Part shown: piece after piece, positions 1 through 64,000 of the stretch
Layout of the letters: each line of letters begins with the position of its first letter
Position numbering within the stretch: the first letter of the stretch is position 1
Assembly (NCBI RefSeq): GCF_003610695.1
Contig: NZ_RAQH01000001.1
Location: 496,001-560,000 of the forward strand
Direction: 5' to 3'
Source of the DNA: Epilithonimonas arachidiradicis
GTDB lineage: Bacteria; Bacteroidota; Bacteroidia; Flavobacteriales; Weeksellaceae
Length of the DNA: 64,000 nucleotides
Notes under the pieces: model-generated
What the model was told of the DNA's origin: nothing
The model's database searches: none
The model's input: the letters and a program-made list of their open reading frames with translations, nothing else
Program-made: the position numbers and the translations under genes

Positions 1-286
1 CTAGAAATTCATCCAATGGAAGTTTCACTTCTACATCAATGTCCATATAGATGCCGCCCTGCTCAAATAGAGCTAATGCTCTGGCGTAATCTGATACAAA
101 AGCCCACTTCTTCTTTTCTGCAGCAAGACGAACATATTCGCAACAATTGATATCGAAGTTGGATTCATTCCATTCTATGATCTCATAATCCGGAAGATTC
201 TTTTTCCAAGAATCGAGACAGATGTAGAAAGATTCCGGTTTTGGATTGCCTCCGAACCAGCAGTAGTGTATTTTTTTTGGGATCAT
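1..286 (-). CDS. glycosyltransferase with DXD motif (GT32-like), C-terminus cut by window edge
   Basis: Only the first 95 codons are inside the window and the frame is open to base 1. The protein opens with MIPKKIHYCWFGG, the classic start of the capsular-polysaccharide/mannosyl-transferase (Gly_transf_sug) family. It then has SDYAR at residues 65-69 and a DID (DXD metal/nucleotide-sugar) motif at 82-84 in a GGIYMDIDV context. The ATG lies inside the TGA of the upstream gene (ATGA overlap), suggesting translational coupling in the polysaccharide operon. It probably adds a sugar to the lipid-linked glycan at the inner membrane; the sugar cannot be told from sequence. Confidence 0.85.
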   Translation of the reverse strand, partial: MIPKKIHYCWFGGNPKPESFYICLDSWKKNLPDYEIIEWNESNFDINCCEYVRLAAEKKKWAFVSDYARALALFEQGGIYMDIDVEVKLPLDEFL

Positions 287-1224
287 GTATTCTTAGTATT
301 TATCAGTCCTTTGAAAAAATTTTTAGCGAATAGAGCCACAGATCCTGTATCCCTCAATTGTTGAAGCAATAGTTGTCTGTAGTAGGAATCGAAAACATTT
401 AATCTTTTGTTCTTTAACTCACTGTTAATTCTTTGCCTCATTGATATATTTAACAAATTTTTATAACCTACAGAGTTGTTTTTCTCTATGAGATCTTTGT
501 ATACATCGTAAGTGAACTTAATTTTTTTTCTTTCGTCCTGAGATAAAAAAACATTGTTGCCATGAACTCGGTAAACAGCATCATTATCTTTTGTATATAT
601 GGCAGCGCCGTGATCAAGGATATGATGTTTGATATGGGTGTCGCAGTAAAATTGATACTTCGTTCTAAGACTGAGATCCAATGCATTTGATCGGAAAACA
701 ATTGTCATTGTCTGGATGCGGATAAATTTTTCAAAATCTGCCTGTGTAAATTTGAATGAATCTTTACCCTGAAAAAAATCCTTTCTAAAAAAGGGACAAT
801 CCGAGGTAGAGCCGTCATTGTATAATTCTTTGTAACGGTGACAAGCCATTACAATATCGTCATTGGACTCCAATAAGTCTATTTGTTTCTGAAGTTTATC
901 CTCATTTGACCAAAAGTCATCACCTTCACACAGCGCTATATACTTAGCGCCGGAATCTTGACACCTTTGTAATGTGTAAATGAAATTGGGCATCCATCCA
1001 AGATTGTTTTTTTGTTTGATGAAAGTTACATTTCTTTTTTTCGGATGGTTTTCCAAATAATTGTCTACAACCTGTTGCGTACTGTCTGTTGAAGCGTCAT
1101 CTGATAAAAAAACATGATAATCAAAATTTGTTTTTTGATTAAGTACGCTTGATAATGCTTCTACTATATAATCCTGCTGATTATAAGAAATCATAAAAAC
1201 CGCGACCAGAGGATTATTATTCAT
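283..1224 (-). CDS. family 2 glycosyltransferase
   Basis: A 313-residue cytoplasmic or peripheral enzyme with a GT-A fold. N-terminal VAVFMISYNQ (about residues 7-16) is the nucleotide-binding beta strand, SDDASTDST (41-49) the usual acidic loop, and EGDDFW (100-105) the DXD-type metal site. No transmembrane helix is evident. It lies between two other glycosyltransferases and overlaps the next gene by 4 bases. The expected role is transfer of one sugar from a nucleotide donor during assembly of the exported polysaccharide. Donor and acceptor are unknown. Confidence 0.88.
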   Translation of the reverse strand: MNNNPLVAVFMISYNQQDYIVEALSSVLNQKTNFDYHVFLSDDASTDSTQQVVDNYLENHPKKRNVTFIKQKNNLGWMPNFIYTLQRCQDSGAKYIALCEGDDFWSNEDKLQKQIDLLESNDDIVMACHRYKELYNDGSTSDCPFFRKDFFQGKDSFKFTQADFEKFIRIQTMTIVFRSNALDLSLRTKYQFYCDTHIKHHILDHGAAIYTKDNDAVYRVHGNNVFLSQDERKKIKFTYDVYKDLIEKNNSVGYKNLLNISMRQRINSELKNKRLNVFDSYYRQLLLQQLRDTGSVALFAKNFFKGLINTKNT

Positions 1225-1258
1225 CTTTAGTTTCCGAATGTTTTATAAAATAGGATTA

Positions 1259-2779
1259 TTAGTTAATATGTTTTTCAAAGATATAATTAAAAATTTGAGT
1301 CTTGCTTAAGGCGTATTTTACATTTTTGTTTTTTGGATATACTTGGGCTAATTTTTTTATTTTTTTTAAAAAACCGAGCTGTTCCGTGTATCTGAAATGA
1401 GATATCATGTAGCTGTCAATTTTACTTAGCATTCTTTCGTTTTCTGTACTGTAAAAAACATCTTCCGTAAAATTACTGATGCGATGTTGTTTGGAATCTG
1501 CTTTTTGGTAGATTTTTTTTAATAAATCTTTCCAGGCATTTTCAGAATATAATTTTTCTACAAGACCATACTGTTTTTCAGCAATTTCTTTACGGGTATT
1601 GAAATTTTCTACCAAATCGCTGACCAGGTCTCTCCATTCTTGTTTGTTTTTTGGATAAATGATTCCGTGACTTTTATCGTCATTGAAAAGCTTAAGAGAA
1701 CTCAAAGGATTATAATGCAAGACAAATGGAATTTTTTTCTGAGCGGCCTGGAGTAATGCGGTGAACGAAGGTAAAGGAAATCCTTCTAGAAATATATCCA
1801 TTTGATTTTCAATCTTATTTAATTCCTCAGGATTTAAAACGCCAAGATAATTGATATTAGGATGCTGATATTGTTTTGCAAAAACGGAGGTTTTATCAAC
1901 GCCAACAATATTTATTTTAACATTGGAATGCTTTTGTGCAATAGTAAGTATCTCTTCATAAAAATTATAATTTTCATTTGGAGTATATTTATACAAACTC
2001 CCTGTACTTATAATATTAATTTGATCATTATGACCGTCGTTCTGATAATTTTTTATGAAATCAGGAGACTTTAGTGGGATTGGTAAAACAGATTGGTCAG
2101 ATATATTTCTCCTTTGCTTATCAAGATCAATATTTGATTCTCTTATTTGAATCAAAATATCAGTAATTATGGTTCCTAACCAAAAAGTATGGTCAGCATG
2201 ATTGAGGAGTAGAACAGGCGTTTTTATATTTTCATCTGACAGTGCTAAAACCGGAATAACCTCATTGGGATTGGTGTGCAAAACGATGTAATCATAATCA
2301 CCATTAGCAATATATTGTTTCAACTCTTCAGCCTTTTGTAATTTGGGCTGGTGTTTTAAGCTAATCAATTTTGCTGCATTTTTCTCATTATAAGAAAAAG
2401 CAATATTTTCTGCATCCCTTAGATCTTGAGCAGTTGTTATAACTGTATGTTTATTGTCAGAATCTAATCTTATCCAATTGAATAAAAGCGCAGAGTGACC
2501 ACCTACTTTTTTTATTTCGGTACAGATGTGTAATACATTTTTTTCTTTAGGATCGGCTTTGGGTAATTTTTTCTCGAATGGTTTCAATGTCTTACCAATC
2601 TCAACGAGGATTTTCTCCAAAGAATGCAGCTTATAAAATCCACTAAAATTTAGCCAGGCAAAAACAGCTGTTAACTCAATATAATTTATACAATCTTCGT
2701 ATAAACCTTCTTCATATAATTCTTGAGCTGTTTTAATCCTTGTTTTAAGATATCTTCTATTGTTCTCTAGAATAGACAT
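1259..2779 (-). CDS. GT4-like (GT-B fold) glycosyltransferase
   Basis: This 506-residue protein has an N-terminal half of low recognisability (a helical start, then a Rossmann-like stretch near VLHICTEIKKVGG) and a C-terminal half resembling the glycosyl-transferase group 1 domain. Signs of the latter are INIISTGSLYKYTPN, VKINIVGVD, INYLGVL and the region around IFLEGFPLPSFTALLQAA, which corresponds to the E-x7-E donor-site area. The family assignment rests on this pattern only. It is co-directional, 6 bp downstream of the aminotransferase gene and 34 bp upstream of the GT2 gene, so it belongs to the polysaccharide operon. Confidence 0.7.
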   Translation of the reverse strand: MSILENNRRYLKTRIKTAQELYEEGLYEDCINYIELTAVFAWLNFSGFYKLHSLEKILVEIGKTLKPFEKKLPKADPKEKNVLHICTEIKKVGGHSALLFNWIRLDSDNKHTVITTAQDLRDAENIAFSYNEKNAAKLISLKHQPKLQKAEELKQYIANGDYDYIVLHTNPNEVIPVLALSDENIKTPVLLLNHADHTFWLGTIITDILIQIRESNIDLDKQRRNISDQSVLPIPLKSPDFIKNYQNDGHNDQINIISTGSLYKYTPNENYNFYEEILTIAQKHSNVKINIVGVDKTSVFAKQYQHPNINYLGVLNPEELNKIENQMDIFLEGFPLPSFTALLQAAQKKIPFVLHYNPLSSLKLFNDDKSHGIIYPKNKQEWRDLVSDLVENFNTRKEIAEKQYGLVEKLYSENAWKDLLKKIYQKADSKQHRISNFTEDVFYSTENERMLSKIDSYMISHFRYTEQLGFLKKIKKLAQVYPKNKNVKYALSKTQIFNYIFEKHIN

Positions 2780-2785
2780 TATTCT

Positions 2786-3886
2786 TTAGAATTTATTTAA
2801 TACATCAATTACTTTTGAGATTTCATCAGTGCTCATGACAGGACTGATGGGTAAGCTCAGAACTTCTTCATGTATTTTTTCTGTAATAGGGAAAGACAAA
2901 TTATTCCACTCTTGATAAGCCTTTTGTTGATGTGGAGGGATTGGGTAGTGTATCAAACTTTGGATCCCGTTATTGGTAAGATATTCTTGTAAAGATGTCC
3001 TTTCCGAAGTTCTGATTACAAAGACATGCCAGACATGTTCTTTATCATTTTCAGGATTTTCCGGAAGTATTATTTTCGAATTTTTTATTTCAGAAATATA
3101 CTGTTCTGCAATTCTTCTACGCTGTAAGTTTTCTGCATCAATATATTTTAATTTTATATCTAAAACAGCAGCTTGGATCTCATCTAATCTGGAATTAAGA
3201 CCTTTGTAGATATTCACATATTTTTCATTAGATCCATAATTGGCAAGGGCGCGGATGGTTTTTGCTAATTCATCATCATTGGTTGTAACAGCACCTGCAT
3301 CACCAAGAGCGCCAAGATTCTTACCGGGATAAAAACTAAATCCAGCAGCATCTCCAAGGTTTCCGGTTTTGATCCCATTCCATTCTGCACCAATAGCTTG
3401 AGCATTATCTTCGATGATTTTAAGATTATGCTTGGTTGCAAGGCTCTTTAATGCTTCAGAAAAAACAACCCGGCCTTGTAAGTGTACAATAAAAATGGCT
3501 TTGGTTTTTGGAGTGATTTTTTCTTCGATTTTAAAAATATCGATATTATAAGTATTAATATCTGGTTCAACCAAAACTGGAGTTAAACCATTGTCCGATA
3601 ATGCAAGGATAGATGCGATATATGTATTAGCTGGAACGATAACTTCATCTCCGGGTTTCATAAAACCTAATTCTATGTAAGCTTTGAAGATTAGACGCAG
3701 GGCATCCAAGCCATTAGCCACACCTATAGCTTCTTTGGTCCCAATATATTGAGATAAATTAGCTTCAAAATTTTTAACTTCAGTACCCAAAAGATACCAC
3801 CCTGAGCGGAATACTTCTATTAACTTATGCTCAATTTCTTCTTGGTGAAGTAAGTTTACTTTTTGTAGATCTAAGAATTTAATCAT
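2786..3886 (-). CDS. fdtB: DegT/DnrJ/EryC1/StrS aminotransferase, FdtB-like (dTDP-3-amino-3,6-dideoxyhexose transaminase)
   Basis: A 366-residue PLP-dependent sugar aminotransferase. The Schiff-base lysine is K189 in [13 protein letters not shown], with the EDNAQA cofactor segment at 159-164. The family converts a dTDP-3-keto-6-deoxyhexose to the 3-amino sugar using glutamate. Neighbours FdtA-like ketoisomerase and FdtC-like acetyltransferase point to dTDP-Fuc3NAc or dTDP-Qui3NAc rather than a 4-amino sugar. Its start overlaps the end of the acetyltransferase gene by 8 bases. The usual HLYGQ segment reads HLQGRVV here, a mild departure. The FdtB name is by context; the C3 versus C4 specificity is inferred. 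Confidence 0.82.
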
Positions 3887-4367
3887 TTGTGTATGATATT
3901 TTTCCGTTATTTATTGTTCCTTTTTGTTTTGCAGGGTTTCCAAACCAAACCGTATCACTTGGGATGTCTTTCGTCACAACACTTCCGGCACCTACAAGAG
4001 CATTTTCACCAATGGTTATTCCTGCCAATATTGTAGCGTTAGCGCCAATGGAAGCCCCTTTTTTAACCGTTGTTTTCAGAAGTTCAAACTCCGTATTTTT
4101 GGATTTAGGGTAAAGGTCGTTTGTAAAAGTAACATTAGGTCCAATAAAAACATTGTCTTCTATTGTGACGCCATCCCAAACCTGAACGCCGGGCTTTATA
4201 GTAACATTATCTCCAATGACAACATCATTTTCTATAAGAACCTGACAATTGATATTACAGTTTTTTCCAATTTTTGCATTTTTTAGAATTACGCAAAATT
4301 GCCAAATCATAGTATCTTCTCCAATTGATTCAGATTGAACATCTGCTAAAGGGTGGATCTTAATCAT
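3879..4367 (-). CDS. fdtC: left-handed beta-helix sugar O/N-acetyltransferase, FdtC-like
   Basis: A 162-residue protein made almost entirely of hexapeptide repeats (for example [22 protein letters not shown] and [26 protein letters not shown], each only partly quoted). These form a left-handed beta helix that trimerises to bind acetyl-CoA. Known FdtC/QdtC enzymes N-acetylate dTDP-3-amino-3,6-dideoxyhexose. Placement directly between the ketoisomerase and the aminotransferase supports that role. Start [11 protein letters not shown] is typical of the family. It is cytoplasmic and acts before the sugar is used by the glycosyltransferases. Confidence 0.83.
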
Positions 4368-4406
4368 AATTCAATATAATATTAGCAATAAGAATAATGT
4401 TAGCTA

Positions 4407-4805
4407 TTACCAAGCCTTAAAATCTTCATAGTTCCTGAAATAATCTGTCTCACTATATTCTTCAGAAGCTAAGCATAATAGTACAGCATTGTGAGAAAAC
4501 TTGATATCTCTCCAAATCAGCTTTGGTATATAAAGTCCCTTGGATGGCTCATCCAAGATAAAAGTTGCTTTTTTTCCTTCTTTGTCTTCTGTCGTAAATT
4601 CTATTGTTCCTGAAACAGCAAAAATGATCTGTTGTAGTTCTTTATGAGCATGTCCACCTCTCGTCACGTCTTGTGGAGTATAATAGGTCCAGTAGACACG
4701 CTTAACTTCGAATGGCATATTTTGCGGATACTCTGCTACGGTTATGAAGCCAAGTTGTGAGGATCCGATTTTATCGAATTTAATGATATGAGGTTCTTTT
4801 AACAT
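4407..4805 (-). CDS. fdtA: dTDP-4-oxo-6-deoxyglucose 3,4-ketoisomerase, FdtA/QdtA-like (WxcM-like cupin)
   Basis: A 132-residue small cupin. RVYWTYYT, then GGHAHKELQQ with the paired active-site histidines, then GLYIPKLIWRD and ETDYFRNY near the end match the FdtA/QdtA/WxcM-C family. These enzymes move the keto group from C4 to C3 of the RmlB product, the committed step to dTDP-Fuc3NAc or dTDP-Qui3NAc. I chose the ATG at 4805: it lies just after the wzt stop, whereas the longer frame from 4826 would add seven residues lying inside wzt. Whether the C4 epimer is galacto (Fuc3N) or gluco (Qui3N) cannot be read from sequence by eye. Confidence 0.83.
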   Translation of the reverse strand: MLKEPHIIKFDKIGSSQLGFITVAEYPQNMPFEVKRVYWTYYTPQDVTRGGHAHKELQQIIFAVSGTIEFTTEDKEGKKATFILDEPSKGLYIPKLIWRDIKFSHNAVLLCLASEEYSETDYFRNYEDFKAW

Positions 4806-4806
4806 T

Positions 4807-6063
4807 TCAAGATATTTTATAATCAAAATTGGGTCTTATAACACCGGGTAAAACTTTCATATTTTTACCGATTTTTATATTTTCTACCTCGAAACCGACA
4901 ATCTCATTCGCTATAAATAAAGCAGTTCTTTGGTTTTCCCCAAAAATAAGTTTGAAATAATAATTTCCTGCGTTTAAAAGATTCTGAGGTAATTCGAACT
5001 CTACAGTATATTCTTTTCTTTTCGAATCATTATTAGTAGAAATCAATGCGCCTGTATGGAACACCACATTTTCTTCATAGGTTCTTAATTCAAATGTTGC
5101 ATCAAGATTGATGTTTTCTTTATAATTAAAAAAACGAAGTTTGACACGAGCGCCAGATTCTATATCTAAAAATTTTCCACTTGCTGGTACAACTGTGAAT
5201 TCTAGGATTTTAATATTTTCATTACCAATGGCTTCCTCTGGGTTACCATTGTCAATATAAGAGCTTCTTTTTTCGTTGTTTTTCTGATATTCTGCAACTG
5301 TATTAGACACACTTCCTGTATATAATAATTGTCCCTGATTTAATAAAATACCATTATTGCATAATTCTTTAACAGCTGTCATATTATGACTTACAAACAG
5401 AACTGTTCTTCCTTCTCCTTTACTCACATCACCCATCTTTCCGAGGCATTTTTTTTGGAACTCGGCATCACCAACCGCCAGGACCTCATCAACAATCAAT
5501 ATTTCCGATTCAAGATGAGCAGCAACTGCAAAAGCTAATCGGACGTACATCCCTGACGAATAGCGTTTTACAGGAGTGTCTATATATCTTTCTACTCCGG
5601 AGAAATCAACAATTTCATCAAATTTTCTTACGATTTCTTTTCGGGTCATTCCTAAGATTGCGCCATTAAGGAAAACATTTTCTCTGCCCGTCATTTCCGG
5701 ATGGAAACCCGTTCCGACCTCTAATAATGATGCGATTCTACCACTGGTTAATATTCTTCCGGTCGTTGGTTTTGTAACTTTACTTAATAATTTTAATAAA
5801 GTTGATTTTCCTGCGCCATTTCGTCCAATAATGCCTACCGCATCACCTTGCTCTATTTCAAAATTAATGTCGCGCAGAGACCAAACATAATCACTTTCTC
5901 CTTTCTGAGTTCTGTCGTTTGATTCTCCAATTTTTAAATAAGGATCTTCTTTACCCCGGATTTGGTGCCAAAAACGATTAAGATCATGGGAGAGCGAACC
6001 TGTTCCAACTTGCCCCAGACGGTATTGTTTTGATATATTTTCAGCTTTTAATGCTAATGCCAT
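4807..6063 (-). CDS. wzt: polysaccharide ABC exporter ATPase with C-terminal carbohydrate-binding domain (Wzt)
   Basis: A 418-residue protein. The ATPase half carries Walker A GIIGRNGAGKST (77-88), a signature RYSSGMYVRL and Walker B ILIVDEVLAVGD. The last ~160 residues form an extra beta-rich domain like the Wzt C-terminal domain, which in characterised systems recognises the capped end of the finished O-antigen chain. With Wzm it exports a completed undecaprenyl-linked glycan across the inner membrane. The wzm gene lies 15 bp upstream in the same direction. The C-domain implies a structural cap on the glycan; its nature is unknown. Confidence 0.92.
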   Translation of the reverse strand: MALALKAENISKQYRLGQVGTGSLSHDLNRFWHQIRGKEDPYLKIGESNDRTQKGESDYVWSLRDINFEIEQGDAVGIIGRNGAGKSTLLKLLSKVTKPTTGRILTSGRIASLLEVGTGFHPEMTGRENVFLNGAILGMTRKEIVRKFDEIVDFSGVERYIDTPVKRYSSGMYVRLAFAVAAHLESEILIVDEVLAVGDAEFQKKCLGKMGDVSKGEGRTVLFVSHNMTAVKELCNNGILLNQGQLLYTGSVSNTVAEYQKNNEKRSSYIDNGNPEEAIGNENIKILEFTVVPASGKFLDIESGARVKLRFFNYKENINLDATFELRTYEENVVFHTGALISTNNDSKRKEYTVEFELPQNLLNAGNYYFKLIFGENQRTALFIANEIVGFEVENIKIGKNMKVLPGVIRPNFDYKIS

Positions 6064-6078
6064 TTTTTAATTTTAAAA

Positions 6079-6930
6079 TTAAACAGTATCCATAAAGCCT
6101 TTTTCAACCTTATTGAAAATAACAGTACCTATTGCGAGTATTAAGAAAATAAGAATAGTGCTTATCATCAACATTGTAGCATTAAAATCTCCAACACCTA
6201 ACCAGGCATATTTGAAACATTCGAAAATACCTGTCAGCGGATTATAAAATGCGATAGTTTTGAAAATTCCCCTTAAGCTGGAAGCCGGATATATAACTGG
6301 AGTGGCATACATATACAAGCTGATACCAAAGGTTAGCAGCATTTGTAAATCACGATATTTGGTTGTTAATGAAGAAAATATCATTCCCATTCCCAAAGCA
6401 AAAACCGCCATTAATATAATTAAAAAAGGAGTGGCAAGAATCCACCAGTTAGGCTGTACTTCTCCTTTGAATAGATAATAAAAAAATACAACCAGAAAAA
6501 GTCCCATCTGTACGCCGAATCTCATCAAATTGGAAAGTACAATGGATATAGGCATAATCAATCTAGGGAAATAAACTTTGCCAAATATTCCTGCATTAGT
6601 TGTGAAAACATTGGATGTTGAAGTAAGACAAGATGAAAAATAATTCCATAATGTAATTCCGGCAAGATAAAAAAGGATTTTTGGAGCACCATCCGTAGAT
6701 AGTTTTGCAATATTTCCAAAAACAACCAGATAAACAACGGTTGTAAAAATTGGATTGATAAAAAACCAAACAGGGCCTAAAATTGTTTGCTTAAAGCTGG
6801 AAACAAAATCACGCTTTACAAACATATAAGCCAGGTCTTTGTAACGCCAAACTTCCTTAAGATTAAGATCAAAAAGAGAATGATTAGACTCAATTGTTTC
6901 TGTCCACTGCTGATTATGAGAATCACTCAT
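6079..6930 (-). CDS. wzm: polysaccharide ABC exporter permease (Wzm)
   Basis: A 283-residue integral membrane protein of the ABC-2 type. About six hydrophobic segments follow a cytoplasmic N-terminus whose EVWRYKDLAYMFVKRDF motif is typical of Wzm/TagG permeases. ILGPVWFFINPIF marks the first membrane helix. It pairs with the ATPase encoded immediately downstream to form the glycan exporter. Together with the absence of wzx/wzy in the window, it suggests ABC-transporter-dependent synthesis, in which the chain is completed in the cytoplasm before export. Confidence 0.92.
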   Translation of the reverse strand: MSDSHNQQWTETIESNHSLFDLNLKEVWRYKDLAYMFVKRDFVSSFKQTILGPVWFFINPIFTTVVYLVVFGNIAKLSTDGAPKILFYLAGITLWNYFSSCLTSTSNVFTTNAGIFGKVYFPRLIMPISIVLSNLMRFGVQMGLFLVVFFYYLFKGEVQPNWWILATPFLIILMAVFALGMGMIFSSLTTKYRDLQMLLTFGISLYMYATPVIYPASSLRGIFKTIAFYNPLTGIFECFKYAWLGVGDFNATMLMISTILIFLILAIGTVIFNKVEKGFMDTV

Positions 6931-6946
6931 TTGTGCTTGTGTTTAA

Positions 6947-7807
6947 TTATTTTATAAGGTTTTTCAGATATTCACCATAGCCGCTTTTACCATATTTTGT
7001 TGCTGTTTCCAGAAGTTTTTCTTCATTAATGAATTTGTTTCTGAAGGCAATTTCTTCTATACACCCGATTTTGAAACCTTGTCTTTTTTCGATAACACTT
7101 ACAAATTCTGAAGCGTCCTGAAGAGAATCGAAAGTTCCTGTGTCTAGCCAAGCAGTACCTCTGTCCAAAACACCAACTTCAAGCTTGCCTTTACTTAAGT
7201 AAACATTGTTCACATCGGTAATTTCCAACTCACCTCTTGGAGAGGGTTTTATATTTTTTGCAATTTCTACAACATCATTATCATAAAAATATAATCCAGG
7301 AACAGCATAATTTGATTTTGGCTTCAGAGGTTTTTCTTCAATAGAAAGTGCTTTGAAATCATCATCAAATTCTACAACACCGTATCTTTCGGGGTCAGAA
7401 ACATGGTAGGCAAAAACAACACCGCCATCCGGATTGGTTTTGTTTTTTAATAAAGTTCCCATTTCGGAACCATAGAAAATATTATCACCCAAAACCAAAG
7501 CTGCCGCATCATTTCCTATGAACTTATCACCAAGAATAAAAGCTTGCGCCAAACCATCCGGACTTGGTTGTATTTTATATTGGATATTACAACCAATTTG
7601 AGAACCATCTCCCAAAAGTTTAATAAATCCCTCCTGATCGTGCGGAGTCGTTATGATTAAAATATCCTTAATTCCGGCTAACAATAATGTCGACAACGGA
7701 TAGTAGATCATCGGTTTGTCATAAACAGGCATCAGTTGCTTGCTCACAGCAATCGTTAATGGATAAAGTCTGGTTCCGGAGCCTCCGGCAAGAATAATTC
7801 CTTTCAT
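6947..7807 (-). CDS. rmlA: glucose-1-phosphate thymidylyltransferase RmlA
   Basis: A 286-residue enzyme of normal length. It starts [18 protein letters not shown], the nucleotidyltransferase signature (residues 8-18), followed by [12 protein letters not shown] (22-33). [10 protein letters not shown] and RYGVVEFD are further family blocks. It makes dTDP-glucose from dTTP and glucose-1-phosphate, the first step of the dTDP-sugar branch that RmlB, FdtA, FdtB and FdtC continue. No rmlC or rmlD is in the window, consistent with an amino-sugar product rather than rhamnose. Confidence 0.96.
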
Positions 7808-7826
7808 TTGGTATTAGTTTGTGTTT

Positions 7827-8906
7827 TTATGAATACTGACCTTCGTAATATTTTTGATAATCACCGGAAGTTACATTTTCCAGCCATTCTTTATTTTCCA
7901 GATACCAGTCGATTGTTTTTCCAAGACCTTCTTCAAAGGTTACAGATGGCTTCCAACCTAGATCTTTATTTAATTTTGAAGCATCAATAGCATATCTCTT
8001 ATCATGTCCAGGTCTGTCTTTAACGTAAGTAATCAGTTTTTCTGAATAACCTTCTGGTTTACCTAGTTTTGCATCCAATTGTTTTATTAATTCCTTCACC
8101 AAATCAATATTCTGCCACTCGTTGAAACCTCCGATGTTGTAAGTTTCTCCGGTTTTAGACTCGTTGAAAATCTGATGAATTGCTTTGGCGTGATCAATTA
8201 CGAATAACCAATCTCTTGTGTATTTTCCGTCACCATAGATTGGTAATGGTTTTTCGTTCAGAATATTAGAAATACAAAGCGGAATCAGTTTCTCAGGGAA
8301 ATGGTTTGGTCCGTAATTGTTAGAACAATTAGACAAAATAAAAGGCATTCCGTAAGTGTTTCCATAAGCTCTTACCAAATGGTCAGAAGCTGCTTTTGAA
8401 GCTGAATATGGTGACTGTGGATCATAAGGCGTTGTTTCCAAAAAGAAACCAGTTTCGCCAAGACTTCCATAAACTTCGTCTGTAGAAACGTGATAGAATA
8501 AGTTTTTTCTCGGTTCATTCGGGAATCTTCCGTGCGTGTGATCTGGATTCAAAGTCCAGAATTCAATACAAAGATTGAGAAGATTGGCCGTTCCGTTGAC
8601 ATTCGTATTAATAAATGCGTTGGGATTAGTGATACTTCTGTCTACATGACTTTCAGCAGCTAAATGTACCACTGCATCGGGATTATATTTTTCGAAAACT
8701 TTTCTAAGCTCTTCTGGCTTTGTAATATCTGCTTTTTCGAAAACATAATTAGGTTCGTTTTCGATATCTTTCAGGTTTTCAAGATTCCCAGCATAGGTTA
8801 AAGCATCAAGATTGATGATTTTTGAATCTGGATTGTTCTTCACAAATTCTCTAACTACGTGAGAACCTATGAAACCGGCACCTCCGGTGATTATAATGTT
8901 TTTCAT
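7827..8906 (-). CDS. rmlB: dTDP-glucose 4,6-dehydratase RmlB
   Basis: A 359-residue short-chain dehydrogenase. The NAD-binding GGAGFIGSH is at 8-16, the catalytic STDEVYG at 141-147 (T142, D143, E144) and YSASK at 167-171 (Y167, K171). It converts dTDP-glucose to dTDP-4-keto-6-deoxyglucose, the substrate of the FdtA-like isomerase 3 kb downstream. Its gene sits 19 bp upstream of rmlA and 26 bp downstream of ugd on the same strand. Confidence 0.96.
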   Translation of the reverse strand: MKNIIITGGAGFIGSHVVREFVKNNPDSKIINLDALTYAGNLENLKDIENEPNYVFEKADITKPEELRKVFEKYNPDAVVHLAAESHVDRSITNPNAFINTNVNGTANLLNLCIEFWTLNPDHTHGRFPNEPRKNLFYHVSTDEVYGSLGETGFFLETTPYDPQSPYSASKAASDHLVRAYGNTYGMPFILSNCSNNYGPNHFPEKLIPLCISNILNEKPLPIYGDGKYTRDWLFVIDHAKAIHQIFNESKTGETYNIGGFNEWQNIDLVKELIKQLDAKLGKPEGYSEKLITYVKDRPGHDKRYAIDASKLNKDLGWKPSVTFEEGLGKTIDWYLENKEWLENVTSGDYQKYYEGQYS

Positions 8907-8932
8907 AAATGTTTTATAAAATAATTTTAAAT

Positions 8933-10099
8933 TTAATCGTTTCCGAATAAATCTCTGGTATATACTTTTTCTTTTACATCCTCCAATTCTGGAGTATTTC
9001 GGTTGGATATGATAATGTCACATTCTTGTTTAAAAGCTTCCAAATCCCGAGATACCTTCGATCCAAAAAAAGAATCTTCTTTCAGAACAGGTTCATAAAC
9101 AACTACTTCCACGCCTTTTGCTTTAATCCTTTTCATAATGCCTTGTATTGCTGATGCCCGGAAATTGTCTGATCCGGATTTCATTATTAATCGATAAACA
9201 CCAACTTTCTTCGGTTTTTTCTCCAAAATAGAATCCGCAATAAAATCTTTTCTTGTGCGATTAGCATCCACAATAGCTTGAATAAGATTATTGGGAACCG
9301 AATTATAATTGGCCAGCAATTGTTTGGTGTCTTTTGGGAGACAATAGCCACCATATCCAAAAGATGGATTGTTATAATGAGAACCTATTCTTGGATCTAG
9401 TCCTACGCCTTCTATAATTTGACGGCTGTCCAATCCGTGTATTTGGGAATAACTATCCAATTCATTGAAGTAAGCTACACGCATTGCCAAATAGGTATTT
9501 GAAAATAATTTGATAGCTTCTGCCTCTGTTGCATTGGTAAAAAGAGTGGGTATATCTTTTTTTATAGCGCCTTCTTTCAAAAGATTTGCAAAAACTGTTG
9601 CCCGCTCACTTTGTTCTCCAATAATAATTCTCGAGGGATAAAGATTATCATAAAGTGCTTTTCCTTCCCTCAAAAACTCTGGAGAAAATATAATGTTGTT
9701 AAAGTCTAAATCTTTTTTCAGGTTTTCGGTGAACCCAACAGGAACAGTTGATTTTACAATAACAACTGCTTTTGGATTGTTTATTTTAACTTCCTTTATC
9801 ACATTTTCAACACTATTCGTATTGAAGTAATTGGTTGAAGGGTCATAATCTGTTGGTGTGGCAACTATAATAAAATCCGCATTTTTATAAGCCTCTTCTT
9901 TATCAAGGCTTGCTTTTAGATTGAGACTTTTTGTTTTTAGGAATTCTGTAATTTCAGGGTCATCAATTGGAGATTGCTTATTGTTGAGCATTTCAACTTT
10001 TTCCGGAATAATGTCCAGGGCAATTACATTATGATGTTGCGCTAACAAAACAGCATTAGACAGTCCAACATATCCGGTTCCAACAATTGTAATATTCAC
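8933..10099 (-). CDS. ugd: UDP-glucose 6-dehydrogenase
   Basis: A 388-residue enzyme, the same length as the enterobacterial Ugd, which it resembles along its whole span. GTGYVG (7-12) binds [12 protein letters not shown] and [16 protein letters not shown] are family blocks, and the catalytic cysteine is C253 in [11 protein letters not shown]. It oxidises UDP-glucose to UDP-glucuronate. As the first gene of the operon it suggests the exported polysaccharide contains glucuronate or a derivative. The divergent rimP promoter lies 80-110 bp upstream of its start. Confidence 0.95.
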
Positions 10100-10123
10100 A
10101 AAGAATAATTTTTAAAATTCAGG

Positions 10124-10131
10124 CAAAAATA
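10124..10131 (-). promoter_or_regulatory. possible -7 box for the ugd/polysaccharide operon
   Basis: On the minus strand the bases read TATTTTTG, a match to TAnnTTTG, 25 bp upstream of the ugd start. No TTG lies at 17-23 bp further upstream, so the promoter call is weak. Confidence 0.35.
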
Positions 10132-10175
10132 AGAAAAAATTACTTGCAGTATATATAATTGAAATAATTGGTTTC

Positions 10176-10206
10176 TTGTATATTAAAGAAAAAATAATTA
10201 TATTTG
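10176..10206 (+). promoter_or_regulatory. promoter of rimP-nusA-infB
   Basis: TTG at 10176-10178, a 20-bp spacer, then TATATTTG at 10199-10206: a full match to the Bacteroidetes TTG-N17-23-TAnnTTTG promoter. It lies about 78 bp before the rimP ATG, leaving a leader of about 70 nt. Confidence 0.75.
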
Positions 10207-10230
10207 CAAAAGATTTACGGGAAAAATGGG

Positions 10231-10256
10231 AAGGCTTTCGCAAGAATGCCTTTTTT
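10231..10256 (+). terminator. leader hairpin plus T-tract, attenuator-like, ahead of rimP
   Basis: AAGGC (10231-10235) pairs with GCCTT (10248-10252). Inside it, after one T-T mismatch, TTC/GAA closes a GCAA tetraloop (10240-10243). T51-T56 form a six-base T run directly on the 3' side. It sits between the promoter and rimP, where a conditional terminator would be placed. Structure predicted by eye; function inferred. Confidence 0.55.
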
Positions 10257-10268
10257 CGTAGATATAAT

Positions 10269-10279
10269 TAGGAGGTGAT
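10269..10279 (+). promoter_or_regulatory. very strong Shine-Dalgarno of rimP
   Basis: The run TAGGAGGTGAT contains ten bases complementary to the conserved 3' end of 16S rRNA, ending five bases before ATG 10284. Few other genes in this window show even a core GGAGG, so this site is exceptional. It also decides the start: the upstream GTG at 10275 is part of the Shine-Dalgarno itself. Confidence 0.8.
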
Positions 10280-10283
10280 AATT

Positions 10284-10751
10284 ATGGATTTTAAATCGGA
10301 AATACATCGTTTGCTTAACGAGTTTCTTTTAACAAGACCAGATCTTTTTTTAGTAGATCTTAAAATTTCTGCTTCTTCGGATATCACAGTGATTTTGGAT
10401 GGTGACAATGGTGTTACGCTTCAGGATTGTTTAGATGCAAGCAGGGCGATTGAATTCAATATGGATCGTGAGATTCACGACTTTAGCCTTCAGGTGATGT
10501 CTGCGGGATTGAGTGAGCCATTGGAATTTCCAAGACAATTCAGGAAAAATATTGGAAGATCAATTGATATATTGTTAAGCGATGATTCCAAAGTTGAAGG
10601 AGAGTTGGTGAATGTGGATGATGAGAAAATTGTAATCCGGTTAGAATACAGACGCCCAAAATTAATCGGGAAAGGAAAAGAAGATGTGGTTGAAGATAAA
10701 GAAATTCCTTATTCCGAAATCAAAAAAGCATTAGTAGTAATAAAATTTTAA
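10284..10751 (+). CDS. rimP: ribosome maturation factor RimP
   Basis: A 155-residue protein starting MDFKSEIHRLLNEFL. The N-terminal alpha/beta domain contains VILDGDNGVTLQDCLDASRAIE and VMSAGLSEPL, and the C-terminal SH3-like barrel follows (about residues 85-155). RimP is needed for 30S subunit maturation. I chose ATG 10284 over the GTG at 10275 because the latter lies within the ribosome-binding site. First gene of the rimP-nusA-infB operon, an order conserved across bacteria; nusA follows after 46 bp. Confidence 0.95.
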   Translation: MDFKSEIHRLLNEFLLTRPDLFLVDLKISASSDITVILDGDNGVTLQDCLDASRAIEFNMDREIHDFSLQVMSAGLSEPLEFPRQFRKNIGRSIDILLSDDSKVEGELVNVDDEKIVIRLEYRRPKLIGKGKEDVVEDKEIPYSEIKKALVVIKF

Positions 10752-10797
10752 CAAATAGAGTGATTGAAGAATTGCTCATTATCATTGATATAAAAAT

Positions 10798-12030
10798 ATG
10801 GATAATTTAGCTTTAATAGAAGCCTTTGGTGATTTTAAAGAGATAAAAAATATCAGCAAAATAGATTTAATGGCTATTATCGAAGATTCTCTTAAGACTC
10901 TTCTTAGAAAAAGATATGATTCTGATGACCATTTTGATGTGATTGTGAATCCTGATAAAGGAGATTTTCAGATCTTTTTGAACAAAGTCATTGTTGAGGA
11001 TGAGATGTCTGAGGATGATGACCTGGAAATCGAGATTTCTGAAGTTAGAAAAATTGACCCGACTTTTGAAGTAGGTGAAGAATATACGCAAGAGATTCCT
11101 GTATCCAAATTAGGAAGAAGAAATATCTTAACACTTAAGCAGATCTTGGCTACAAAAATCCAGGAGCATTTTAATGCAGCATTGTACGATCAGTTCCGTG
11201 ATAAGATCGGAGAATTGGTCGTTGGAGAAGTTCACCACATCCGTCACAAACATGTTATTTTGCTGGATGATGAAGGCAATGAATTCATCCTTCCAAAAGA
11301 AAACCAAATCCCTTCTGACTTTTTCAAAAAAGGTGATAATGTAAGAGCAATTGTAGAAAGTGTTGACTTCAGAGGATCAAAACCTCAGATTATGGTTTCC
11401 AGAACAGCGCCTAAATTCCTTGAAGAATTATTAGAGCTTGAGATTCCGGAAATCCAGGATGGAACAATTATCTTGAAAAAAGTAGTTAGAATCCCGGGTG
11501 AAAAAGCGAAAATTGCTGTAGATGCTTACGATGACAGAATCGATCCGGTTGGCGCTTGTGTCGGTGTGAAAGGTTCAAGAATCCACGGAGTCGTAAGAGA
11601 ATTAAGAAACGAGAATATCGATGTGATCCAATGGTCTAAGAATCCTGAGATTCTTGTGAAAAGAGCTTTAGGAAACATTACAATTAATAAGATTGAGGTT
11701 AATCCGGAAACTAATTATGCTTTGGTTTACACACCGGTTGACGAGATCTCTAAAGTGATTGGAAAACAAGGTCAGAATATCAAATTGGCATCATGGTTGT
11801 CAGGATATGAGATCGATGTTTACAGAGAAACTTCGGAAGATGATGATGTTGAATTGGTAGAATTCAATGACGAGATCGAATCTTGGATTATCGATGAGTT
11901 CAAAAAAGTCGGATTGAATACGGCAAGAAGTGTTCTTGATAAAGATACAGAAGCGTTGCTGAATATTGTTGACCTGGAAGAGGAAACAATTGAAGAAGTG
12001 AAAAATATTCTAAGAGAAGAATTAGAATAA
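10798..12030 (+). CDS. nusA: transcription termination/antitermination factor NusA
   Basis: A 410-residue protein with the NusA order: N-terminal RNA-polymerase-binding domain (1-~125), an S1 domain (about 135-200, GELVVGEVHHIRHKHVILL), then two KH domains (GVKGSRIHGVVREL and GKQGQNIKLAS). It stops soon after a short acidic tail, without the C-terminal repeats of enterobacterial NusA, as is usual outside proteobacteria. It modulates pausing, termination and antitermination, which makes the hairpin in its own operon leader notable. Confidence 0.97.
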   Translation: MDNLALIEAFGDFKEIKNISKIDLMAIIEDSLKTLLRKRYDSDDHFDVIVNPDKGDFQIFLNKVIVEDEMSEDDDLEIEISEVRKIDPTFEVGEEYTQEIPVSKLGRRNILTLKQILATKIQEHFNAALYDQFRDKIGELVVGEVHHIRHKHVILLDDEGNEFILPKENQIPSDFFKKGDNVRAIVESVDFRGSKPQIMVSRTAPKFLEELLELEIPEIQDGTIILKKVVRIPGEKAKIAVDAYDDRIDPVGACVGVKGSRIHGVVRELRNENIDVIQWSKNPEILVKRALGNITINKIEVNPETNYALVYTPVDEISKVIGKQGQNIKLASWLSGYEIDVYRETSEDDDVELVEFNDEIESWIIDEFKKVGLNTARSVLDKDTEALLNIVDLEEETIEEVKNILREELE

Positions 12031-12044
12031 GATTGAAATTTATT

Positions 12045-12060
12045 TCAGAATTAATTCTGA
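12045..12060. repeat. perfect 16-bp palindrome between nusA and infB
   Basis: TCAGAATTAATTCTGA reads the same on both strands. It lies 15 bp after the nusA stop and 77 bp before infB. With no loop it would be a poor RNA hairpin, though a shorter stem is possible; protein binding or mRNA processing are alternatives. Nothing proves a role. Confidence 0.4.
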
Positions 12061-12137
12061 GAATCAAATAACTTAATAAAAAGAAAAATAGAAGCTTGAA
12101 AGCTTAAAACGCTAAAAGCCAAAGCAAATTAATATTT

Positions 12138-14981
12138 ATGCCAAAAATAAGATTAAATAAAGCCGTTAAAGAACTGAACATATCTATACCCAGAGCTGTG
12201 GAATATCTCCAGAGCAAAGGCATAGCTGTGGACAGTAATCCTAACGCTCTATTAGAAGACCAGGCATTTTCTGCATTGGAAGCTGAGTTCCGAAAAGATG
12301 GAGAACAAAGAAAAGCTTCTCATGAGGTTGTGATTTCTAAAGTTCCTGATGAAAAATTAGCAATTGAAGAAAAAGCTCCTGAGGTAATAAGAGCCAAAGC
12401 AAATCTAAGACCTGAGACCAAGGTTCTAGGAAAAATAGATCTTAATTCTGCAAAACCGACTGAAGAGACAGCTCCAGCAGAACCGGTGCAGGAAAAAGTA
12501 CAAGAGGAAAAGCCGGAAGTTGTTAAGAAGGAAGAGAAACAAGAGTTCAAAGTTTTGGATAAAATCGATTTATCAAAACTGGAAAGCAACAAACCAAAAG
12601 CTTCTAAGGAAAAAGAAGAGGTGAAGGAAACGCCAGCTCCATTTGCTAAGGAAGAAGCTAAACCTGAAGTGAAAGCTGAAAAAGCAGCTGAACCAGAACC
12701 GCCTTCTACCCCTGAGTCGGACGAACCTCAAAAAATTGAAACGGTTTATCAAAAATTAGACGGCCCGAAAATTTTAAAACAGACTGTCGACCTTTCTCAG
12801 TTTAATAAACCAAAACCTTCTGGTAATTCTAACAATGCTGCAAAGAAGAAGCGAAAAAGAATTACTAAGGATGTTCCGGGACAGAATAACGCAGGTCAAG
12901 GAAACAATCAACAAGGTGGAGGAAACAGACCAGGTCAAGGCGGTCAAAACCGACCACAAGGCCAAGGTGGTAATAATCAAGGCGGAAACCGTGGCGGAAA
13001 TAATAACAACCGTGGAAATAATAACAACCGCGGCGGTAACAACAGAGGACAAGCTCGTGTGATGCCTGTTGAGCTTACCGATGAGCAAGTTAAAAATCAA
13101 ATTAAAGAAACTCTAGAAAAACTGACTAACAAAGGCGGTAAGTCTAAAGGATCTAAACATAGAAAAGAAAAGAGAACCTGGAGAAGAGAGCAAGACGAAC
13201 TTCAGCAAGAGATTGACGCACAGGACAGAACTTTAAAAGTTACAGAATTCATTACGGTAAGTGAATTGGCTTCATTAATGAACGTCAGTGCAACAGAAGT
13301 TATTTCTGCTTGTTTCTCCTTAGGCGTGATGGTAACAATGAACCAGCGTCTTGAGGCTGATACTTTAACCTTAGTAGCTGATGAATTTGGTTATAAAATC
13401 GAATTCTCGGATGCTGATATCGAAGAAGCTGCAGCCGAAGAAGAGCCGGATGCAGAAGAAGATTTGTTACCAAGAGCACCTATCGTAACGGTGATGGGAC
13501 ACGTTGACCACGGTAAAACATCATTGCTGGATTATGTTAGAAAAACAAATGTTATCGCCGGTGAATCCGGAGGTATTACGCAGCATATTGGTGCATATAA
13601 CGTGAAACTGGAAAACGGACAGAGAATTACATTCCTAGATACACCAGGTCACGAAGCCTTTACAGCGATGAGAGCGAGAGGTGCGCAAGTTACCGATATT
13701 GCGATTATTGTAGTGGCTGCCGATGATGATGTAATGCCACAAACCAAAGAAGCTATTGCACACGCACAAGCTGCTGGTGTTCCGATGATTATCGCCATCA
13801 ACAAAGTGGATAAGCCCAATGCTAATCCTGATAAAATCAGAGAGCAGCTTTCTGCTATGAATGTATTGGTTGAAGAATGGGGTGGAAATGTTCAGGCACA
13901 AGAAATTTCAGCTAAATTTGGTAACAATGTTGAGTTGTTATTAGAAAAGGTTCTTTTACAAGCTGAACTTTTGGAATTGAAATCTAATCCAAATAAACAA
14001 GCAAGTGGAGTAGTCATTGAAGCAGCTTTGGATAAAGGTCGTGGATATGTTGCTACAATGTTAGTTCAAAATGGAACTTTAACAGTTGGTGATTATGTAC
14101 TGGCTGGGAAAAATCACGGTAAAGTGAAAGCTATGTTGGATGAAAGAGGTAAACCAATGGAAAAGGCAGGGCCGTCAATTCCTGTTACCATTCTTGGTTT
14201 GGACGGAGCGCCAACTGCGGGTGATAAATTCAGGGTTTTTGCTGACGAAAGAGAAGCGAAATCTATTGCTAATAAGAGAGAACAACTTCAACGTGAACAA
14301 TCTATCAGAACTAAGAAGCATCTTACGTTGGATGAGATTGGCCGTCGTATCGCTTTAGGAGATTTCAAAGAACTGAATATTATTCTTAAAGGTGACGTGG
14401 ATGGATCCGTAGAGGCATTGTCTGATCAGTTACAAAGATTGTCAACTGAGGAAATACAAGTTAACATTCTTCACAAAGGAGTAGGACAGATTACGGAAAG
14501 TGATATCCTACTAGCTGCAGCATCTGATGCGATTGTTATCGGATTTAATGTAAGAGCGAGTGTAAATGCAAAAGATATTGCTGATAAAGAAGAAGTTGAA
14601 ATCAGAACTTACTCTATTATCTATAAAGCAATTGATGAAGTGAAAGAAGCGATGGAAGGATTACTTTCTCCGGAGATACAAGAACAAGTTATTGGTAATG
14701 TTGAGATCAGAGAAGTGTTCAAGATTTCTAAAGTCGGATCGATTGCAGGATGTATGGTTCTTACAGGAAAAGTAACCAGAAATTCTAAGATTAGACTTTT
14801 AAGAGATGGCATTGTGAAATTCGATGGAGAGCTGGAAAGTTTGAAACGCTTTAAAGATGATGTTAAAGAAGTAACCAAAGGTTATGAATGTGGTCTTAAT
14901 ATCAAAGGCTATAATGATATAGAAGTCGGCGATATTCTTGAAGTCTACGAAGAAGTAGCTGTTAAGAAAAAGTTGAAATAA
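12138..14981 (+). CDS. infB: translation initiation factor IF-2
   Basis: A 947-residue GTPase. It begins with the IF2_N domain [16 protein letters not shown], then a long low-complexity linker: Glu/Lys/Pro-rich to about 230, then a Gly/Asn/Gln/Arg-rich block around 250-305. A second IF2_N-like segment ([16 protein letters not shown]) follows, then the G domain with GHVDHGKT near 454, DTPGHEAF and NKVDKP. C-terminal beta-barrel and IF2 domains complete it. It recruits initiator tRNA and joins the subunits. Last gene of the operon, followed by a strong terminator. Confidence 0.97.
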
Positions 14982-14985
14982 TATT

Positions 14986-15012
14986 AAAACCTGCTGAGAA
15001 GCAGGTTTTTTT
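14986..15012 (+). terminator. intrinsic terminator after infB
   Basis: A perfect 10-bp stem (AAAACCTGCT with AGCAGGTTTT) closes a GAGA tetraloop and runs into seven Ts ending at 15012. It lies directly behind the infB stop and ends the rimP-nusA-infB transcript. Confidence 0.9.
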
Positions 15013-15015
15013 ATA

Positions 15016-15056
15016 TTAAAATATTTATTTAGAATTATTCTAAATAAATATTTTAA
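15016..15056. repeat. 41-nt perfect inverted repeat, 20-bp arms
   Basis: Arms 15016-15035 and 15037-15056 are exact reverse complements around a single T. The arms are nearly all A/T with one C/G pair (15032/15040). It begins four bases after the infB terminator and lies about 150 bp upstream of the susC promoter. It could extrude as a cruciform or be bound by a dimeric regulator. No assigned function. Confidence 0.6.
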
Positions 15057-15207
15057 AATTCTATTTAATTCAATAATTAACATGATTGTAGTTTGTTTAA
15101 TTTTTATTTTTATGTTTATATTTTGATTAATTTGTAAATTTTATTGTTTTTTGGATGGATATTTTTTAATGAAAATATAATTTGATTACAAGATCTTTTT
15201 TTAGACA

Positions 15208-15238
15208 TTGTCTGTGTTAATTTTTTTTAACATATTTG
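15208..15238 (+). promoter_or_regulatory. promoter of the susC/susD pair
   Basis: TTG at 15208-15210, a 20-bp spacer, then CATATTTG at 15231-15238, one base off TAnnTTTG. The susC ATG follows 25 bp later. The rest of the 250-bp gap upstream is very AT-rich and holds only the infB terminator and the long inverted repeat. Confidence 0.55.
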
Positions 15239-15263
15239 CAGATTATAATTAAATAGTGTTAAT

Positions 15264-18227
15264 ATGAATGTAAAATTACGATTGTTATCCGTTGGCGTGT
15301 TGTTCTTTACGGGACAGGCATTAATGGCACAGAAAGCAAAGAAAGATACTGCTTCTACAAAAGATATTGAAGAAGTTGTAGTAATCGGAAACATCAAATT
15401 AGATCCTGCTCAAAAAGTAGGTTCCTACAATACAGTTTCTAAAGCTAATTTTGAGTCTACACCTTTTTCTTCTATCGATGAGGTGTTAAATGGTAGAGTA
15501 GCTGGTCTTAATTTCTCTTCTGCCAGTGGCGACCCTGGATCATCTAATTTAGTTATTATCAGAGGTGTGAGCTCTTTGATAGGAACTCCCAATCCTTTAT
15601 ATGTAATTGATGGTGTCGTTATTGGGAAAGGAGCTGACAATGCTCAAGTAATGGAGTCATGGAATCCATTAGCTGCAATTGATCCAAATGCAATTGAATC
15701 AGTAGATGTTTTAAAGGACGCTTCTGCAACAGCCTTATATGGTTCCAGGGGAGCAAATGGTGTCATTATTGTTAAAACTAAGAAAGGTAAGTTTAATCAA
15801 AAAACCAGATTTGAGTTTTCCACTGAAACTGGAATTCAAGATAGAGCATTTGATAAACTCAAAGTAATGAATGATGAGGAGTACATCAAGTATGGATCAA
15901 TATTGATGTGGAATAGTAGAGGGATAAAAACATCGGCTGATCTTATCCAAAATATGGATGACGCTAGAAGATACTTCTTAAGTGTTTATGAGCCGACCTA
16001 TTATAATAATGGTGAGCTAAAAAATACAAATACAAATTGGACAAAAGCTGTAAACAGAAATAATTCAGTTGTTAATACATATAATTTTGGTGTTTCAGGT
16101 GGGGATTCAAATACTTCTTTTAGAATTGGTGGATCATACTATCAAAACAAGCCTTTGGTCTTAACAGCTGGTTTTGATAGAATAAGTTTAAATGCTGCTG
16201 TGAATCACAAAGCTTCAGAGAAATTAAAATTTGGGATGAATGTAAATTACTCTAATATCAAAAGAAGCACTTATTTTGGTGGTAGAGCAACAGCAAATCC
16301 AGTTACCCAATCAATAATGTTGTCTCCTTTAAGACCTATCTATAATGATGATGGTAGCTATAACCAAGAATTAAGTGATGATGTAGGAGCAAGGTCAGGA
16401 TTCAATCCGGTTTCAATATTAAATGAGGCAAGACAGGATTCTAGAATTAATACATTTATAGCTTCTGCAAACATGGATTACTCTTTTGCAAAAGATTTTT
16501 CATTTAATTCTACGTTTGGCACGCAGACTCAGTTCATGAAAGAGATGACAAATATCCAAGCCGGACATCCTGTATACACCATAATGGAAGATAACCAGGG
16601 CTTTTTGGGAGATCACAGAACAACTATTTTTGAATATAATTGGGTAAACTCTCTAAGCTATAATAAAGTAATTGCTGACAAACATACTATTGGTGCTGCC
16701 GCAGGTATAGAATATCAAGATCATATTTATAATGTTTTAAGTGCCCAGACATTCACAATGAATAATCCCGATCCATATTTTCAATATTCTAATGAGCAGT
16801 TCGTGTCTAATGACGATCTTCAATGGAGGCAGTTGTCTTACTTTGGAAAATTGAGCTATAGTTATGATAAAAGATATTCGGTAACTGGGCAACTTCGTAG
16901 AGATGGTAATTCAACATTAGGCAATGAAAAATTTGGAACATTCTGGTCATTGGGGGGATCTTGGAATGTAGCTCAAGAATCATTTGCGCCTGCGTTGTTT
17001 TCTACTTTTAATTTGAGAGCTAGTTACGGTGTTTTAGGTAATATTCCTTATGCTGATCAATGGGGGCCTCAGTATAATTCTGCGACTAACCTATTCTATA
17101 ATTATACATATGGATGGGGAGGGAATCCTGGTTATGCTGGATTCAATAATGCTGGGAATCCTAACTTATCTTGGGAAGAATCAAAACATCTGGATATTGG
17201 AGGAGAAATTGGATTTTTCAATGATCGCTTGAAATTCACATTAGATTACTATCGAAAAATTACTGATAAAACGATTTTTGATTTTTACCCTGCAGCAGAA
17301 TCAGGAGGACCAGGTGCTCAATATGCAAACATTGGAAAATTAAATAATTCTGGTTTTGAATTAGTAATAGAAGGTTCACCAATTAAAAATAGTAATTTTC
17401 AATGGAATGTTAGTGCAAATGGAGCATATTCTAAAACAATGGTAGATAGATTAGAGGGACAAAAACTTGTTACTTTCAATGGTGATACATCAGATAGCTC
17501 AAATGAATTGGTAGCTCTTGCTGAAGGACACGTATTAGGAGAATATTATGTGGTACAGTGGGCAGGAATTGCACAGCAAGACGACCCTACGAAAGGAATA
17601 AAAGCTGGAGATGCTTTATTTTATACTGATGGTTCTAAAACAGATGTGACTAATGTAAGAACAGATGCACAAAGAGCTTGGATGGGTAAAAGTGCTTTTC
17701 CAATTTACAATGTTGGCATTTCTAACGAATTTAAATATAAAAATCTCTCATTAAGTTTCTTACTTTCTGGACAATTCGATTTCTATGTTTCTAATGGTGT
17801 ACATTCATATACAATCCACGATGGCGCATTTCCTACTCGTAACCAAATAACTGATGCATTATATGATAGCTGGACAGATGCACCAGGCATGGAAAATTTT
17901 AATGCGAGCAATCCAAAAGCGATCTTGACAAATCCGAGTACTTCACGACTAGAATCATCTCGATTTTTAAATAAAGGCGATCATATTAGATTAAAAGAAA
18001 TGAGAATAGCATATTCTTTAGGAGATGTCTTCAAAAAAAGTGTGGGATTAAATAACTTTACGATATATCTAAGAGGAACTAATCTACTGACTTATGTTTT
18101 TGATAAAGATCTTAATTATGATCCAGAATCTAATACCAACTCTTGGTCTTGGTTAGGAAAAGGAAGATATTGGTATGCATCACCTGTTTTAAGAACAGTT
18201 TCAATGGGTATTCAATTAGGATTTTAA
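15264..18227 (+). CDS. SusC/RagA-type TonB-dependent outer-membrane transporter
   Basis: A 987-residue outer-membrane barrel. Signal peptide [22 protein letters not shown] is cleaved near residue 22, and a TonB box DIEEVVVIG is at about 34-42. The plug follows with the RagA signature [20 protein letters not shown], then a ~700-residue barrel ending in an aromatic-rich strand (GIQLGF). The N-terminal carboxypeptidase-like domain common in SusC proteins is absent: the plug starts directly after the TonB box. It imports an oligomer too large for porins with the SusD lipoprotein next door. No hydrolase or regulator is adjacent, so the substrate is unknown. Confidence 0.93.
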
Positions 18228-18245
18228 TAATTTAAAACTTTGAAA

Positions 18246-19700
18246 ATGAAAAAATATATATTTATAATATCATCATTATTTGCAATTAATTTTTTAAATT
18301 CTTGTAGTGAAAGTGATTTGGATCTTACTGGAAATAGCATAGTAAATATTGAAGAGCCAAGAAATGAAGAACAGTTACAATTGTTATTAAACGGCGGTTA
18401 TTATCAAATGTCAAGCGTCAATGGATATGGTACGGAAATAATGGTTTTTGGAGACCTATTAGGTGATAAGCTTTTTACCTTCAATACGACATTTGCTCTT
18501 ACTGGAAATAAAAATTATAACTCTAATCAAAGTGATTTTGGCTTCTATGCTCTAATGTACAATGTCATAATGAAGTGTAATATGGTCATTAATGACAAAA
18601 ATGTTGCTATAAATTCTAATGTCGAAAGGATGAAAGCTGAAGCAAAAATACTGAGAGGATATGCTTATTTTACATTAGTGAATTATTATTCTCCTGCGCC
18701 GCAATCTGGTGTTAACCAGGAATATGGTGTCCCAATTGTATTAGAGAATTATGATGTTTTAGCATTGCCAAAAAGGGCAAGTGTTGCAGAAGTTTTTGAA
18801 CAAATTATTTCTGATCTTAAAGCAGGAGTTGATGGTGCACAAGACGGAACTAGAACAACACTCGGTAAAACAGCTGCAAAATTACTATTATCCAAGGTAT
18901 ATTTAACAAGAAGAGCTCCTGGTGATGCTCAATTAGCTTTACAATATGCAACAGAAGTAACTACAAGTACACAATATTCAGCCGTTCCAAGAGCTAATTA
19001 TGCTGCTTATTTTACGTCTGTAAATGATGCCATTTCTGAGGGGCAACCGGAAACTATTTGGGAGCTAGACCAGAATAAGAACTCAAATATTGTAACAGGA
19101 CTTGGAGCGAATGGTGCTTTACCAGTTTACTATGATAGTCAAGGTGGGGGATCCGATGGAAGCAGAAGAAGTTTAAACTTTACACAAGCATTCTATAATA
19201 GCTTCAGAAATGTAGATGTTAGAAGAGGTTTACTTTCATTAAATTCCGGAAGTACAGAGACACCTAAAGGATATTGGCTTAGAAAATATCCAGTGAAAAC
19301 AAATGATGAAGATGGTGTAAACTCATCTTATACGAGAAATATTAAAATATTAAGATTTGCAGAAGCTCAACTTAATAGAATTGAGGCATTGTATTTAACA
19401 GGACAAAACGATTTAGCTCTTCAGGAATTAAATGCATTTTCTGTAACAAGTAGGAATGGCTCTACTTATACGGGTGGTGCTAATTTACTAAATGATATTT
19501 TAACGGAAAGAAGTAAAGAGTTCTTTGGTGAGGGTCAGAGATTTTTAGATCTGAAAAGATATAATCTACCAATTACTAAATCCACAAACTGTGTGATGAA
19601 TTGTGATGTCCAACCAGGGGACAAATTGTATGTGCTACCTATCAGTTTGAGTAATCTTAATTCCAATAAAAATCTAACTCAATATCCAGGATACAACTAA
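18246..19700 (+). CDS. SusD/RagB-type surface lipoprotein
   Basis: A 484-residue lipoprotein. Signal peptide MKKYIFIISSLFAINFLNSC ends in the lipobox cysteine C20. The family TPR-like helices include AEAKILRGYAYFTLVNYY and LRFAEAQLNRIEAL, and the C-terminus has ILTERSKEFFGEGQRFLDLKR, a hallmark of SusD. It would act as the substrate-binding lid on the SusC barrel. I chose ATG 18246; a TTG two codons earlier would add only Met-Lys. The gap to susC is 18 bp, so the two are co-transcribed. Confidence 0.93.
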   Translation: MKKYIFIISSLFAINFLNSCSESDLDLTGNSIVNIEEPRNEEQLQLLLNGGYYQMSSVNGYGTEIMVFGDLLGDKLFTFNTTFALTGNKNYNSNQSDFGFYALMYNVIMKCNMVINDKNVAINSNVERMKAEAKILRGYAYFTLVNYYSPAPQSGVNQEYGVPIVLENYDVLALPKRASVAEVFEQIISDLKAGVDGAQDGTRTTLGKTAAKLLLSKVYLTRRAPGDAQLALQYATEVTTSTQYSAVPRANYAAYFTSVNDAISEGQPETIWELDQNKNSNIVTGLGANGALPVYYDSQGGGSDGSRRSLNFTQAFYNSFRNVDVRRGLLSLNSGSTETPKGYWLRKYPVKTNDEDGVNSSYTRNIKILRFAEAQLNRIEALYLTGQNDLALQELNAFSVTSRNGSTYTGGANLLNDILTERSKEFFGEGQRFLDLKRYNLPITKSTNCVMNCDVQPGDKLYVLPISLSNLNSNKNLTQYPGYN

Positions 19701-19711
19701 TATAATTTGTA

Positions 19712-19740
19712 AAAAAGCTCATTTTTTAGATGAGCTTTTT
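19712..19740 (+). terminator. intrinsic terminator after susD
   Basis: AAAAAGCTCAT (19712-19722) pairs with ATGAGCTTTTT (19730-19740) around a seven-base loop, with five Ts in the 3' arm. It ends the susC-susD transcript. Confidence 0.85.
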
Positions 19741-19778
19741 GTCATATATTGATTAATAGTGAGCTTTGTTTATTAAAA

Positions 19779-19811
19779 TTGCTTATAAATCAATTTTATT
19801 TTCTATATTTA
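19779..19811 (+). promoter_or_regulatory. possible promoter of the T9SS cargo gene
   Basis: TTG at 19779-19781, a 22-bp spacer, then TATATTTA at 19804-19811, which lacks only the final G of TAnnTTTG. The ATG at 19835 follows 23 bp later. This also argues against a start at 19766, which would lie upstream of the promoter. Confidence 0.45.
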
Positions 19812-19834
19812 CAATTAAATTAAAAATTTTACTT

Positions 19835-21202
19835 ATGAAAAAAATATTATTTTCTTTAGCTTTGATTTCTATCACCGGCTTAGCACAAGCTCAAACTCCA
19901 ACTTGGGTTACAAAAACGACTGGAGCTCCCGCTCTACATTTTGCAACTAACGTTAAAGCGGTAGACGCTAATACGATATGGTTTAGTGATACTGCTTCTT
20001 CTTCAGCCACAGATACGGGGAGATATATTGGCCTTTCAACTGATGGCGGAAACACATGGACAAACAAATTAGTAACGGGGCCTGTTGCAGCTGCTACTAT
20101 AGGTGATATGCATCCAATTTCTGCAACAACTGCTTGGATTGTTAGCTCTGGATCAGGATCTCAAAATGGTATTTGGAAATCAACCAATGCAGGAACTTCT
20201 TGGACTAAACAAACAACAGCTTCTTTTAACACAGGTGTTTCTTTTGCTAATGTCGTTCATTTTTGGGATGAAAATGTTGGTTTTGCAGCTGGTGATCCAT
20301 TTCAGTCTGGAGCAAATCAAAGATTTGAAATGTATACCACTACAAATGGAGGCACGACTTGGACAAATATTCCTGCTGGAACTGCACCAGCACCACTTAA
20401 TGGAGCTGAATTTGGATATACAAACAAAATCACGGTTCAAGGTAATAATATCTGGTTGGGAACAGATTTAGGAAGAGTTCTTTATTCTCCAAATAGAGGG
20501 GCTTCTTGGCAGGCGTTTCAAACTCCAGCTGTTGATTTTGGTGGTGTAACAGTTTCAGGATTTACAGCTGATGTTGCATTTAGAGATTCAACAAATGGTT
20601 TATTGGCATCTGACGAAGATGGTGTATCGCTTTTGTATTCAACAACTGATAGTGGAGCGAACTGGACTCCAATTACACCAAATGGACCTTTTTATGCTAA
20701 TAATATAGTATATGTGCCAGGAACAGCAAACACTTATGTAAGTTCAGGATATGATTTGGGATCTTCTTATTCAACAGATGGAGGATTAAATTGGACGGAG
20801 ATAGGAAATGATCCTACATATGAAAAATATTTTGGTTCATTATCTTTCATTAGTCCAACTGTAGGTTTTACTGGTGGGGTTAGCCAAGCTCAAAGTACTG
20901 CTACCGGATTACCTTTCCCTTCTTTCAGTGTTCTTTCTGGAGATCTTACTTTAGCAGTTTCTGATGTTAATGTTAACAAAACTAAATTAACTGCTTTCCC
21001 AAATCCAGCTGTTGATGTTGTTAACTTAAAATCTTCTAAAGATATCAAAGAAATTGCGATTATCGATCTTTCTGGTAAGGTTGTTAAAAGAGAAAAATCT
21101 AACGGACAAGTTAATGTTTCTAATCTTGCAAAAGGTACTTATGTAGCACAAGCTATTTATACTGACGGAAGTGTTGAAAACACTAAAGTGATCAAAAAAT
21201 AA
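19835..21202 (+). CDS. secreted beta-propeller-like protein with type IX sorting domain
   Basis: A 455-residue protein. Signal peptide MKKILFSLALISITGLAQAQ is followed by about 330 residues of BNR/Ycf48-type repeats (STDGGNTWT, STNAGTSWT, TTNGGTTWT, STDGGLNWT), predicting a beta propeller. The last ~70 residues (AFPNPAVDVVNLKS to NTKVIKK) form a type A T9SS C-terminal sorting domain. It should therefore cross the outer membrane by type IX secretion and be anchored or released. Start ATG 19835 was chosen because the longer frame from 19766 places 23 residues before the signal peptide. The Asp-box pattern alone does not show sialidase activity. Confidence 0.88.
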   Translation: MKKILFSLALISITGLAQAQTPTWVTKTTGAPALHFATNVKAVDANTIWFSDTASSSATDTGRYIGLSTDGGNTWTNKLVTGPVAAATIGDMHPISATTAWIVSSGSGSQNGIWKSTNAGTSWTKQTTASFNTGVSFANVVHFWDENVGFAAGDPFQSGANQRFEMYTTTNGGTTWTNIPAGTAPAPLNGAEFGYTNKITVQGNNIWLGTDLGRVLYSPNRGASWQAFQTPAVDFGGVTVSGFTADVAFRDSTNGLLASDEDGVSLLYSTTDSGANWTPITPNGPFYANNIVYVPGTANTYVSSGYDLGSSYSTDGGLNWTEIGNDPTYEKYFGSLSFISPTVGFTGGVSQAQSTATGLPFPSFSVLSGDLTLAVSDVNVNKTKLTAFPNPAVDVVNLKSSKDIKEIAIIDLSGKVVKREKSNGQVNVSNLAKGTYVAQAIYTDGSVENTKVIKK

Positions 21203-21224
21203 TTTCAATTATTTTACATAATCC

Positions 21225-21250
21225 AACCCCGCAAATTGCGGGGTTTTTTA
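21225..21250 (+). terminator. intrinsic terminator after the T9SS cargo gene
   Basis: AACCCCGC (21225-21232) pairs with GCGGGGTT (21238-21245) around a five-base loop, followed by a T run. GC-rich stem, very clear. Confidence 0.9.
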
Positions 21251-21265
21251 TTGGAGGATAATTAC

Positions 21266-21273
21266 TACTTTTG
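21266..21273 (+). promoter_or_regulatory. -7 box upstream of the putative porin gene
   Basis: TACTTTTG matches TAnnTTTG and lies 16 bp before ATG 21290. A TTG at the right distance is not visible because the preceding terminator occupies that space. Confidence 0.45.
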
Positions 21274-21289
21274 TACTCAAATTTCCTTG

Positions 21290-23212
21290 ATGAAATATTT
21301 ATCAATACTGTTCCTTGTTTTTTGTGTTTTGATTCATGCACAGCAAGTCAACAAAACAGATTCTAACCAATTGCCTTCAGATACCTTAAAAATAGACTCT
21401 GGGGAAAAAGATTCGTTAGAGATATACAAACCTACCATATATGATTATCAGGTGAAAAAAAGATTTTCCGAAAAGAAAATCTATGACACCACTTTTGCTA
21501 TTGAGAGATCATATATCGTTACTCAGTATAACAAGAAGGATAATTTTGGCAAAATTCAGTATGCCAATATTGGATCCGGATTTCAAAATTTAGTTTATGA
21601 AAAGAATTCTGAACAGAATCTCAGTCTTCTCCCAGAAAACAAATCATTCTATCTTTTAGGCGAAAATGACATCAATTATTACGATGTAAAAACGCCAACG
21701 ACTACATTTTTCTACAACAATGCAATGAAAAATGGTGGTCAATTACAAACCACATATACTCAGAATGTCGGCAAAAATTTCAATTTTGCGATAGAGTATA
21801 TGGGTCTACGGTCACAAGGACTTTATCGGAACAGTCTGGCTTCGAGTAACAACACCATTTTTAGCGGACATTATATTTCTAAAAATAACAAATACGAAGC
21901 TTATGCTCATTACATTCACCAGAATGTCAACAACCAGGAAAATGGAGGAATTGCTGATTTGGATGTATTTCTAAGCGGTGACTCGAGATTCAATAACAGG
22001 CAAAATATTGAAACCAATTTATCCGGCGTCGAATCAAGATATTCTTACAGGAGATACTATTTCAGCCAGGAGTTCGCCCCTTTTGATCCGGCTAAATATC
22101 CATTCAAGTTAAGACATACGATTTATCATCAGGGTAATAAATATTATTTCTCAGAAACAGCTTCGGCTATAGATTTTTTTGGCGGAATGGATATTTCAGG
22201 ATTTCCATTAACTAATAAAAAGTTCTCCAACAATCTCAGCAACACTTTCAGCTTGGTTTGGGATAATGAGAAATTTAAGCTGGATGCAGGATTCCGACAT
22301 CAATACATCACTTTCGGGAACAAAAATGCTTATCCAGTCCTCAATATTCCGGGTTATTTCAAAGAACAGAGATTTGGTGCGGTTGGGAATTTACAAATCA
22401 AATTGTTAGATAAGATTCAACTCAAATCTTTCTTGGAAATTTCCAAAGGTTCAGAATTCGGAGATTATATCAAAACCACCAACGAATTGGTTTTTGAACC
22501 TATCAAAGATTATTTGGTAGAAGGTCGGGTTAATTTCCAGTCCGCTTATCCAAGCTTTAACTATTTGGTTAACTCTTCGCATTATCTCAACTACAATTAT
22601 TATCTGCAAAACCCGAATAACGAAGTCGTAACCCAAATTGGAGGAACGTTAAGGTTGGCAAAATGGTTCAATACCCAGCTTTTTGTAGATTATTTCAGAA
22701 TCGATAATTATACTTATTTTGATAATTCTGCAAAGCCACAACAGAGTTCTTCCTCGCTCAACATTTCTCAGATTGGTGGAGAAGCGACAGCCAACTATAA
22801 AAGATTTCACTTGAACGGAAGGGTATTGTTCCAAAAAGCTTTGACCAACGATAATCTTTTGCCGATGCCCGATTTTATTGGAAGAGTCAATTTATATTAT
22901 CAGGCGCCGGCGTTCAAAAAAGCAGCAGAAATTCAGGCTGGTGTGAAATTATATTACTTTTCCAAATTTGCGTCTCGAGAATTTTCACCAATTCTTAATG
23001 AGTATATTTTACCAGGAACAAACGCATATTCCATTGGTGGACAGCCGATTGCTGATGTTTACATCAATATGAGAGTCAAGAGGATGTTTTTCTACGTCGA
23101 GGGGCAGCATATTAACCAGACCTTTATGCAGAACAAATCGTTTACAGTGCCCAATTATCCGATTTATGATTTTCGTCTGAACCTGGGTGTGGTTTGGTAT
23201 CTTTTCCACTAA
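21290..23212 (+). CDS. putative Porin_10-family beta-barrel outer-membrane protein
   Basis: A 640-residue protein with signal peptide MKYLSILFLVFCVLIHAQQ. After a ~110-residue soluble part, the rest shows alternating aromatic strands typical of a barrel (for example FNFAIEYMGLRSQGLY, YEAYAHYIHQN) and ends FRLNLGVVWYLFH, an outer-membrane insertion end. It resembles the Bacteroidetes 'putative porin' family (Porin_10). Start ATG 21290 was chosen since the frame from 21236 begins inside the preceding terminator. No substrate or partner is suggested by context. Confidence 0.78.
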   Translation: MKYLSILFLVFCVLIHAQQVNKTDSNQLPSDTLKIDSGEKDSLEIYKPTIYDYQVKKRFSEKKIYDTTFAIERSYIVTQYNKKDNFGKIQYANIGSGFQNLVYEKNSEQNLSLLPENKSFYLLGENDINYYDVKTPTTTFFYNNAMKNGGQLQTTYTQNVGKNFNFAIEYMGLRSQGLYRNSLASSNNTIFSGHYISKNNKYEAYAHYIHQNVNNQENGGIADLDVFLSGDSRFNNRQNIETNLSGVESRYSYRRYYFSQEFAPFDPAKYPFKLRHTIYHQGNKYYFSETASAIDFFGGMDISGFPLTNKKFSNNLSNTFSLVWDNEKFKLDAGFRHQYITFGNKNAYPVLNIPGYFKEQRFGAVGNLQIKLLDKIQLKSFLEISKGSEFGDYIKTTNELVFEPIKDYLVEGRVNFQSAYPSFNYLVNSSHYLNYNYYLQNPNNEVVTQIGGTLRLAKWFNTQLFVDYFRIDNYTYFDNSAKPQQSSSSLNISQIGGEATANYKRFHLNGRVLFQKALTNDNLLPMPDFIGRVNLYYQAPAFKKAAEIQAGVKLYYFSKFASREFSPILNEYILPGTNAYSIGGQPIADVYINMRVKRMFFYVEGQHINQTFMQNKSFTVPNYPIYDFRLNLGVVWYLFH

Positions 23213-23230
23213 TTTTGTTAGAGTAATTAT

Positions 23231-23316
23231 GGCAGCTATTTCCGCCTTCCGCTCCCAATCTTTTTACTTTTTAGCAAAAAAGCAAAAAGGATTTCCGCTC
23301 AAGTCGGGCTGCAATT
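23231..23316. repeat. dispersed intergenic repeat, copy A (with inner hairpin)
   Basis: From GCTCCCAATC (23251) to GCAATT (23316) it is nearly identical to 28137-28205: the copies differ by one substitution in the T-rich centre, one near the right end, and a 3-base length difference. The centre folds as a long A/T stem (CTTTTTACTTTTT with AAAAAAGCAAAAAG). The left flank 23231-23250, read on the minus strand, resembles the end of the element at 41585-41690. Confidence 0.75.
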
Positions 23317-23370
23317 AAAACATAAAAACAACATTTGTAAATAAATAGAAGCTTAAAACTTTGTTGAGTA

Positions 23371-23432
23371 AAACGCCTTTGCGTATCTTAAAAACAATAA
23401 GTTGTTAAAAAAACCTTGCGAACCTTGCGTTT
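23371..23432 (+). repeat. TTTGYG-box repeat, copy 1, upstream of bshC
   Basis: About 62 bases with the order GCCTTTGCG, an A-rich spacer, then the tandem CTTGCGAACCTTGCGTT. Related copies are at 59733-59790 and 61172-61233, all on the plus strand and all ending shortly before a start codon (here 24 bp before bshC). It may be a mobile intergenic repeat or a leader element. Confidence 0.65.
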
Positions 23433-23456
23433 AAAAATATAAAAAGTATCAACCAA

Positions 23457-25031
23457 ATGACCATCGGTTTCGAACATATAAACAGCATTCCAAAACTTAT
23501 CAAAGATTTCTTGGGAAAAAAACTGGACGGATTTCAGAATAAAACATTCGATTTAGACAACTTCAAAAATCAAATTTCTGAGAAACAAAATTCGTACTCC
23601 GATGATAAGAGAGAATTGCTTTATGATGCAATCTTGTCACAGAATCAGGAAGAGCAGATGTCTCCAAAACAATTGGATTATCTGTTTTCTCTAAAAGATA
23701 AAAATACGTTTACCATTACGACTGGACATCAGCTCAATCTATTTACAGGTCCGGTTTTCTTTGTTTATAAGATTTTGCAGACTATCAAAACTGCAGAATT
23801 TTTAAAATCCAATTTCCCAGAGTATAATTTTGTTCCTGTTTTTTGGATGGCAACAGAAGACCACGATTTTGAAGAAATCAACCACTTCAAAACACGTGAC
23901 CATTACTACGAAATCAAAGGTAATGCTGGTGGCGATGTTGGTAGGATTACAATCGATGAGAACTTTTTTGTTCAGGAATTTGAGAAAGAATTCAAAGATA
24001 ATGTTTATGGTACCGAATTGATTCTCTGGATTAAAAAAGCCTATCAACAAGGGAAAACCCACACGCAAGCCATTCGGTATTTGGTCAATCAATTATTTGC
24101 AGATTACGGGTTACTGACGATTGACGGAAACGAAAAAGAACTGAAAAGTCAGGTTAAAAAAATCTTCCGTCAAGAATTATTATCCAATCAGCTTTTCGAA
24201 ACAACTAAAAATCAAAGAGAATTTCTCGAGAAAGAATATCACAAAGTTCAGGTCAATCCAAGAGAAATCAATCTTTTTTATTTGACGGAAACCAGAAATC
24301 GGATAGAAAAAATTAACAATGATTGTTTTATTCTAGAAACCGATTTGAAGTTTTCTCAAGAGGAAATTCTCAACGAACTGGAAAATCATCCCGAAAAATT
24401 CAGTCCCAATGCGGTTCTTCGTCCTGCTTATCAGGAAACGATTATGCCAAATCTGGCTTATGTTGGCGGAAACGCTGAGATTATGTATTGGATAGAGTTG
24501 AAAGATTATTTCGAATCCATTAATCTTCCTTTCCCGATTTTGATTCCGAGAAACTCGATGTTGTTTCTGGAAGAAAAAACCTTCAGAAAAATTGAAAATT
24601 CAGGATTGAAGATTGAAGATTTCTTCGGAAACTTTGCGGAAGTTATCAATCAAAAAATATTAGATAATAACGAAATCAAATTGCTTCTTCAACAGAAAGA
24701 ACAAGATTTAATTAATTCGTTTTCAGAAATAAAAACAAAGGCAGAACAAACAGACAAAACGTTTGTAAACCTTGTGAATGCAGAGGAAACTCGACAATTA
24801 AAATCTTTCAAAAGAATGCAAAAACGTCTTTTGAAAGCTGAGAAAATAAAGCAGTCTGAGAAATTTGAACAGATGCAGAATTTATTTCTGAAAGTTCATC
24901 CGGGCGGAACCTGGCAGGAAAGAGTTTTGAATTTCAGCGTGTTTTACGCAGATTTGGGAAAAGAATGGATTGCTGAAACTTATCAACAAATGGATGTTCA
25001 AAAATCGGAATTGATTATTTCGCCCATTTAA
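23457..25031 (+). CDS. bshC: bacillithiol synthase BshC (putative cysteine ligase)
   Basis: A 524-residue cytoplasmic protein recognisable throughout as BshC. TITTGHQLNLFTGPVFFVYKI (quoted in part) and VFWMATEDHDFEEINHF are its nucleotide-binding-like signatures, with the C-terminal coiled-coil region near LLLQQKEQDLINSF. It is believed to add cysteine to glucosaminyl-malate, the last step of bacillithiol synthesis, so this organism likely uses bacillithiol as its low-molecular-weight thiol. bshA and bshB are not in the window. Start ATG 23457 is followed by MTIGFEHINSIPKLIKDF. Confidence 0.92.
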   Translation: MTIGFEHINSIPKLIKDFLGKKLDGFQNKTFDLDNFKNQISEKQNSYSDDKRELLYDAILSQNQEEQMSPKQLDYLFSLKDKNTFTITTGHQLNLFTGPVFFVYKILQTIKTAEFLKSNFPEYNFVPVFWMATEDHDFEEINHFKTRDHYYEIKGNAGGDVGRITIDENFFVQEFEKEFKDNVYGTELILWIKKAYQQGKTHTQAIRYLVNQLFADYGLLTIDGNEKELKSQVKKIFRQELLSNQLFETTKNQREFLEKEYHKVQVNPREINLFYLTETRNRIEKINNDCFILETDLKFSQEEILNELENHPEKFSPNAVLRPAYQETIMPNLAYVGGNAEIMYWIELKDYFESINLPFPILIPRNSMLFLEEKTFRKIENSGLKIEDFFGNFAEVINQKILDNNEIKLLLQQKEQDLINSFSEIKTKAEQTDKTFVNLVNAEETRQLKSFKRMQKRLLKAEKIKQSEKFEQMQNLFLKVHPGGTWQERVLNFSVFYADLGKEWIAETYQQMDVQKSELIISPI

Positions 25032-25042
25032 ATTGAAAGCAT

Positions 25043-25050
25043 TATTTTTG
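25043..25050 (+). promoter_or_regulatory. -7 box upstream of the LysM gene
   Basis: TATTTTTG matches TAnnTTTG 19 bp before ATG 25070, but no TTG sits at the expected distance. The gene may also be co-transcribed with bshC, 38 bp upstream. Confidence 0.35.
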
Positions 25051-25069
25051 TAACCATATAAAGAAAGGG

Positions 25070-27076
25070 ATGATTAAAAAGATTTTCATTTTATCGGGAC
25101 TTATCAGCTTTTTGGGGCTTTCTGCGCAGAAAACCCACACCGTTTTAGCTAAGGAAACGCCTTACGGGATTTCTAAACAATATGGTTTGACGGTAGATGA
25201 ATTGTATCGGATGAATCCTTCCGCTAAAGATAATGGGCTGAAAATCGGCGATATTATTGTCGTTTCAAAAAGTAGTGGCGGTACAAAAACCGTAGCTTCC
25301 ACGCCTGCTTCTACAAATTCTGTAACTAAAACAGGAAAAACAGGAACCATTACGTTGCAGCCAAAGCAAACCATTTACGGCATTACAAAACAATATCAGA
25401 TTTCTGAGGCTGACCTTAGAAAACTGAATCCTGAACTGGATTCTCATATGAAAATAGGGGATAAGATTACTTTGCCTTTAGATAACATTCAGAAGTTCGG
25501 TGGTTCTGCACCTGCAGCAACAGCAGCTGTTCAGACCACAACAATTACAGAAAAACCTGCGGAAGTAAAAACGGTAACGAAAACTGAAACAGCTTCTTCT
25601 GACAAAGGCTTATACGTTGTTCAGGCAAAAGACAATTATTATAAAATATCGAGACAGTTCAACCTGACTCAGAAGCAGTTATTCGCATTGAATCCGGGAT
25701 TGGAATCTTCTGGTTTGAAACCAGGTGAAACAATCAGAGTTTCGGGTTCTGATTCTGTTGCAACTTCTTCTAATAATTCTATCAAAGTTGAAGATAATTC
25801 TCAAAGCAATACAACTTCGGCTCCGGTGACGGAAACGACAAGACAGACTACGCTTTCAGAACCTGTGAAAAACTCTTCAAACACAGCTTCTTCAGAAGAT
25901 GATTATGTAACTTACACCGTTCAAAGTGGCGATACAATGTTCAGTATTATGAACAGATTCAATGTAACGCTGGACCAATTGATTAGCCTTAATCCAAATC
26001 TTGCCGATGGTTTGAAAGCTGGAATGACTTTGAAAATCAAGAAGCAAGATCCGATGTATTCTAAAAAAGCAGGTGATGTTTTGAGTGTTGTTTTGATGTT
26101 GCCTTTCGGGTTTGATGCTAATGATGCAAAGTACAGAACAATGTCTATGGATTTCCTGACAGGTGCGAAATTAGCTGCGGAAAGAAATGCAACCAACGGA
26201 CAAAAACTGGACATCAAAGTGGTAGATGCGGGAAACGAAACGACTTTTAAAAATAGCCTTTCTCAAATCAATCCGGATAATACAGATTTGATTGTTGGAC
26301 CTTTTTTCAAATCAAGTGTTCTTGAAGTTCTAAGATTCGTCAATGACAAAAAGATTCCTGTGGTTGCACCATTTGCTAACTCCGAAGACCTTTTTGATTA
26401 CAGCAATCTGATTATCGTCGAAACTGAAAATTCGGTTTATTCAGACAGAATCGTAAAAGAAGTTGGTCAGGTTTATCAGGACCAGAAAATCTATATCGTT
26501 GCAGACAATTCCAAAGCGAATGCTAACGCAATTAAAGCCGGGTTGGAAAAATCATTGTCAAAACCGAATGTAGTTATTGTTAATTCCTCATCAGAAATTC
26601 AGCTGGAAAATAATATGATGACTGGACAATCGGTTCCTGTGATTGCGATTTTGGCTGATGATGACGAATCTGCAGGTGCTGCATTTGCTTCCAAAATCAT
26701 TAATCTTGGAAAACAAACAGAAGGTGTAAAAGCATTCAGTATGTTCTACAGTCCAAGTTTTGAGAAAAATGTGGATGACCTTTCCAGAGCAAGTCTGGTT
26801 TATCTGATGGACAGAAAAATTAATTATGACGGAGATTTTGAAAAAGAAATTCTTGCTGCTTACAAAGTAAAATACTGCAAAACACCTTCAAAATATGCGG
26901 TAATCGGTTTCGACGTGATGAATGATATGCTAACGAGAGAAAATAAAAAAGGAGAAATCTTCAAACAAATCGGTAAATCACAAACACAGCTGGCTACCAA
27001 ATTCGAGTTTGTAAAAGCAAAACCAAACGGCGCTTACATCAACAACGGTTACAGAGTGGTGAGATTGATGCAATAA
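25070..27076 (+). CDS. secreted LysM-repeat protein with periplasmic-binding-like C-terminal domain
   Basis: A 668-residue protein. Signal peptide MIKKIFILSGLISFLGLSAQ precedes four LysM-type modules, each with a Y/F-x-I-x3-Y/F core and an N-P-x-L segment (TVLAKETPYGISKQYGLT, QTIYGITKQYQIS, DNYYKISRQFNLT, GDTMFSIMNRFNVT), separated by Ser/Thr-rich linkers. From about residue 335 a type-1 periplasmic-binding (LpoA-like) fold follows (VVLMLPFGF, LDIKVVDAGNETT, LIVGPFF). It probably binds peptidoglycan and acts in envelope maintenance. No catalytic motif is visible. Confidence 0.82.
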   Translation: MIKKIFILSGLISFLGLSAQKTHTVLAKETPYGISKQYGLTVDELYRMNPSAKDNGLKIGDIIVVSKSSGGTKTVASTPASTNSVTKTGKTGTITLQPKQTIYGITKQYQISEADLRKLNPELDSHMKIGDKITLPLDNIQKFGGSAPAATAAVQTTTITEKPAEVKTVTKTETASSDKGLYVVQAKDNYYKISRQFNLTQKQLFALNPGLESSGLKPGETIRVSGSDSVATSSNNSIKVEDNSQSNTTSAPVTETTRQTTLSEPVKNSSNTASSEDDYVTYTVQSGDTMFSIMNRFNVTLDQLISLNPNLADGLKAGMTLKIKKQDPMYSKKAGDVLSVVLMLPFGFDANDAKYRTMSMDFLTGAKLAAERNATNGQKLDIKVVDAGNETTFKNSLSQINPDNTDLIVGPFFKSSVLEVLRFVNDKKIPVVAPFANSEDLFDYSNLIIVETENSVYSDRIVKEVGQVYQDQKIYIVADNSKANANAIKAGLEKSLSKPNVVIVNSSSEIQLENNMMTGQSVPVIAILADDDESAGAAFASKIINLGKQTEGVKAFSMFYSPSFEKNVDDLSRASLVYLMDRKINYDGDFEKEILAAYKVKYCKTPSKYAVIGFDVMNDMLTRENKKGEIFKQIGKSQTQLATKFEFVKAKPNGAYINNGYRVVRLMQ

Positions 27077-27090
27077 TTATAGTTGATATG

Positions 27091-27184
27091 TGATGAATGA
27101 TAATTGATTCAGGATTCGCACTTTCACCCGTAGAAATAAAATAAAATTTAAAACATTGATGATATAATCATTTATCATTCATCA
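27091..27184. repeat. inverted repeat (18-bp arms, one mismatch) upstream of fabD
   Basis: TGATGAATGATAATTGAT (27091-27108) is complementary to 27167-27184 apart from one position, with a 58-base interval. It lies between the LysM gene and fabD (ATG 27203). It may be a bidirectional hairpin, a small repeat relic, or chance in AT-rich DNA. Confidence 0.45.
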
Positions 27185-27202
27185 ATTATCATTTATAAAT
27201 AT

Positions 27203-28078
27203 ATGAAAGCACTTGTATTTCCTGGGCAGGGTTCACAGTTTGTCGGGATGGGAAAAGAACTTTACGATTCCCGAAAGGATGTGAAAGACCTGATGGATTC
27301 TGCCAATGATATTCTTGGTTTTGATATTGTCTCAGTAATGTTCAATGGGACAGACGAAGACCTTAAAAAAACCAGCGTAACTCAGCCTGCTATCTTCTTA
27401 CACTCGGTTGCTGCTGTAAAAGTAGCGAACGGTTTAGGCGCTCAGATGGTTGCCGGACATTCTTTAGGCGAGTTTTCTGCTTTGGTTGCTAACGGTGTTT
27501 TGTCTTTCGAAGACGGACTGAAATTAGTTTCCGAAAGAGCACAGGCAATGCAAATGGCTTGTGATATTAATCCTAGTTCTATGGCTGCAATTCTTGGTCT
27601 GGAAGATGCGAAAGTTGAAGAAATCTGTGCAGAAATCGAGGGAATTGTTGTTCCTGCCAATTACAACTGTCCAGGACAATTAGTAATTTCTGGAGAAACA
27701 GCGTCTGTAGAAAAAGCTTGTGAAGCTTTGAAAGCGGCTGGTGCAAAAAGAGCTTTGTTGCTACCTGTAAATGGTGCTTTCCATTCTCCATTGATGATGC
27801 CTGCCCAAGAGAGATTGGCTGCGGCGATTGAAAATACAAAGTTCAGAAATCCAACGATTCCGGTTTATCAAAACATCACAACAACTGCGGTTTCTGATCC
27901 GGAAGAAATCAAGAAAAATCTGATTGCTCAGTTGACAGGTCCGGTAAAATGGACTCAGAGTGTTCAGAATATGATAAAAGACGGAGCAAGTAACTTCGTA
28001 GAAGTTGGACCTGGAAAAACGCTTCAAGGTTTGATTAAAAAAATTAATCCGGAAGTAACGGTTGCTTCTGCAATCTAA
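27203..28078 (+). CDS. fabD: malonyl-CoA:ACP transacylase FabD
   Basis: A 291-residue enzyme of fatty-acid synthesis. The N-terminal FPGQGSQFVGMG is the family start, GHSLGE carries the nucleophile S87, with R112 and catalytic H194 in GAFHSPLM. The C-terminal EVGPGKTLQGLIKK is also typical. It loads malonyl groups onto acyl carrier protein. No other fab gene is adjacent, so it appears to stand alone here. Confidence 0.96.
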   Translation: MKALVFPGQGSQFVGMGKELYDSRKDVKDLMDSANDILGFDIVSVMFNGTDEDLKKTSVTQPAIFLHSVAAVKVANGLGAQMVAGHSLGEFSALVANGVLSFEDGLKLVSERAQAMQMACDINPSSMAAILGLEDAKVEEICAEIEGIVVPANYNCPGQLVISGETASVEKACEALKAAGAKRALLLPVNGAFHSPLMMPAQERLAAAIENTKFRNPTIPVYQNITTTAVSDPEEIKKNLIAQLTGPVKWTQSVQNMIKDGASNFVEVGPGKTLQGLIKKINPEVTVASAI

Positions 28079-28118
28079 GAATAGAATTTTAGAGCAGCTT
28101 AATCCGCCTGTAGTTTAT

Positions 28119-28135
28119 CCTGAGCGAAGTCGAAG
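28119..28135. repeat. half copy of the CTGAGCGNAGTCGAAG intergenic repeat
   Basis: CCTGAGCGAAGTCGAAG matches one arm of the inverted repeat at 59633-59707 and abuts copy B of the other repeat family. Part of a patchwork of repeats between fabD and the GHMP kinase gene. Confidence 0.55.
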
Positions 28136-28136
28136 G

Positions 28137-28205
28137 GCTCCCAATCTTTTTAATTTTTAGCAAAAAAGCAAAAAGGATTTCCGCTCAAGTCGGGTTGCTG
28201 CAATT
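28137..28205. repeat. dispersed intergenic repeat, copy B (with inner hairpin)
   Basis: Near-identical to 23251-23316 over about 66 bases, same orientation relative to the plus strand, about 5 kb away. The T-rich/A-rich centre can fold into a stem of 14 or more pairs. It lies in the 172-bp gap between fabD and the GHMP kinase gene. Confidence 0.75.
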
Positions 28206-28250
28206 CAATGTTCCAAAAAAACGATTATTAAAAAATAAAACAATCAACAA

Positions 28251-29153
28251 ATGAGCAGGATATTTTCACCAGGCAAGTTAATGCTTACCTCAGAATATGT
28301 TGCTGTTGATGGCGCTCTTGTCCTGGCTATTCCAACAAAGCTGGGACAAGAGCTTTTTTATACAGAGAATGAAGACCAGAAGTCATTGATTGTTTGGGAA
28401 GCTTATCATCAGAATCAAGTATGGCTCAAAGCTGTTATCAATTATAAAAATTGGGAAATCTTCGAAACCAATGATTCCAAAGCTTCGGAGTTCATTCTTA
28501 AAACACTCAAAAATGTTCAGAATCTTTCTGATACCAAACTAAAAAGTGATACTTCTTATCACATCAAAACTAATCTTCAGTTTCCTTCAGACTTCGGATT
28601 AGGAAGCAGTTCTACCTTGATGAATAATCTTGCAGAATGGGCAAACATCGATGCTTTTATTCTGAACGAAATCAGTTTAGGCGGAAGTGGTTATGACGTT
28701 GCTGTTGCCAAAGAAAAATCTGCAGTTCTCTACAGCCGTTTTCCGGAAAGGACTTATCATAAAATTGATTTCAATCCGAGTTTTAAAAATGAACTGATTT
28801 TCATTCATCTCAATCAAAAACAAGATACAAGAGAAGGGATTTCTCATTACAAGTCTAAGCCAACTTCAACGGAATTAATCAATGACTATTCTAAATTAAC
28901 CAAAATGATTGTCAATAGTCAAAATTTGGAAGAATTTTCAGAATTAATGACAATTCACGAGCAAAAACTGTCTGATTTTCTCGGAATCCCAACTGTAAAA
29001 GAAAAATATTTCCAAAATTGCCCGAGCTTTGTCAAAAGTTTGGGAGCTTGGGGTGGAGATTTCGTCCTTGCGTCCAAATTTGGAGATTATGAAAGCTATT
29101 TCAAAAAGCAAGGTTTCCCCAGAATATTTTCTTGGCCGGATTTAATTAATTGA
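28251..29153 (+). CDS. GHMP kinase of the 'GYDIA' type
   Basis: A 300-residue small-molecule kinase. SPGKLMLTSEYVAV at the N-terminus, the ATP loop PSDFGLGSSST (112-122), and SGYDVAVAK (146-154, which is GYDIA in relatives) define the group. Such proteins occur across Flavobacteriia and resemble mevalonate or phosphomevalonate kinases; a role in the mevalonate route to isoprenoids is likely but not proved. No other mevalonate gene is adjacent. pckA follows 118 bp downstream but has its own promoter. Confidence 0.82.
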   Translation: MSRIFSPGKLMLTSEYVAVDGALVLAIPTKLGQELFYTENEDQKSLIVWEAYHQNQVWLKAVINYKNWEIFETNDSKASEFILKTLKNVQNLSDTKLKSDTSYHIKTNLQFPSDFGLGSSSTLMNNLAEWANIDAFILNEISLGGSGYDVAVAKEKSAVLYSRFPERTYHKIDFNPSFKNELIFIHLNQKQDTREGISHYKSKPTSTELINDYSKLTKMIVNSQNLEEFSELMTIHEQKLSDFLGIPTVKEKYFQNCPSFVKSLGAWGGDFVLASKFGDYESYFKKQGFPRIFSWPDLIN

Positions 29154-29180
29154 TTATTAACTAATTATAAATTTTATTTT

Positions 29181-29198
29181 AACTGATGAATGTCAGTT
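29181..29198. promoter_or_regulatory. small inverted repeat just upstream of the pckA -33 box
   Basis: AACTGA (29181-29186) and TCAGTT (29193-29198) flank a six-base spacer, ten bases upstream of the TTG of the pckA promoter. The place fits an operator or activator site; pckA is a carbon-control gene in many bacteria. Short enough that chance is possible. Confidence 0.35.
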
Positions 29199-29208
29199 TA
29201 TAAAAACT

Positions 29209-29237
29209 TTGATAATTCGCTGATATTTTTACATTTG
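29209..29237 (+). promoter_or_regulatory. promoter of pckA
   Basis: TTG at 29209-29211, an 18-bp spacer, then TACATTTG at 29230-29237: a full match to TTG-N17-23-TAnnTTTG, 34 bp before the ATG. Confidence 0.7.
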
Positions 29238-29271
29238 TCGCAACACCTTTAATCTTCAAAAAAAATTAAAA

Positions 29272-30885
29272 ATGGACAAGTTAAAATCTTATCTTGAACG
29301 TCAAGGTATTTTCAATCCGAAAGAAATCATCCACAATCCAACTTATGAAGAAATTTTCCAGGCGGAAATGGATCCGAATAATTCCGGATTTGCTAAAGGC
29401 GTTTTGACAAAGTCGGGAGCTGTGGCTGTAAAAACGGGAATTTTTACCGGCAGGTCTCCAAAAGACCGATATATTGTAAAAGACAATATCACTCAGGATA
29501 CGATTTGGTGGGACGGCAATATCAATCGTCCAACTACAGTCGAAGTTTTTGATGAGTTAAAAGACATCGTTACCAAAGACCTTTCCGGCGACAGAATCTA
29601 CGTTATCGATACATTTTGTGGTTCTAATGAGGATACAAGACTGAAAGTGAGGTTCGTGACAAAAGTGGCCTGGCAAGCTCATTTTGTGATGAATATGTTC
29701 ATCCGTCCTTCTCATTATGATCTTCAAAATTATGGAGAGCCGGATTTTGTAGTGATTAATTCTTCCGAATCTGTCAATCCAAATTGGGAACAACACGGGC
29801 TTAATTCTGAAGTTTTTGTAATGTTCGATTTGACCAAGAAAATGCAGATTATCGGCGGAACTTGGTACGGCGGAGAAATGAAGAAAGGAATGTTCGCAAT
29901 AATGAACTATTACCTCCCTTTGAAAGGAATGGCTTCTATGCATTGTTCAGCCAACGTAGGTGAGGACGGTGACGTAGCGGTTTTCTTTGGACTTTCCGGA
30001 ACAGGTAAAACAACGCTTTCTGCAGACCCAAAACGTTATCTGATTGGCGATGATGAGCACGGCTGGGATAACAATGGTGTTTTCAATTACGAAGGTGGTT
30101 GCTACGCAAAAGTAATTGATCTTAGCAAGGAAAAAGAACCGGATATCTATGGCGCTATCAGAAGAGATGCATTATTGGAAAACGTCGTAACAGACGACGA
30201 AGGGAATGTAGATTATGCTGATGGTTCGATTACGGAAAATACAAGAGTTTCCTATCCAATTTATCATATCAGCAAAATTGTTCTGCCTTCCAAAGCTGGT
30301 CACGCGAGTAAAATCATTTATTTGTCGGCAGATGCATTCGGGGTTTTGCCTCCGGTTTCTATCTTGACAGACCAACAGGCGCAATATCATTTCCTTTGCG
30401 GATATACATCAAAATTAGCAGGAACAGAACGCGGTATCACAGAACCGACACCTTCTTTTTCACCGGCATTTGGAGAAGCATTTTTGACATTGCATCCCAC
30501 GATGTATTCCAAAACGTTGATTGGAAAAATGAAAGAGCACGGCGCAAAAGCTTATTTGGTAAATACAGGCTGGAACGGAACTGGAAAGAGAATTTCTCTT
30601 AAAGATACGAGAGCGATTATCGATGCTATTATTGATGGAAGCATTGATAATGCAGCAACTAATAAAGTTCCTGTAATGAATTTGGAATTCCCTGTTGCAT
30701 TACCAAATGTTTCTGAAAATATCTTGGATCCAAGAGATACTTATGAGAATAATTCTGATTGGGAAGCTAAGGCTAAAGATTTGGCTGCGAGATATATTAA
30801 GTATTTTGAGCAATTTACAGATAATGACGAAGCTCTGGAATTGGTTTCTTCGGGACCGATTTTATCAGAAGTTCATCAGGACTAG
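29272..30885 (+). CDS. pckA: phosphoenolpyruvate carboxykinase (ATP)
   Basis: A 537-residue ATP-type PEPCK of standard length. [12 protein letters not shown] near residue 62, the kinase loop [11 protein letters not shown] starting at about 240, and [10 protein letters not shown] define it. [16 protein letters not shown] (here [14 protein letters not shown]) and YTSKLAGTE complete the signature. It decarboxylates and phosphorylates oxaloacetate, the first committed step of gluconeogenesis, or runs in reverse during anaplerosis. Monocistronic, with its own promoter and terminator. Confidence 0.97.
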
Positions 30886-30891
30886 AAACAG

Positions 30892-30921
30892 AAACGCTTC
30901 CAATTTTGGAAGCGTTTTTTT
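30892..30921 (+). terminator. intrinsic terminator after pckA
   Basis: AAACGCTTCCA (30892-30902) pairs with TGGAAGCGTTT (30907-30917) around ATTT, followed by Ts to 30921. Confidence 0.9.
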
Positions 30922-30930
30922 ATTAATGGG

Positions 30931-30952
30931 CTTCGAGAGCCTCAGCCTGACA
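30931..30952. repeat. half copy of the CTTCGAC..CTGACA intergenic repeat
   Basis: CTTCGAGAGCCTCAGCCTGACA resembles each arm of the inverted repeat at 59633-59707. It lies between the pckA terminator and a convergent gene. Confidence 0.5.
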
Positions 30953-30959
30953 ACATAAA

Positions 30960-31715
30960 CTATTGTATCAATTTTCCGTCTTGTTGAAGGATAACTTTAT
31001 TGTTTTGTTCAACGGTCAAATCGATTTCCGGTGCATCTTTTTCGCCAATAATTCCTCTGTAAATAATGTAACTGAACTCGCCTTTTTTGAAAGTAATGGT
31101 ATGATTACCGCCGCTTCCTTCCATTCTGATTTCACCATTAGTCAAAATCAAATCGGGTTTTGTAGATTCTTTTTTATCTGATTTCCAAGAAGCATAACGG
31201 TATTTTCCATTGCCTAGTTCATCAATTCTAATCAAATAACTTTTAGTTGTCAATTTATAAACTGGCGATTTATATTGTCTCAAAGTGGAAAATAGATTTT
31301 TCTTTTCGTTAACAATAATGGTGTTTTTTTGATTTGTTTCAAATGGACTTTGATAATTCAGGGCTGTAATTCTTCCATCTGTATCAATCCACAAATCTCC
31401 GTTGTCCAACATTATTCCTCGCCAGCCGACTTCTGACCATTGCTCAATTTTGGAATTTGAAATTTTATTAATGATTTTCGCATCAAAAATCTGATTGAAT
31501 CTCTTCTTTAATTCAGCATTGTTTTTAATATCAGGAATTGGATATTCTCTTCTCAGAGGATAATTGACAATTTTAGAAATTCCGTCAATATTTTTGGTCT
31601 GAAATAACTTAATTATTTTCTGAATATTTTCAGTCTTAATTTTATCCAGCTTTTCGTTTTGGGAAAATACAACACTGGAAATCAATAAAAAGAAAAATAA
31701 AATCTTGTATTTCAT
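30960..31715 (-). CDS. secreted protein of unknown function
   Basis: A 251-residue protein with signal peptide MKYKILFFFLLISSVVFSQ. I do not recognise a family. The mature part opens with a helical stretch (IQKIIKLFQTKNIDGIS), contains a segment around GWRGIMLDNGDLWIDTDGRITAL like a secreted-enzyme-associated fold, and ends in beta-rich sequence (GEIRMEGSGGNHTITFKKGEF). It lies 12 bp after the MBL-fold gene on the same strand, so the two are probably one transcript. A periplasmic location is predicted; it lacks a lipobox. Confidence 0.75.
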   Translation of the reverse strand: MKYKILFFFLLISSVVFSQNEKLDKIKTENIQKIIKLFQTKNIDGISKIVNYPLRREYPIPDIKNNAELKKRFNQIFDAKIINKISNSKIEQWSEVGWRGIMLDNGDLWIDTDGRITALNYQSPFETNQKNTIIVNEKKNLFSTLRQYKSPVYKLTTKSYLIRIDELGNGKYRYASWKSDKKESTKPDLILTNGEIRMEGSGGNHTITFKKGEFSYIIYRGIIGEKDAPEIDLTVEQNNKVILQQDGKLIQ

Positions 31716-31727
31716 AACTAATTAATT

Positions 31728-32366
31728 TTATTTAAGGAAAGGGTTATGCTCTTTTTCAAAACCGATTGATGTTGGTTCTCCGTGTCCGCTGTAGACTTTT
31801 GTGCTTTCCGGCAAAGTCAGTAATTTATTTTTAATACTCGAAATCAATTGTTCATAATCGCCTTTGTGAAGGTCGGTTCTCCCAATGCTCATCATAAAAA
31901 GCGCATCGCCGGAAATCACAAATCCGTTATTTTGATTATAAAAAGCAACACTTCCCGGCGAATGTCCAGGGACGTCGAAAATTTCAATGGTTTCAGAACC
32001 TAAGTTTAATCTATCACCTTCTTTAATATGCTGAATTTCCCCTTTGAAAGCAGGAAAGAAAAAGCCATAATTTTTAGCAGTGAAAGAAGCTCGGTCAAGA
32101 ATTTCCATCTCATTGGAATGAATTAAAATCGGAACATCAAAAGTATCATAAGCCCATTGCAAACCAAGAATATGGTCGATGTGTGCGTGCGTCAGCAGAA
32201 TATTTTTGATACTAAGCCCATTGGTTTTGATGAAATTGTACAAAGTTTCGGTTTCTGCTTCGGGCATATTTCCCGGATCTATAAGAAAAGCCTCCTTTTC
32301 ATCGTTATAAATAACGTATGTATTCTCAGAAAACGGGTTAAATGCAAAGGATTTTACGTGCAACAT
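31728..32366 (-). CDS. MBL-fold metallohydrolase (glyoxalase II-like)
   Basis: A 212-residue cytoplasmic metallo-beta-lactamase-fold enzyme. LLTHAHIDHILG supplies the metal ligands H60, H62, D64 and H65; GHSPGSVAFY and SGDALF give later ligands, and YSGHGEPTSIGFE the last histidine. The pattern is that of glyoxalase II-type thioesterases or persulfide-type hydrolases. I chose ATG 32366 (MLHVKSFAFNPFSENTY), the family's usual start, over the longer frame from 32399. The substrate is not determined. Confidence 0.88.
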   Translation of the reverse strand: MLHVKSFAFNPFSENTYVIYNDEKEAFLIDPGNMPEAETETLYNFIKTNGLSIKNILLTHAHIDHILGLQWAYDTFDVPILIHSNEMEILDRASFTAKNYGFFFPAFKGEIQHIKEGDRLNLGSETIEIFDVPGHSPGSVAFYNQNNGFVISGDALFMMSIGRTDLHKGDYEQLISSIKNKLLTLPESTKVYSGHGEPTSIGFEKEHNPFLK

Positions 32367-32411
32367 TCTTTTTATTTTAGATGTAAAAATATAAAACATT
32401 AACTTAGCAAG

Positions 32412-33623
32412 ATGAAGGTAATTAAACTATTTTTTCTTTTTTTAAGTGCAATTTCTTTTGGACAGGAAATCAAAAGTATCCAAATCTTTAATCCTAAAAC
32501 CAATGATGAAACGCCGGTTATTGCTCAAGGTGGACAATTGATTTTAAGATTCGATGATTTGTCCAACAGCAGCCAATTGTATAGATATACTTACAAGCAT
32601 TACAATAAAAACTGGGAAGAAGACGGTTTGTTTTTCACAGAATTTGCCAATGGAAGTATGAATGCTTTGATTGAGAATTTCCAATATTCTTTCAATACTT
32701 ATCAGAAATATACGCACTACGAACTAGCTTTCCCGAATGAGAAAATTCAGCCAAAAATATCTGGAAATTATGAGATTATCGTTTACAAAGATTCTCAGGA
32801 AAAACCTTTGTTTACAAGAAGATTTTGTATCTATGAAGATGGGGCTAATTTGGGAATCAATGTCACAAGATTTATTGATGCTAAAAATCCCAACCTGAAA
32901 CAAAGGATTGAAATTCAGGCAACTGGAAATGGTTCTGGAATTACCAATAATTTGTCATCGCTCTCGTTAAGTGTGATTCAAAATAACAATTGGGATATTG
33001 CTTTGAAAAACCTGCGCGCCAGCTCAACAATGGGAAATCAGCTTTTGTTTCAACAACTGAATTTGGCTTTTCCGGGAAATAATGAGTTCTATTATTTTGA
33101 TAATAAGATTATGAATCAGGCGATGGATATGGTGGCCAATACAGAAAACATCGATGGCAGAAACTACACTTATCTCTATCCGGTCTGGGCTTATCCTGGT
33201 GATTACCAATATCAGCCGGACGTGAATGGTGCTTTCTATTTCCGCAGAAATGATTTAGGGATCGAAAGGAATGCGGACAGAGAAGCGGATTATTCCTGGG
33301 TTTATTTTGCTCTTGATAGTCAGAAGTCGGATAAAGAATTCTATGTTCTTGGGATGTTCAATGATTATAAAGCTGACAAAACCAGCCAAATGCAATATGA
33401 TGAGAAAGCTCAGAAGTATATTGCAAAAATCTATCTGAAACAAGGCTTTTATAATTATATCATTGCGACAAAAGGTTCTGATGGCAAACTGAATTACGGT
33501 GAAGTCAATGGAAATTTCTGGCAAACAGAAAACCTTTATCAGGCCTTCTTATATTACACACCATTCGGAAGAAACTTCGATGGATTGCTTGGTTATGGAG
33601 AGTTCAGGACGCCTGTGAGATAA
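32412..33623 (+). CDS. type IX secretion system plug protein (DUF5103)
   Basis: A 403-residue secreted protein with signal peptide [36 protein letters not shown], then [12 protein letters not shown] and the closing [15 protein letters not shown] match DUF5103, the family of the plug protein that closes the periplasmic side of the SprA translocon. This agrees with a T9SS cargo protein elsewhere in the window (19835-21202). It is divergent from the MBL gene with 45 bp between the start codons. TAACTTAG at 32400-32407 is a one-mismatch -7 box. Confidence 0.85.
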
Positions 33624-33705
33624 TTATTTATATTATTTTGTGAATCATTGCTAATAATCTGGTTTTTTGGAATAATTTTAGCTAATAACTTTCAAAACGA
33701 ATTTT

Positions 33706-33999
33706 ATGGAACTTCTCTTTGAAAACAAAAAGTCTGGAAATGGCGGATTTATATCAATGAAGAATCAACAGGAAGAAATTGGAAGATTGACTTACACCAT
33801 CGTTCCTGAACTCAAAAAACTGATTGTAAGTTATGTGATGGTTTTTCCAAAATTCGAAGGGAAAGGTCTAGGAAAAATGCTTGTTGAGAAATCTGTAGAT
33901 TTTGCAAGGAAGAATGGCTGGTCTATCAAAGCGCATTGTTCCTATGCCCACGCCGTTCTCAGCAGAAAATCAGATGTGAAAGACGTTTTCGTCGCCTAA
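33706..33999 (+). CDS. small GNAT-type N-acetyltransferase (YjdJ-like)
   Basis: A 97-residue protein of the short GCN5-like family (Acetyltransf_CG type). IGRLTYTIVPELKKLIVSYVMVFPKFEGKGLGKMLV (quoted in part) contains the acetyl-CoA loop EGKGLGK, followed by a helix and KAHCSYAHAVL with the family's conserved cysteine. The substrate is unknown. It is monocistronic, closed by the GC-rich terminator at 34033. Confidence 0.83.
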   Translation: MELLFENKKSGNGGFISMKNQQEEIGRLTYTIVPELKKLIVSYVMVFPKFEGKGLGKMLVEKSVDFARKNGWSIKAHCSYAHAVLSRKSDVKDVFVA

Positions 34000-34032
34000 A
34001 GATAAATTATTACCTTGGTAATACTAAAGTTA

Positions 34033-34061
34033 CGGCTCGCAATTGCGAGCCGAGCTTTTTT
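34033..34061 (+). terminator. intrinsic terminator between the GNAT gene and rho
   Basis: CGGCTCGCAATTGCGAGCCG (34033-34052) is a perfect palindrome with T-rich sequence following on the plus strand (34056-34061). It serves the GNAT gene; on the rho strand the following bases are not a clear T run. Confidence 0.8.
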
Positions 34062-34076
34062 ATTTAATCTGAAAAA

Positions 34077-35822
<1,746 letters not shown>

Positions 35823-35909
35823 ATAAATACGTAAAGGGTAAATTTTTATTTGTGTATAAGTAAGAATGAAAACCAGGAGGTTATCATTTTTAAATAGGTG
35901 ATTACAATG

Positions 35910-35939
35910 CAAATCTACATTAATTTTTGAATTAAGCAA
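35910..35939 (-). promoter_or_regulatory. promoter of rho
   Basis: On the minus strand: TTG (35939-35937), a 19-bp spacer, then TAGATTTG (35917-35910), a full consensus match. It leaves a leader of about 80 nt before the ATG, room for autoregulation. It interleaves with the divergent promoter at 35927-35956. Confidence 0.7.
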
Positions 35940-35956
35940 AAATTATTTTACTTTTG
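35927..35956 (+). promoter_or_regulatory. promoter of the DUF4293 gene
   Basis: TTG at 35927-35929, a 19-bp spacer, then TACTTTTG at 35949-35956: a full consensus match 41 bp before the ATG. Its -33 box lies inside the rho promoter spacer. Confidence 0.7.
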
Positions 35957-35997
35957 CAAACGATTTTAAGCTTTTTTATAAAGGATTTATAATAAAG

Positions 35998-36387
35998 ATG
36001 TTACAAAGAATACAAACAGTCTGGATATTTTTAGCAGTTTTGGGAAGTGTTTTCCTGAACATCACCGCACAGGATTTTGACATTCTTGGTAGATATTTGA
36101 CGATTAATGCTCTGACAGTTATATTAATTTTGTTTGGGGTATTAAGCATTTTTAGTTTCAAAAACCGTAAAAGACAAATCTTGCTGAATAACATCAGCAT
36201 TTTTATAAACGCTTTGTTGATTGGTCTTTTGACTTACTGGCTATTAAACTTATCCGGAGGAATCCAATTTCCTGAGAAGGGTATTGAGCCGATTTTCCCA
36301 TTAATCTCGGTAATATGTTTGCTTTTGGCAAATATTTACATCAAGAAAGATGAGAGGCTCGTAAAATCTGTAGACAGACTTCGATAG
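35998..36387 (+). CDS. DUF4293 family membrane protein
   Basis: A 129-residue protein with four predicted membrane helices. It begins MLQRIQTVWIFLAVLGSVFLN, the usual start of DUF4293, and ends with a positively charged tail. The family occurs in Bacteroidota, often next to rho, as here. Its function is unknown. It is divergent from rho with interleaved promoters. Confidence 0.85.
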   Translation: MLQRIQTVWIFLAVLGSVFLNITAQDFDILGRYLTINALTVILILFGVLSIFSFKNRKRQILLNNISIFINALLIGLLTYWLLNLSGGIQFPEKGIEPIFPLISVICLLLANIYIKKDERLVKSVDRLR

Positions 36388-36412
36388 ACTTACGACGATT
36401 TTTTTGAGTGAG

Positions 36413-36442
36413 AACAGCTTCCTTTTTGGAGGCTGTTTTTTA
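36413..36442 (+). terminator. intrinsic terminator after the DUF4293 gene
   Basis: AACAGCTTCC (36413-36422) pairs with GGAGGCTGTT (36428-36437), one G-T wobble, around five Ts, followed by a T run. Confidence 0.85.
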
Positions 36443-36472
36443 TTTTAATAGATTTGTTAGAAGCTTAATAAC

Positions 36473-37051
36473 GTGGACACATTCAATCACTTAAAAACAA
36501 TCATCAGCATTATCCTAAGTCTGGGAATCGGAACTTTGCTGAATGGTAGCGTCAAATTCATCCAGCATCCCGGTAGGAACAAGCCATTCTGGATTCACTT
36601 GCTGTTTGTACTGTATATTTTTATTTTGATGATCCATTTCTGGTGGTGGGAATACCGTTTGCGTGCGATCACGTCGTGGACTTTCACGCAGTACATTTTC
36701 ATTATTGGTTATATTATTTTATTTTTTGTCTTGTGTACACTGCTTTATCCTGCCGATTTGAAAGACCATAACAACGATTACAAAACTTACTTTTTTTCCC
36801 GCAGAAAGTGGCTTTTCGGATTTCTCGCCGTGATGTTTTGCCTAGATCTGGTCGATACGCTTTATAAAGGTAAGGATTATCTGGAATCGTTGATGCCGTT
36901 GTATGGAATCCGGGTGTTGACACACATTCCGTTGAGTTTAGCTTTGGTTTTCATTAATTCTAAAAAGAATAGCTATTATGCAGGTGTTTTAATCTTTTTT
37001 ATTCTATTCGAGGTTTTCTTTATCTACAAGCGCTATTACCTTTATGCATAA
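36473..37051 (+). CDS. multi-pass membrane protein of unknown function
   Basis: A 192-residue protein with about six hydrophobic segments (IISIILSLGIGTLL, FVLYIFILMIHFWWW, YIFIIGYIILFFVLC, and others) and many aromatic residues. I do not recognise a family. It starts at a GTG (36473); no ATG occurs in frame nearby upstream, and the first internal Met lies in the second helix. It ends at 37051, 56 bp before the M28 peptidase start, so co-transcription is possible. Confidence 0.7.
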   Translation: MDTFNHLKTIISIILSLGIGTLLNGSVKFIQHPGRNKPFWIHLLFVLYIFILMIHFWWWEYRLRAITSWTFTQYIFIIGYIILFFVLCTLLYPADLKDHNNDYKTYFFSRRKWLFGFLAVMFCLDLVDTLYKGKDYLESLMPLYGIRVLTHIPLSLALVFINSKKNSYYAGVLIFFILFEVFFIYKRYYLYA

Positions 37052-37107
37052 TGATTGGTAACAAATCCCGTAAAACATCGACTTATCATTTTAAAATTAA
37101 TCCATCA

Positions 37108-38034
37108 ATGAAAAAAATAATCTTCTTTATTCTAGCAGCCAATTCTCTATTTACTTTTGCGCAGGAAGTTTCTAAAGAACGTGTCATTAATATTGTATCA
37201 ACGCTTGCTTCAGACGAAATGAAAGGTCGTAAATTCGGAACGCCTGAAAATGATAAAGCGGCGGAATACATCGCTCAGGAATTCAAAAAAAATAATCTGG
37301 ATTACTGCTTTGGAGATTCTTATCTGATTCCTTTCGAATACAAAGGACAAAAGGGCTACAATGTTTGTGGAATCAAGAAAGGAAAATCAGAACAAAGTTT
37401 AGCTTATTCAGCACATTTTGATCATATCGGAACCAATAACAAAGAAGGCGATAATATCTACAACGGTGCAGACGACGATGCTAGTGGCGTTTCTACGGTA
37501 ATTGGTTTAGCAGATTATTTCAAAGATAAAAAAACAGACTTCTCAATGGTTTTTATGGCTTTCAATGCGGAAGAGATTGGATTGGTTGGTTCCAAAGCTT
37601 TATCCGAGAATCAAAGTCTGAACCCGGTTTTCAGTAATATTAAGGCACTTTTCAATTTCGAAATGTTGGCAACCGAATCTCAATTCGGGAAAAATGCCGT
37701 ATTTATGACAGGTGACGAGTTTTCTGACTTCGATGAATTGATTAATGCCAGTGCAGTAAATGGATTGAAAGTTTATCCAGACCCATATCAGGGTCAGCAT
37801 TTATTTTACAGGTCAGACAATGTGAATTTTGTCAAAAAGAAAATCATCGCCCATTCTATTTCCACTGTTGATATGAACAAGGCATCCCATTATCATGCTG
37901 TGAATGATGATATCAATATTGTAGATGCCGATAACTTGACGAATATCATCAACAACTTTGCAAAGACAATCAATAAGTTGAATACTAAAAACTTCCAGCC
38001 AAAATATAACGATAAGGTAAAATATGATTTCTAA
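37108..38034 (+). CDS. secreted M28-family metallopeptidase
   Basis: A 308-residue protein. Signal peptide MKKIIFFILAANSLFTFAQE is followed by a protease start (IVSTLASDEMKGRKFGTPEN). The zinc-site blocks are YSAHFDHIG, YNGADDDASGVSTVIGLA, and FNAEEIGLVGSKAL, supplying His, Asp and Glu ligands and the catalytic Glu. It is probably a periplasmic aminopeptidase. I chose ATG 37108 because the frame from 37051 puts 19 residues before the signal peptide and overlaps the upstream stop. Confidence 0.9.
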   Translation: MKKIIFFILAANSLFTFAQEVSKERVINIVSTLASDEMKGRKFGTPENDKAAEYIAQEFKKNNLDYCFGDSYLIPFEYKGQKGYNVCGIKKGKSEQSLAYSAHFDHIGTNNKEGDNIYNGADDDASGVSTVIGLADYFKDKKTDFSMVFMAFNAEEIGLVGSKALSENQSLNPVFSNIKALFNFEMLATESQFGKNAVFMTGDEFSDFDELINASAVNGLKVYPDPYQGQHLFYRSDNVNFVKKKIIAHSISTVDMNKASHYHAVNDDINIVDADNLTNIINNFAKTINKLNTKNFQPKYNDKVKYDF

Positions 38035-38065
38035 CGTCTTACCGAACTAAGCTATTTATTTTCCG

Positions 38066-38073
38066 TATTTTTG
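38066..38073 (+). promoter_or_regulatory. -7 box upstream of the ABC exporter gene
   Basis: TATTTTTG matches TAnnTTTG 17 bp before ATG 38091, but no TTG lies at the expected distance. Confidence 0.4.
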
Positions 38074-38090
38074 CCTTTCAATTTTTTTTA

Positions 38091-39929
38091 ATGAAGCCAT
38101 ACCAACGAATTTTAGGGTTTGCAAAACCACATCAGAAATACCTTTGGGGAAGTATGTTTTTCAACATTCTTTATTCGCTTTTGCAAATCTTTTCTATTGG
38201 AACTTTGCTCCCGATTTTGAGCATAATGTTCGGCACAGTAGATGCCATCGATACGACTAAAGCACCGGTTTGGAATGGTAGAATGGGGGATTATTTCGCT
38301 TATGTCAAAGATTGGGCTTATTATACAATTCAGGTTAATATTGATGAACACGGCGGAATCAAAGTTTTAGCGATTCTTTGTTGTATCACAGCCATTGCCT
38401 TTTTATTGAGGAATATTTTCCGTTACATCGGTTCGTATTTATTGGTTAACTACAGGGTTGGGATTACGAGAGATTTGAGAACAGCGATGTACGATAAGTT
38501 TCTGAAATTACCAGTTTCATTCTTTACAGAACAACGAAAAGGCGATATGATGTCCAGGATTTCCAACGATATCGGCGGCGTAGAAGGCGGTATCATGGGT
38601 TCTTTGGTGGATATTGTGAACTCGCCGTTTATGATTATTTCCTCATTAACAGCGTTATTTCTCCTTTCTCCAAAGTTGACATTATTCTCTTTAATCGTTT
38701 TTCCAATTATGGGTTGGATTATCTCGTGGGTTGGGAAAAGCTTAAAAAAACAAGCCAAGAATGCACAAGAAGAATTAGGAAATCTTTTCTCTTTGGTAGA
38801 TGAAACTTTGAAATCGTCAAAAGTCATTAAGATTTTTAACGCCGATAAAATCCTGAAAAACCGTTTTAACAAAACGACAAACCAATGGCAGCATCACGCT
38901 ATTGCAATGAGTAGAAGACGGGAACTGGCTTCGCCGATGAGCGAGTTTTTGGGTTCTGTGACGATGTTACTAATCACTTGGTACGCGGGCACAGAAATCA
39001 TTAATGGAACCAATCGTGATCCTGCAACTTTCCTTGCCTTCATTGCAGTTTTTTTCCAGATTCTGGACCCGGCCAAACGTTTGTCGAATGCCGTTTCTAA
39101 TATTCAAGGCGGAATGGCGAGTCTGGAAAGAGTTTCCGAAGTTTTGGATTACGACTTGAAAGTGGATGAAGTTCCGAATCCAACACCAATTTCTGAGTTA
39201 AAAGATAAAATTGAATTCAAAAATATTGGTTTCTATTACGAAAAATCAAACCTAATTCTGAAGAATTTCTCCATCGATTTACCGAAGGGAAAAACGGTTG
39301 CTTTGGTTGGACAATCGGGAAGTGGAAAAACGACGATTGCCAATCTGCTGGCAAGATTCTATGACGTTTCCGAGGGCGAAATCCTAATTGACGGACATAA
39401 TATCAAAAATCTTAAACTAACAGACTATCGTAAACTTCTGGGAATGGTAACTCAGGAATCTGTGTTGTTCAACGATTCGGTGTACAATAATATCCTGATG
39501 GGTAATCCAAATGCTACCGAAGAGGAGATCATAGAAGCGGCTAAGATTGCCAATGCTCACGATTTTATCTCACAACTTCCGGAAGGTTATCATACCAATA
39601 TCGGTGATGATGGAAACAAGCTTTCTGGTGGGCAGAAACAGCGTGTCTCTATTGCGAGAGCGGTTCTTAAAAATCCGCCAATTATGATTCTCGACGAGGC
39701 AACTTCTGCATTAGACACAGAATCCGAAAGATATGTTCAGGATGCACTGGAAAAAATGATGCAAAATAGAACGTCTTTGGTTATTGCGCACAGATTATCG
39801 ACGATTCAGAAGGCTGATCATATTGTTGTGATGGAAAAAGGTGACATTATCGAACAAGGCTCTCATCAGGAATTGATGGACAAAGATGGAACTTACAAAA
39901 AGTTGGTTGAGCTTCAGAATTTTGATTAA
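38091..39929 (+). CDS. ABC exporter, fused membrane and ATPase domains (MsbA-like)
   Basis: A 612-residue half-transporter. Six membrane helices occupy about 15-330, then the ATPase has Walker A GQSGSGKTT (about 406-414), signature LSGGQKQR, Walker B IMILDEATSALD, and the H-loop histidine in IAHRLSTIQKA. It would work as a homodimer. The sequence type resembles MsbA-family lipid flippases, but drug or peptide export cannot be excluded. The following DUF1801 gene shares one base with its stop, so translation is coupled. Confidence 0.9.
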   Translation: MKPYQRILGFAKPHQKYLWGSMFFNILYSLLQIFSIGTLLPILSIMFGTVDAIDTTKAPVWNGRMGDYFAYVKDWAYYTIQVNIDEHGGIKVLAILCCITAIAFLLRNIFRYIGSYLLVNYRVGITRDLRTAMYDKFLKLPVSFFTEQRKGDMMSRISNDIGGVEGGIMGSLVDIVNSPFMIISSLTALFLLSPKLTLFSLIVFPIMGWIISWVGKSLKKQAKNAQEELGNLFSLVDETLKSSKVIKIFNADKILKNRFNKTTNQWQHHAIAMSRRRELASPMSEFLGSVTMLLITWYAGTEIINGTNRDPATFLAFIAVFFQILDPAKRLSNAVSNIQGGMASLERVSEVLDYDLKVDEVPNPTPISELKDKIEFKNIGFYYEKSNLILKNFSIDLPKGKTVALVGQSGSGKTTIANLLARFYDVSEGEILIDGHNIKNLKLTDYRKLLGMVTQESVLFNDSVYNNILMGNPNATEEEIIEAAKIANAHDFISQLPEGYHTNIGDDGNKLSGGQKQRVSIARAVLKNPPIMILDEATSALDTESERYVQDALEKMMQNRTSLVIAHRLSTIQKADHIVVMEKGDIIEQGSHQELMDKDGTYKKLVELQNFD

Positions 39930-40273
39930 TGAATCCAATTCAGGAATATTTTTATCGGATAGATGAACCTGCGAGAAGTGCACTTTTGTTTATCCGAGAG
40001 AAGATTTTAAATTCTGATGCATTGATAACCGAAACGTTCAGTTTTGGACTTCCTTTCTTGAAATATAAAAAGAAAATGCTCTGCTATTTCTATTACAGCA
40101 AACAACATCAAAAGCATTATCTCAGTTTTTACCACGGTGATAGAGTTGATTATCCAGAATTATTATCTGAAGGCAGAAAAAAGTTTAAAATCTTACTTCT
40201 GGATATGGATGAAGACTTACCAATGGAATTGATTTTCAATATTCTTGATGAAGTGAAAACTTATATCAAATAA
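39929..40273 (+). CDS. DUF1801-like small protein
   Basis: A 114-residue cytoplasmic protein. IDEPARSALLFIREKIL, then ITETFSFGLPFLKYKKKMLCYFYY and SFYHGDRVDYPELL are typical of the DUF1801 (YdhG-like) fold. The family has no agreed biochemical role. The ATG uses the last A of the ABC exporter's TAA. Whether it functions with the exporter is not known. Confidence 0.75.
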   Translation: MNPIQEYFYRIDEPARSALLFIREKILNSDALITETFSFGLPFLKYKKKMLCYFYYSKQHQKHYLSFYHGDRVDYPELLSEGRKKFKILLLDMDEDLPMELIFNILDEVKTYIK

Positions 40274-40288
40274 AATTAGAATAAAATT

Positions 40289-40639
40289 ATGTTTTCATTA
40301 TTCAGAAAAAATAAACCGTTCAAAATAGAAAACTTTGCATTAAAGTTGTCATTGGAATGGGGTAAGAATTTTGGAAAAGGTATATCAGAAAGATTAATAA
40401 AAAAGTTTCCCGAACTAAATATTTCGGAAATAGAATATTATAAAACTTTGTGTGATAATGTCCAAAATGATTGTTCAAACTCAATTGATTTTCAAGGGAA
40501 AGAAATTACAGTTAATGAATTAGATAATCTTCTGAAAGAAAAAGTGTTCAAAAAATATAATTGGATTAATAAAAGCAATCAAAGAAAACTTTATTCCTTA
40601 TACACTTATATTTTATGGAAAGAAGGATTAATTAAATAA
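40289..40639 (+). CDS. hypothetical cytoplasmic protein
   Basis: A 116-residue protein, predicted mostly helical (LKLSLEWGKNFGKGISERLIKKF, quoted in part) with no signal peptide or membrane segment. I do not recognise a family. Lys/Asn-rich and more A/T-rich than its neighbours. It lies 15 bp after the DUF1801 gene and ends 3 bp from the end of the convergent csaA-like gene, leaving no room for a terminator between them. Confidence 0.65.
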   Translation: MFSLFRKNKPFKIENFALKLSLEWGKNFGKGISERLIKKFPELNISEIEYYKTLCDNVQNDCSNSIDFQGKEITVNELDNLLKEKVFKKYNWINKSNQRKLYSLYTYILWKEGLIK

Positions 40640-40642
40640 GTA

Positions 40643-40987
40643 TTACCCAACTTCCAATCCATTTTTCACAGGCAAACTCGGACTCAATAAAGTCACTTCA
40701 CTTTTATTTTCTCCATAAACACCAAGAACCAGACATTCGCTGAAAAAATTGGCGATTTGTTTCTTTGGGAAATTCACAACTGCGAGAATCTGTTTTCCTA
40801 TCAAATCCTCTTTTTGATACAAAGCTGTGATTTGAGCTGAAGATTTTTTGATTCCCAAATCTCCAAAATCTATTTCCAATTGATAGGAAGGATTTCTGGC
40901 TTTTTCAAAATCATTGACGGAAATAATGGTTCCGACTCTGATGTCGATTTTCTCAAAATCACTCCAGGCTATTTCAGGTTTTGTCAT
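40643..40987 (-). CDS. csaA: CsaA-like tRNA-binding-domain protein
   Basis: A 114-residue protein that is a single OB-fold EMAP/tRNA-binding domain: FEKIDIRVGTIISVNDFEKARNPSYQLEIDFG (in part), then ITALYQKEDLIGKQILAVVNFPKKQIA and ECLVLGVYGE. This is the CsaA family, reported as a homodimeric export chaperone in some bacteria and also as a tRNA-binding module. It follows the HExxH protein gene by 12 bp and is probably co-transcribed. Confidence 0.88.
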   Translation of the reverse strand: MTKPEIAWSDFEKIDIRVGTIISVNDFEKARNPSYQLEIDFGDLGIKKSSAQITALYQKEDLIGKQILAVVNFPKKQIANFFSECLVLGVYGENKSEVTLLSPSLPVKNGLEVG

Positions 40988-40999
40988 TATTGATTGGTT

Positions 41000-41512
41000 T
41001 TATTTTTTAATGTCTTGCAAAAGCTTTTCAACTTCACGTTTTTGCTCCAAATATTTTAATTGCAATTCACTCCCTTCGCCTATTCTTCCGTAATAAATCA
41101 ACGCTTTTTCACCAAAGAAGTTTTTATAATAATCGGAAAGTTCTGGAATCTGTGGAAAATTGGTGTGAAATAACATTTCGTAGTATGCTTGCCATTCACG
41201 TTCATTTTTGTCCATAATCATCATTTTTGGCGATTTCTGGCGGACGTGTAGCATCTCGTGAGCGAGCATATTGAGAACCAAAGTCAAATCAAAATCGAAA
41301 AGATTTCTTGGAATCAAAACTTCCTGCATTTCCCCGATTTCGCCATTGGCAGTTAACAGAATTGAGTTTTTTTCTAATTCCTCTCGAAAACCAAATCCTA
41401 AAAAATTCTCGTCATCCAAATCAAATTCGTGAATGAGGAATCTTGCGGCGTCCAGGATTTCGCCGGTTTCTTTGTAAGCGTTGAGGTTGAATTGTAATTG
41501 TTCGTAGTTCAT
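41000..41512 (-). CDS. HExxH-motif putative zinc protein
   Basis: A 170-residue protein without a signal peptide. LAHEMLHVRQ gives an HExxH zinc motif at 85-89 within a helix that follows a beta-like strand (LIPRNLFDFDLTLVLNM). I know no family name. The overall style is that of small zincin-like proteins, with no proven protease activity. I chose ATG 41512 because a consensus promoter ends 33 bp upstream, whereas the frame from 41548 overlaps that promoter. Co-transcribed with csaA. Confidence 0.7.
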   Translation of the reverse strand: MNYEQLQFNLNAYKETGEILDAARFLIHEFDLDDENFLGFGFREELEKNSILLTANGEIGEMQEVLIPRNLFDFDLTLVLNMLAHEMLHVRQKSPKMMIMDKNEREWQAYYEMLFHTNFPQIPELSDYYKNFFGEKALIYYGRIGEGSELQLKYLEQKREVEKLLQDIKK

Positions 41513-41545
41513 TTGTGCTAAAATTAAATTTGTTCTGAGAAGATT

Positions 41546-41576
41546 CAAATTTACAATTTAACGACAAATATTTCAA
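41546..41576 (-). promoter_or_regulatory. promoter of the HExxH protein and csaA
   Basis: On the minus strand: TTG (41576-41574), a 20-bp spacer, then TAAATTTG (41553-41546), a full consensus match. Confidence 0.65.
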
Positions 41577-41584
41577 AAGAAGTT

Positions 41585-41690
41585 GTATCTGCGGCCGTGA
41601 TAGTAACGGTTACCCCACAGCGAGGCGGCGGAACGCAGTGGAGCCGCCGAGTGAGGAGTAGGAGTGGATAGCGCGAAATGTCCGCCCATG
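41585..41690. repeat. GC-rich intergenic repeat element
   Basis: About 105 bases far richer in G+C than the surroundings, from TATCTGCGGCCG to TCCGCCCATG. It contains the inverted pair GGCGGC (41624-41629) and GCCGCC (41643-41648). Its right end (GGAGTGGATAGCGCGAAATG) resembles the left flank of copy A at 23231-23250 read on the opposite strand, so both may belong to one dispersed family. It lies between two gene ends/promoters, encodes no protein. Confidence 0.6.
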
Positions 41691-41692
41691 AA

Positions 41693-41717
41693 AAATCGCA
41701 CCTGAGAGATGCGATTT
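41693..41717 (-). terminator. likely terminator of the suf operon
   Basis: AAATCGCA (41693-41700) pairs with TGCGATTT (41710-41717) around nine bases. On the minus strand the 3' arm runs into a short T run of five. Immediately downstream of sufD. Confidence 0.7.
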
Positions 41718-41724
41718 GATATAT

Positions 41725-43032
41725 TTAAAATTCCATTTGGACTTCCAGTTTTTCTGCCAGAAGTTTGGAAACTTTTACTTTGAGTGGCTCAATGTCAATA
41801 TTCTGCATCGCATCGTTGGCGAAAGCATAAAGCAATAATGCTCTTGCTTCTTTCTTGGAAATTCCACGAGCTCTAAGGTAGAACATCGCATCTTCGTTCA
41901 ACTGACCAACGGTACAGCCGTGTGAACATTTGACATCATCTGCGAAAATCTCTAGCTGAGGTTTTGTATCGATAGTTGCGCCTTCGTCCAGCAAAATGTT
42001 GTTGTTCTGCTGATAAGCATTGGTTTTCTGAGCAATCTTGTTCACAAACACTTTTCCGTTGAAAACACCGTGCGATTTGTCCTTGAAAATTCCTTTGTAA
42101 TTCTGGTAAGATTCGCAGTTTGGCGTATTGTGATGAACAGCGGTGTGGTGGTCTACCAATTGGTCTTTCCCAATAATCGTGATACCGTTCATAAAGGAAT
42201 TGATATTTTCTCCGTTGTGGATGAAATCCAGATTGTTACGAACCAATTTCCCTCCGAAAGAGAACGTGTTCACAGTCGTTAAGCTGTCTCTTTCCTGTTT
42301 CGCAAATGTGTGGTCTACAAGGTAAGAAGTATCACTGTCGTTCTGTAATTTGTGCCAGTCTGCTTTTGCATTTTGGTATGTGAAAATCTCCGTCACAGAG
42401 TTGGTGAAAACAAAAGACTCATCAAAATTATGATGACTTTCAATCACTTCTACTTTGGCGCCAGCTTCTACAATCAGAAGGTTTCTTGTATTGTAGAATG
42501 TATTTTCTTCCTGACTGTCAGAGATATAAAAAACGTGAATCGGTTTTTCGATGACGATGTTTTTTGGAACTTTCAGGAAAAATCCTTCATTGAAGTAAGC
42601 CAGATTCAAGTTTGTGAATGCTAATTCTTTGCTCGCAATCGTATTGAAATATTGGTTGAAAGTTTCTTTTTTTGCTGAATCATTGAGAGCTTCGTTCAAT
42701 GTCAAAAATTCTGCATTTTCAATAGAAATATTAGAATATTCTTTGTGAAGTTTTCCGTTGATGAAGACAATCCAGTCAAAATGTTCTTCTCCCAAATGCA
42801 ATTCGTCCAATTGCTCTTTGGTAATGTGATGCGCTTCTGAAGGGAAAAAATTGTAATCTTTCTCCGTGATTTCCTTCAGATTCGTGTATTTGTATTCTTC
42901 ATCTTTTTTGGTCGGAAAACCTTTTGCTTCAAATTTCTGAAGAGCGTTTTTTCTTTCTTCATTCAAAAAAGTATGACGAAGCGATTCCAAAAAATCTGAA
43001 TGTTGATTTGTTGTTTGTTCAAATAAAGCCAT
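41725..43032 (-). CDS. sufD: Fe-S cluster assembly scaffold subunit SufD
   Basis: A 435-residue protein. The C-terminal beta-helix domain has HHNTPNCESYQNYKGIFKDKSHGVFNGKVFV (in part), KTNAYQQNNNILL and ADDVKCSHGCTVGQL, all hallmark SufB/SufD blocks. It partners SufB and SufC in the cytoplasmic SufBCD scaffold. I chose ATG 43032 (MALFEQTTNQ). The open frame extends to 43119, but the extra 29 residues are translated from a dispersed repeat (43068-43131). Confidence 0.95.
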   Translation of the reverse strand: MALFEQTTNQHSDFLESLRHTFLNEERKNALQKFEAKGFPTKKDEEYKYTNLKEITEKDYNFFPSEAHHITKEQLDELHLGEEHFDWIVFINGKLHKEYSNISIENAEFLTLNEALNDSAKKETFNQYFNTIASKELAFTNLNLAYFNEGFFLKVPKNIVIEKPIHVFYISDSQEENTFYNTRNLLIVEAGAKVEVIESHHNFDESFVFTNSVTEIFTYQNAKADWHKLQNDSDTSYLVDHTFAKQERDSLTTVNTFSFGGKLVRNNLDFIHNGENINSFMNGITIIGKDQLVDHHTAVHHNTPNCESYQNYKGIFKDKSHGVFNGKVFVNKIAQKTNAYQQNNNILLDEGATIDTKPQLEIFADDVKCSHGCTVGQLNEDAMFYLRARGISKKEARALLLYAFANDAMQNIDIEPLKVKVSKLLAEKLEVQMEF

Positions 43033-43067
43033 TGTAATGGTTTGATTTTGCATCGGTTGAGTGGTTT

Positions 43068-43131
43068 TTGTCATTCCGAAGAACGAGGAATCTAGATTCT
43101 TCATTCCGTTGCACTGCATTCAGAATGACAA
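43068..43131. repeat. inverted repeat between sufC and sufD
   Basis: TTGTCATTC (43068-43076) and GAATGACAA (43123-43131) are perfect 9-bp arms enclosing about 46 bases that include a palindromic AGAATCTAGATTCTT-type core (43088-43102 region). Style is that of a dispersed GTCATTC intergenic repeat. In the suf mRNA it would form a hairpin between sufC and sufD. Confidence 0.65.
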
Positions 43132-43149
43132 TTATATTTAATATTCAAA

Positions 43150-43896
43150 TTAGTTCAAAAGCCAATCGTAACCTTTTTCTTCCAATTCAAGTGCTAAAGA
43201 TTTATCTCCTGTTTTTATGATTTTTCCATCCGCCAAAACGTGAACGAAATCCGGCTGAATGTAGTTTAAAAGCCTTTGATAATGCGTGATTAACAAAACG
43301 GCGTTGCCTTCGCTTCTGAATTTGTTAACGCCATCAGCAACGATTCTCAAAGCATCGATATCCAATCCTGAATCGGTTTCGTCAAGAATTGCTAATTTCG
43401 GGTTTAGCATCATCATTTGGAAAATCTCGTTTCTTTTCTTTTCACCTCCGGAAAAACCTTCGTTCAAAGAACGGGAAAGGAAATCTTTTCTGATGCCTAA
43501 TTTCTCAGAGTTTTCACGAATCAATCCCAACATTTCTTTAGCGCCCATTTCTTCCAAGCCGTTTGCTTTTCTTGTCTCATTAAGAGCAGCTTTGATGAAA
43601 TTGGTAACGGTAACTCCAGGGATTTCCACTGGATATTGAAAAGAAAGGAAAATGCCTTTGTGTGCTCTTTCCTCAGGCGCGTCTTCGCCGATTTTTTCTC
43701 CTTCGAAAATAATTTCGCCATCCGTTACTTCATAATCTTCCTTTCCTGCAATCACAGAGGAAAGAGTCGATTTTCCAGCTCCGTTCGGTCCCATAATAGC
43801 GTGAACTTCGCCTGGTTTTATTTCAAGATTGATTCCTTTTAAAATTTCTTTGTCGCCGTCTTCAATTTTGGCGTGTAAGTTTTTGATTTGTAACAT
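43150..43896 (-). CDS. sufC: Fe-S cluster assembly ATPase SufC
   Basis: A 248-residue ABC-type ATPase. Walker A GPNGAGKST is at 36-44, the family signature SGGEKKRNEIFQM, and Walker B LAILDETDSGLD. Q-loop LSFQYPVEIPG is also typical. It powers the SufBCD complex, driving rearrangement during cluster assembly. Order in the operon is sufA, sufB, sufC, sufD; the gap to sufB is 35 bp and to sufD's chosen start 117 bp, occupied by the repeat at 43068-43131. Confidence 0.97.
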   Translation of the reverse strand: MLQIKNLHAKIEDGDKEILKGINLEIKPGEVHAIMGPNGAGKSTLSSVIAGKEDYEVTDGEIIFEGEKIGEDAPEERAHKGIFLSFQYPVEIPGVTVTNFIKAALNETRKANGLEEMGAKEMLGLIRENSEKLGIRKDFLSRSLNEGFSGGEKKRNEIFQMMMLNPKLAILDETDSGLDIDALRIVADGVNKFRSEGNAVLLITHYQRLLNYIQPDFVHVLADGKIIKTGDKSLALELEEKGYDWLLN

Positions 43897-43931
43897 TATA
43901 TATGTTTAATATCTTATGTTTAATTTAAATT

Positions 43932-45380
43932 TTACCCAACTGAACCTTCCAACGAAATCTCCAACAACTTCTGAGCTTCAATGGCAAATTCCATAGGAAG
44001 CTTATTCAAAACTTCTTTACTGAATCCATTCACAATTAGAGCAATTGCTCTCTCTGTATCAATTCCTCTTTGGTTACAGTAGAAAATCTGGTCTTCCCCG
44101 ATTTTCGAAGTCGTTGCTTCGTGTTCTAACTGTGCAGTCGGGTCTTTGATTTCGATGTAAGGGAAAGTGTGTGCACCACATTCGTTACCCATCAACAAAG
44201 AGTCGCACTGAGAAAAGTTTCTCGCTCCTTTTGCAGTCGGCATTACTTTTACCAAACCTCGATAAGAGTTATTGGACTTACCCGCAGAGATACCTTTGGA
44301 AATAATGGTTGATTTGGTATTCTTCCCGATGTGAATCATCTTCGTCCCTGTATCTGCATATTGGTGCATATTGGTAACGGCAATTGAATAAAATTCTCCA
44401 ACCGAGTTGTCTCCTTTCAAAATACAGCTAGGATATTTCCAAGTTACAGCAGAACCTGTTTCAACCTGAGTCCAGGAAATTTTTGCATTTCTCTCACAAA
44501 GTCCTCTTTTCGTTACGAAATTGAAAACGCCGCCTTTACCTTCTTCGTCACCAGGATACCAGTTCTGAACGGTAGAATATTTGATTTCCGCATTATCCAA
44601 GGCAATCAATTCAACAACCGCAGCGTGAAGCTGATTCTCATCTCTCGATGGTGCTGTACAACCTTCAAGATAAGATACATAACTTCCTTCGTCTGCAATG
44701 ACCAAAGTTCTTTCGAACTGACCAGTTCCTGATTGATTGATACGGAAATAAGTTGACAGTTCCATTGGACATCTTACACCTTTTGGAATGTAGCAGAAAC
44801 TTCCGTCAGAGAAAACTGCGGAGTTCAGAGCGGCGTAGAAATTATCGCCTCTTGGAACGACTTTTCCAATATATTGTTTTACCAATTCCGGATGTTCTTT
44901 GATCGCTTCGGAAATAGAGCAAAAGATAATACCTTTCTCCTTTAGGGTTTCCTGAAACGTTGTTTTTACAGACACTGAATCTACAACAATATCAACCGCA
45001 ACATTCGCTAATCTTTTTTGTTCCTCGATATTGATTCCCAATTTTGCGAAAGTTTTCAGTAATTCCGGATCCACTTCATCAAGACTTGCCAATTCTGGTT
45101 TTGCCTTTGGCGCAGCATAATATCGGATAGCTTGGAAATCAGGTTTTTGATATTTGATGTTGGCCCAATTCGGCTCTTCCATTTTTTGCCAGATTCGAAA
45201 AGATTCCAGACGCCAGTGGGTCATCCATTCCGGTTCTTCTTTTTTGGCAGAAATCGCACGGATGATATCTTCATTCAGACCTATCGGGAAATCTTCATAT
45301 TCGATATCTGTTTCAAATCCGAATTCATACTTTTGATTTTCGAGATCGACTCTCAGGTCGTCTTCGGTGTATTTAGACAT
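43932..45380 (-). CDS. sufB: Fe-S cluster assembly scaffold SufB
   Basis: A 482-residue core scaffold subunit of normal length. It begins [30 protein letters not shown] (in part), with [43 protein letters not shown] and [20 protein letters not shown] as family blocks, and ends [14 protein letters not shown]. Together with SufC and SufD it builds the nascent Fe-S cluster in the cytoplasm. It follows sufA with a 3-bp gap. Confidence 0.97.
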
Positions 45381-45383
45381 ATT

Positions 45384-45713
45384 TTATAAACTAAAAGATT
45401 CTCCACAGCCGCAAGTTCTTGCCGCATTCGGATTATTAAAAACAAAACCTTTCCCGTTCAATCCTCCGGAATATTCCAGCGTGGTTCCTGCAAGATAAAG
45501 GATTGACTTTTTGTCAACAACGATCTTTACACCATTGTCTTCAAAAATCTGGTCGGTTTCGCCTTTTACATTATCAAACTTCAGAACGTATTCCAGCCCG
45601 GAACAACCGCCGCTTTTTACGCCCACTCTTATATAGTCAGTCTCAGGGTTGAAGCCTTCTTCAGTCATCAACTGAGCTGCTTTGGATTTTGCCTGATCGC
45701 TTACTTGTATCAT
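45384..45713 (-). CDS. sufA: A-type Fe-S carrier protein (SufA/HesB-like)
   Basis: A 109-residue HesB-fold protein. The three cluster-binding cysteines are present: C37 in SGGCSGLEY and C101/C103 in RTCGCGESF. It carries clusters from the SufBCD scaffold to targets. First gene of the suf operon; promoter 28-58 bp upstream. SufS and SufE are not in the window, so the sulfur donor lies elsewhere. Confidence 0.94.
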   Translation of the reverse strand: MIQVSDQAKSKAAQLMTEEGFNPETDYIRVGVKSGGCSGLEYVLKFDNVKGETDQIFEDNGVKIVVDKKSILYLAGTTLEYSGGLNGKGFVFNNPNAARTCGCGESFSL

Positions 45714-45723
45714 TGTTTTTATT

Positions 45724-45741
45724 TAGACTGATTTTAGTCTA
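45724..45741. promoter_or_regulatory. palindrome at the predicted suf start site
   Basis: TAGACT (45724-45729) and AGTCTA (45736-45741) are perfect 6-bp arms with a six-base spacer. It lies directly after the -7 box of the suf promoter (45742-45749), so a bound protein would block initiation. The place suits an operator; the binding protein is unknown. Confidence 0.45.
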
Positions 45742-45772
45742 CAAAAGTACGAACTAATTTTCGCAATCTCAA
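45742..45772 (-). promoter_or_regulatory. promoter of the suf operon
   Basis: On the minus strand: TTG (45772-45770), a 20-bp spacer, then TACTTTTG (45749-45742), a full consensus match. Confidence 0.7.
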
Positions 45773-45900
45773 ATCGACGGCATCTATTTTAACGATTTTT
45801 AAATAGACTTTATCATTTCGTTTTATAATGAATTACAGTTTGTTAATGTTAAATCGTTGTCAAAAAAGAAACAATTATTAATTCTGATTGTTCTTATAAT

Positions 45901-45908
45901 TAACTTTG
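45901..45908 (+). promoter_or_regulatory. -7 box upstream of the GLPGLI genes
   Basis: TAACTTTG matches TAnnTTTG 29 bp before ATG 45938. No TTG is at the right distance. The remaining intergenic sequence between sufA and this gene shows no other clear feature. Confidence 0.45.
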
Positions 45909-45937
45909 CTGAGATTTGTTAATCAAACCATTAGTTT

Positions 45938-46900
45938 ATGAAGAAGATTTTTATTTTGATGATGCTGTTTTCCTTTTTGGGAAAAATGATGAGTCAGACC
46001 GAAAGATATGTTTATCGTACGGAAGTGAATCCGGATACGATCAATCTTGTCGATATGAAGGTTGAAACCACTTTTCTTGATGTGAGAAATAATCGATCAT
46101 TATTCATTAGTGAAAGCAAATTGTTGCGGGATTCTTTGAAAACAGTTTTGAGGCAGCAGGAAAAGCCGGAAATCAAAAAATCAAAAAAAAATAAACCGGA
46201 ATTTCCAAAACTAGCAAATGGAAAATCAATTCAGCCGACTTTTTTTGAATACTTTATTACAAAAGATTACGCTGATAAAACGATAAATTTTGTTGAAAAT
46301 ATTGGTTCTAAGCAGGTGTATTATCAGGAAGACAGGAAATTGAATTGGAATATTTCTCCGCAAACCTCGGATTATAATGGTTACAAAGTTCAGAAGGCAA
46401 CGATCAATTTTGGAGGAAGAATCTGGACAGCTTGGTTTGCGCCGGAAATCAAAATCTCTGACGGACCTTACAAATTATCAGGATTGCCAGGCCTTATTTT
46501 GAAATTGGAAGATGATAAAGGCGATTACAAATTTAATTTCGTCAAAAAATTATCAATTCCAAATTCTTTTTCTGAAGATATAAAACCGGATGCGAGAAAA
46601 TCGACAAGAATTAATTTCCAAGGTGATAAAGCTTCTGTAAAAATGGAAATGGCAAAGAATAAAGATGCTGAAATTGATTTGGATAATTTCAGTCCGGGCG
46701 GTGGAAGAGGGATGCATCAAAGAAATGGAATGAACGGCAGATTCGGCGGTCAACCGGGACAAGGAATGAATGGCGGAATGCCGAATGGAGAAATGGGAAC
46801 TCCCGATGTGCAAATGGGAAGTACACCAAGAAGTTCTACAGGAAATGGTAATATGATGAGTTTTGGAAATACAAACCCAATAGAATTAAGTAATAAATAA
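45938..46900 (+). CDS. GLPGLI family secreted protein, paralogue 1
   Basis: A 320-residue protein with signal peptide MKKIFILMMLFSFLGKMMSQ. GPYKLSGLPGLILKLEDDKG contains the naming motif. Before it, WTAWFAPEI and the two aromatic/strand blocks are shared with the next gene. The C-terminal ~70 residues are Gly/Met/Asn-rich (PGGGRGMHQRNGMNGRFGG) and end TNPIELSNK. The family is exported and of unknown function, typical of Bacteroidota. Start codon ATG 45938 lies 29 bp after the -7 box. Confidence 0.9.
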   Translation: MKKIFILMMLFSFLGKMMSQTERYVYRTEVNPDTINLVDMKVETTFLDVRNNRSLFISESKLLRDSLKTVLRQQEKPEIKKSKKNKPEFPKLANGKSIQPTFFEYFITKDYADKTINFVENIGSKQVYYQEDRKLNWNISPQTSDYNGYKVQKATINFGGRIWTAWFAPEIKISDGPYKLSGLPGLILKLEDDKGDYKFNFVKKLSIPNSFSEDIKPDARKSTRINFQGDKASVKMEMAKNKDAEIDLDNFSPGGGRGMHQRNGMNGRFGGQPGQGMNGGMPNGEMGTPDVQMGSTPRSSTGNGNMMSFGNTNPIELSNK

Positions 46901-46903
46901 GAT

Positions 46904-47722
46904 ATGAAATTATTAAAAATACTAAGTGTTTTAGCAATGCCAATGCTGATGGCCCAGCAAAGCACACGTTTTGTTTATCAGGTGACATTAACGCCGGATT
47001 CTACCAACACAGAAAAGAAAACCGAACAGGCCTATCTGGATACGGACGGGAAAAAATCTTTTTTCTACGCAGAAAATACTTTGAAGAGAGATTCTCTGAT
47101 GGAAAGAATGAGAGCAACCAAAAATTTTGACAGAACCCAGATGCAGAATTTGCGGAGTAATATGCAATTCACGATTGAAAAGGACCTGACCAATCAAAGT
47201 TTGGTCTACAAATCAAGAATCGGAAGAGATCAATATTCTTATAACGAATCGCCTGTTTTTGACTGGAAAATTTTACCGGAAACGGTGAAAATCGGAGATT
47301 ATCAAACCCAAAAAGCCGAGACTAAATTCGGAGGAAGGACTTGGTATGCCTGGTTTACTCAGGAAGTTCCTTTGCAGGATGGACCGTATAAATTTTCCGG
47401 ATTACCAGGTCTGATCGTAAAAGTTCAGGATGCAAAAGGCGATTATTCTTTTGACCTGATGCAGACTAAGAAAATTGCTGAAGTTCAGCAGCCACAAACC
47501 AGAGGTCAATTTATTAATCTTCCGAAAAATAAGTATGCGGATATGGAGAAAAAATTCCAGAAAGATCCTATGAGCTTTTTTAGCTCTCAGGCTGGTGGCG
47601 GTGGAAGAGGTCCGGCTGGCGGTGGGCGTGGACCTTCTTTTGATCCGAAACAGCAGCAGGAAAGACAAAAACAAATGGAAGCAGAAATCAAAAGCAGAAA
47701 TAATCCAATCGAATTGAAATAA
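46904..47722 (+). CDS. GLPGLI family secreted protein, paralogue 2
   Basis: A 272-residue paralogue of the upstream protein, 3 bp away and certainly co-transcribed. Signal peptide MKLLKILSVLAMPMLMAQQ; shared segments are VTLTPDSTN, FGGRTWYAWFTQEV and GPYKFSGLPGLIVKVQDAKG. The C-terminal tail is again Gly-rich (GGGGRGPAGGGRGP) and ends NNPIELK, matching the partner's NPIEL end. Probably a tandem duplication followed by divergence. Confidence 0.9.
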   Translation: MKLLKILSVLAMPMLMAQQSTRFVYQVTLTPDSTNTEKKTEQAYLDTDGKKSFFYAENTLKRDSLMERMRATKNFDRTQMQNLRSNMQFTIEKDLTNQSLVYKSRIGRDQYSYNESPVFDWKILPETVKIGDYQTQKAETKFGGRTWYAWFTQEVPLQDGPYKFSGLPGLIVKVQDAKGDYSFDLMQTKKIAEVQQPQTRGQFINLPKNKYADMEKKFQKDPMSFFSSQAGGGGRGPAGGGRGPSFDPKQQQERQKQMEAEIKSRNNPIELK

Positions 47723-47723
47723 A

Positions 47724-47747
47724 AAAAGTCCCAAATTTGGGACTTTT
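47724..47747. terminator. bidirectional terminator between convergent genes
   Basis: A perfect palindrome (AAAAGTCCCAAA/TTTGGGACTTTT). T runs follow on both strands, seven on the minus strand. It ends the GLPGLI transcript and the miaB-lptE-TPR transcript. Confidence 0.85.
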
Positions 47748-47750
47748 GTT

Positions 47751-49517
47751 TTAAGATTTTCTAATTTCTTTAATCTCTTCAATTTTTTCTTCGAAATAAT
47801 TTTTCTTGTCGGGATGTTTCTCAGAAAGTGTTTCGTAAGCTTTTATGGCTTTGGAATACAGCTTCTGTTCTGTATATAACTTCGCCAAAGTCTCTGTCAT
47901 CAGGTGAGAAATATCGTCTTTTTTCTCTTTTACAACATAGTTGCTTTCTTCTTTTAACTGAGAGATCTTAGGATTATTCTCGATGAAATTATCAATGATT
48001 TTTTCTTTTACTTTTGAAGTGTCTTCAGCAGGTCTTTCGATTTTCAGCCAGCTTTGCCAGGTGTTGATGAAAGTTCCTACATTACTTTCTTTTGATGTGG
48101 TTTCTTCGGTTTTTTCCTCAATCGGCGGAGCTTCTTTTTTCTCTTCGATTTTAGAAACTTCGTTTCCAAAAAATGAAACATTGAAAACAGGTCTTTCCGA
48201 ATCTGTTTCGGCTTTACGTTCTTCAACCGGTTTTATTTCTTCTTCAACAATTGGCTTTGATGCAATTTGAGGCTTTATCTCAATTGATGCAGTAACTTCG
48301 GTCTTTTCTATAATTTTCGGGATTTCTCTTTCTTCTGTTTTTCCGATTAAAGCATCCGGAATATTATTGGAAAATTGCATCGGTTTCCATTCAGAAACAG
48401 GTTCTTCAATTGTTTCCTCAATTTTAACTTCTGGAGTTTGAGAAATTATTTCCGGTTCAGGTTGTTCTGTTTCTTCAATTTTAGCTTCTTCTGTCTCAAA
48501 AGTTGGTGTGTTTTCGAAACTGATTTCCTGAGTTTTTTCTAAAATTTCGGACTCAATGTTTTGATTTTTATTTGCTTCGATTTCAAAAGCCTGAGTGTTT
48601 TCAAAACTGATTCCATTAGCATCATCAATTTCTAATTCTTTTTCCGGAATTTTATCAACGAAAACTTCCTTATTTTCAGATTCAGAATTGATTTTTACTT
48701 CAAACGGTTTCTCTTCTTTTTTCTCTTTTTTAGGAGGATTGAGATAATCCAAATGGTTTTTTGGGACCGAGAATTTGACATCTGGAAGAAAATCCTGAAT
48801 GCCGCCAAAACTGATATCGTTAGAAGTTTCCAACTCAGCTTCCTCAACAGATTGTTCTGTTTTGATTTCTTCAACAATTGGTTCTTCTTGTACAGCAATT
48901 GATTCTTCGGATCTGTTTTCATCAACTTCGATCTGAGCGTTGATGTCCTTAATTTCTTCCTTAAGAATTAATTGACCAGATTCCTTGCTCGCATCAAGAT
49001 CGACTTCTGGTGCTTTTTCTTCCAGAAAATTTTCTTCACCTTCATACAGAAGACGATTCTTTTCGCCGTCAACTACTACAAATTCCGGACTCTGATTCTT
49101 TTCTTCAACTTCGATGATTTTCTCAACATCGAACTTGTTCAGAACTGGCTTTTCTTCATTTTCAATTTCAGCAATTAATTCAGGTTCCGCGGGTTTTATC
49201 TCTTCCGGGATCGTATTATTAACTGTTGGAGTTTCAGTGCTTTCTTCTGGACTAATCTGAGGTAGAATTTCCTCTTTTTTCGAATTCTTTTCCGAATTAA
49301 TGAAGTGATAAAGTATTTTTTTATCAGTTGTGTAAGCGGCGGTTTTAGAAAGATTTTCTTTATAATTTTCTGATTGATAAAGATTGATTCCATAGAGGTA
49401 AAGTGCTCTTATACTTTGTGCATAAGGCATTTTTGCCGATTCCGATTCCAAAATCCGCAGGTCATTTTCGGTAATTATTTTCGGATTTTTGATTAATTCT
49501 AAAACTCTTGTATTCAT
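47751..49517 (-). CDS. acidic TPR-like protein of unknown function
   Basis: A 588-residue protein with no signal peptide. The N-terminus is helical (MNTRVLELIKNPKIITENDL..., MPYAQSIRALYLYGINLYQ) and the C-terminus ends in a TPR-like pair (LAKLYTEQKLYSKAIKAYETLSEKHP). About 400 residues between are Glu/Lys/Pro/Ser-rich and likely disordered, with a near-repeat ISFENTQAFEIE/ISFENTPTFETE at about 300-312 and 331-343. It sits 3 bp after lptE in the same operon. An envelope-biogenesis link is inferred from context only. Confidence 0.75.
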   Translation of the reverse strand: MNTRVLELIKNPKIITENDLRILESESAKMPYAQSIRALYLYGINLYQSENYKENLSKTAAYTTDKKILYHFINSEKNSKKEEILPQISPEESTETPTVNNTIPEEIKPAEPELIAEIENEEKPVLNKFDVEKIIEVEEKNQSPEFVVVDGEKNRLLYEGEENFLEEKAPEVDLDASKESGQLILKEEIKDINAQIEVDENRSEESIAVQEEPIVEEIKTEQSVEEAELETSNDISFGGIQDFLPDVKFSVPKNHLDYLNPPKKEKKEEKPFEVKINSESENKEVFVDKIPEKELEIDDANGISFENTQAFEIEANKNQNIESEILEKTQEISFENTPTFETEEAKIEETEQPEPEIISQTPEVKIEETIEEPVSEWKPMQFSNNIPDALIGKTEEREIPKIIEKTEVTASIEIKPQIASKPIVEEEIKPVEERKAETDSERPVFNVSFFGNEVSKIEEKKEAPPIEEKTEETTSKESNVGTFINTWQSWLKIERPAEDTSKVKEKIIDNFIENNPKISQLKEESNYVVKEKKDDISHLMTETLAKLYTEQKLYSKAIKAYETLSEKHPDKKNYFEEKIEEIKEIRKS

Positions 49518-49520
49518 ATT

Positions 49521-50072
49521 TTACCAGTTGGCTACAATATCATTGAAAATCTTGTTGATGATTCTTTCATTCACGATTTTCACTTGCGCAGTTTCTATTG
49601 TATTAAGGTCTAGATCACTATTGAAAACAGCTTCGTCACTATAAGTTCGGTCAAAGTTCAAAGTCGGATCTTTAATATTCTCGTAATGAACTTTTATCGT
49701 AATGGTCAGCTTATTTTGCTGTGCCTGGATGATGTTTCCTGTTGTCGTGGTTGTGGAAGCTCCAACACTCGTAGGTGTAATGTTGTAATCCGTAATTTCT
49801 CCTTCGATCAATAGATCCGGATTCTCGACTGCTCCTTTCAAGCCTGATCTTTGTAGAAAACGGTTCTGCAAAGCCACTGTAAAATCCTGACTCAGACTTG
49901 GCAGGTTGTTCGCCGCGTTATTCGGAAACGGATTAATCTTTACCGTTTTCATGTCTTCCCGCAAAGAAGAGCCCGAGAAACTATAACAGGAAATCAAAAA
50001 AGAGGAAACAAGTAACAGTATACAAGTTTTGAATGCCCTTAATAATAAATTACGATGATATATTGGAATCAT
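49521..50072 (-). CDS. lptE: LptE-type LPS assembly lipoprotein
   Basis: A 183-residue outer-membrane lipoprotein. The signal peptide ends LLVSSFLISC with the lipobox cysteine C29. After it, SFSGSSLREDMKTVKINPFPNNA and PDLLIEGEITDYNITP are typical of the Bacteroidota LptE family, with a Thr-rich loop (GASTTTTTG) in the middle. LptE plugs the LptD barrel for LPS delivery. It follows the sigma-54 activator gene by 14 bp. Confidence 0.88.
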   Translation of the reverse strand: MIPIYHRNLLLRAFKTCILLLVSSFLISCYSFSGSSLREDMKTVKINPFPNNAANNLPSLSQDFTVALQNRFLQRSGLKGAVENPDLLIEGEITDYNITPTSVGASTTTTTGNIIQAQQNKLTITIKVHYENIKDPTLNFDRTYSDEAVFNSDLDLNTIETAQVKIVNERIINKIFNDIVANW

Positions 50073-50086
50073 TTTTCTGAGTCTTT

Positions 50087-51373
50087 TTAATCCTCAAGAT
50101 TATATTGTTTAATTTTTCTGTAAAGTGTTCTTTGCGATATTCCCAACTCATCCGCGGCTCTGTTTCTTCTGCCTTTATGTTTTTCCAAAGCTTTGATAAT
50201 TAAATCTTTTTCGTTGTTCTGAAGTGACAAGGATTCTGGTTTAGCTTCTTCAATTTCGATATCTTCTACATCATTATAATGATGATCATCGTTGTCCGAA
50301 ATGATTGTCGGATGATGGACTTCATTCTGGTTATTATTTTCGAAATATAGCAAAGAATTAGGATTAGCAGTTTGAGTTTCTGGTGTGTAGATTCTGTTGA
50401 TCAGATTTTTTTCCTGAGAACTCAGATCGCTGTTTCCTCTGTTTTTAATCAGTTCCGAAGTTAAGGATTTTAAATCATTAATATCGCTCCTCATATCGAA
50501 AAGGATCTTATACATAATCTCTCTTTCCGAACTGAAGTCTGACCCGGAGTTTCCACCGGAATTTTTCTGGACAACAGCAGGTAAGTTGGCATTCATCGGG
50601 ATATATTCTGCTAATTTCACAGAATTAATTTCACGATTCTGCTCAACAACAGTCATTTGCTCTACCAGATTTCTCAACTGACGAACGTTTCCGGGGAATG
50701 AATAATTTTCCAGATAAGAAACCGCATCATCAGTCAGTCTTAGCTCAGGCATTCTGTATTTCTCAGCAAAATCAATCGCAAACTTTCTAAATAACAAATG
50801 GATGTCGCCTTTTCTTTCTCGCAAAGCAGGCATATCAATTTGTACCGTGTTTAAACGATAATACAGATCTTCACGAAAACGCCCATCCTGAATGGCTTTC
50901 ATCATATTAACGTTGGTAGCCGCTACGATTCTTACATTGGTTTTCTGGACCTGGGAAGAACCGACTTTCATAAACTCGCCGCTTTCCAAAACTCTCAAAA
51001 GCCGAACCTGAGTCTGTAAAGGCAATTCTCCGACTTCATCAAGGAAAATAGTTCCGCCGTCAGCAACTTCAAAATAACCTTTTCTGGTAGAGGTAGCACC
51101 TGTAAACGCTCCTTTTTCGTGACCAAATAACTCGGAGTCAATCGTTCCTTCCGGGATTGCACCACAGTTGACAACAATGTAAGGCTGATGTTTTCTTCTG
51201 GATTCTGAATGAATGATTTTCGGGATGAATTCTTTCCCGACACCACTTTCCCCAATTACAAGAACGGAAATATCGGTCGGCGCTACCTGAATAGCTTTTT
51301 CCAAAGCACGGTTAAGCGCAGGAAAGTTACCGATGATTCCGAAGCGGTTTTTTATAGATTGTAAGTCTGCCAT
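50087..51373 (-). CDS. sigma-54-dependent activator lacking an N-terminal sensor domain
   Basis: A 428-residue AAA+ activator. Walker A GESGVGKE (41-48), the sigma-54 contact loop GAFTGA (88-93) and Walker B TIFLDEVGELP are all present, with ADGRFREDLYYRLN and GNVRQLRNLVEQM. A Fis-type helix-turn-helix ends it (KHKGRRNRAADELGISQRTLYRKIKQY in part). No receiver, GAF or PAS domain precedes the AAA+ domain. A linker of ~100 residues before the HTH is acidic and His/Asp-rich in places. It drives transcription from sigma-54 promoters; its targets are unknown. Confidence 0.93.
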   Translation of the reverse strand: MADLQSIKNRFGIIGNFPALNRALEKAIQVAPTDISVLVIGESGVGKEFIPKIIHSESRRKHQPYIVVNCGAIPEGTIDSELFGHEKGAFTGATSTRKGYFEVADGGTIFLDEVGELPLQTQVRLLRVLESGEFMKVGSSQVQKTNVRIVAATNVNMMKAIQDGRFREDLYYRLNTVQIDMPALRERKGDIHLLFRKFAIDFAEKYRMPELRLTDDAVSYLENYSFPGNVRQLRNLVEQMTVVEQNREINSVKLAEYIPMNANLPAVVQKNSGGNSGSDFSSEREIMYKILFDMRSDINDLKSLTSELIKNRGNSDLSSQEKNLINRIYTPETQTANPNSLLYFENNNQNEVHHPTIISDNDDHHYNDVEDIEIEEAKPESLSLQNNEKDLIIKALEKHKGRRNRAADELGISQRTLYRKIKQYNLED

Positions 51374-51426
51374 TGTTTAATTGATGTTTTTGAAATTTGA
51401 GTTTAAAAATTCTAGGCTATGAATGA

Positions 51427-52860
51427 TTAAACCGTTTCCCCCAAAAGCGTTCCTTGCGTGTTCCCGTGAACGAAAACGGAAACAATGTCACCAATTTTTT
51501 GTCCTTCCAACATATCAAAAACGCAAACAGCATTTTGAGAATTGCGGCCTTTCCATTGGTTTTTATTCTTTTTGGAAACCCCTTCAATTAGTATTTCGTG
51601 AACCCTACCGACATAAGAAGCCATTCTTTTTCTGGATAGTTCACCTTGTAAAGCAATGACTTCTGCCAGACGTCTTTGTTTGATATCTGCTGGGATGTCG
51701 TCTTCCATTTTTTTGTGAGCAGGCGTTCCCGGTCTTTCGGAATAAGCAAACATATAGCCGTAGTCATATTCCACTTCTCTCATCAATGAAAGCGTATCCT
51801 GATGATCTTCTTCCGTTTCTGTACAGAATCCGATGATCATATCTTGTGAAAAAGAAATGTCCGGAACAATTTCCTTAGCTTTTTTAATCAGGTCCAGATA
51901 TTCCTGGCGCGTGTGCTGACGATTCATTAATTGAAGAATTCTGTCGCTACCGCTTTGAACCGGCAAGTGAACATATTTGCAGATATTCTTGTGTTTTGCC
52001 ATCACCTCAAAAACATTAATGTTCATATCCTGAGGATTGGAAGTCGAGAATCTGATTCTCATTTCAGGAACGGCATTGGCAACTAAATCAAGCAATTGTG
52101 CAAAATCCACAGCTGTTAATTTTTGCATTTCTGAAGCTTTGGCGAAATCCTTTTTCGGACCGCCGCCATACCAAAGATAAGAGTCAACATTCTGGCCTAG
52201 AAGAGTAATTTCTTTATAACCGTTATTCCAGAGATCTTTACATTCGTCAATAATAGAATGCGGATCACGGCTTCTTTCACGGCCTCTTGTAAAAGGAACC
52301 ACGCAAAAAGTACACATATTATCACAACCTCTTGTGATCGTCACAAAAGCCGTAACGCCATTTCCGCCTAAACGAACCGGATTGATGTCAGCATAAGTTT
52401 CTTCTTTTGAGAGAATAACGTTGATGGCGTCTCTGCCGTCTTCGGTTTCTTTAAGGAGATTTGGAAGATCTCGGTAAGCATCCGGACCAACAACCAAATC
52501 AACCAATTGTTCCTCTTCCAAGAATTTGGTTTTAAGACGTTCAGCCATACAGCCAAGAACACCAACGGTAAGATTTGGTTTTTCTTTTTTAAGATTTTTG
52601 AACTGAGACAAACGCATACGAACTGTTTGCTCTGCTTTTTCACGTATGGAACAAGTATTTAGCAAAATCAAATCTGCTTCTTCCTGTTTCAACGTCGTAT
52701 TATAGCCCTGTTCGTTAAGAATGGATGCAACGATTTCGGAATCGGAGAAGTTCATCTGACAACCATAACTTTCCAAAAACAATTTTTTGCTGTTTTCGGG
52801 TTTTTCTGCTATCGCAAAAGCTTCTCCTTGTTTGGTTTCGTCTATATATTTTTCCTGCAC
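51427..52860 (-). CDS. miaB: tRNA-2-methylthio-N6-dimethylallyladenosine synthase MiaB
   Basis: A 477-residue radical-SAM methylthiotransferase. The N-terminal cluster cysteines are C34 (ESYGCQMN), C70 and C104. The radical-SAM CxxxCxxC motif is at 179-186 ([18 protein letters not shown], in part). A TRAM domain closes the protein ([17 protein letters not shown]). It modifies A37 of tRNAs reading UNN codons. A -7 box lies 48 bp upstream; the sigma-54 activator follows 53 bp downstream. Confidence 0.97.
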
Positions 52861-52907
52861 TTTTGTAAACTTAATTTTCAGAATAGCTTCTGAGTTGATT
52901 TAATTTG

Positions 52908-52915
52908 CAAAGATA
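52908..52915 (-). promoter_or_regulatory. -7 box upstream of miaB
   Basis: On the minus strand the bases read TATCTTTG, a TAnnTTTG match 48 bp before the miaB ATG. No TTG in the usual window. Confidence 0.45.
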
Positions 52916-52979
52916 CAAAATATTGTGACAGAATGGCAGATCAGTAAATTGAAAAATAAGAAATTAAATAGAACTAATT

Positions 52980-53720
52980 TTAATATTGTGGATCTGTAAC
53001 AGCTCTCAAAGTATGTTTAAATCTATAATCAATGGGAATACCATTTATAGTGGCCGGTTTCCATTTTTTGCGAATACTCTTATAGCTGTTGATTATCATT
53101 TTATCAAATTCATGTAATCCAGAAGGTTTAGTCAGAATGATATTTTCCATTTTCCCTTCCTTATTAATTATGAATTCTGTCTCAACAGTGAAAATGTCAT
53201 TCCAGTCAAAACGTCTGAGATCCAGCTTGCTTAAAAGGTCTTTTTGAAATTCACCCAAATGATCTTTTTCTGATAAATTAAAAACAGGAGCTGTAAAAAC
53301 AGGAGTGTAGCCATTTCTGAAATTTTCAAAAAGATCATCCGGATATATAATGAATCTCGCTATGGCATTTTCTTTTAAGCCATCTACAATTGCTGGATTC
53401 CAGTTTTTTTGGTATTGTGCAACTTGTCTTGCTAAGTTATAAGCACATTTATTTTTTTCAACGTATTGTTCATTGACATCCTTTATAAATTTGATACTAG
53501 CATCCGAAGTTATGAGTACGCTGAACTGATAGAGTTCATTTTTATTATTGCAAGGCTGAAGATTTTGTTCTGCAATAATATTATGAAAATCGTTGTAATA
53601 AGCTTCATAACCACCAATATAGGGAAGCTGGTTTTTAGGAAATTCCGTTAGAACTTTATTTTGAGAAAATAAATTGACGAATGAGAGCATTAATATTAAT
53701 GTTAGAAGTTTATTTTTCAT
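52980..53720 (-). CDS. secreted protein with TonB-C-like domain
   Basis: A 246-residue protein with signal peptide MKNKLLTLILMLSFVNLFSQ. The C-terminus (EFIINKEGKMENIILTKPSG, FDKMIINSYKSIRKKWKPATINGIPIDYRF, each only partly quoted) fits the TonB C-terminal domain pattern seen in many Bacteroidota exported proteins. The middle (AYNLARQVAQYQKNWNPAIVDG) is another such repeat. There is no N-terminal membrane anchor, so it is not a classical energy-transducing TonB. It follows the 43-codon ORF by 24 bp. Confidence 0.75.
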   Translation of the reverse strand: MKNKLLTLILMLSFVNLFSQNKVLTEFPKNQLPYIGGYEAYYNDFHNIIAEQNLQPCNNKNELYQFSVLITSDASIKFIKDVNEQYVEKNKCAYNLARQVAQYQKNWNPAIVDGLKENAIARFIIYPDDLFENFRNGYTPVFTAPVFNLSEKDHLGEFQKDLLSKLDLRRFDWNDIFTVETEFIINKEGKMENIILTKPSGLHEFDKMIINSYKSIRKKWKPATINGIPIDYRFKHTLRAVTDPQY

Positions 53721-53744
53721 TGTTTATTCCCGTGGTCTGTGTGG

Positions 53745-53876
53745 TTAGATGATAAGTTGATTTCGATAATTCGGTCTGGAAATTCCGCCTAGTTGTGCAG
53801 TTTCAGTCTGTTCTTTAGTCTGGGAAAAATGAAAGCCGGAACATAAGCAAAAAATGAGAAAAAGATATTTCTTCAC
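53745..53876 (-). CDS. 43-residue signal-peptide ORF (possible small secreted protein or gene remnant)
   Basis: A GTG-started frame encodes 43 residues. The first 19 look like a signal peptide (KKYLFLIFCLCSGFHFSQ), followed by TKEQTETAQLGGISRPNYRN and a stop after LII. A -7 box (TATATTTG) ends 28 bp before the GTG. The mature part would be about 24 residues. It could be a real small exported protein, or the truncated start of a relative of the downstream TonB-C-like gene, whose mature part also opens near a QLPYIGG segment. Too short for most gene finders. Confidence 0.5.
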   Translation of the reverse strand: MKKYLFLIFCLCSGFHFSQTKEQTETAQLGGISRPNYRNQLII

Positions 53877-53904
53877 GTGATTCAATTTAAGTTGGTTATT
53901 ACTG

Positions 53905-53912
53905 CAAATATA
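53905..53912 (-). promoter_or_regulatory. -7 box upstream of the 43-codon ORF
   Basis: On the minus strand TATATTTG matches TAnnTTTG, 28 bp before the GTG 53876. A TTG occurs only at 11 bp spacing, too close. Confidence 0.45.
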
Positions 53913-53932
53913 CTTATTGGATTCAAAATCTA

Positions 53933-54685
53933 CTAAAAATCTTTCCCTGTATAGAAATTGTAATCTTTGATGACAATGCTGATGAATTGTCTTTGGGTAA
54001 GCTTGATAGAATCGGGATCTAGTTTGAGGATTTCTACAATTTTAAGAGTTAATCGATTAATTATTTGACGGTCATCTGCCCTGACTGCTTTTTGGAAATT
54101 TTCTTTGATGATTCTTACATCATTATCACTTAACAAAATAACCTGTGGGAAAGTCGGGACATAATCTTCTTTCAATTGCTCCAGAATAGTGTGCGAAATA
54201 TTCACATTGTTTTTAAGGGAAATAACTGCCGTTCCTGTTGCGATATCGCCAAGACGTTGATGATTTTTAGAAATAATCATACTTAAGATGGCAACAATTC
54301 CGGAATTGGTATAGATGTCAACTAACCGGAAAATCCATCTCATCAGGTAATCACCAAATCCAGCCTGATAACCATCAATCTTCACCACCTTGATCTTCAT
54401 TAATTTTTTTCCGACGGTTTGACCTTCCATTATGCTTTCTAAAACTAAAGTATAAATGTGAACCGGTAATGTGATAATAAATATGATGGCGCCGATAGAC
54501 CATCCATCCATACCATTAACAAAACCTGCGAAATCAAAAAGATTACGAATCAGCCAAAATATAATAAATACATAAAGTCCCTTGATCAGCAAATCAATAA
54601 AAAAAGCTAAGATCCTTTCTCCAACACCGGCCAATGTGAAATTAACATTCACATTTTGCGAAGTATTAATGGCAATCTGATTCAT
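53933..54685 (-). CDS. RDD family membrane protein
   Basis: A 250-residue protein. The RDD domain (residues ~15-150) has three membrane helices and the motif ERILAFFIDLLIKGL, with a Trp/Arg-rich helix DYLMRWIFRLVDIYT. A cytoplasmic C-terminal part of ~90 residues follows. Its start codon is only 20 bp from that of the divergent SpoIIM-like gene. The family is often encoded next to MoxR/SpoIIM clusters. Confidence 0.9.
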   Translation of the reverse strand: MNQIAINTSQNVNVNFTLAGVGERILAFFIDLLIKGLYVFIIFWLIRNLFDFAGFVNGMDGWSIGAIIFIITLPVHIYTLVLESIMEGQTVGKKLMKIKVVKIDGYQAGFGDYLMRWIFRLVDIYTNSGIVAILSMIISKNHQRLGDIATGTAVISLKNNVNISHTILEQLKEDYVPTFPQVILLSDNDVRIIKENFQKAVRADDRQIINRLTLKIVEILKLDPDSIKLTQRQFISIVIKDYNFYTGKDF

Positions 54686-54705
54686 ATTTTTATTATTTTA
54701 GCATT

Positions 54706-55695
54706 ATGAGAGAAGTGGCTTTTATAAAGCAAAATAAAGCAAAATGGTTGGAAATCGAGCAGGTGATCAACGGAAAAATGAAAAAAAATCCGGATGATCT
54801 TTCGTCGCTTTACATCAATCTGATTAATGATCTCTCATTCTCACAAACCTATTATCCGAAAAGTAAAACAACGGTTTACCTCAATTTTCTCTCCTCACAG
54901 ATTTTTCAGAAGATCTATAAAACTAAAAGGATAGAGGAGAACCGGATCAAATACTTTTTTACTACAGAAGTGCCACTGACAGTTTACCAATATAGACGTT
55001 ATCTGTATTATGCATTTGTTTTCTTTATTTTATTCGTAGGAATTGGTGTTATTTCGTCTGTTTATGATAAGGATTTTGCTACGCTTATATTGGGCGAAGG
55101 TTATGTGAATCAGACGTTGGAAAATATCAAAAAAGGAGATCCGACAGCTATCTATGGAACAGGAGCTAACTGGAGCACCTCTCTTATGATTATCATTAAT
55201 AACCTTGTGGTAGGCACAAAGCTGTATATCTACGGGATTTTCGGAGGAATCGGCACTTTGTATGCATTGATGCAGAACAGCATTATGTTAGGAGCATTTC
55301 AGTTTTTTTTCAAAACACAGAATGTTCTATTAGAAAGTGCAAAAGGAATTTGGCTTCACGGTGCGTTCGAGATTTTCGGTATGGTTGTAGAAGCGATGGC
55401 CGGACTTGTTTTGGGAGCTTCCATTTTGTTTCCCAGAACTTTATCAAGATCAGAATCTTTTAAACAGGGTTTCAGAAATAGTTTCAAAATCTATCTCAGC
55501 ACAGTTCCATTTACCATATTTGCAGGGCTTATAGAAGGTTTTGTGACAAGATATGCACAGACAATGCCTTTGATGCTGAACATTATTATCATTTTTGGAA
55601 CATTATCTGTTATTGCCTTTTATTATTTTATATATCCTTATATTGTATTCAAAAAACTAAACTATGCAGCTGTACCAGGAGAGAAAATTCGGTAA
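54706..55695 (+). CDS. SpoIIM-like (stage II sporulation protein M family) membrane protein
   Basis: A 329-residue protein. After a cytoplasmic N-terminal part it has about five membrane helices, with the family features NLVVGTKLYIYGIFGGIGTLYALMQNSIMLG (in part) and GIWLHGAFEIFGMVVEAMAGLVLG. In non-sporulating bacteria such proteins sit beside MoxR genes; their function is unknown. The next gene starts 32 bp inside this one, so translation is coupled. Confidence 0.87.
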   Translation: MREVAFIKQNKAKWLEIEQVINGKMKKNPDDLSSLYINLINDLSFSQTYYPKSKTTVYLNFLSSQIFQKIYKTKRIEENRIKYFFTTEVPLTVYQYRRYLYYAFVFFILFVGIGVISSVYDKDFATLILGEGYVNQTLENIKKGDPTAIYGTGANWSTSLMIIINNLVVGTKLYIYGIFGGIGTLYALMQNSIMLGAFQFFFKTQNVLLESAKGIWLHGAFEIFGMVVEAMAGLVLGASILFPRTLSRSESFKQGFRNSFKIYLSTVPFTIFAGLIEGFVTRYAQTMPLMLNIIIIFGTLSVIAFYYFIYPYIVFKKLNYAAVPGEKIR

Positions 55696-56635
55696 TTTGA
55701 TTAGCGATACTTTTACCTTTTTCAAAGAATATGGTAAAAATTATTTTAAGAACTATTTTGCGCTTAATGGCATTCTGTTGCTGTTGTTTGTCATCATTTT
55801 CATATTTGGTTATCGGGAATTCTTTTTACAGTTGATGAACGCTAATGTCAATGGAGACACTTATTTTTTTCAGGCTTATTTCCAGAATAACAGTTTATTA
55901 TTGATTTTAGGTTTCGCAATTTTTTTTATATTAATTCTTGCGCTTAGCATTATTATGTACGCTTTTCCTGTGCTATATATGAAGCGGGTTGCAGAAACCG
56001 GAGATAAAAATGTTAAACCGGATCAAATGCTGTCTGATATCCGAAAGAATGTGGGAAAAATGATCATTTTCTTTTTGGGAATGTTATTTATTGTCACACC
56101 TTTGATGCTCATTATGATGGCGATTTCGTCTTTTCTAATGATTATCATTATTGGATTTTTCTTATTGATTTTGCTGATGCCGGCATTTGTCAATATCGTT
56201 AATCATACATTGTTCGATTATTTGAGTACAAAAAGAGGTTTTTTCGATTCTCTGAGTTATGCAATGAGAGTCAATTTTGCAGATATGTTTGATTCCCGTA
56301 AAGCCAAGTTTTGGAAATATTGGGGATCTACGGTTATCACTTTTGTGATGGTTTATGTAGTTTTGACCATTTTTACGATGATCCCATATATGATAATGAT
56401 TTTCGGTTTTGCTACAATTCCACAGATGGGAACGCAGCAAGATCCGACGCAGGTTTTTTCCGGAGGATTTGGGATATTTATGTTCCTGATGTATGGGATA
56501 TCGATACTGGTGACCTTTGTTTTGTATAATGTGATGTATGTTAATGCCGGGCTGCAATATTATGACAGCCGTACAGATCTGCACAGAAATCTGGATCTCA
56601 ATGAAATTGATACAATAGGACAGGGTGAGATTTAG
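55664..56635 (+). CDS. multi-pass membrane protein of the MoxR cluster
   Basis: A 323-residue protein with about six hydrophobic segments (NGILLLLFVIIFIFG, LLLILGFAIFFILILALSIIM, MIIFFLGMLFIVTP and others). I do not recognise the family. It overlaps the SpoIIM-like gene by 32 bases and the DUF4129 gene by 11 bases, so it is translated as part of the same operon. Its position suggests a role at the membrane together with its neighbours. Confidence 0.75.
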   Translation: MQLYQERKFGNLISDTFTFFKEYGKNYFKNYFALNGILLLLFVIIFIFGYREFFLQLMNANVNGDTYFFQAYFQNNSLLLILGFAIFFILILALSIIMYAFPVLYMKRVAETGDKNVKPDQMLSDIRKNVGKMIIFFLGMLFIVTPLMLIMMAISSFLMIIIIGFFLLILLMPAFVNIVNHTLFDYLSTKRGFFDSLSYAMRVNFADMFDSRKAKFWKYWGSTVITFVMVYVVLTIFTMIPYMIMIFGFATIPQMGTQQDPTQVFSGGFGIFMFLMYGISILVTFVLYNVMYVNAGLQYYDSRTDLHRNLDLNEIDTIGQGEI

Positions 56636-57407
56636 ATTTTTTATTTTAATGTTTTCTTTTTCATTAGCAACGCCTGTTTTTTCTCAGTACGAAGAGGTGG
56701 AAGAGGTTGTTGTGACCGATTCTGCAGATTATTCAGAGTCAGAGTTTATTCTGACGGATTCATTAGTCAAAAGCCATTACTCTACGGATAATACGCTTTA
56801 TCCTAAAAATTTTGCGCCTAATTATAAAAGCAAATACAAAGGAAACGAATTTGATTATGAAGTCCTGAAACCGAAAGAATCTATTTGGGATAAAGTCAAA
56901 AGACAGATTGCTAAACTACTATCAAAGATTTTTAAAGATATCGATCCCAACAAGGCTAATGATTATACAGTCAATATCCTGCGTTTTTTTGGAATCGCTA
57001 TTATAGGAACCTTGCTGTTTCTTTTAGTTCGGTATCTGATGTCTAAAGATGGAAATTTCTTGTTTGGAAAGAAGAATAGGAAAATCAATATCAAGAATCA
57101 GGATCTGGAAGAAAATATCCACGAAATCAACTTTCCGGAAGCTATTTTGAAATTAGAAAAACAACACGATTACCGTTCAGCAATCCGCTATCATTTTCTA
57201 CAGGCCCTGAAAAAATTATCAGATAAAAATCTCATCACCTGGAATCCTGAAAAAACCAATCGGGATTATCTTGGGGAATTGAAAAACAATCAATTGAAGG
57301 AAGATTTCAGACGCATCATTTACATCTATGATTACATCTGGTACGGAGAATTTAAAACCGAAGAAAAAGATTATCAACATTATAAAGCTTATTTTAACAA
57401 ATTCTGA
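56625..57407 (+). CDS. DUF4129-domain membrane protein
   Basis: A 260-residue protein with signal-like start MRFRFFILMFSFSLATPVFSQ, a membrane helix near 122-142 (FFGIAIIGTLLFLLVRYLM), and a C-terminal DUF4129 domain (DYRSAIRYHFLQALKKLSD, RDYLGEL, YDYIWYGEF). I chose the GTG at 56625 over the ATG at 56649 because the former gives the positively charged signal-peptide start. It overlaps the previous gene. DUF4129 proteins are usually next to MoxR genes; the role is unknown. Confidence 0.82.
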   Translation: MRFRFFILMFSFSLATPVFSQYEEVEEVVVTDSADYSESEFILTDSLVKSHYSTDNTLYPKNFAPNYKSKYKGNEFDYEVLKPKESIWDKVKRQIAKLLSKIFKDIDPNKANDYTVNILRFFGIAIIGTLLFLLVRYLMSKDGNFLFGKKNRKINIKNQDLEENIHEINFPEAILKLEKQHDYRSAIRYHFLQALKKLSDKNLITWNPEKTNRDYLGELKNNQLKEDFRRIIYIYDYIWYGEFKTEEKDYQHYKAYFNKF

Positions 57408-57433
57408 TAAAACTATTTTATTATTTAACCTTA

Positions 57434-58603
57434 ATGAGTAAAACTTTCAAAATATACGCTGTCATTTTCATCATCATTCTGATTGTGATGGGTATGTTTG
57501 AGATGAACAAAAAGCCGGTTTTGGACTGGCGGAAAAATTATAATGTAGAGAAAAAAACACCCTTTGGACTTTATATTTTTGATCAGGAATCAACCGCTTT
57601 ATTCAAAGGCAAATTGGAAAAAGCAAGAATATCACCTTATGCTTATTATCAAAAAAAACAGTATAAAAAACCACATAATATTTTAATCATTCAGAAAAAA
57701 CTAGATGATGTTTCCTGGGAATATATTATGAATGAAGTGGCTAACGGTTCCGATGTAATGTGGTTCACCAACAACACAACCGCCAAATTGAGAGATACGC
57801 TGGGTTTTCGATTCAAAACAGTGAGTTTCGAGGACAATTATTACCTTCAGCTAACGGATAAGAAATTAACAGACAGTTGGTTACTGATTGATAAGCTTCC
57901 GGATAATCAGGGTTTTTCTTACATCAGAAGTGACATTGAAATTCTTGGAAAAACTTTGCATAAAAAAAATAATAACGAATCTTCGATAAGTGCAGATTTT
58001 GTTAAAATCAACTTTGGAAAAGGACATTTTTATGTTCATTCGGAGCCATTGATTTTGACAAATTACTATCTCCTTAAGTCAAAAAATAAATACCTGGAAA
58101 GCATTTTGTCATATCTCCCAGATAGACAGACGGTTTGGTTTGTGGAAACGGACACGCCGTTGTCTATGTCGCCGATGCGTTTTATTCTCAATAATCCACC
58201 GTTGAGATATGCCTGGTATTTGTTATTGCTGGGATTGTTAATTTTTGTGCTCTTCAATGCGAAAAGAAAACAACGGATTGTGCCGGTGATCGAACCATTA
58301 AAAAACACATCTCTCGATTTTATCAGAAGCATAGGGAATCTTTACCTTCAGGAAGGTGATTTTCACGAGATGATGGCCAAAAAAGCTCAATACTTTTTGA
58401 ACAGAATAAGAATGGATTTACTGATCGATACGCAGCATCTGGATGAGCAATTCATTATTAAATTACATTTGAAAACCGGAAAAAACATAGAACTTATAAA
58501 AGAAGCAGTTGCATTGGTGAAAAAAGGACAAGACCCTTACGCCAGTGTGATGAAGGAGGATTTGATAAAGATGAATCAGCTTCTGGATCAAATTTTAAAA
58601 TAA
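57434..58603 (+). CDS. DUF4350-domain protein
   Basis: A 389-residue protein. One N-terminal membrane helix (IYAVIFIIILIVMGMFEM) precedes a periplasmic domain (KTPFGLYIFDQESTALF, ILIIQKKLDD), then a second helix (YLLLLGLLIFVLFN) and a cytoplasmic C-terminal part with helices. This topology and sequence fit DUF4350. No enzyme motif is evident. It lies between DUF4129 and MoxR. Confidence 0.82.
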   Translation: MSKTFKIYAVIFIIILIVMGMFEMNKKPVLDWRKNYNVEKKTPFGLYIFDQESTALFKGKLEKARISPYAYYQKKQYKKPHNILIIQKKLDDVSWEYIMNEVANGSDVMWFTNNTTAKLRDTLGFRFKTVSFEDNYYLQLTDKKLTDSWLLIDKLPDNQGFSYIRSDIEILGKTLHKKNNNESSISADFVKINFGKGHFYVHSEPLILTNYYLLKSKNKYLESILSYLPDRQTVWFVETDTPLSMSPMRFILNNPPLRYAWYLLLLGLLIFVLFNAKRKQRIVPVIEPLKNTSLDFIRSIGNLYLQEGDFHEMMAKKAQYFLNRIRMDLLIDTQHLDEQFIIKLHLKTGKNIELIKEAVALVKKGQDPYASVMKEDLIKMNQLLDQILK

Positions 58604-58608
58604 CAATT

Positions 58609-59604
58609 ATGGAAGAACAATATCAAGATCAGGCGCCCGAATTCCAGTCCAGGCTGGATATGACGGAATTACGAAATAACCTGGAACGCGTAAAAGCAGA
58701 AATCGCCAAAGTGATTGTCGGTCAGGAGAATATGATTGAGCATTTGCTCGCAGCTTTATTATCTAATGGCCACGTTTTGATAGAAGGCGTTCCGGGCGTC
58801 GCCAAAACCATTACTGCAAAGCTGTTGGCGAAAACAATTTCGGTCGATTTCAGCAGAATCCAGTTTACGCCGGATCTGATGCCGTCTGATATCTTGGGAA
58901 CTTCGGTTTTTAATGTGAAGGAAGCGGATTTCAAATATAAAAAAGGTCCTATTTTCTCGAATTTTGTTTTGATTGATGAGATTAATCGTTCTCCAGCGAA
59001 AACGCAATCTGCGTTGTTCGAAGTGATGGAAGAACGCCAAATCACGATGGACGGCATCAAATATCCAATGGAAGAACCATTCTTGGTGGTTGCCACTCAA
59101 AACCCAATCGAACACGAAGGAACTTACCGATTGCCGGAAGCACAACTCGACCGTTTTCTATTCAAAATTGAAGTCGGCTATCCGAATCTGGAGCAGGAAA
59201 TTGAAATCATCAAAAATCAACATCACAATAAGTTAGAAGACAAGACGGATGTGGTTCAAACCGTGATTTCGGGACAACAATTGAAGCAATATCAGCAATT
59301 GGTAAAAGATATCATTGTCGAGCAAAACCTTCTGGAATACATTGCAAAAATCATTATCAATACAAGAGAAAATCAGTTTTTATATCTCGGCGCTTCGCCA
59401 AGAGCAAGTTTGGCTTTGCTGACGGCAAGTAAAGCTTTTGCTGCTATCCGGGGTCGTGATTTTGTGACACCGGAAGATATTAAAGAAGCATCGTTTGGGG
59501 TTTTAAGACACAGAATTATTGTGTCTCCGGAACGTGAAATGGAAGGCTTAACTGCGGACGAAATCATCAGGCAAATTTTAGAAAGCATCGAAGTTCCGAG
59601 GTGA
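58609..59604 (+). CDS. MoxR-type AAA+ ATPase
   Basis: A 331-residue AAA+ ATPase. Walker A GVPGVAKT is at 60-67, Walker B VLIDEINRSP, sensor-1 ATQNP, and the C-terminal AAA lid. MoxR proteins are thought to act as chaperones with VWA/DUF58 proteins to activate partners. It follows the DUF4350 gene by 5 bp and is separated from the DUF58 gene by 206 bp of repeats. Confidence 0.95.
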   Translation: MEEQYQDQAPEFQSRLDMTELRNNLERVKAEIAKVIVGQENMIEHLLAALLSNGHVLIEGVPGVAKTITAKLLAKTISVDFSRIQFTPDLMPSDILGTSVFNVKEADFKYKKGPIFSNFVLIDEINRSPAKTQSALFEVMEERQITMDGIKYPMEEPFLVVATQNPIEHEGTYRLPEAQLDRFLFKIEVGYPNLEQEIEIIKNQHHNKLEDKTDVVQTVISGQQLKQYQQLVKDIIVEQNLLEYIAKIIINTRENQFLYLGASPRASLALLTASKAFAAIRGRDFVTPEDIKEASFGVLRHRIIVSPEREMEGLTADEIIRQILESIEVPR

Positions 59605-59632
59605 TAACTACATTAATGATTAGAGGTAAATC

Positions 59633-59707
59633 CTTCGACAAGCTCAGGATGACATCGCTAATACTAACAGTAATACTTGAACAGTGTCAGGCTGAGCGGA
59701 GTCGAAG
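59633..59707. repeat. inverted repeat element between moxR and the DUF58 gene
   Basis: CTTCGACAAGCTCAGGATGACA (59633-59654) and TGTCAGGCTGAGCGGAGTCGAAG (59685-59707) are imperfect inverted arms, one mismatched stretch. Half copies are at 28119-28135 and 30931-30952. This is a widely seen style of intergenic REP-like repeat. Confidence 0.7.
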
Positions 59708-59732
59708 CCTTTCATAATATCTTGCTTAAATT

Positions 59733-59790
59733 TTACGCCTTTGTGAACATTAAAACATTAAATATTTAAAAAACTTGTGAACTTTGTGTT
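59733..59790 (+). repeat. TTTGYG-box repeat, copy 2, upstream of the DUF58 gene
   Basis: GCCTTTGTG, an A-rich spacer, then CTTGTGAACTTTGTGTT: the same order as at 23371-23432 with T for C throughout the boxes. It ends 20 bp before the GTG start at 59811. Confidence 0.65.
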
Positions 59791-59810
59791 CAATTAACGA
59801 ATAGATTCAA

Positions 59811-61139
59811 GTGAAAACATTAAAACAAACATACCTCAATAACAAATTCTTCTTCGCGTTATTCGGCGTCGGAATCTGCTATGTTTTGGCATTTTTCTTT
59901 CCGGTGATGTGGATAGCCAATTCGTTACTGGTTTTTGTTTTGCTGTTAACGATTTTGGATGCTTTAATTTTATTTCAAAACAAAGAAGGAATCAATGCGC
60001 AGAGAGTCTTGCCGGAAAAACTTTCCAATGGCGATGAAAATTCGGTGAAAATTGATGTCCGGAACAACTATAATTTTAATATCAATACTAAGATCATTGA
60101 CGAAATTCCGTTCCAGTTTCAAAAACGGGATTTCCTGATCAAGAAAAATATCGAAAGTGGAAATCATTCATTGTTCGAATATATTCTGGAACCAAAAGAG
60201 CGTGGTGAATACAGTTTTGGAAATCTGAATATTTATGTTAATTCACCAATCGGATTGGTTTCCAGAAGATTTGCATTTCAAAAAGACGCGAAGTTGCCAA
60301 GTTATCCGTCGTTTATTCATCTCAGAAAATATGAATTGATGGCGCTTCAAAACGAATTTTTGTTGGGCGGAATCAAGAAAATCCGAAAGCTGGGACACAC
60401 GATGGAATTTGAGCAAATCCGGGATTACGTTCAGGGCGATGACATCCGAAGTATCAACTGGAAAGCGACATCCAAGACCAATAGATTAATGGTCAATCAG
60501 TTTCAGGATGAAAAATCACAACGGATTATGATGTTAATTGATAAAGGCAGGACAATGAAAATGCCTTTCAATGGTTTAAGTTTGCTGGATTATTCGATCA
60601 ATGCAACTATGGCTTTGTCGCATATTATTCTGAAAAAGGGCGACCGCGCCGGAATGATGACTTTCGCTAAAAAGACAGAAAATAAGGTTGCTGCAGATAA
60701 TAAATCCGGACAATTAAAAAAGATTTCCGAAGCTTTGTACAACGTTCAAACCGATTTCTTCGAAAGTGATTTCGGAAGGCTGTATCAGGATACGAAATAC
60801 CATTTGAATCAAAGAAGTTTGGTTTTGCTTTTTACCAATTTTGAAACTTTGGACGCCCTCAATCGTCAAATGAAATACCTGCGAGGCATCGCTAAAAATC
60901 ATCTTTTGGTAGTTGTATTTTTCAAGAATTCTGAGGTTCACAAATTGCTGAATATCAATCCGGAAAATATGCAGGAAATTTATGACGAAATCATTGCTGA
61001 GAAATTTGAATTTGAAAAAAAACTGATTATTCAGGAACTCAGAAAATATGGGATTTACAGCATTTACACACTTCCGGAAAATCTCAATATAGAAGTGATT
61101 AATAAATATCTGGAGATAAAAGCAAGAGGAATTTTGTAA
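59811..61139 (+). CDS. DUF58 (VWA-like) protein of the MoxR cluster
   Basis: A 442-residue protein. Two N-terminal membrane helices (FALFGVGICYVLAFFFPVMWI) precede a beta domain and then the DUF58 motif DYVQGDDIRSINWKATSKTNRLMVNQF (in part), a MIDAS-like IMMLIDKGRTM and a VWA fold. It is expected to be the MoxR partner. Start is GTG 59811 (MKTLKQTYLNN); there is no closer ATG. It follows two repeat elements. Confidence 0.9.
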   Translation: MKTLKQTYLNNKFFFALFGVGICYVLAFFFPVMWIANSLLVFVLLLTILDALILFQNKEGINAQRVLPEKLSNGDENSVKIDVRNNYNFNINTKIIDEIPFQFQKRDFLIKKNIESGNHSLFEYILEPKERGEYSFGNLNIYVNSPIGLVSRRFAFQKDAKLPSYPSFIHLRKYELMALQNEFLLGGIKKIRKLGHTMEFEQIRDYVQGDDIRSINWKATSKTNRLMVNQFQDEKSQRIMMLIDKGRTMKMPFNGLSLLDYSINATMALSHIILKKGDRAGMMTFAKKTENKVAADNKSGQLKKISEALYNVQTDFFESDFGRLYQDTKYHLNQRSLVLLFTNFETLDALNRQMKYLRGIAKNHLLVVVFFKNSEVHKLLNINPENMQEIYDEIIAEKFEFEKKLIIQELRKYGIYSIYTLPENLNIEVINKYLEIKARGIL

Positions 61140-61171
61140 ATTTGAATTTAATTACAAATCTTATCTAAGCG

Positions 61172-61233
61172 AAGCGTCTTTATGAACTTAAAAGCATTAA
61201 ATTAAGTAGAAAAATCTTTGTGCGCTTTGTGTT
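61172..61233 (+). repeat. TTTGYG-box repeat, copy 3, upstream of the OsmC gene
   Basis: GCGTCTTTATGAACTTAAAAGC, an A-rich spacer, then CTTTGTGCGCTTTGTGTT. It is the most diverged copy of the family, and ends 13 bp before ATG 61247. The longer frame from 61220 would read through it. Confidence 0.55.
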
Positions 61234-61246
61234 AAAAAAATTAAAA

Positions 61247-61669
61247 ATGAAAATTACACTTAATAGAATCAACGACGACTTTTTATTCGAATGTTCCAAT
61301 GAACAAGGCAACTCAATTTTACTTGACAACACGACTCTGCCAGGCGCAAAAGGTGTTTCGCCAATGCAATCTTTGTTAATGGCGGTTGCCGGTTGCAGCG
61401 GAATAGATGTGGTTTCGATTTTGAAAAAACAACGTCAGAAGATTACAGATTTCAAAGCGGAAGTAGATGGCGAAAGAGTTCAGGTAGATGAAGCAAAGCC
61501 TTTCAAATCTATCAAAGTGAAATTTTTCCTAGAAGGTGAAATCGATCCGAAAAAAGCAAAAAAAGCAGCAGAATTATCTTTTGAAAAATATTGTTCTGTT
61601 TCAAAAACGCTTGAGCCAAATGTTGAAATCACTTATGAAGTCAGTGTCAATGGACAAGTTGTAGAATAA
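61247..61669 (+). CDS. OsmC family (peroxide-reducing) protein
   Basis: A 140-residue protein. MKITLNRINDDFLFECSNE, SPMQSLLMAVAGCSGIDV with C50 and EKYCSVSKTL with C116 give the paired OsmC cysteines used for organic-hydroperoxide reduction with a thiol. I chose ATG 61247; the frame from 61220 adds nine residues translated from the repeat. Its partner thiol could be bacillithiol, since BshC is encoded 37 kb away. Terminated at 61674-61704. Confidence 0.9.
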   Translation: MKITLNRINDDFLFECSNEQGNSILLDNTTLPGAKGVSPMQSLLMAVAGCSGIDVVSILKKQRQKITDFKAEVDGERVQVDEAKPFKSIKVKFFLEGEIDPKKAKKAAELSFEKYCSVSKTLEPNVEITYEVSVNGQVVE

Positions 61670-61673
61670 ATGA

Positions 61674-61704
61674 AAAAACCTTATCCGATTTTGATAAGGT
61701 TTTT
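61674..61704. terminator. bidirectional terminator between osmC-like and glucosidase genes
   Basis: AAAAACCTTATC (61674-61685) pairs with GATAAGGTTTTT (61693-61704). T runs follow on both strands; it serves both convergent genes. Confidence 0.85.
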
Positions 61705-61707
61705 ATT

Positions 61708-64000
61708 TTATCGACTGGAAAGTCTCGGTTGAATCAACTTCGCCACCGTAGAAGTCCATCCGGTTTGATGGGAAGCGCCGACACCGCGACCATTGTCACC
61801 GTGGAAATATTCGAAGAACATAATGTAATCTTTGAAATGCGGGTCTTGGTTAAATTTCTCTACACCACCATTGAAGGCTCTGTTTCCGTTTTCGTCTTTC
61901 AGAAAAATATTACAAAGTCTGTCGCTGATATCTTTTGAAACTTCTTCCAGATTCTTCTGAACACCACTTCCTTTTGGATATTCAATCGTCAAAGCATCGC
62001 CAAAAAAGAAATGAAAACGTTGCAGACTTTCTACAATCAGGAAATTAATCGGAAACCAAATTGGTCCGCGCCAGTTACTGTTGCCACCAAACATTCGGCT
62101 GTCACTTTCTGCAGGCGTGTAATAAACTACGTGTTCTTGGTCGTGAACGGTAAATCTGAAAGGATTTTCCTCATAGACTTTAGACATCGCGCGGATTCCG
62201 TAATCACTCAAGAATTCAGATTCGTCCACCAATCTGGTCAGAACTTTTGTTAATCTTGTTTTTCTTAGAATACTTAAAAGATGTTTGTTGCCTTCGCCTT
62301 CAACATACCATTGAGAAACCAATTTGGTCAAATCCTGTTTATTTTTCAGAACCCATTCCATTCTTTTCTTGAATTCCGGAAGTTTTTCCAACATACTATG
62401 TTCCACAACTTCTACGGCAAACATCGGAATCAGTCCAACAATACTTCTCAGTTTCAGATTCACACTGTCTCCGTTAGACAATTGGAGCAAATCGTAGAAA
62501 AATCCGTCTTCTTCATTCCACAGTCCTTGCTTGTCTTCCCCAATGTTTTCCATTGCTTCGGCGATATAAAGATAATGCTCAAAAAATTTAATCGCCATAT
62601 CTTCATAAACCGGATTGTAAGTCGCGAGTTCCATTGCGATACGCATCATATTCAGGGCGTACATTGCCATCCAGCTGGTTCCGTCGGCCTGTTCGAGATG
62701 TTCACCTTCATTGAATTCCATATTCCTATCGAACGCTCCAATGTTATCCAGACCAAGGAATCCGCCTCCAAAAAGGTTTTTCCCATTGTAATCTTTTCGG
62801 TTAACCCACCAGGTGAAATTCAGTAGTAATTTTTGAAAAACTCTTTCAAGGAAAGCCAAGTCAGGTTTTCCATTGTTTTTTTCATCGATTTTGAAAACTC
62901 GGAAAGTTGCCCAGGCGTGAACTGGCGGATTAACATCATCAAAATTCCATTCGTAAGCCGGAACTTGTCCGTTCGGATGCATATACCATTCTTTTGTTAA
63001 TGTAATCAGTTGATTCTTAGCGAATTCTGAGTCAATCACAGAAAAACTCACACAATGGAACGCCAAATCCCAAGTCGCATACCAAGGATATTCCCATTTG
63101 TCGGGCATCGAGATAATATCTTTGTTATGAAGATGTTCCCAGTTGCTGTTTCGTACAAAACCTTTCCTTTGGATTGGAAAATTAGGGTCACCTTTTAGCC
63201 ATTTTCCGATATTGTAATGGTAGAATTGTTTGTTCCAAAGCAAACCCGCAAACGCTTGTCTCTGGACATTCTTCTCATCCTCATTTTCAATATCTTTTTG
63301 GATATTCGCATAGAACTCGTCGGCTTCCTGCTTTCGTCTCGAAACGATTTCATCAAAATCCCAAAACGCATCATCCATAATATGAGGCGACAATCGGAAT
63401 TCGAAAACCTTGTTGCTATTTGCTTCTATGGTTTCTTCACAATGAAGAGACGCTTTTGTTCCGGTTTTAGATGGATTAATAGTATCTAAACCTTTTGTAA
63501 TATATTGATTGATTCCATCCTTGAAAAAACCTTCTGTTTTCGGAAGATTGAATAACCTTGCTCTATTCGTTTCATTTTCACAAAACAAAGCATCCACATT
63601 TCTGTTTCTGGAATATAATTTTTTGATGCTCAGACTATCGTGATGAACATCAATTTCGCCCGGCTTAGAAAAGCCAAGTTTCGCTTTGTAATCATTATAA
63701 CCCCACATCCAGTTATTTCTATACCACAGTGTTGGCAATACTACTATTGGAGCAGGTTCATTACTTCTATTATGAACATCGATTCTGATTAAAAAATCAT
63801 CTTCGCCAGCTTTTGCATATTCAATGAAAATGTCAAAATATTCATCGTTGTCGAAAATTCCTGTATCAATGATTTCGTATTCTGGATCTTTGTTGGAGCG
63901 CTGCGCATTCGTATTGATGAGGTCATCGTACGGAAATGCATTGATGGGATATTTGTAAACCATCTTCATATAGCTATGAGACGGCGTATTGTCCAGATAA
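61708..64000 (-). CDS. GH63-type glucosidase, N-terminus cut by window edge
   Basis: At least 764 residues; the frame is open to the right edge and the first visible residues (YLDNTPSHSYMK) match the middle of a GH63-type protein, so the N-terminal region lies outside. Blocks include WEYPWYATWDLAFH with a catalytic acid region, ADGTSWMAMYALNM, WRGPIWFPINFLIVESL, and the C-terminal GRGVGASHQTGWTSTVAKLI. Related enzymes are glucosidases/glycerate-hydrolysing GH63 members. No signal peptide is visible because the start is missing; activity is not proved. Confidence 0.85.
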   Translation of the reverse strand, partial: YLDNTPSHSYMKMVYKYPINAFPYDDLINTNAQRSNKDPEYEIIDTGIFDNDEYFDIFIEYAKAGEDDFLIRIDVHNRSNEPAPIVVLPTLWYRNNWMWGYNDYKAKLGFSKPGEIDVHHDSLSIKKLYSRNRNVDALFCENETNRARLFNLPKTEGFFKDGINQYITKGLDTINPSKTGTKASLHCEETIEANSNKVFEFRLSPHIMDDAFWDFDEIVSRRKQEADEFYANIQKDIENEDEKNVQRQAFAGLLWNKQFYHYNIGKWLKGDPNFPIQRKGFVRNSNWEHLHNKDIISMPDKWEYPWYATWDLAFHCVSFSVIDSEFAKNQLITLTKEWYMHPNGQVPAYEWNFDDVNPPVHAWATFRVFKIDEKNNGKPDLAFLERVFQKLLLNFTWWVNRKDYNGKNLFGGGFLGLDNIGAFDRNMEFNEGEHLEQADGTSWMAMYALNMMRIAMELATYNPVYEDMAIKFFEHYLYIAEAMENIGEDKQGLWNEEDGFFYDLLQLSNGDSVNLKLRSIVGLIPMFAVEVVEHSMLEKLPEFKKRMEWVLKNKQDLTKLVSQWYVEGEGNKHLLSILRKTRLTKVLTRLVDESEFLSDYGIRAMSKVYEENPFRFTVHDQEHVVYYTPAESDSRMFGGNSNWRGPIWFPINFLIVESLQRFHFFFGDALTIEYPKGSGVQKNLEEVSKDISDRLCNIFLKDENGNRAFNGGVEKFNQDPHFKDYIMFFEYFHGDNGRGVGASHQTGWTSTVAKLIQPRLSSR

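Follow-up and report, generated by a model that had tools for sequence, protein, structure and literature searches.

The leader of the rimP-nusA-infB operon in the window (the whole 64,000-nucleotide stretch of DNA that was analysed) is predicted to contain an attenuator that is conserved and belongs to a known type, though in a variant form, beside a sequence resembling a canonical Shine-Dalgarno (SD) element. Its hairpin is a conserved, putative transcription-stop-like signal; with it, the rimP-leader attenuator would now be known from the Bacteroidia as well, a class in which control by SD is rare, and exact leader sequences are available. The first-pass annotation had proposed double control of this operon, by transcription attenuation and by ribosomes with an accessible anti-SD; its observations are partly confirmed and its interpretation is partly supported, as the attenuation half holds while the SD half fails.

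The rimP operon and its leader hairpin

The operon comprises, on the forward strand, rimP (10284..10751; Pfam RimP_N and RimP C-terminal domain), nusA (10798..12030; NusA_N and KH_5) and infB (12138..14981; IF-2, IF2_N and GTP_EFTU); a UDP-sugar dehydrogenase gene on the opposite strand (8933-10099) is oriented divergently. Among the best 80 of 199 records, the closest RimP relatives are those of Chryseobacterium sp. 36-9 (98% identical) and of Epilithonimonas species, which marks the host (window at G000:C1:496001-560000) as a flavobacterium resembling Epilithonimonas, of the family Weeksellaceae. A consensus promoter had been annotated upstream and was recovered on the forward strand at 10176..10206, with TTG at 10176-10178 and the -7 box TAnnTTTG at 10199-10206, which together form a promoter of the Bacteroidota type; transcription would start near 10210. 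The box TAnnTTTG is found in 73 of 73 aligned leaders of the host's own family, where TTTG served to cut the leaders and TA is hence the sole independent check, the search for TTG there being loose. The pattern used for the leaders of the sister families demanded TAnnTTTG, and the box is therefore present in their alignment (A2) by construction.

The hairpin, AAGGC-U-UUC-GCAA-GAA-U-GCCUU (10231..10252, forward strand; -8.4 kcal/mol), is composed of an outer AAGGC/GCCTT stem and an inner UUC/GAA stem closed by a GCAA tetraloop at 10240-10243, with six Ts at 10251-10256; hairpin, tetraloop and T-tract are all confirmed. The U-tract is followed by CGTA (10251..10260, forward strand), within the stretch GCCTTTTTTCGTA that is retained in 73/73 aligned leaders, and 27 nt separate the T-tract from the rimP ATG. 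GCCUUUUUUCG would also fit the elemental pause consensus, G-10 Y-1 G+1. Folding of a 121-nt leader stretch yielded -23.1 kcal/mol, compared to -16.5 +- 2.7 for shuffled sequences (z -2.46), with 1 of 200 shuffles as good. The rimP leader hairpin was missed by a simple terminator scan of the window, probably because, with the U-U mismatch inside the stem, its loop exceeds what that scan accepts. Further upstream, the segment GATTTACGG (10212..10220, forward strand) is nearly invariant in the own-family alignment (A1, 73 sequences). Its pairing with the stretch 3' of the U-tract is weakly supported: the outer GATTTAC pairing is present in 73.5% of cells with two-sided changes in 3 of 7 pairs, the UACG/CGUA pairing scarcely varies, and sliding the whole structure by 1-3 columns leaves two-sided changes in 2 to 5 pairs, compared to 4 unslid.

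Conservation across the Bacteroidia

Upstream regions of rimP were collected from 23 genomes of the genus, from 80 named records (the best 80 of 199), from 80 further Flavobacteriales genomes, 20 of them of the own family (RimP being detected in 233 of 296 searched), and from 40 genomes of other orders (RimP in 232 of 246), the latter two sets hand-picked among the matches listed for spread over genera and families. The first 184 loci, the window included, divide into 120 with the own-family form of the leader, 59 with another form and 5 that fit neither (L121, L122, L123, L176 and L184), in which hairpins are visible by eye. Some genomes occur twice among these loci, and the alignments A1 and A2 hold distinct sequences only. 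Prior to counting, two own-family outliers were removed: L120, in which both ATG and 5' segment are missing, was taken out of A1, and L124 out of A2.

The 73 distinct own-family leaders share a weak stem AGGC/GCCU, nearly invariant and capped by a GNRA loop in 61, which is followed by the invariant GCCUUUUUUCGUA including the CGUA after the U-tract. The deviating sequences belong to five deep-branching own-family genomes, L120-L124; in L120, GCC, U-tract and CGTA are kept although the ATG is absent. As separate observations, the deep own-family genera of L121-L124 display different hairpins at rimP, and in L052 the own-family leader (2844-2912) is located some 70-80 nt farther upstream of rimP than in relatives.

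In other Flavobacteriales, the 54 distinct leaders of sister families mostly carry the stem GAGGGGAC/GUCCCCUC at rimP, with 98.6% of cells paired and compensatory changes in 5 of 8 pairs; that number of pairs was attained in 2 of 500 shuffles, and the covariation score in none of the 500. The own-family stem hardly varies, and the equivalent covariation test is therefore nearly empty. The mean hairpin energy is -7.6 kcal/mol in the own family compared to -14.8 in the sister families (53 of 54 measured). Beyond the Flavobacteriales, a terminator-like hairpin was detected upstream of rimP in 39 of 40 genomes, compared to 1 of 120 shuffles that preserve base composition only. The sole miss, L208, has the same stem with an insufficient U-tract, and in L219 the top-ranked hairpin is a different one. 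GGGGAC..GTCCC is present in 24 of these 40 upstream regions, and the looser GGG..CCC in 38. In the own family, AGGC/GCCT stands in place of the GGGc...gCCC stem motif, and the own-family leader is a derived variant. The alignment of rimP leaders across relatives, proposed as a check in the first-pass annotation, thus returned a conserved hairpin with covariation in the sister families, while the SD-like AGGAGGTGAT was not retained.

Both forms are nearly confined to rimP. With a covariance model of the own-family leader, 39 genomes were searched and 24 matched (the 23 of the genus and G165), rimP being the best match in 24 of 24; ten further matches away from rimP are weak (E 0.002 to 0.09). 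The exact pattern of the other form was found in 27 of 40 genomes, with 28 of 29 matches at rimP, a count that tallies one palindromic place twice; the lone match elsewhere is a GGGGAC..GTCCCCTTTTT hairpin at G280:C1:2960342-2960363. Such near-confinement makes a small-RNA family or a regulon less likely and speaks in favour of control by one of the operon's own products.

Relation to known rimP leaders

In build and place, the predicted hairpin is a match to the rimP-leader attenuator named by Naville and Gautheret 2010, with NusA as the proposed effector in the text consulted (PMC2965389). Shared with the description there are the operon, a short terminator upstream of rimP with a G-rich 5' arm, a C-rich 3' arm and a U-tract, and the lack of a visible antiterminator in either. 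The stems differ: the sister families have GAGGGGAC/GUCCCCUC, whereas the own family has AAGGC with a mostly GNRA cap, and GGGc/gCCC would therefore have been reduced to AGGC/GCCU. Two traits of the general rimP-leader form are present, a terminator-like hairpin with U-stretch upstream of rimP and a motif specific to rimP; the main text of PMC2965389 contains neither "Bacteroidetes" nor "Flavobacteri-".

Membership of the gammaproteobacterial Rfam family RF01770, another comparison that had been proposed, fails, with no match at gathering score in the window or in 6 further loci and none up to E 10 at 10150-10330, while the positive control from E. coli scored 102 bits over 102 positions spanning two hairpins. 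RF01770 precedes the same operon, and the E. coli terminator beside rimP, GGGCTTTAGGCCCTTTTTTT, has the same layout. Across Rfam, no family reached its gathering score at the rimP leader, the best sub-threshold matches having E 0.76 to 8.2. A structured 5' element upstream of rimP, kept in other Flavobacteriaceae genera and without Rfam match, has been described in F. psychrophilum (PMC9723704). It is very probably the same element as the present leader; the section of that paper on 5' cis-regulatory RNAs provides neither its sequence nor a mechanism at rimP. In the open-access literature, supplements excluded, we found no description of the sequence or class-wide spread of the leader element; what is new is that the element is described for the whole class, together with the derived form of the own family, which has a weak, mostly GNRA-capped stem, invariant GCCUUUUUUCGUA and an AUG with its A six nucleotides ahead of the AGG of the stem.

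Proposed attenuation under NusA feedback

The best explanation for the leader, and in our view a fairly probable one, is an attenuator under feedback by NusA, where termination, its partial extent and NusA as the effector are all what we infer from sequence and comparison. RNA polymerase would start near 10210 and some 45 nt later meet the weak GNRA-capped hairpin and U-tract, a promoter-proximal intrinsic terminator that would act as attenuator: some transcripts would end at the U-tract, and the remainder would be read into rimP-nusA-infB. NusA from the operon itself would favour hairpin formation and pausing, such that much NusA would yield more termination and less of the operon. With the hairpin placed after the promoter, and the T-tract 27 nt from the ATG, it would hardly act beyond the operon's own transcripts. 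The leader leaves no apparent space for a riboswitch, and an antiterminator is likewise not seen.

NusA feedback through a leader is documented in B. subtilis, where NusA autoregulates via leader attenuation with negative feedback on the nusA operon (PMC12288461, as far as its text was available), and is therefore the likeliest mechanism here. Nus-dependent terminators of B. subtilis go with weak hairpins and distal U-tract interruptions, according to the part of PMC8060035 consulted; in the own family the stem is likewise weak and CG interrupts the U-tract, which together with the published precedents favours NusA feedback. In S. agalactiae, a terminator is located 31 nt after the start site at rimP and NusA leader feedback was proposed (PMC4448216), and NusA feedback was also reported for E. 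coli (PMC6511841), both as given in the portions of text available. Cold-shock induction of the E. coli rimP operon showed no sign of anti-termination in one study, as related in the available text of PMC6511841, and leader control thus need not dominate under every condition. The suggested attenuation, perhaps by NusA, is as a prediction well supported: the element is conserved, covaries in the sister families, is nearly confined to rimP and is suitably placed, and published precedents exist.

The same attenuator may instead respond to another signal, with RimP, IF2 or some different RNA-binding protein recognising the stem, or it may be an unregulated, fixed terminator that only lowers operon output; we regard this as rather unlikely. 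The stem is conserved beyond the apparent need of a terminator (AGGC/GCC in the own family, GGGGAC/GUCCCC elsewhere), and no antiterminator is visible in the ~75-nt leader, which would suit such a reading; the documented precedent, however, is NusA feedback via leader termination.

A conserved AUG at the foot of the stem

An AUG is present in 73/73 aligned own-family leaders, its A being located 6 nt before the AGG of the stem in 71. In the window it opens a possible upstream ORF of 11 codons and a stop (ATG..TAG, 10226..10261, forward strand) that runs through the hairpin. Over the 73 leaders the frame, length and peptide vary, with the frame ending before rimP in 49 and overlapping rimP in 24, and a conserved leader peptide was therefore rejected, leaving the start codon alone.

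This start codon could serve an antitermination coupled to initiation, in which a 30S subunit or ribosome initiating at the AUG would cover the 5' arm and prevent termination, so that read-through would track initiation capacity. Congruent with such a role, the two bases after the AUG vary while an A at -3 is kept in 69 of 73 leaders, a base that favours initiation in F. johnsoniae (PMC6847099, in the text available). Nevertheless, frame and peptide of the leader ORF are not conserved, the own-family outlier L120 is without the AUG, other Flavobacteriales have ATGAG in 35 of 54 leaders, and in other orders an ATG is found near the arm in 9 of 36 genomes (the arm being placed by script in 36 of 40). 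The positive sign of such a loop would moreover be unlike the known control of the rimP operon, and we consider the proposal improbable. Equally a long shot is the combined version, in which the Chryseobacterium/Epilithonimonas leader, its conserved AUG set among As at the foot of the stem, would be a start-codon-fused terminator melted by 30S initiation on top of NusA feedback; if true, read-through into the genes of a 30S maturation factor, NusA and IF2 would report initiation capacity.

The Shine-Dalgarno-like sequence and the host anti-SD

By sequence, genome and window searches, the 16S tail and pairing, AGGAGGTGAT (10270..10279, forward strand) resembles a canonical SD that is mismatched to the anti-SD of the host. 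The first-pass annotation considered it the only perfect long SD of the window, five bases before the ATG. It is indeed the only exact copy in the window (6 copies when one mismatch is allowed, compared to 2.9 expected), and AGGAGGTGATNNNNATG has a single copy in the 3.65-Mb genome, as has AGGAGGTGAT followed by ATG after four bases; rimP however starts at 10284, leaving four bases between, and the sequence is not perfect for this host, the 16S tail of which differs. The one 16S gene found in the host assembly ends ACATCTCATTTT / GGAACATCTCATTTT / GGCTGGAACATCTCATTTT, representing the alternative anti-SD UCUCA, as reported for Chryseobacteria in the text consulted of PMC9976891. A scan of 16S ends in 80 of the 143 genomes first listed matched 30, of which 28 are own-family; 27 of these tails read CATCTCATTTT and that of G303, the genome of L121, reads CATCTCTTTTT. 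Of the remaining two, G526 is canonical and G240 is not trusted as 16S; the pattern misses tails ending CTTTC, and the unmatched genomes therefore say nothing on canonical tails. SD-like sequences in the own family thus need to be read against the altered anti-SD, and the "perfect" SD is here a mismatch.

With its own 16S tail, AGGAGGTGAT forms 6 bp at -7.9 kcal/mol, compared to -14.5 to -15.9 with the canonical tail, the range stemming from slightly different tail forms. The true extended SD of the host is located at rpsU, where the start region (G000:C4 157951-158112, L106) contains AAAATGAGATGT, an exact 12-bp complement of the own tail at -14.1 kcal/mol. The extended SD of rpsU, as described in the accessible text of McNutt 2023 (PMC9976891), shares with AGGAGGTGAT the setting of a long SD-like sequence beside a translation-related gene in a flavobacterium, but fits the host anti-SD over 12 bp, which the rimP sequence does not. 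Extended SDs form 9-13 consecutive pairs with the own tail, compared to the 6 of AGGAGGTGAT, which is not conserved in relatives.

That AGGAGGTGAT works as a long canonical SD, used by ribosomes with a free anti-SD, is accordingly hardly credible. Its pairing with the own tail is the strongest among 50 ORFs of the window, each 120 codons or longer and taken from a simple ORF list (the next reaching -3.7 kcal/mol), and a weak SD contribution thus remains conceivable; GGAGG is furthermore present at 9 of 23 genus loci. Against this stand the UCUCA anti-SD with its 12-bp match at the host's own rpsU, the restriction of AGGAGGTGAT to a single one of 23 genus loci, that of the window's genome, with none in the remaining 22, the occurrence of GGAGG in 0 of 62 loci of L044-L105, mostly Chryseobacterium, and the nearest relative (L026/L004, RimP 98% identical), which is without AGGAGGTGAT and pairs at only -3.2 kcal/mol. 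Double control by SD was hence rejected, and with it the suggested part of anti-SD-accessible ribosomes; the likeness of AGGAGGTGAT to a canonical SD is coincidental, or the sequence is weakly used at most. As a side observation, GGAGG precedes rimP in L007, L010, L014, L018, L019, L021, L023 and L024, as well as in the window's own genome, despite the genus anti-SD UCUCA; AGGAGG might also pair with the CCUUUU of the terminator.

Similarly far-fetched is an antiterminator role of immature 30S subunits, in which the 16S 3' tail would base-pair with the 5' arm of the leader or with the stretch preceding it. In its favour, the AAAAUGRGA of some own-family leaders can form 9 bp with the tail (one of them G-U when R is G), and switched anti-SD and switched leader form occur in one and the same family. 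However, the mean pairing of own-family leaders is -6.4 kcal/mol with their own tail and -6.6 with the canonical one, hence not better, and L109-L114 reach only -2.1 to -4.5. On every third leader, equally strong or stronger pairing was obtained with 33 of 200 shuffled own tails in the own family and with 68 of 200 shuffled canonical tails in the sister-family set; the shuffled-tail test thus lends this pairing no support.

Other RNA elements in the window

A Flavo-1 RNA (RF01705) was detected at 23234-23320 on the reverse strand of the window with 48.5 bits, the gathering score being 42; the authors of PMC9723704 found no real indication of what this RNA does. Just 3' of infB, a symmetric, terminator-like hairpin is located at 14986-15009 of the window and is listed on both strands.
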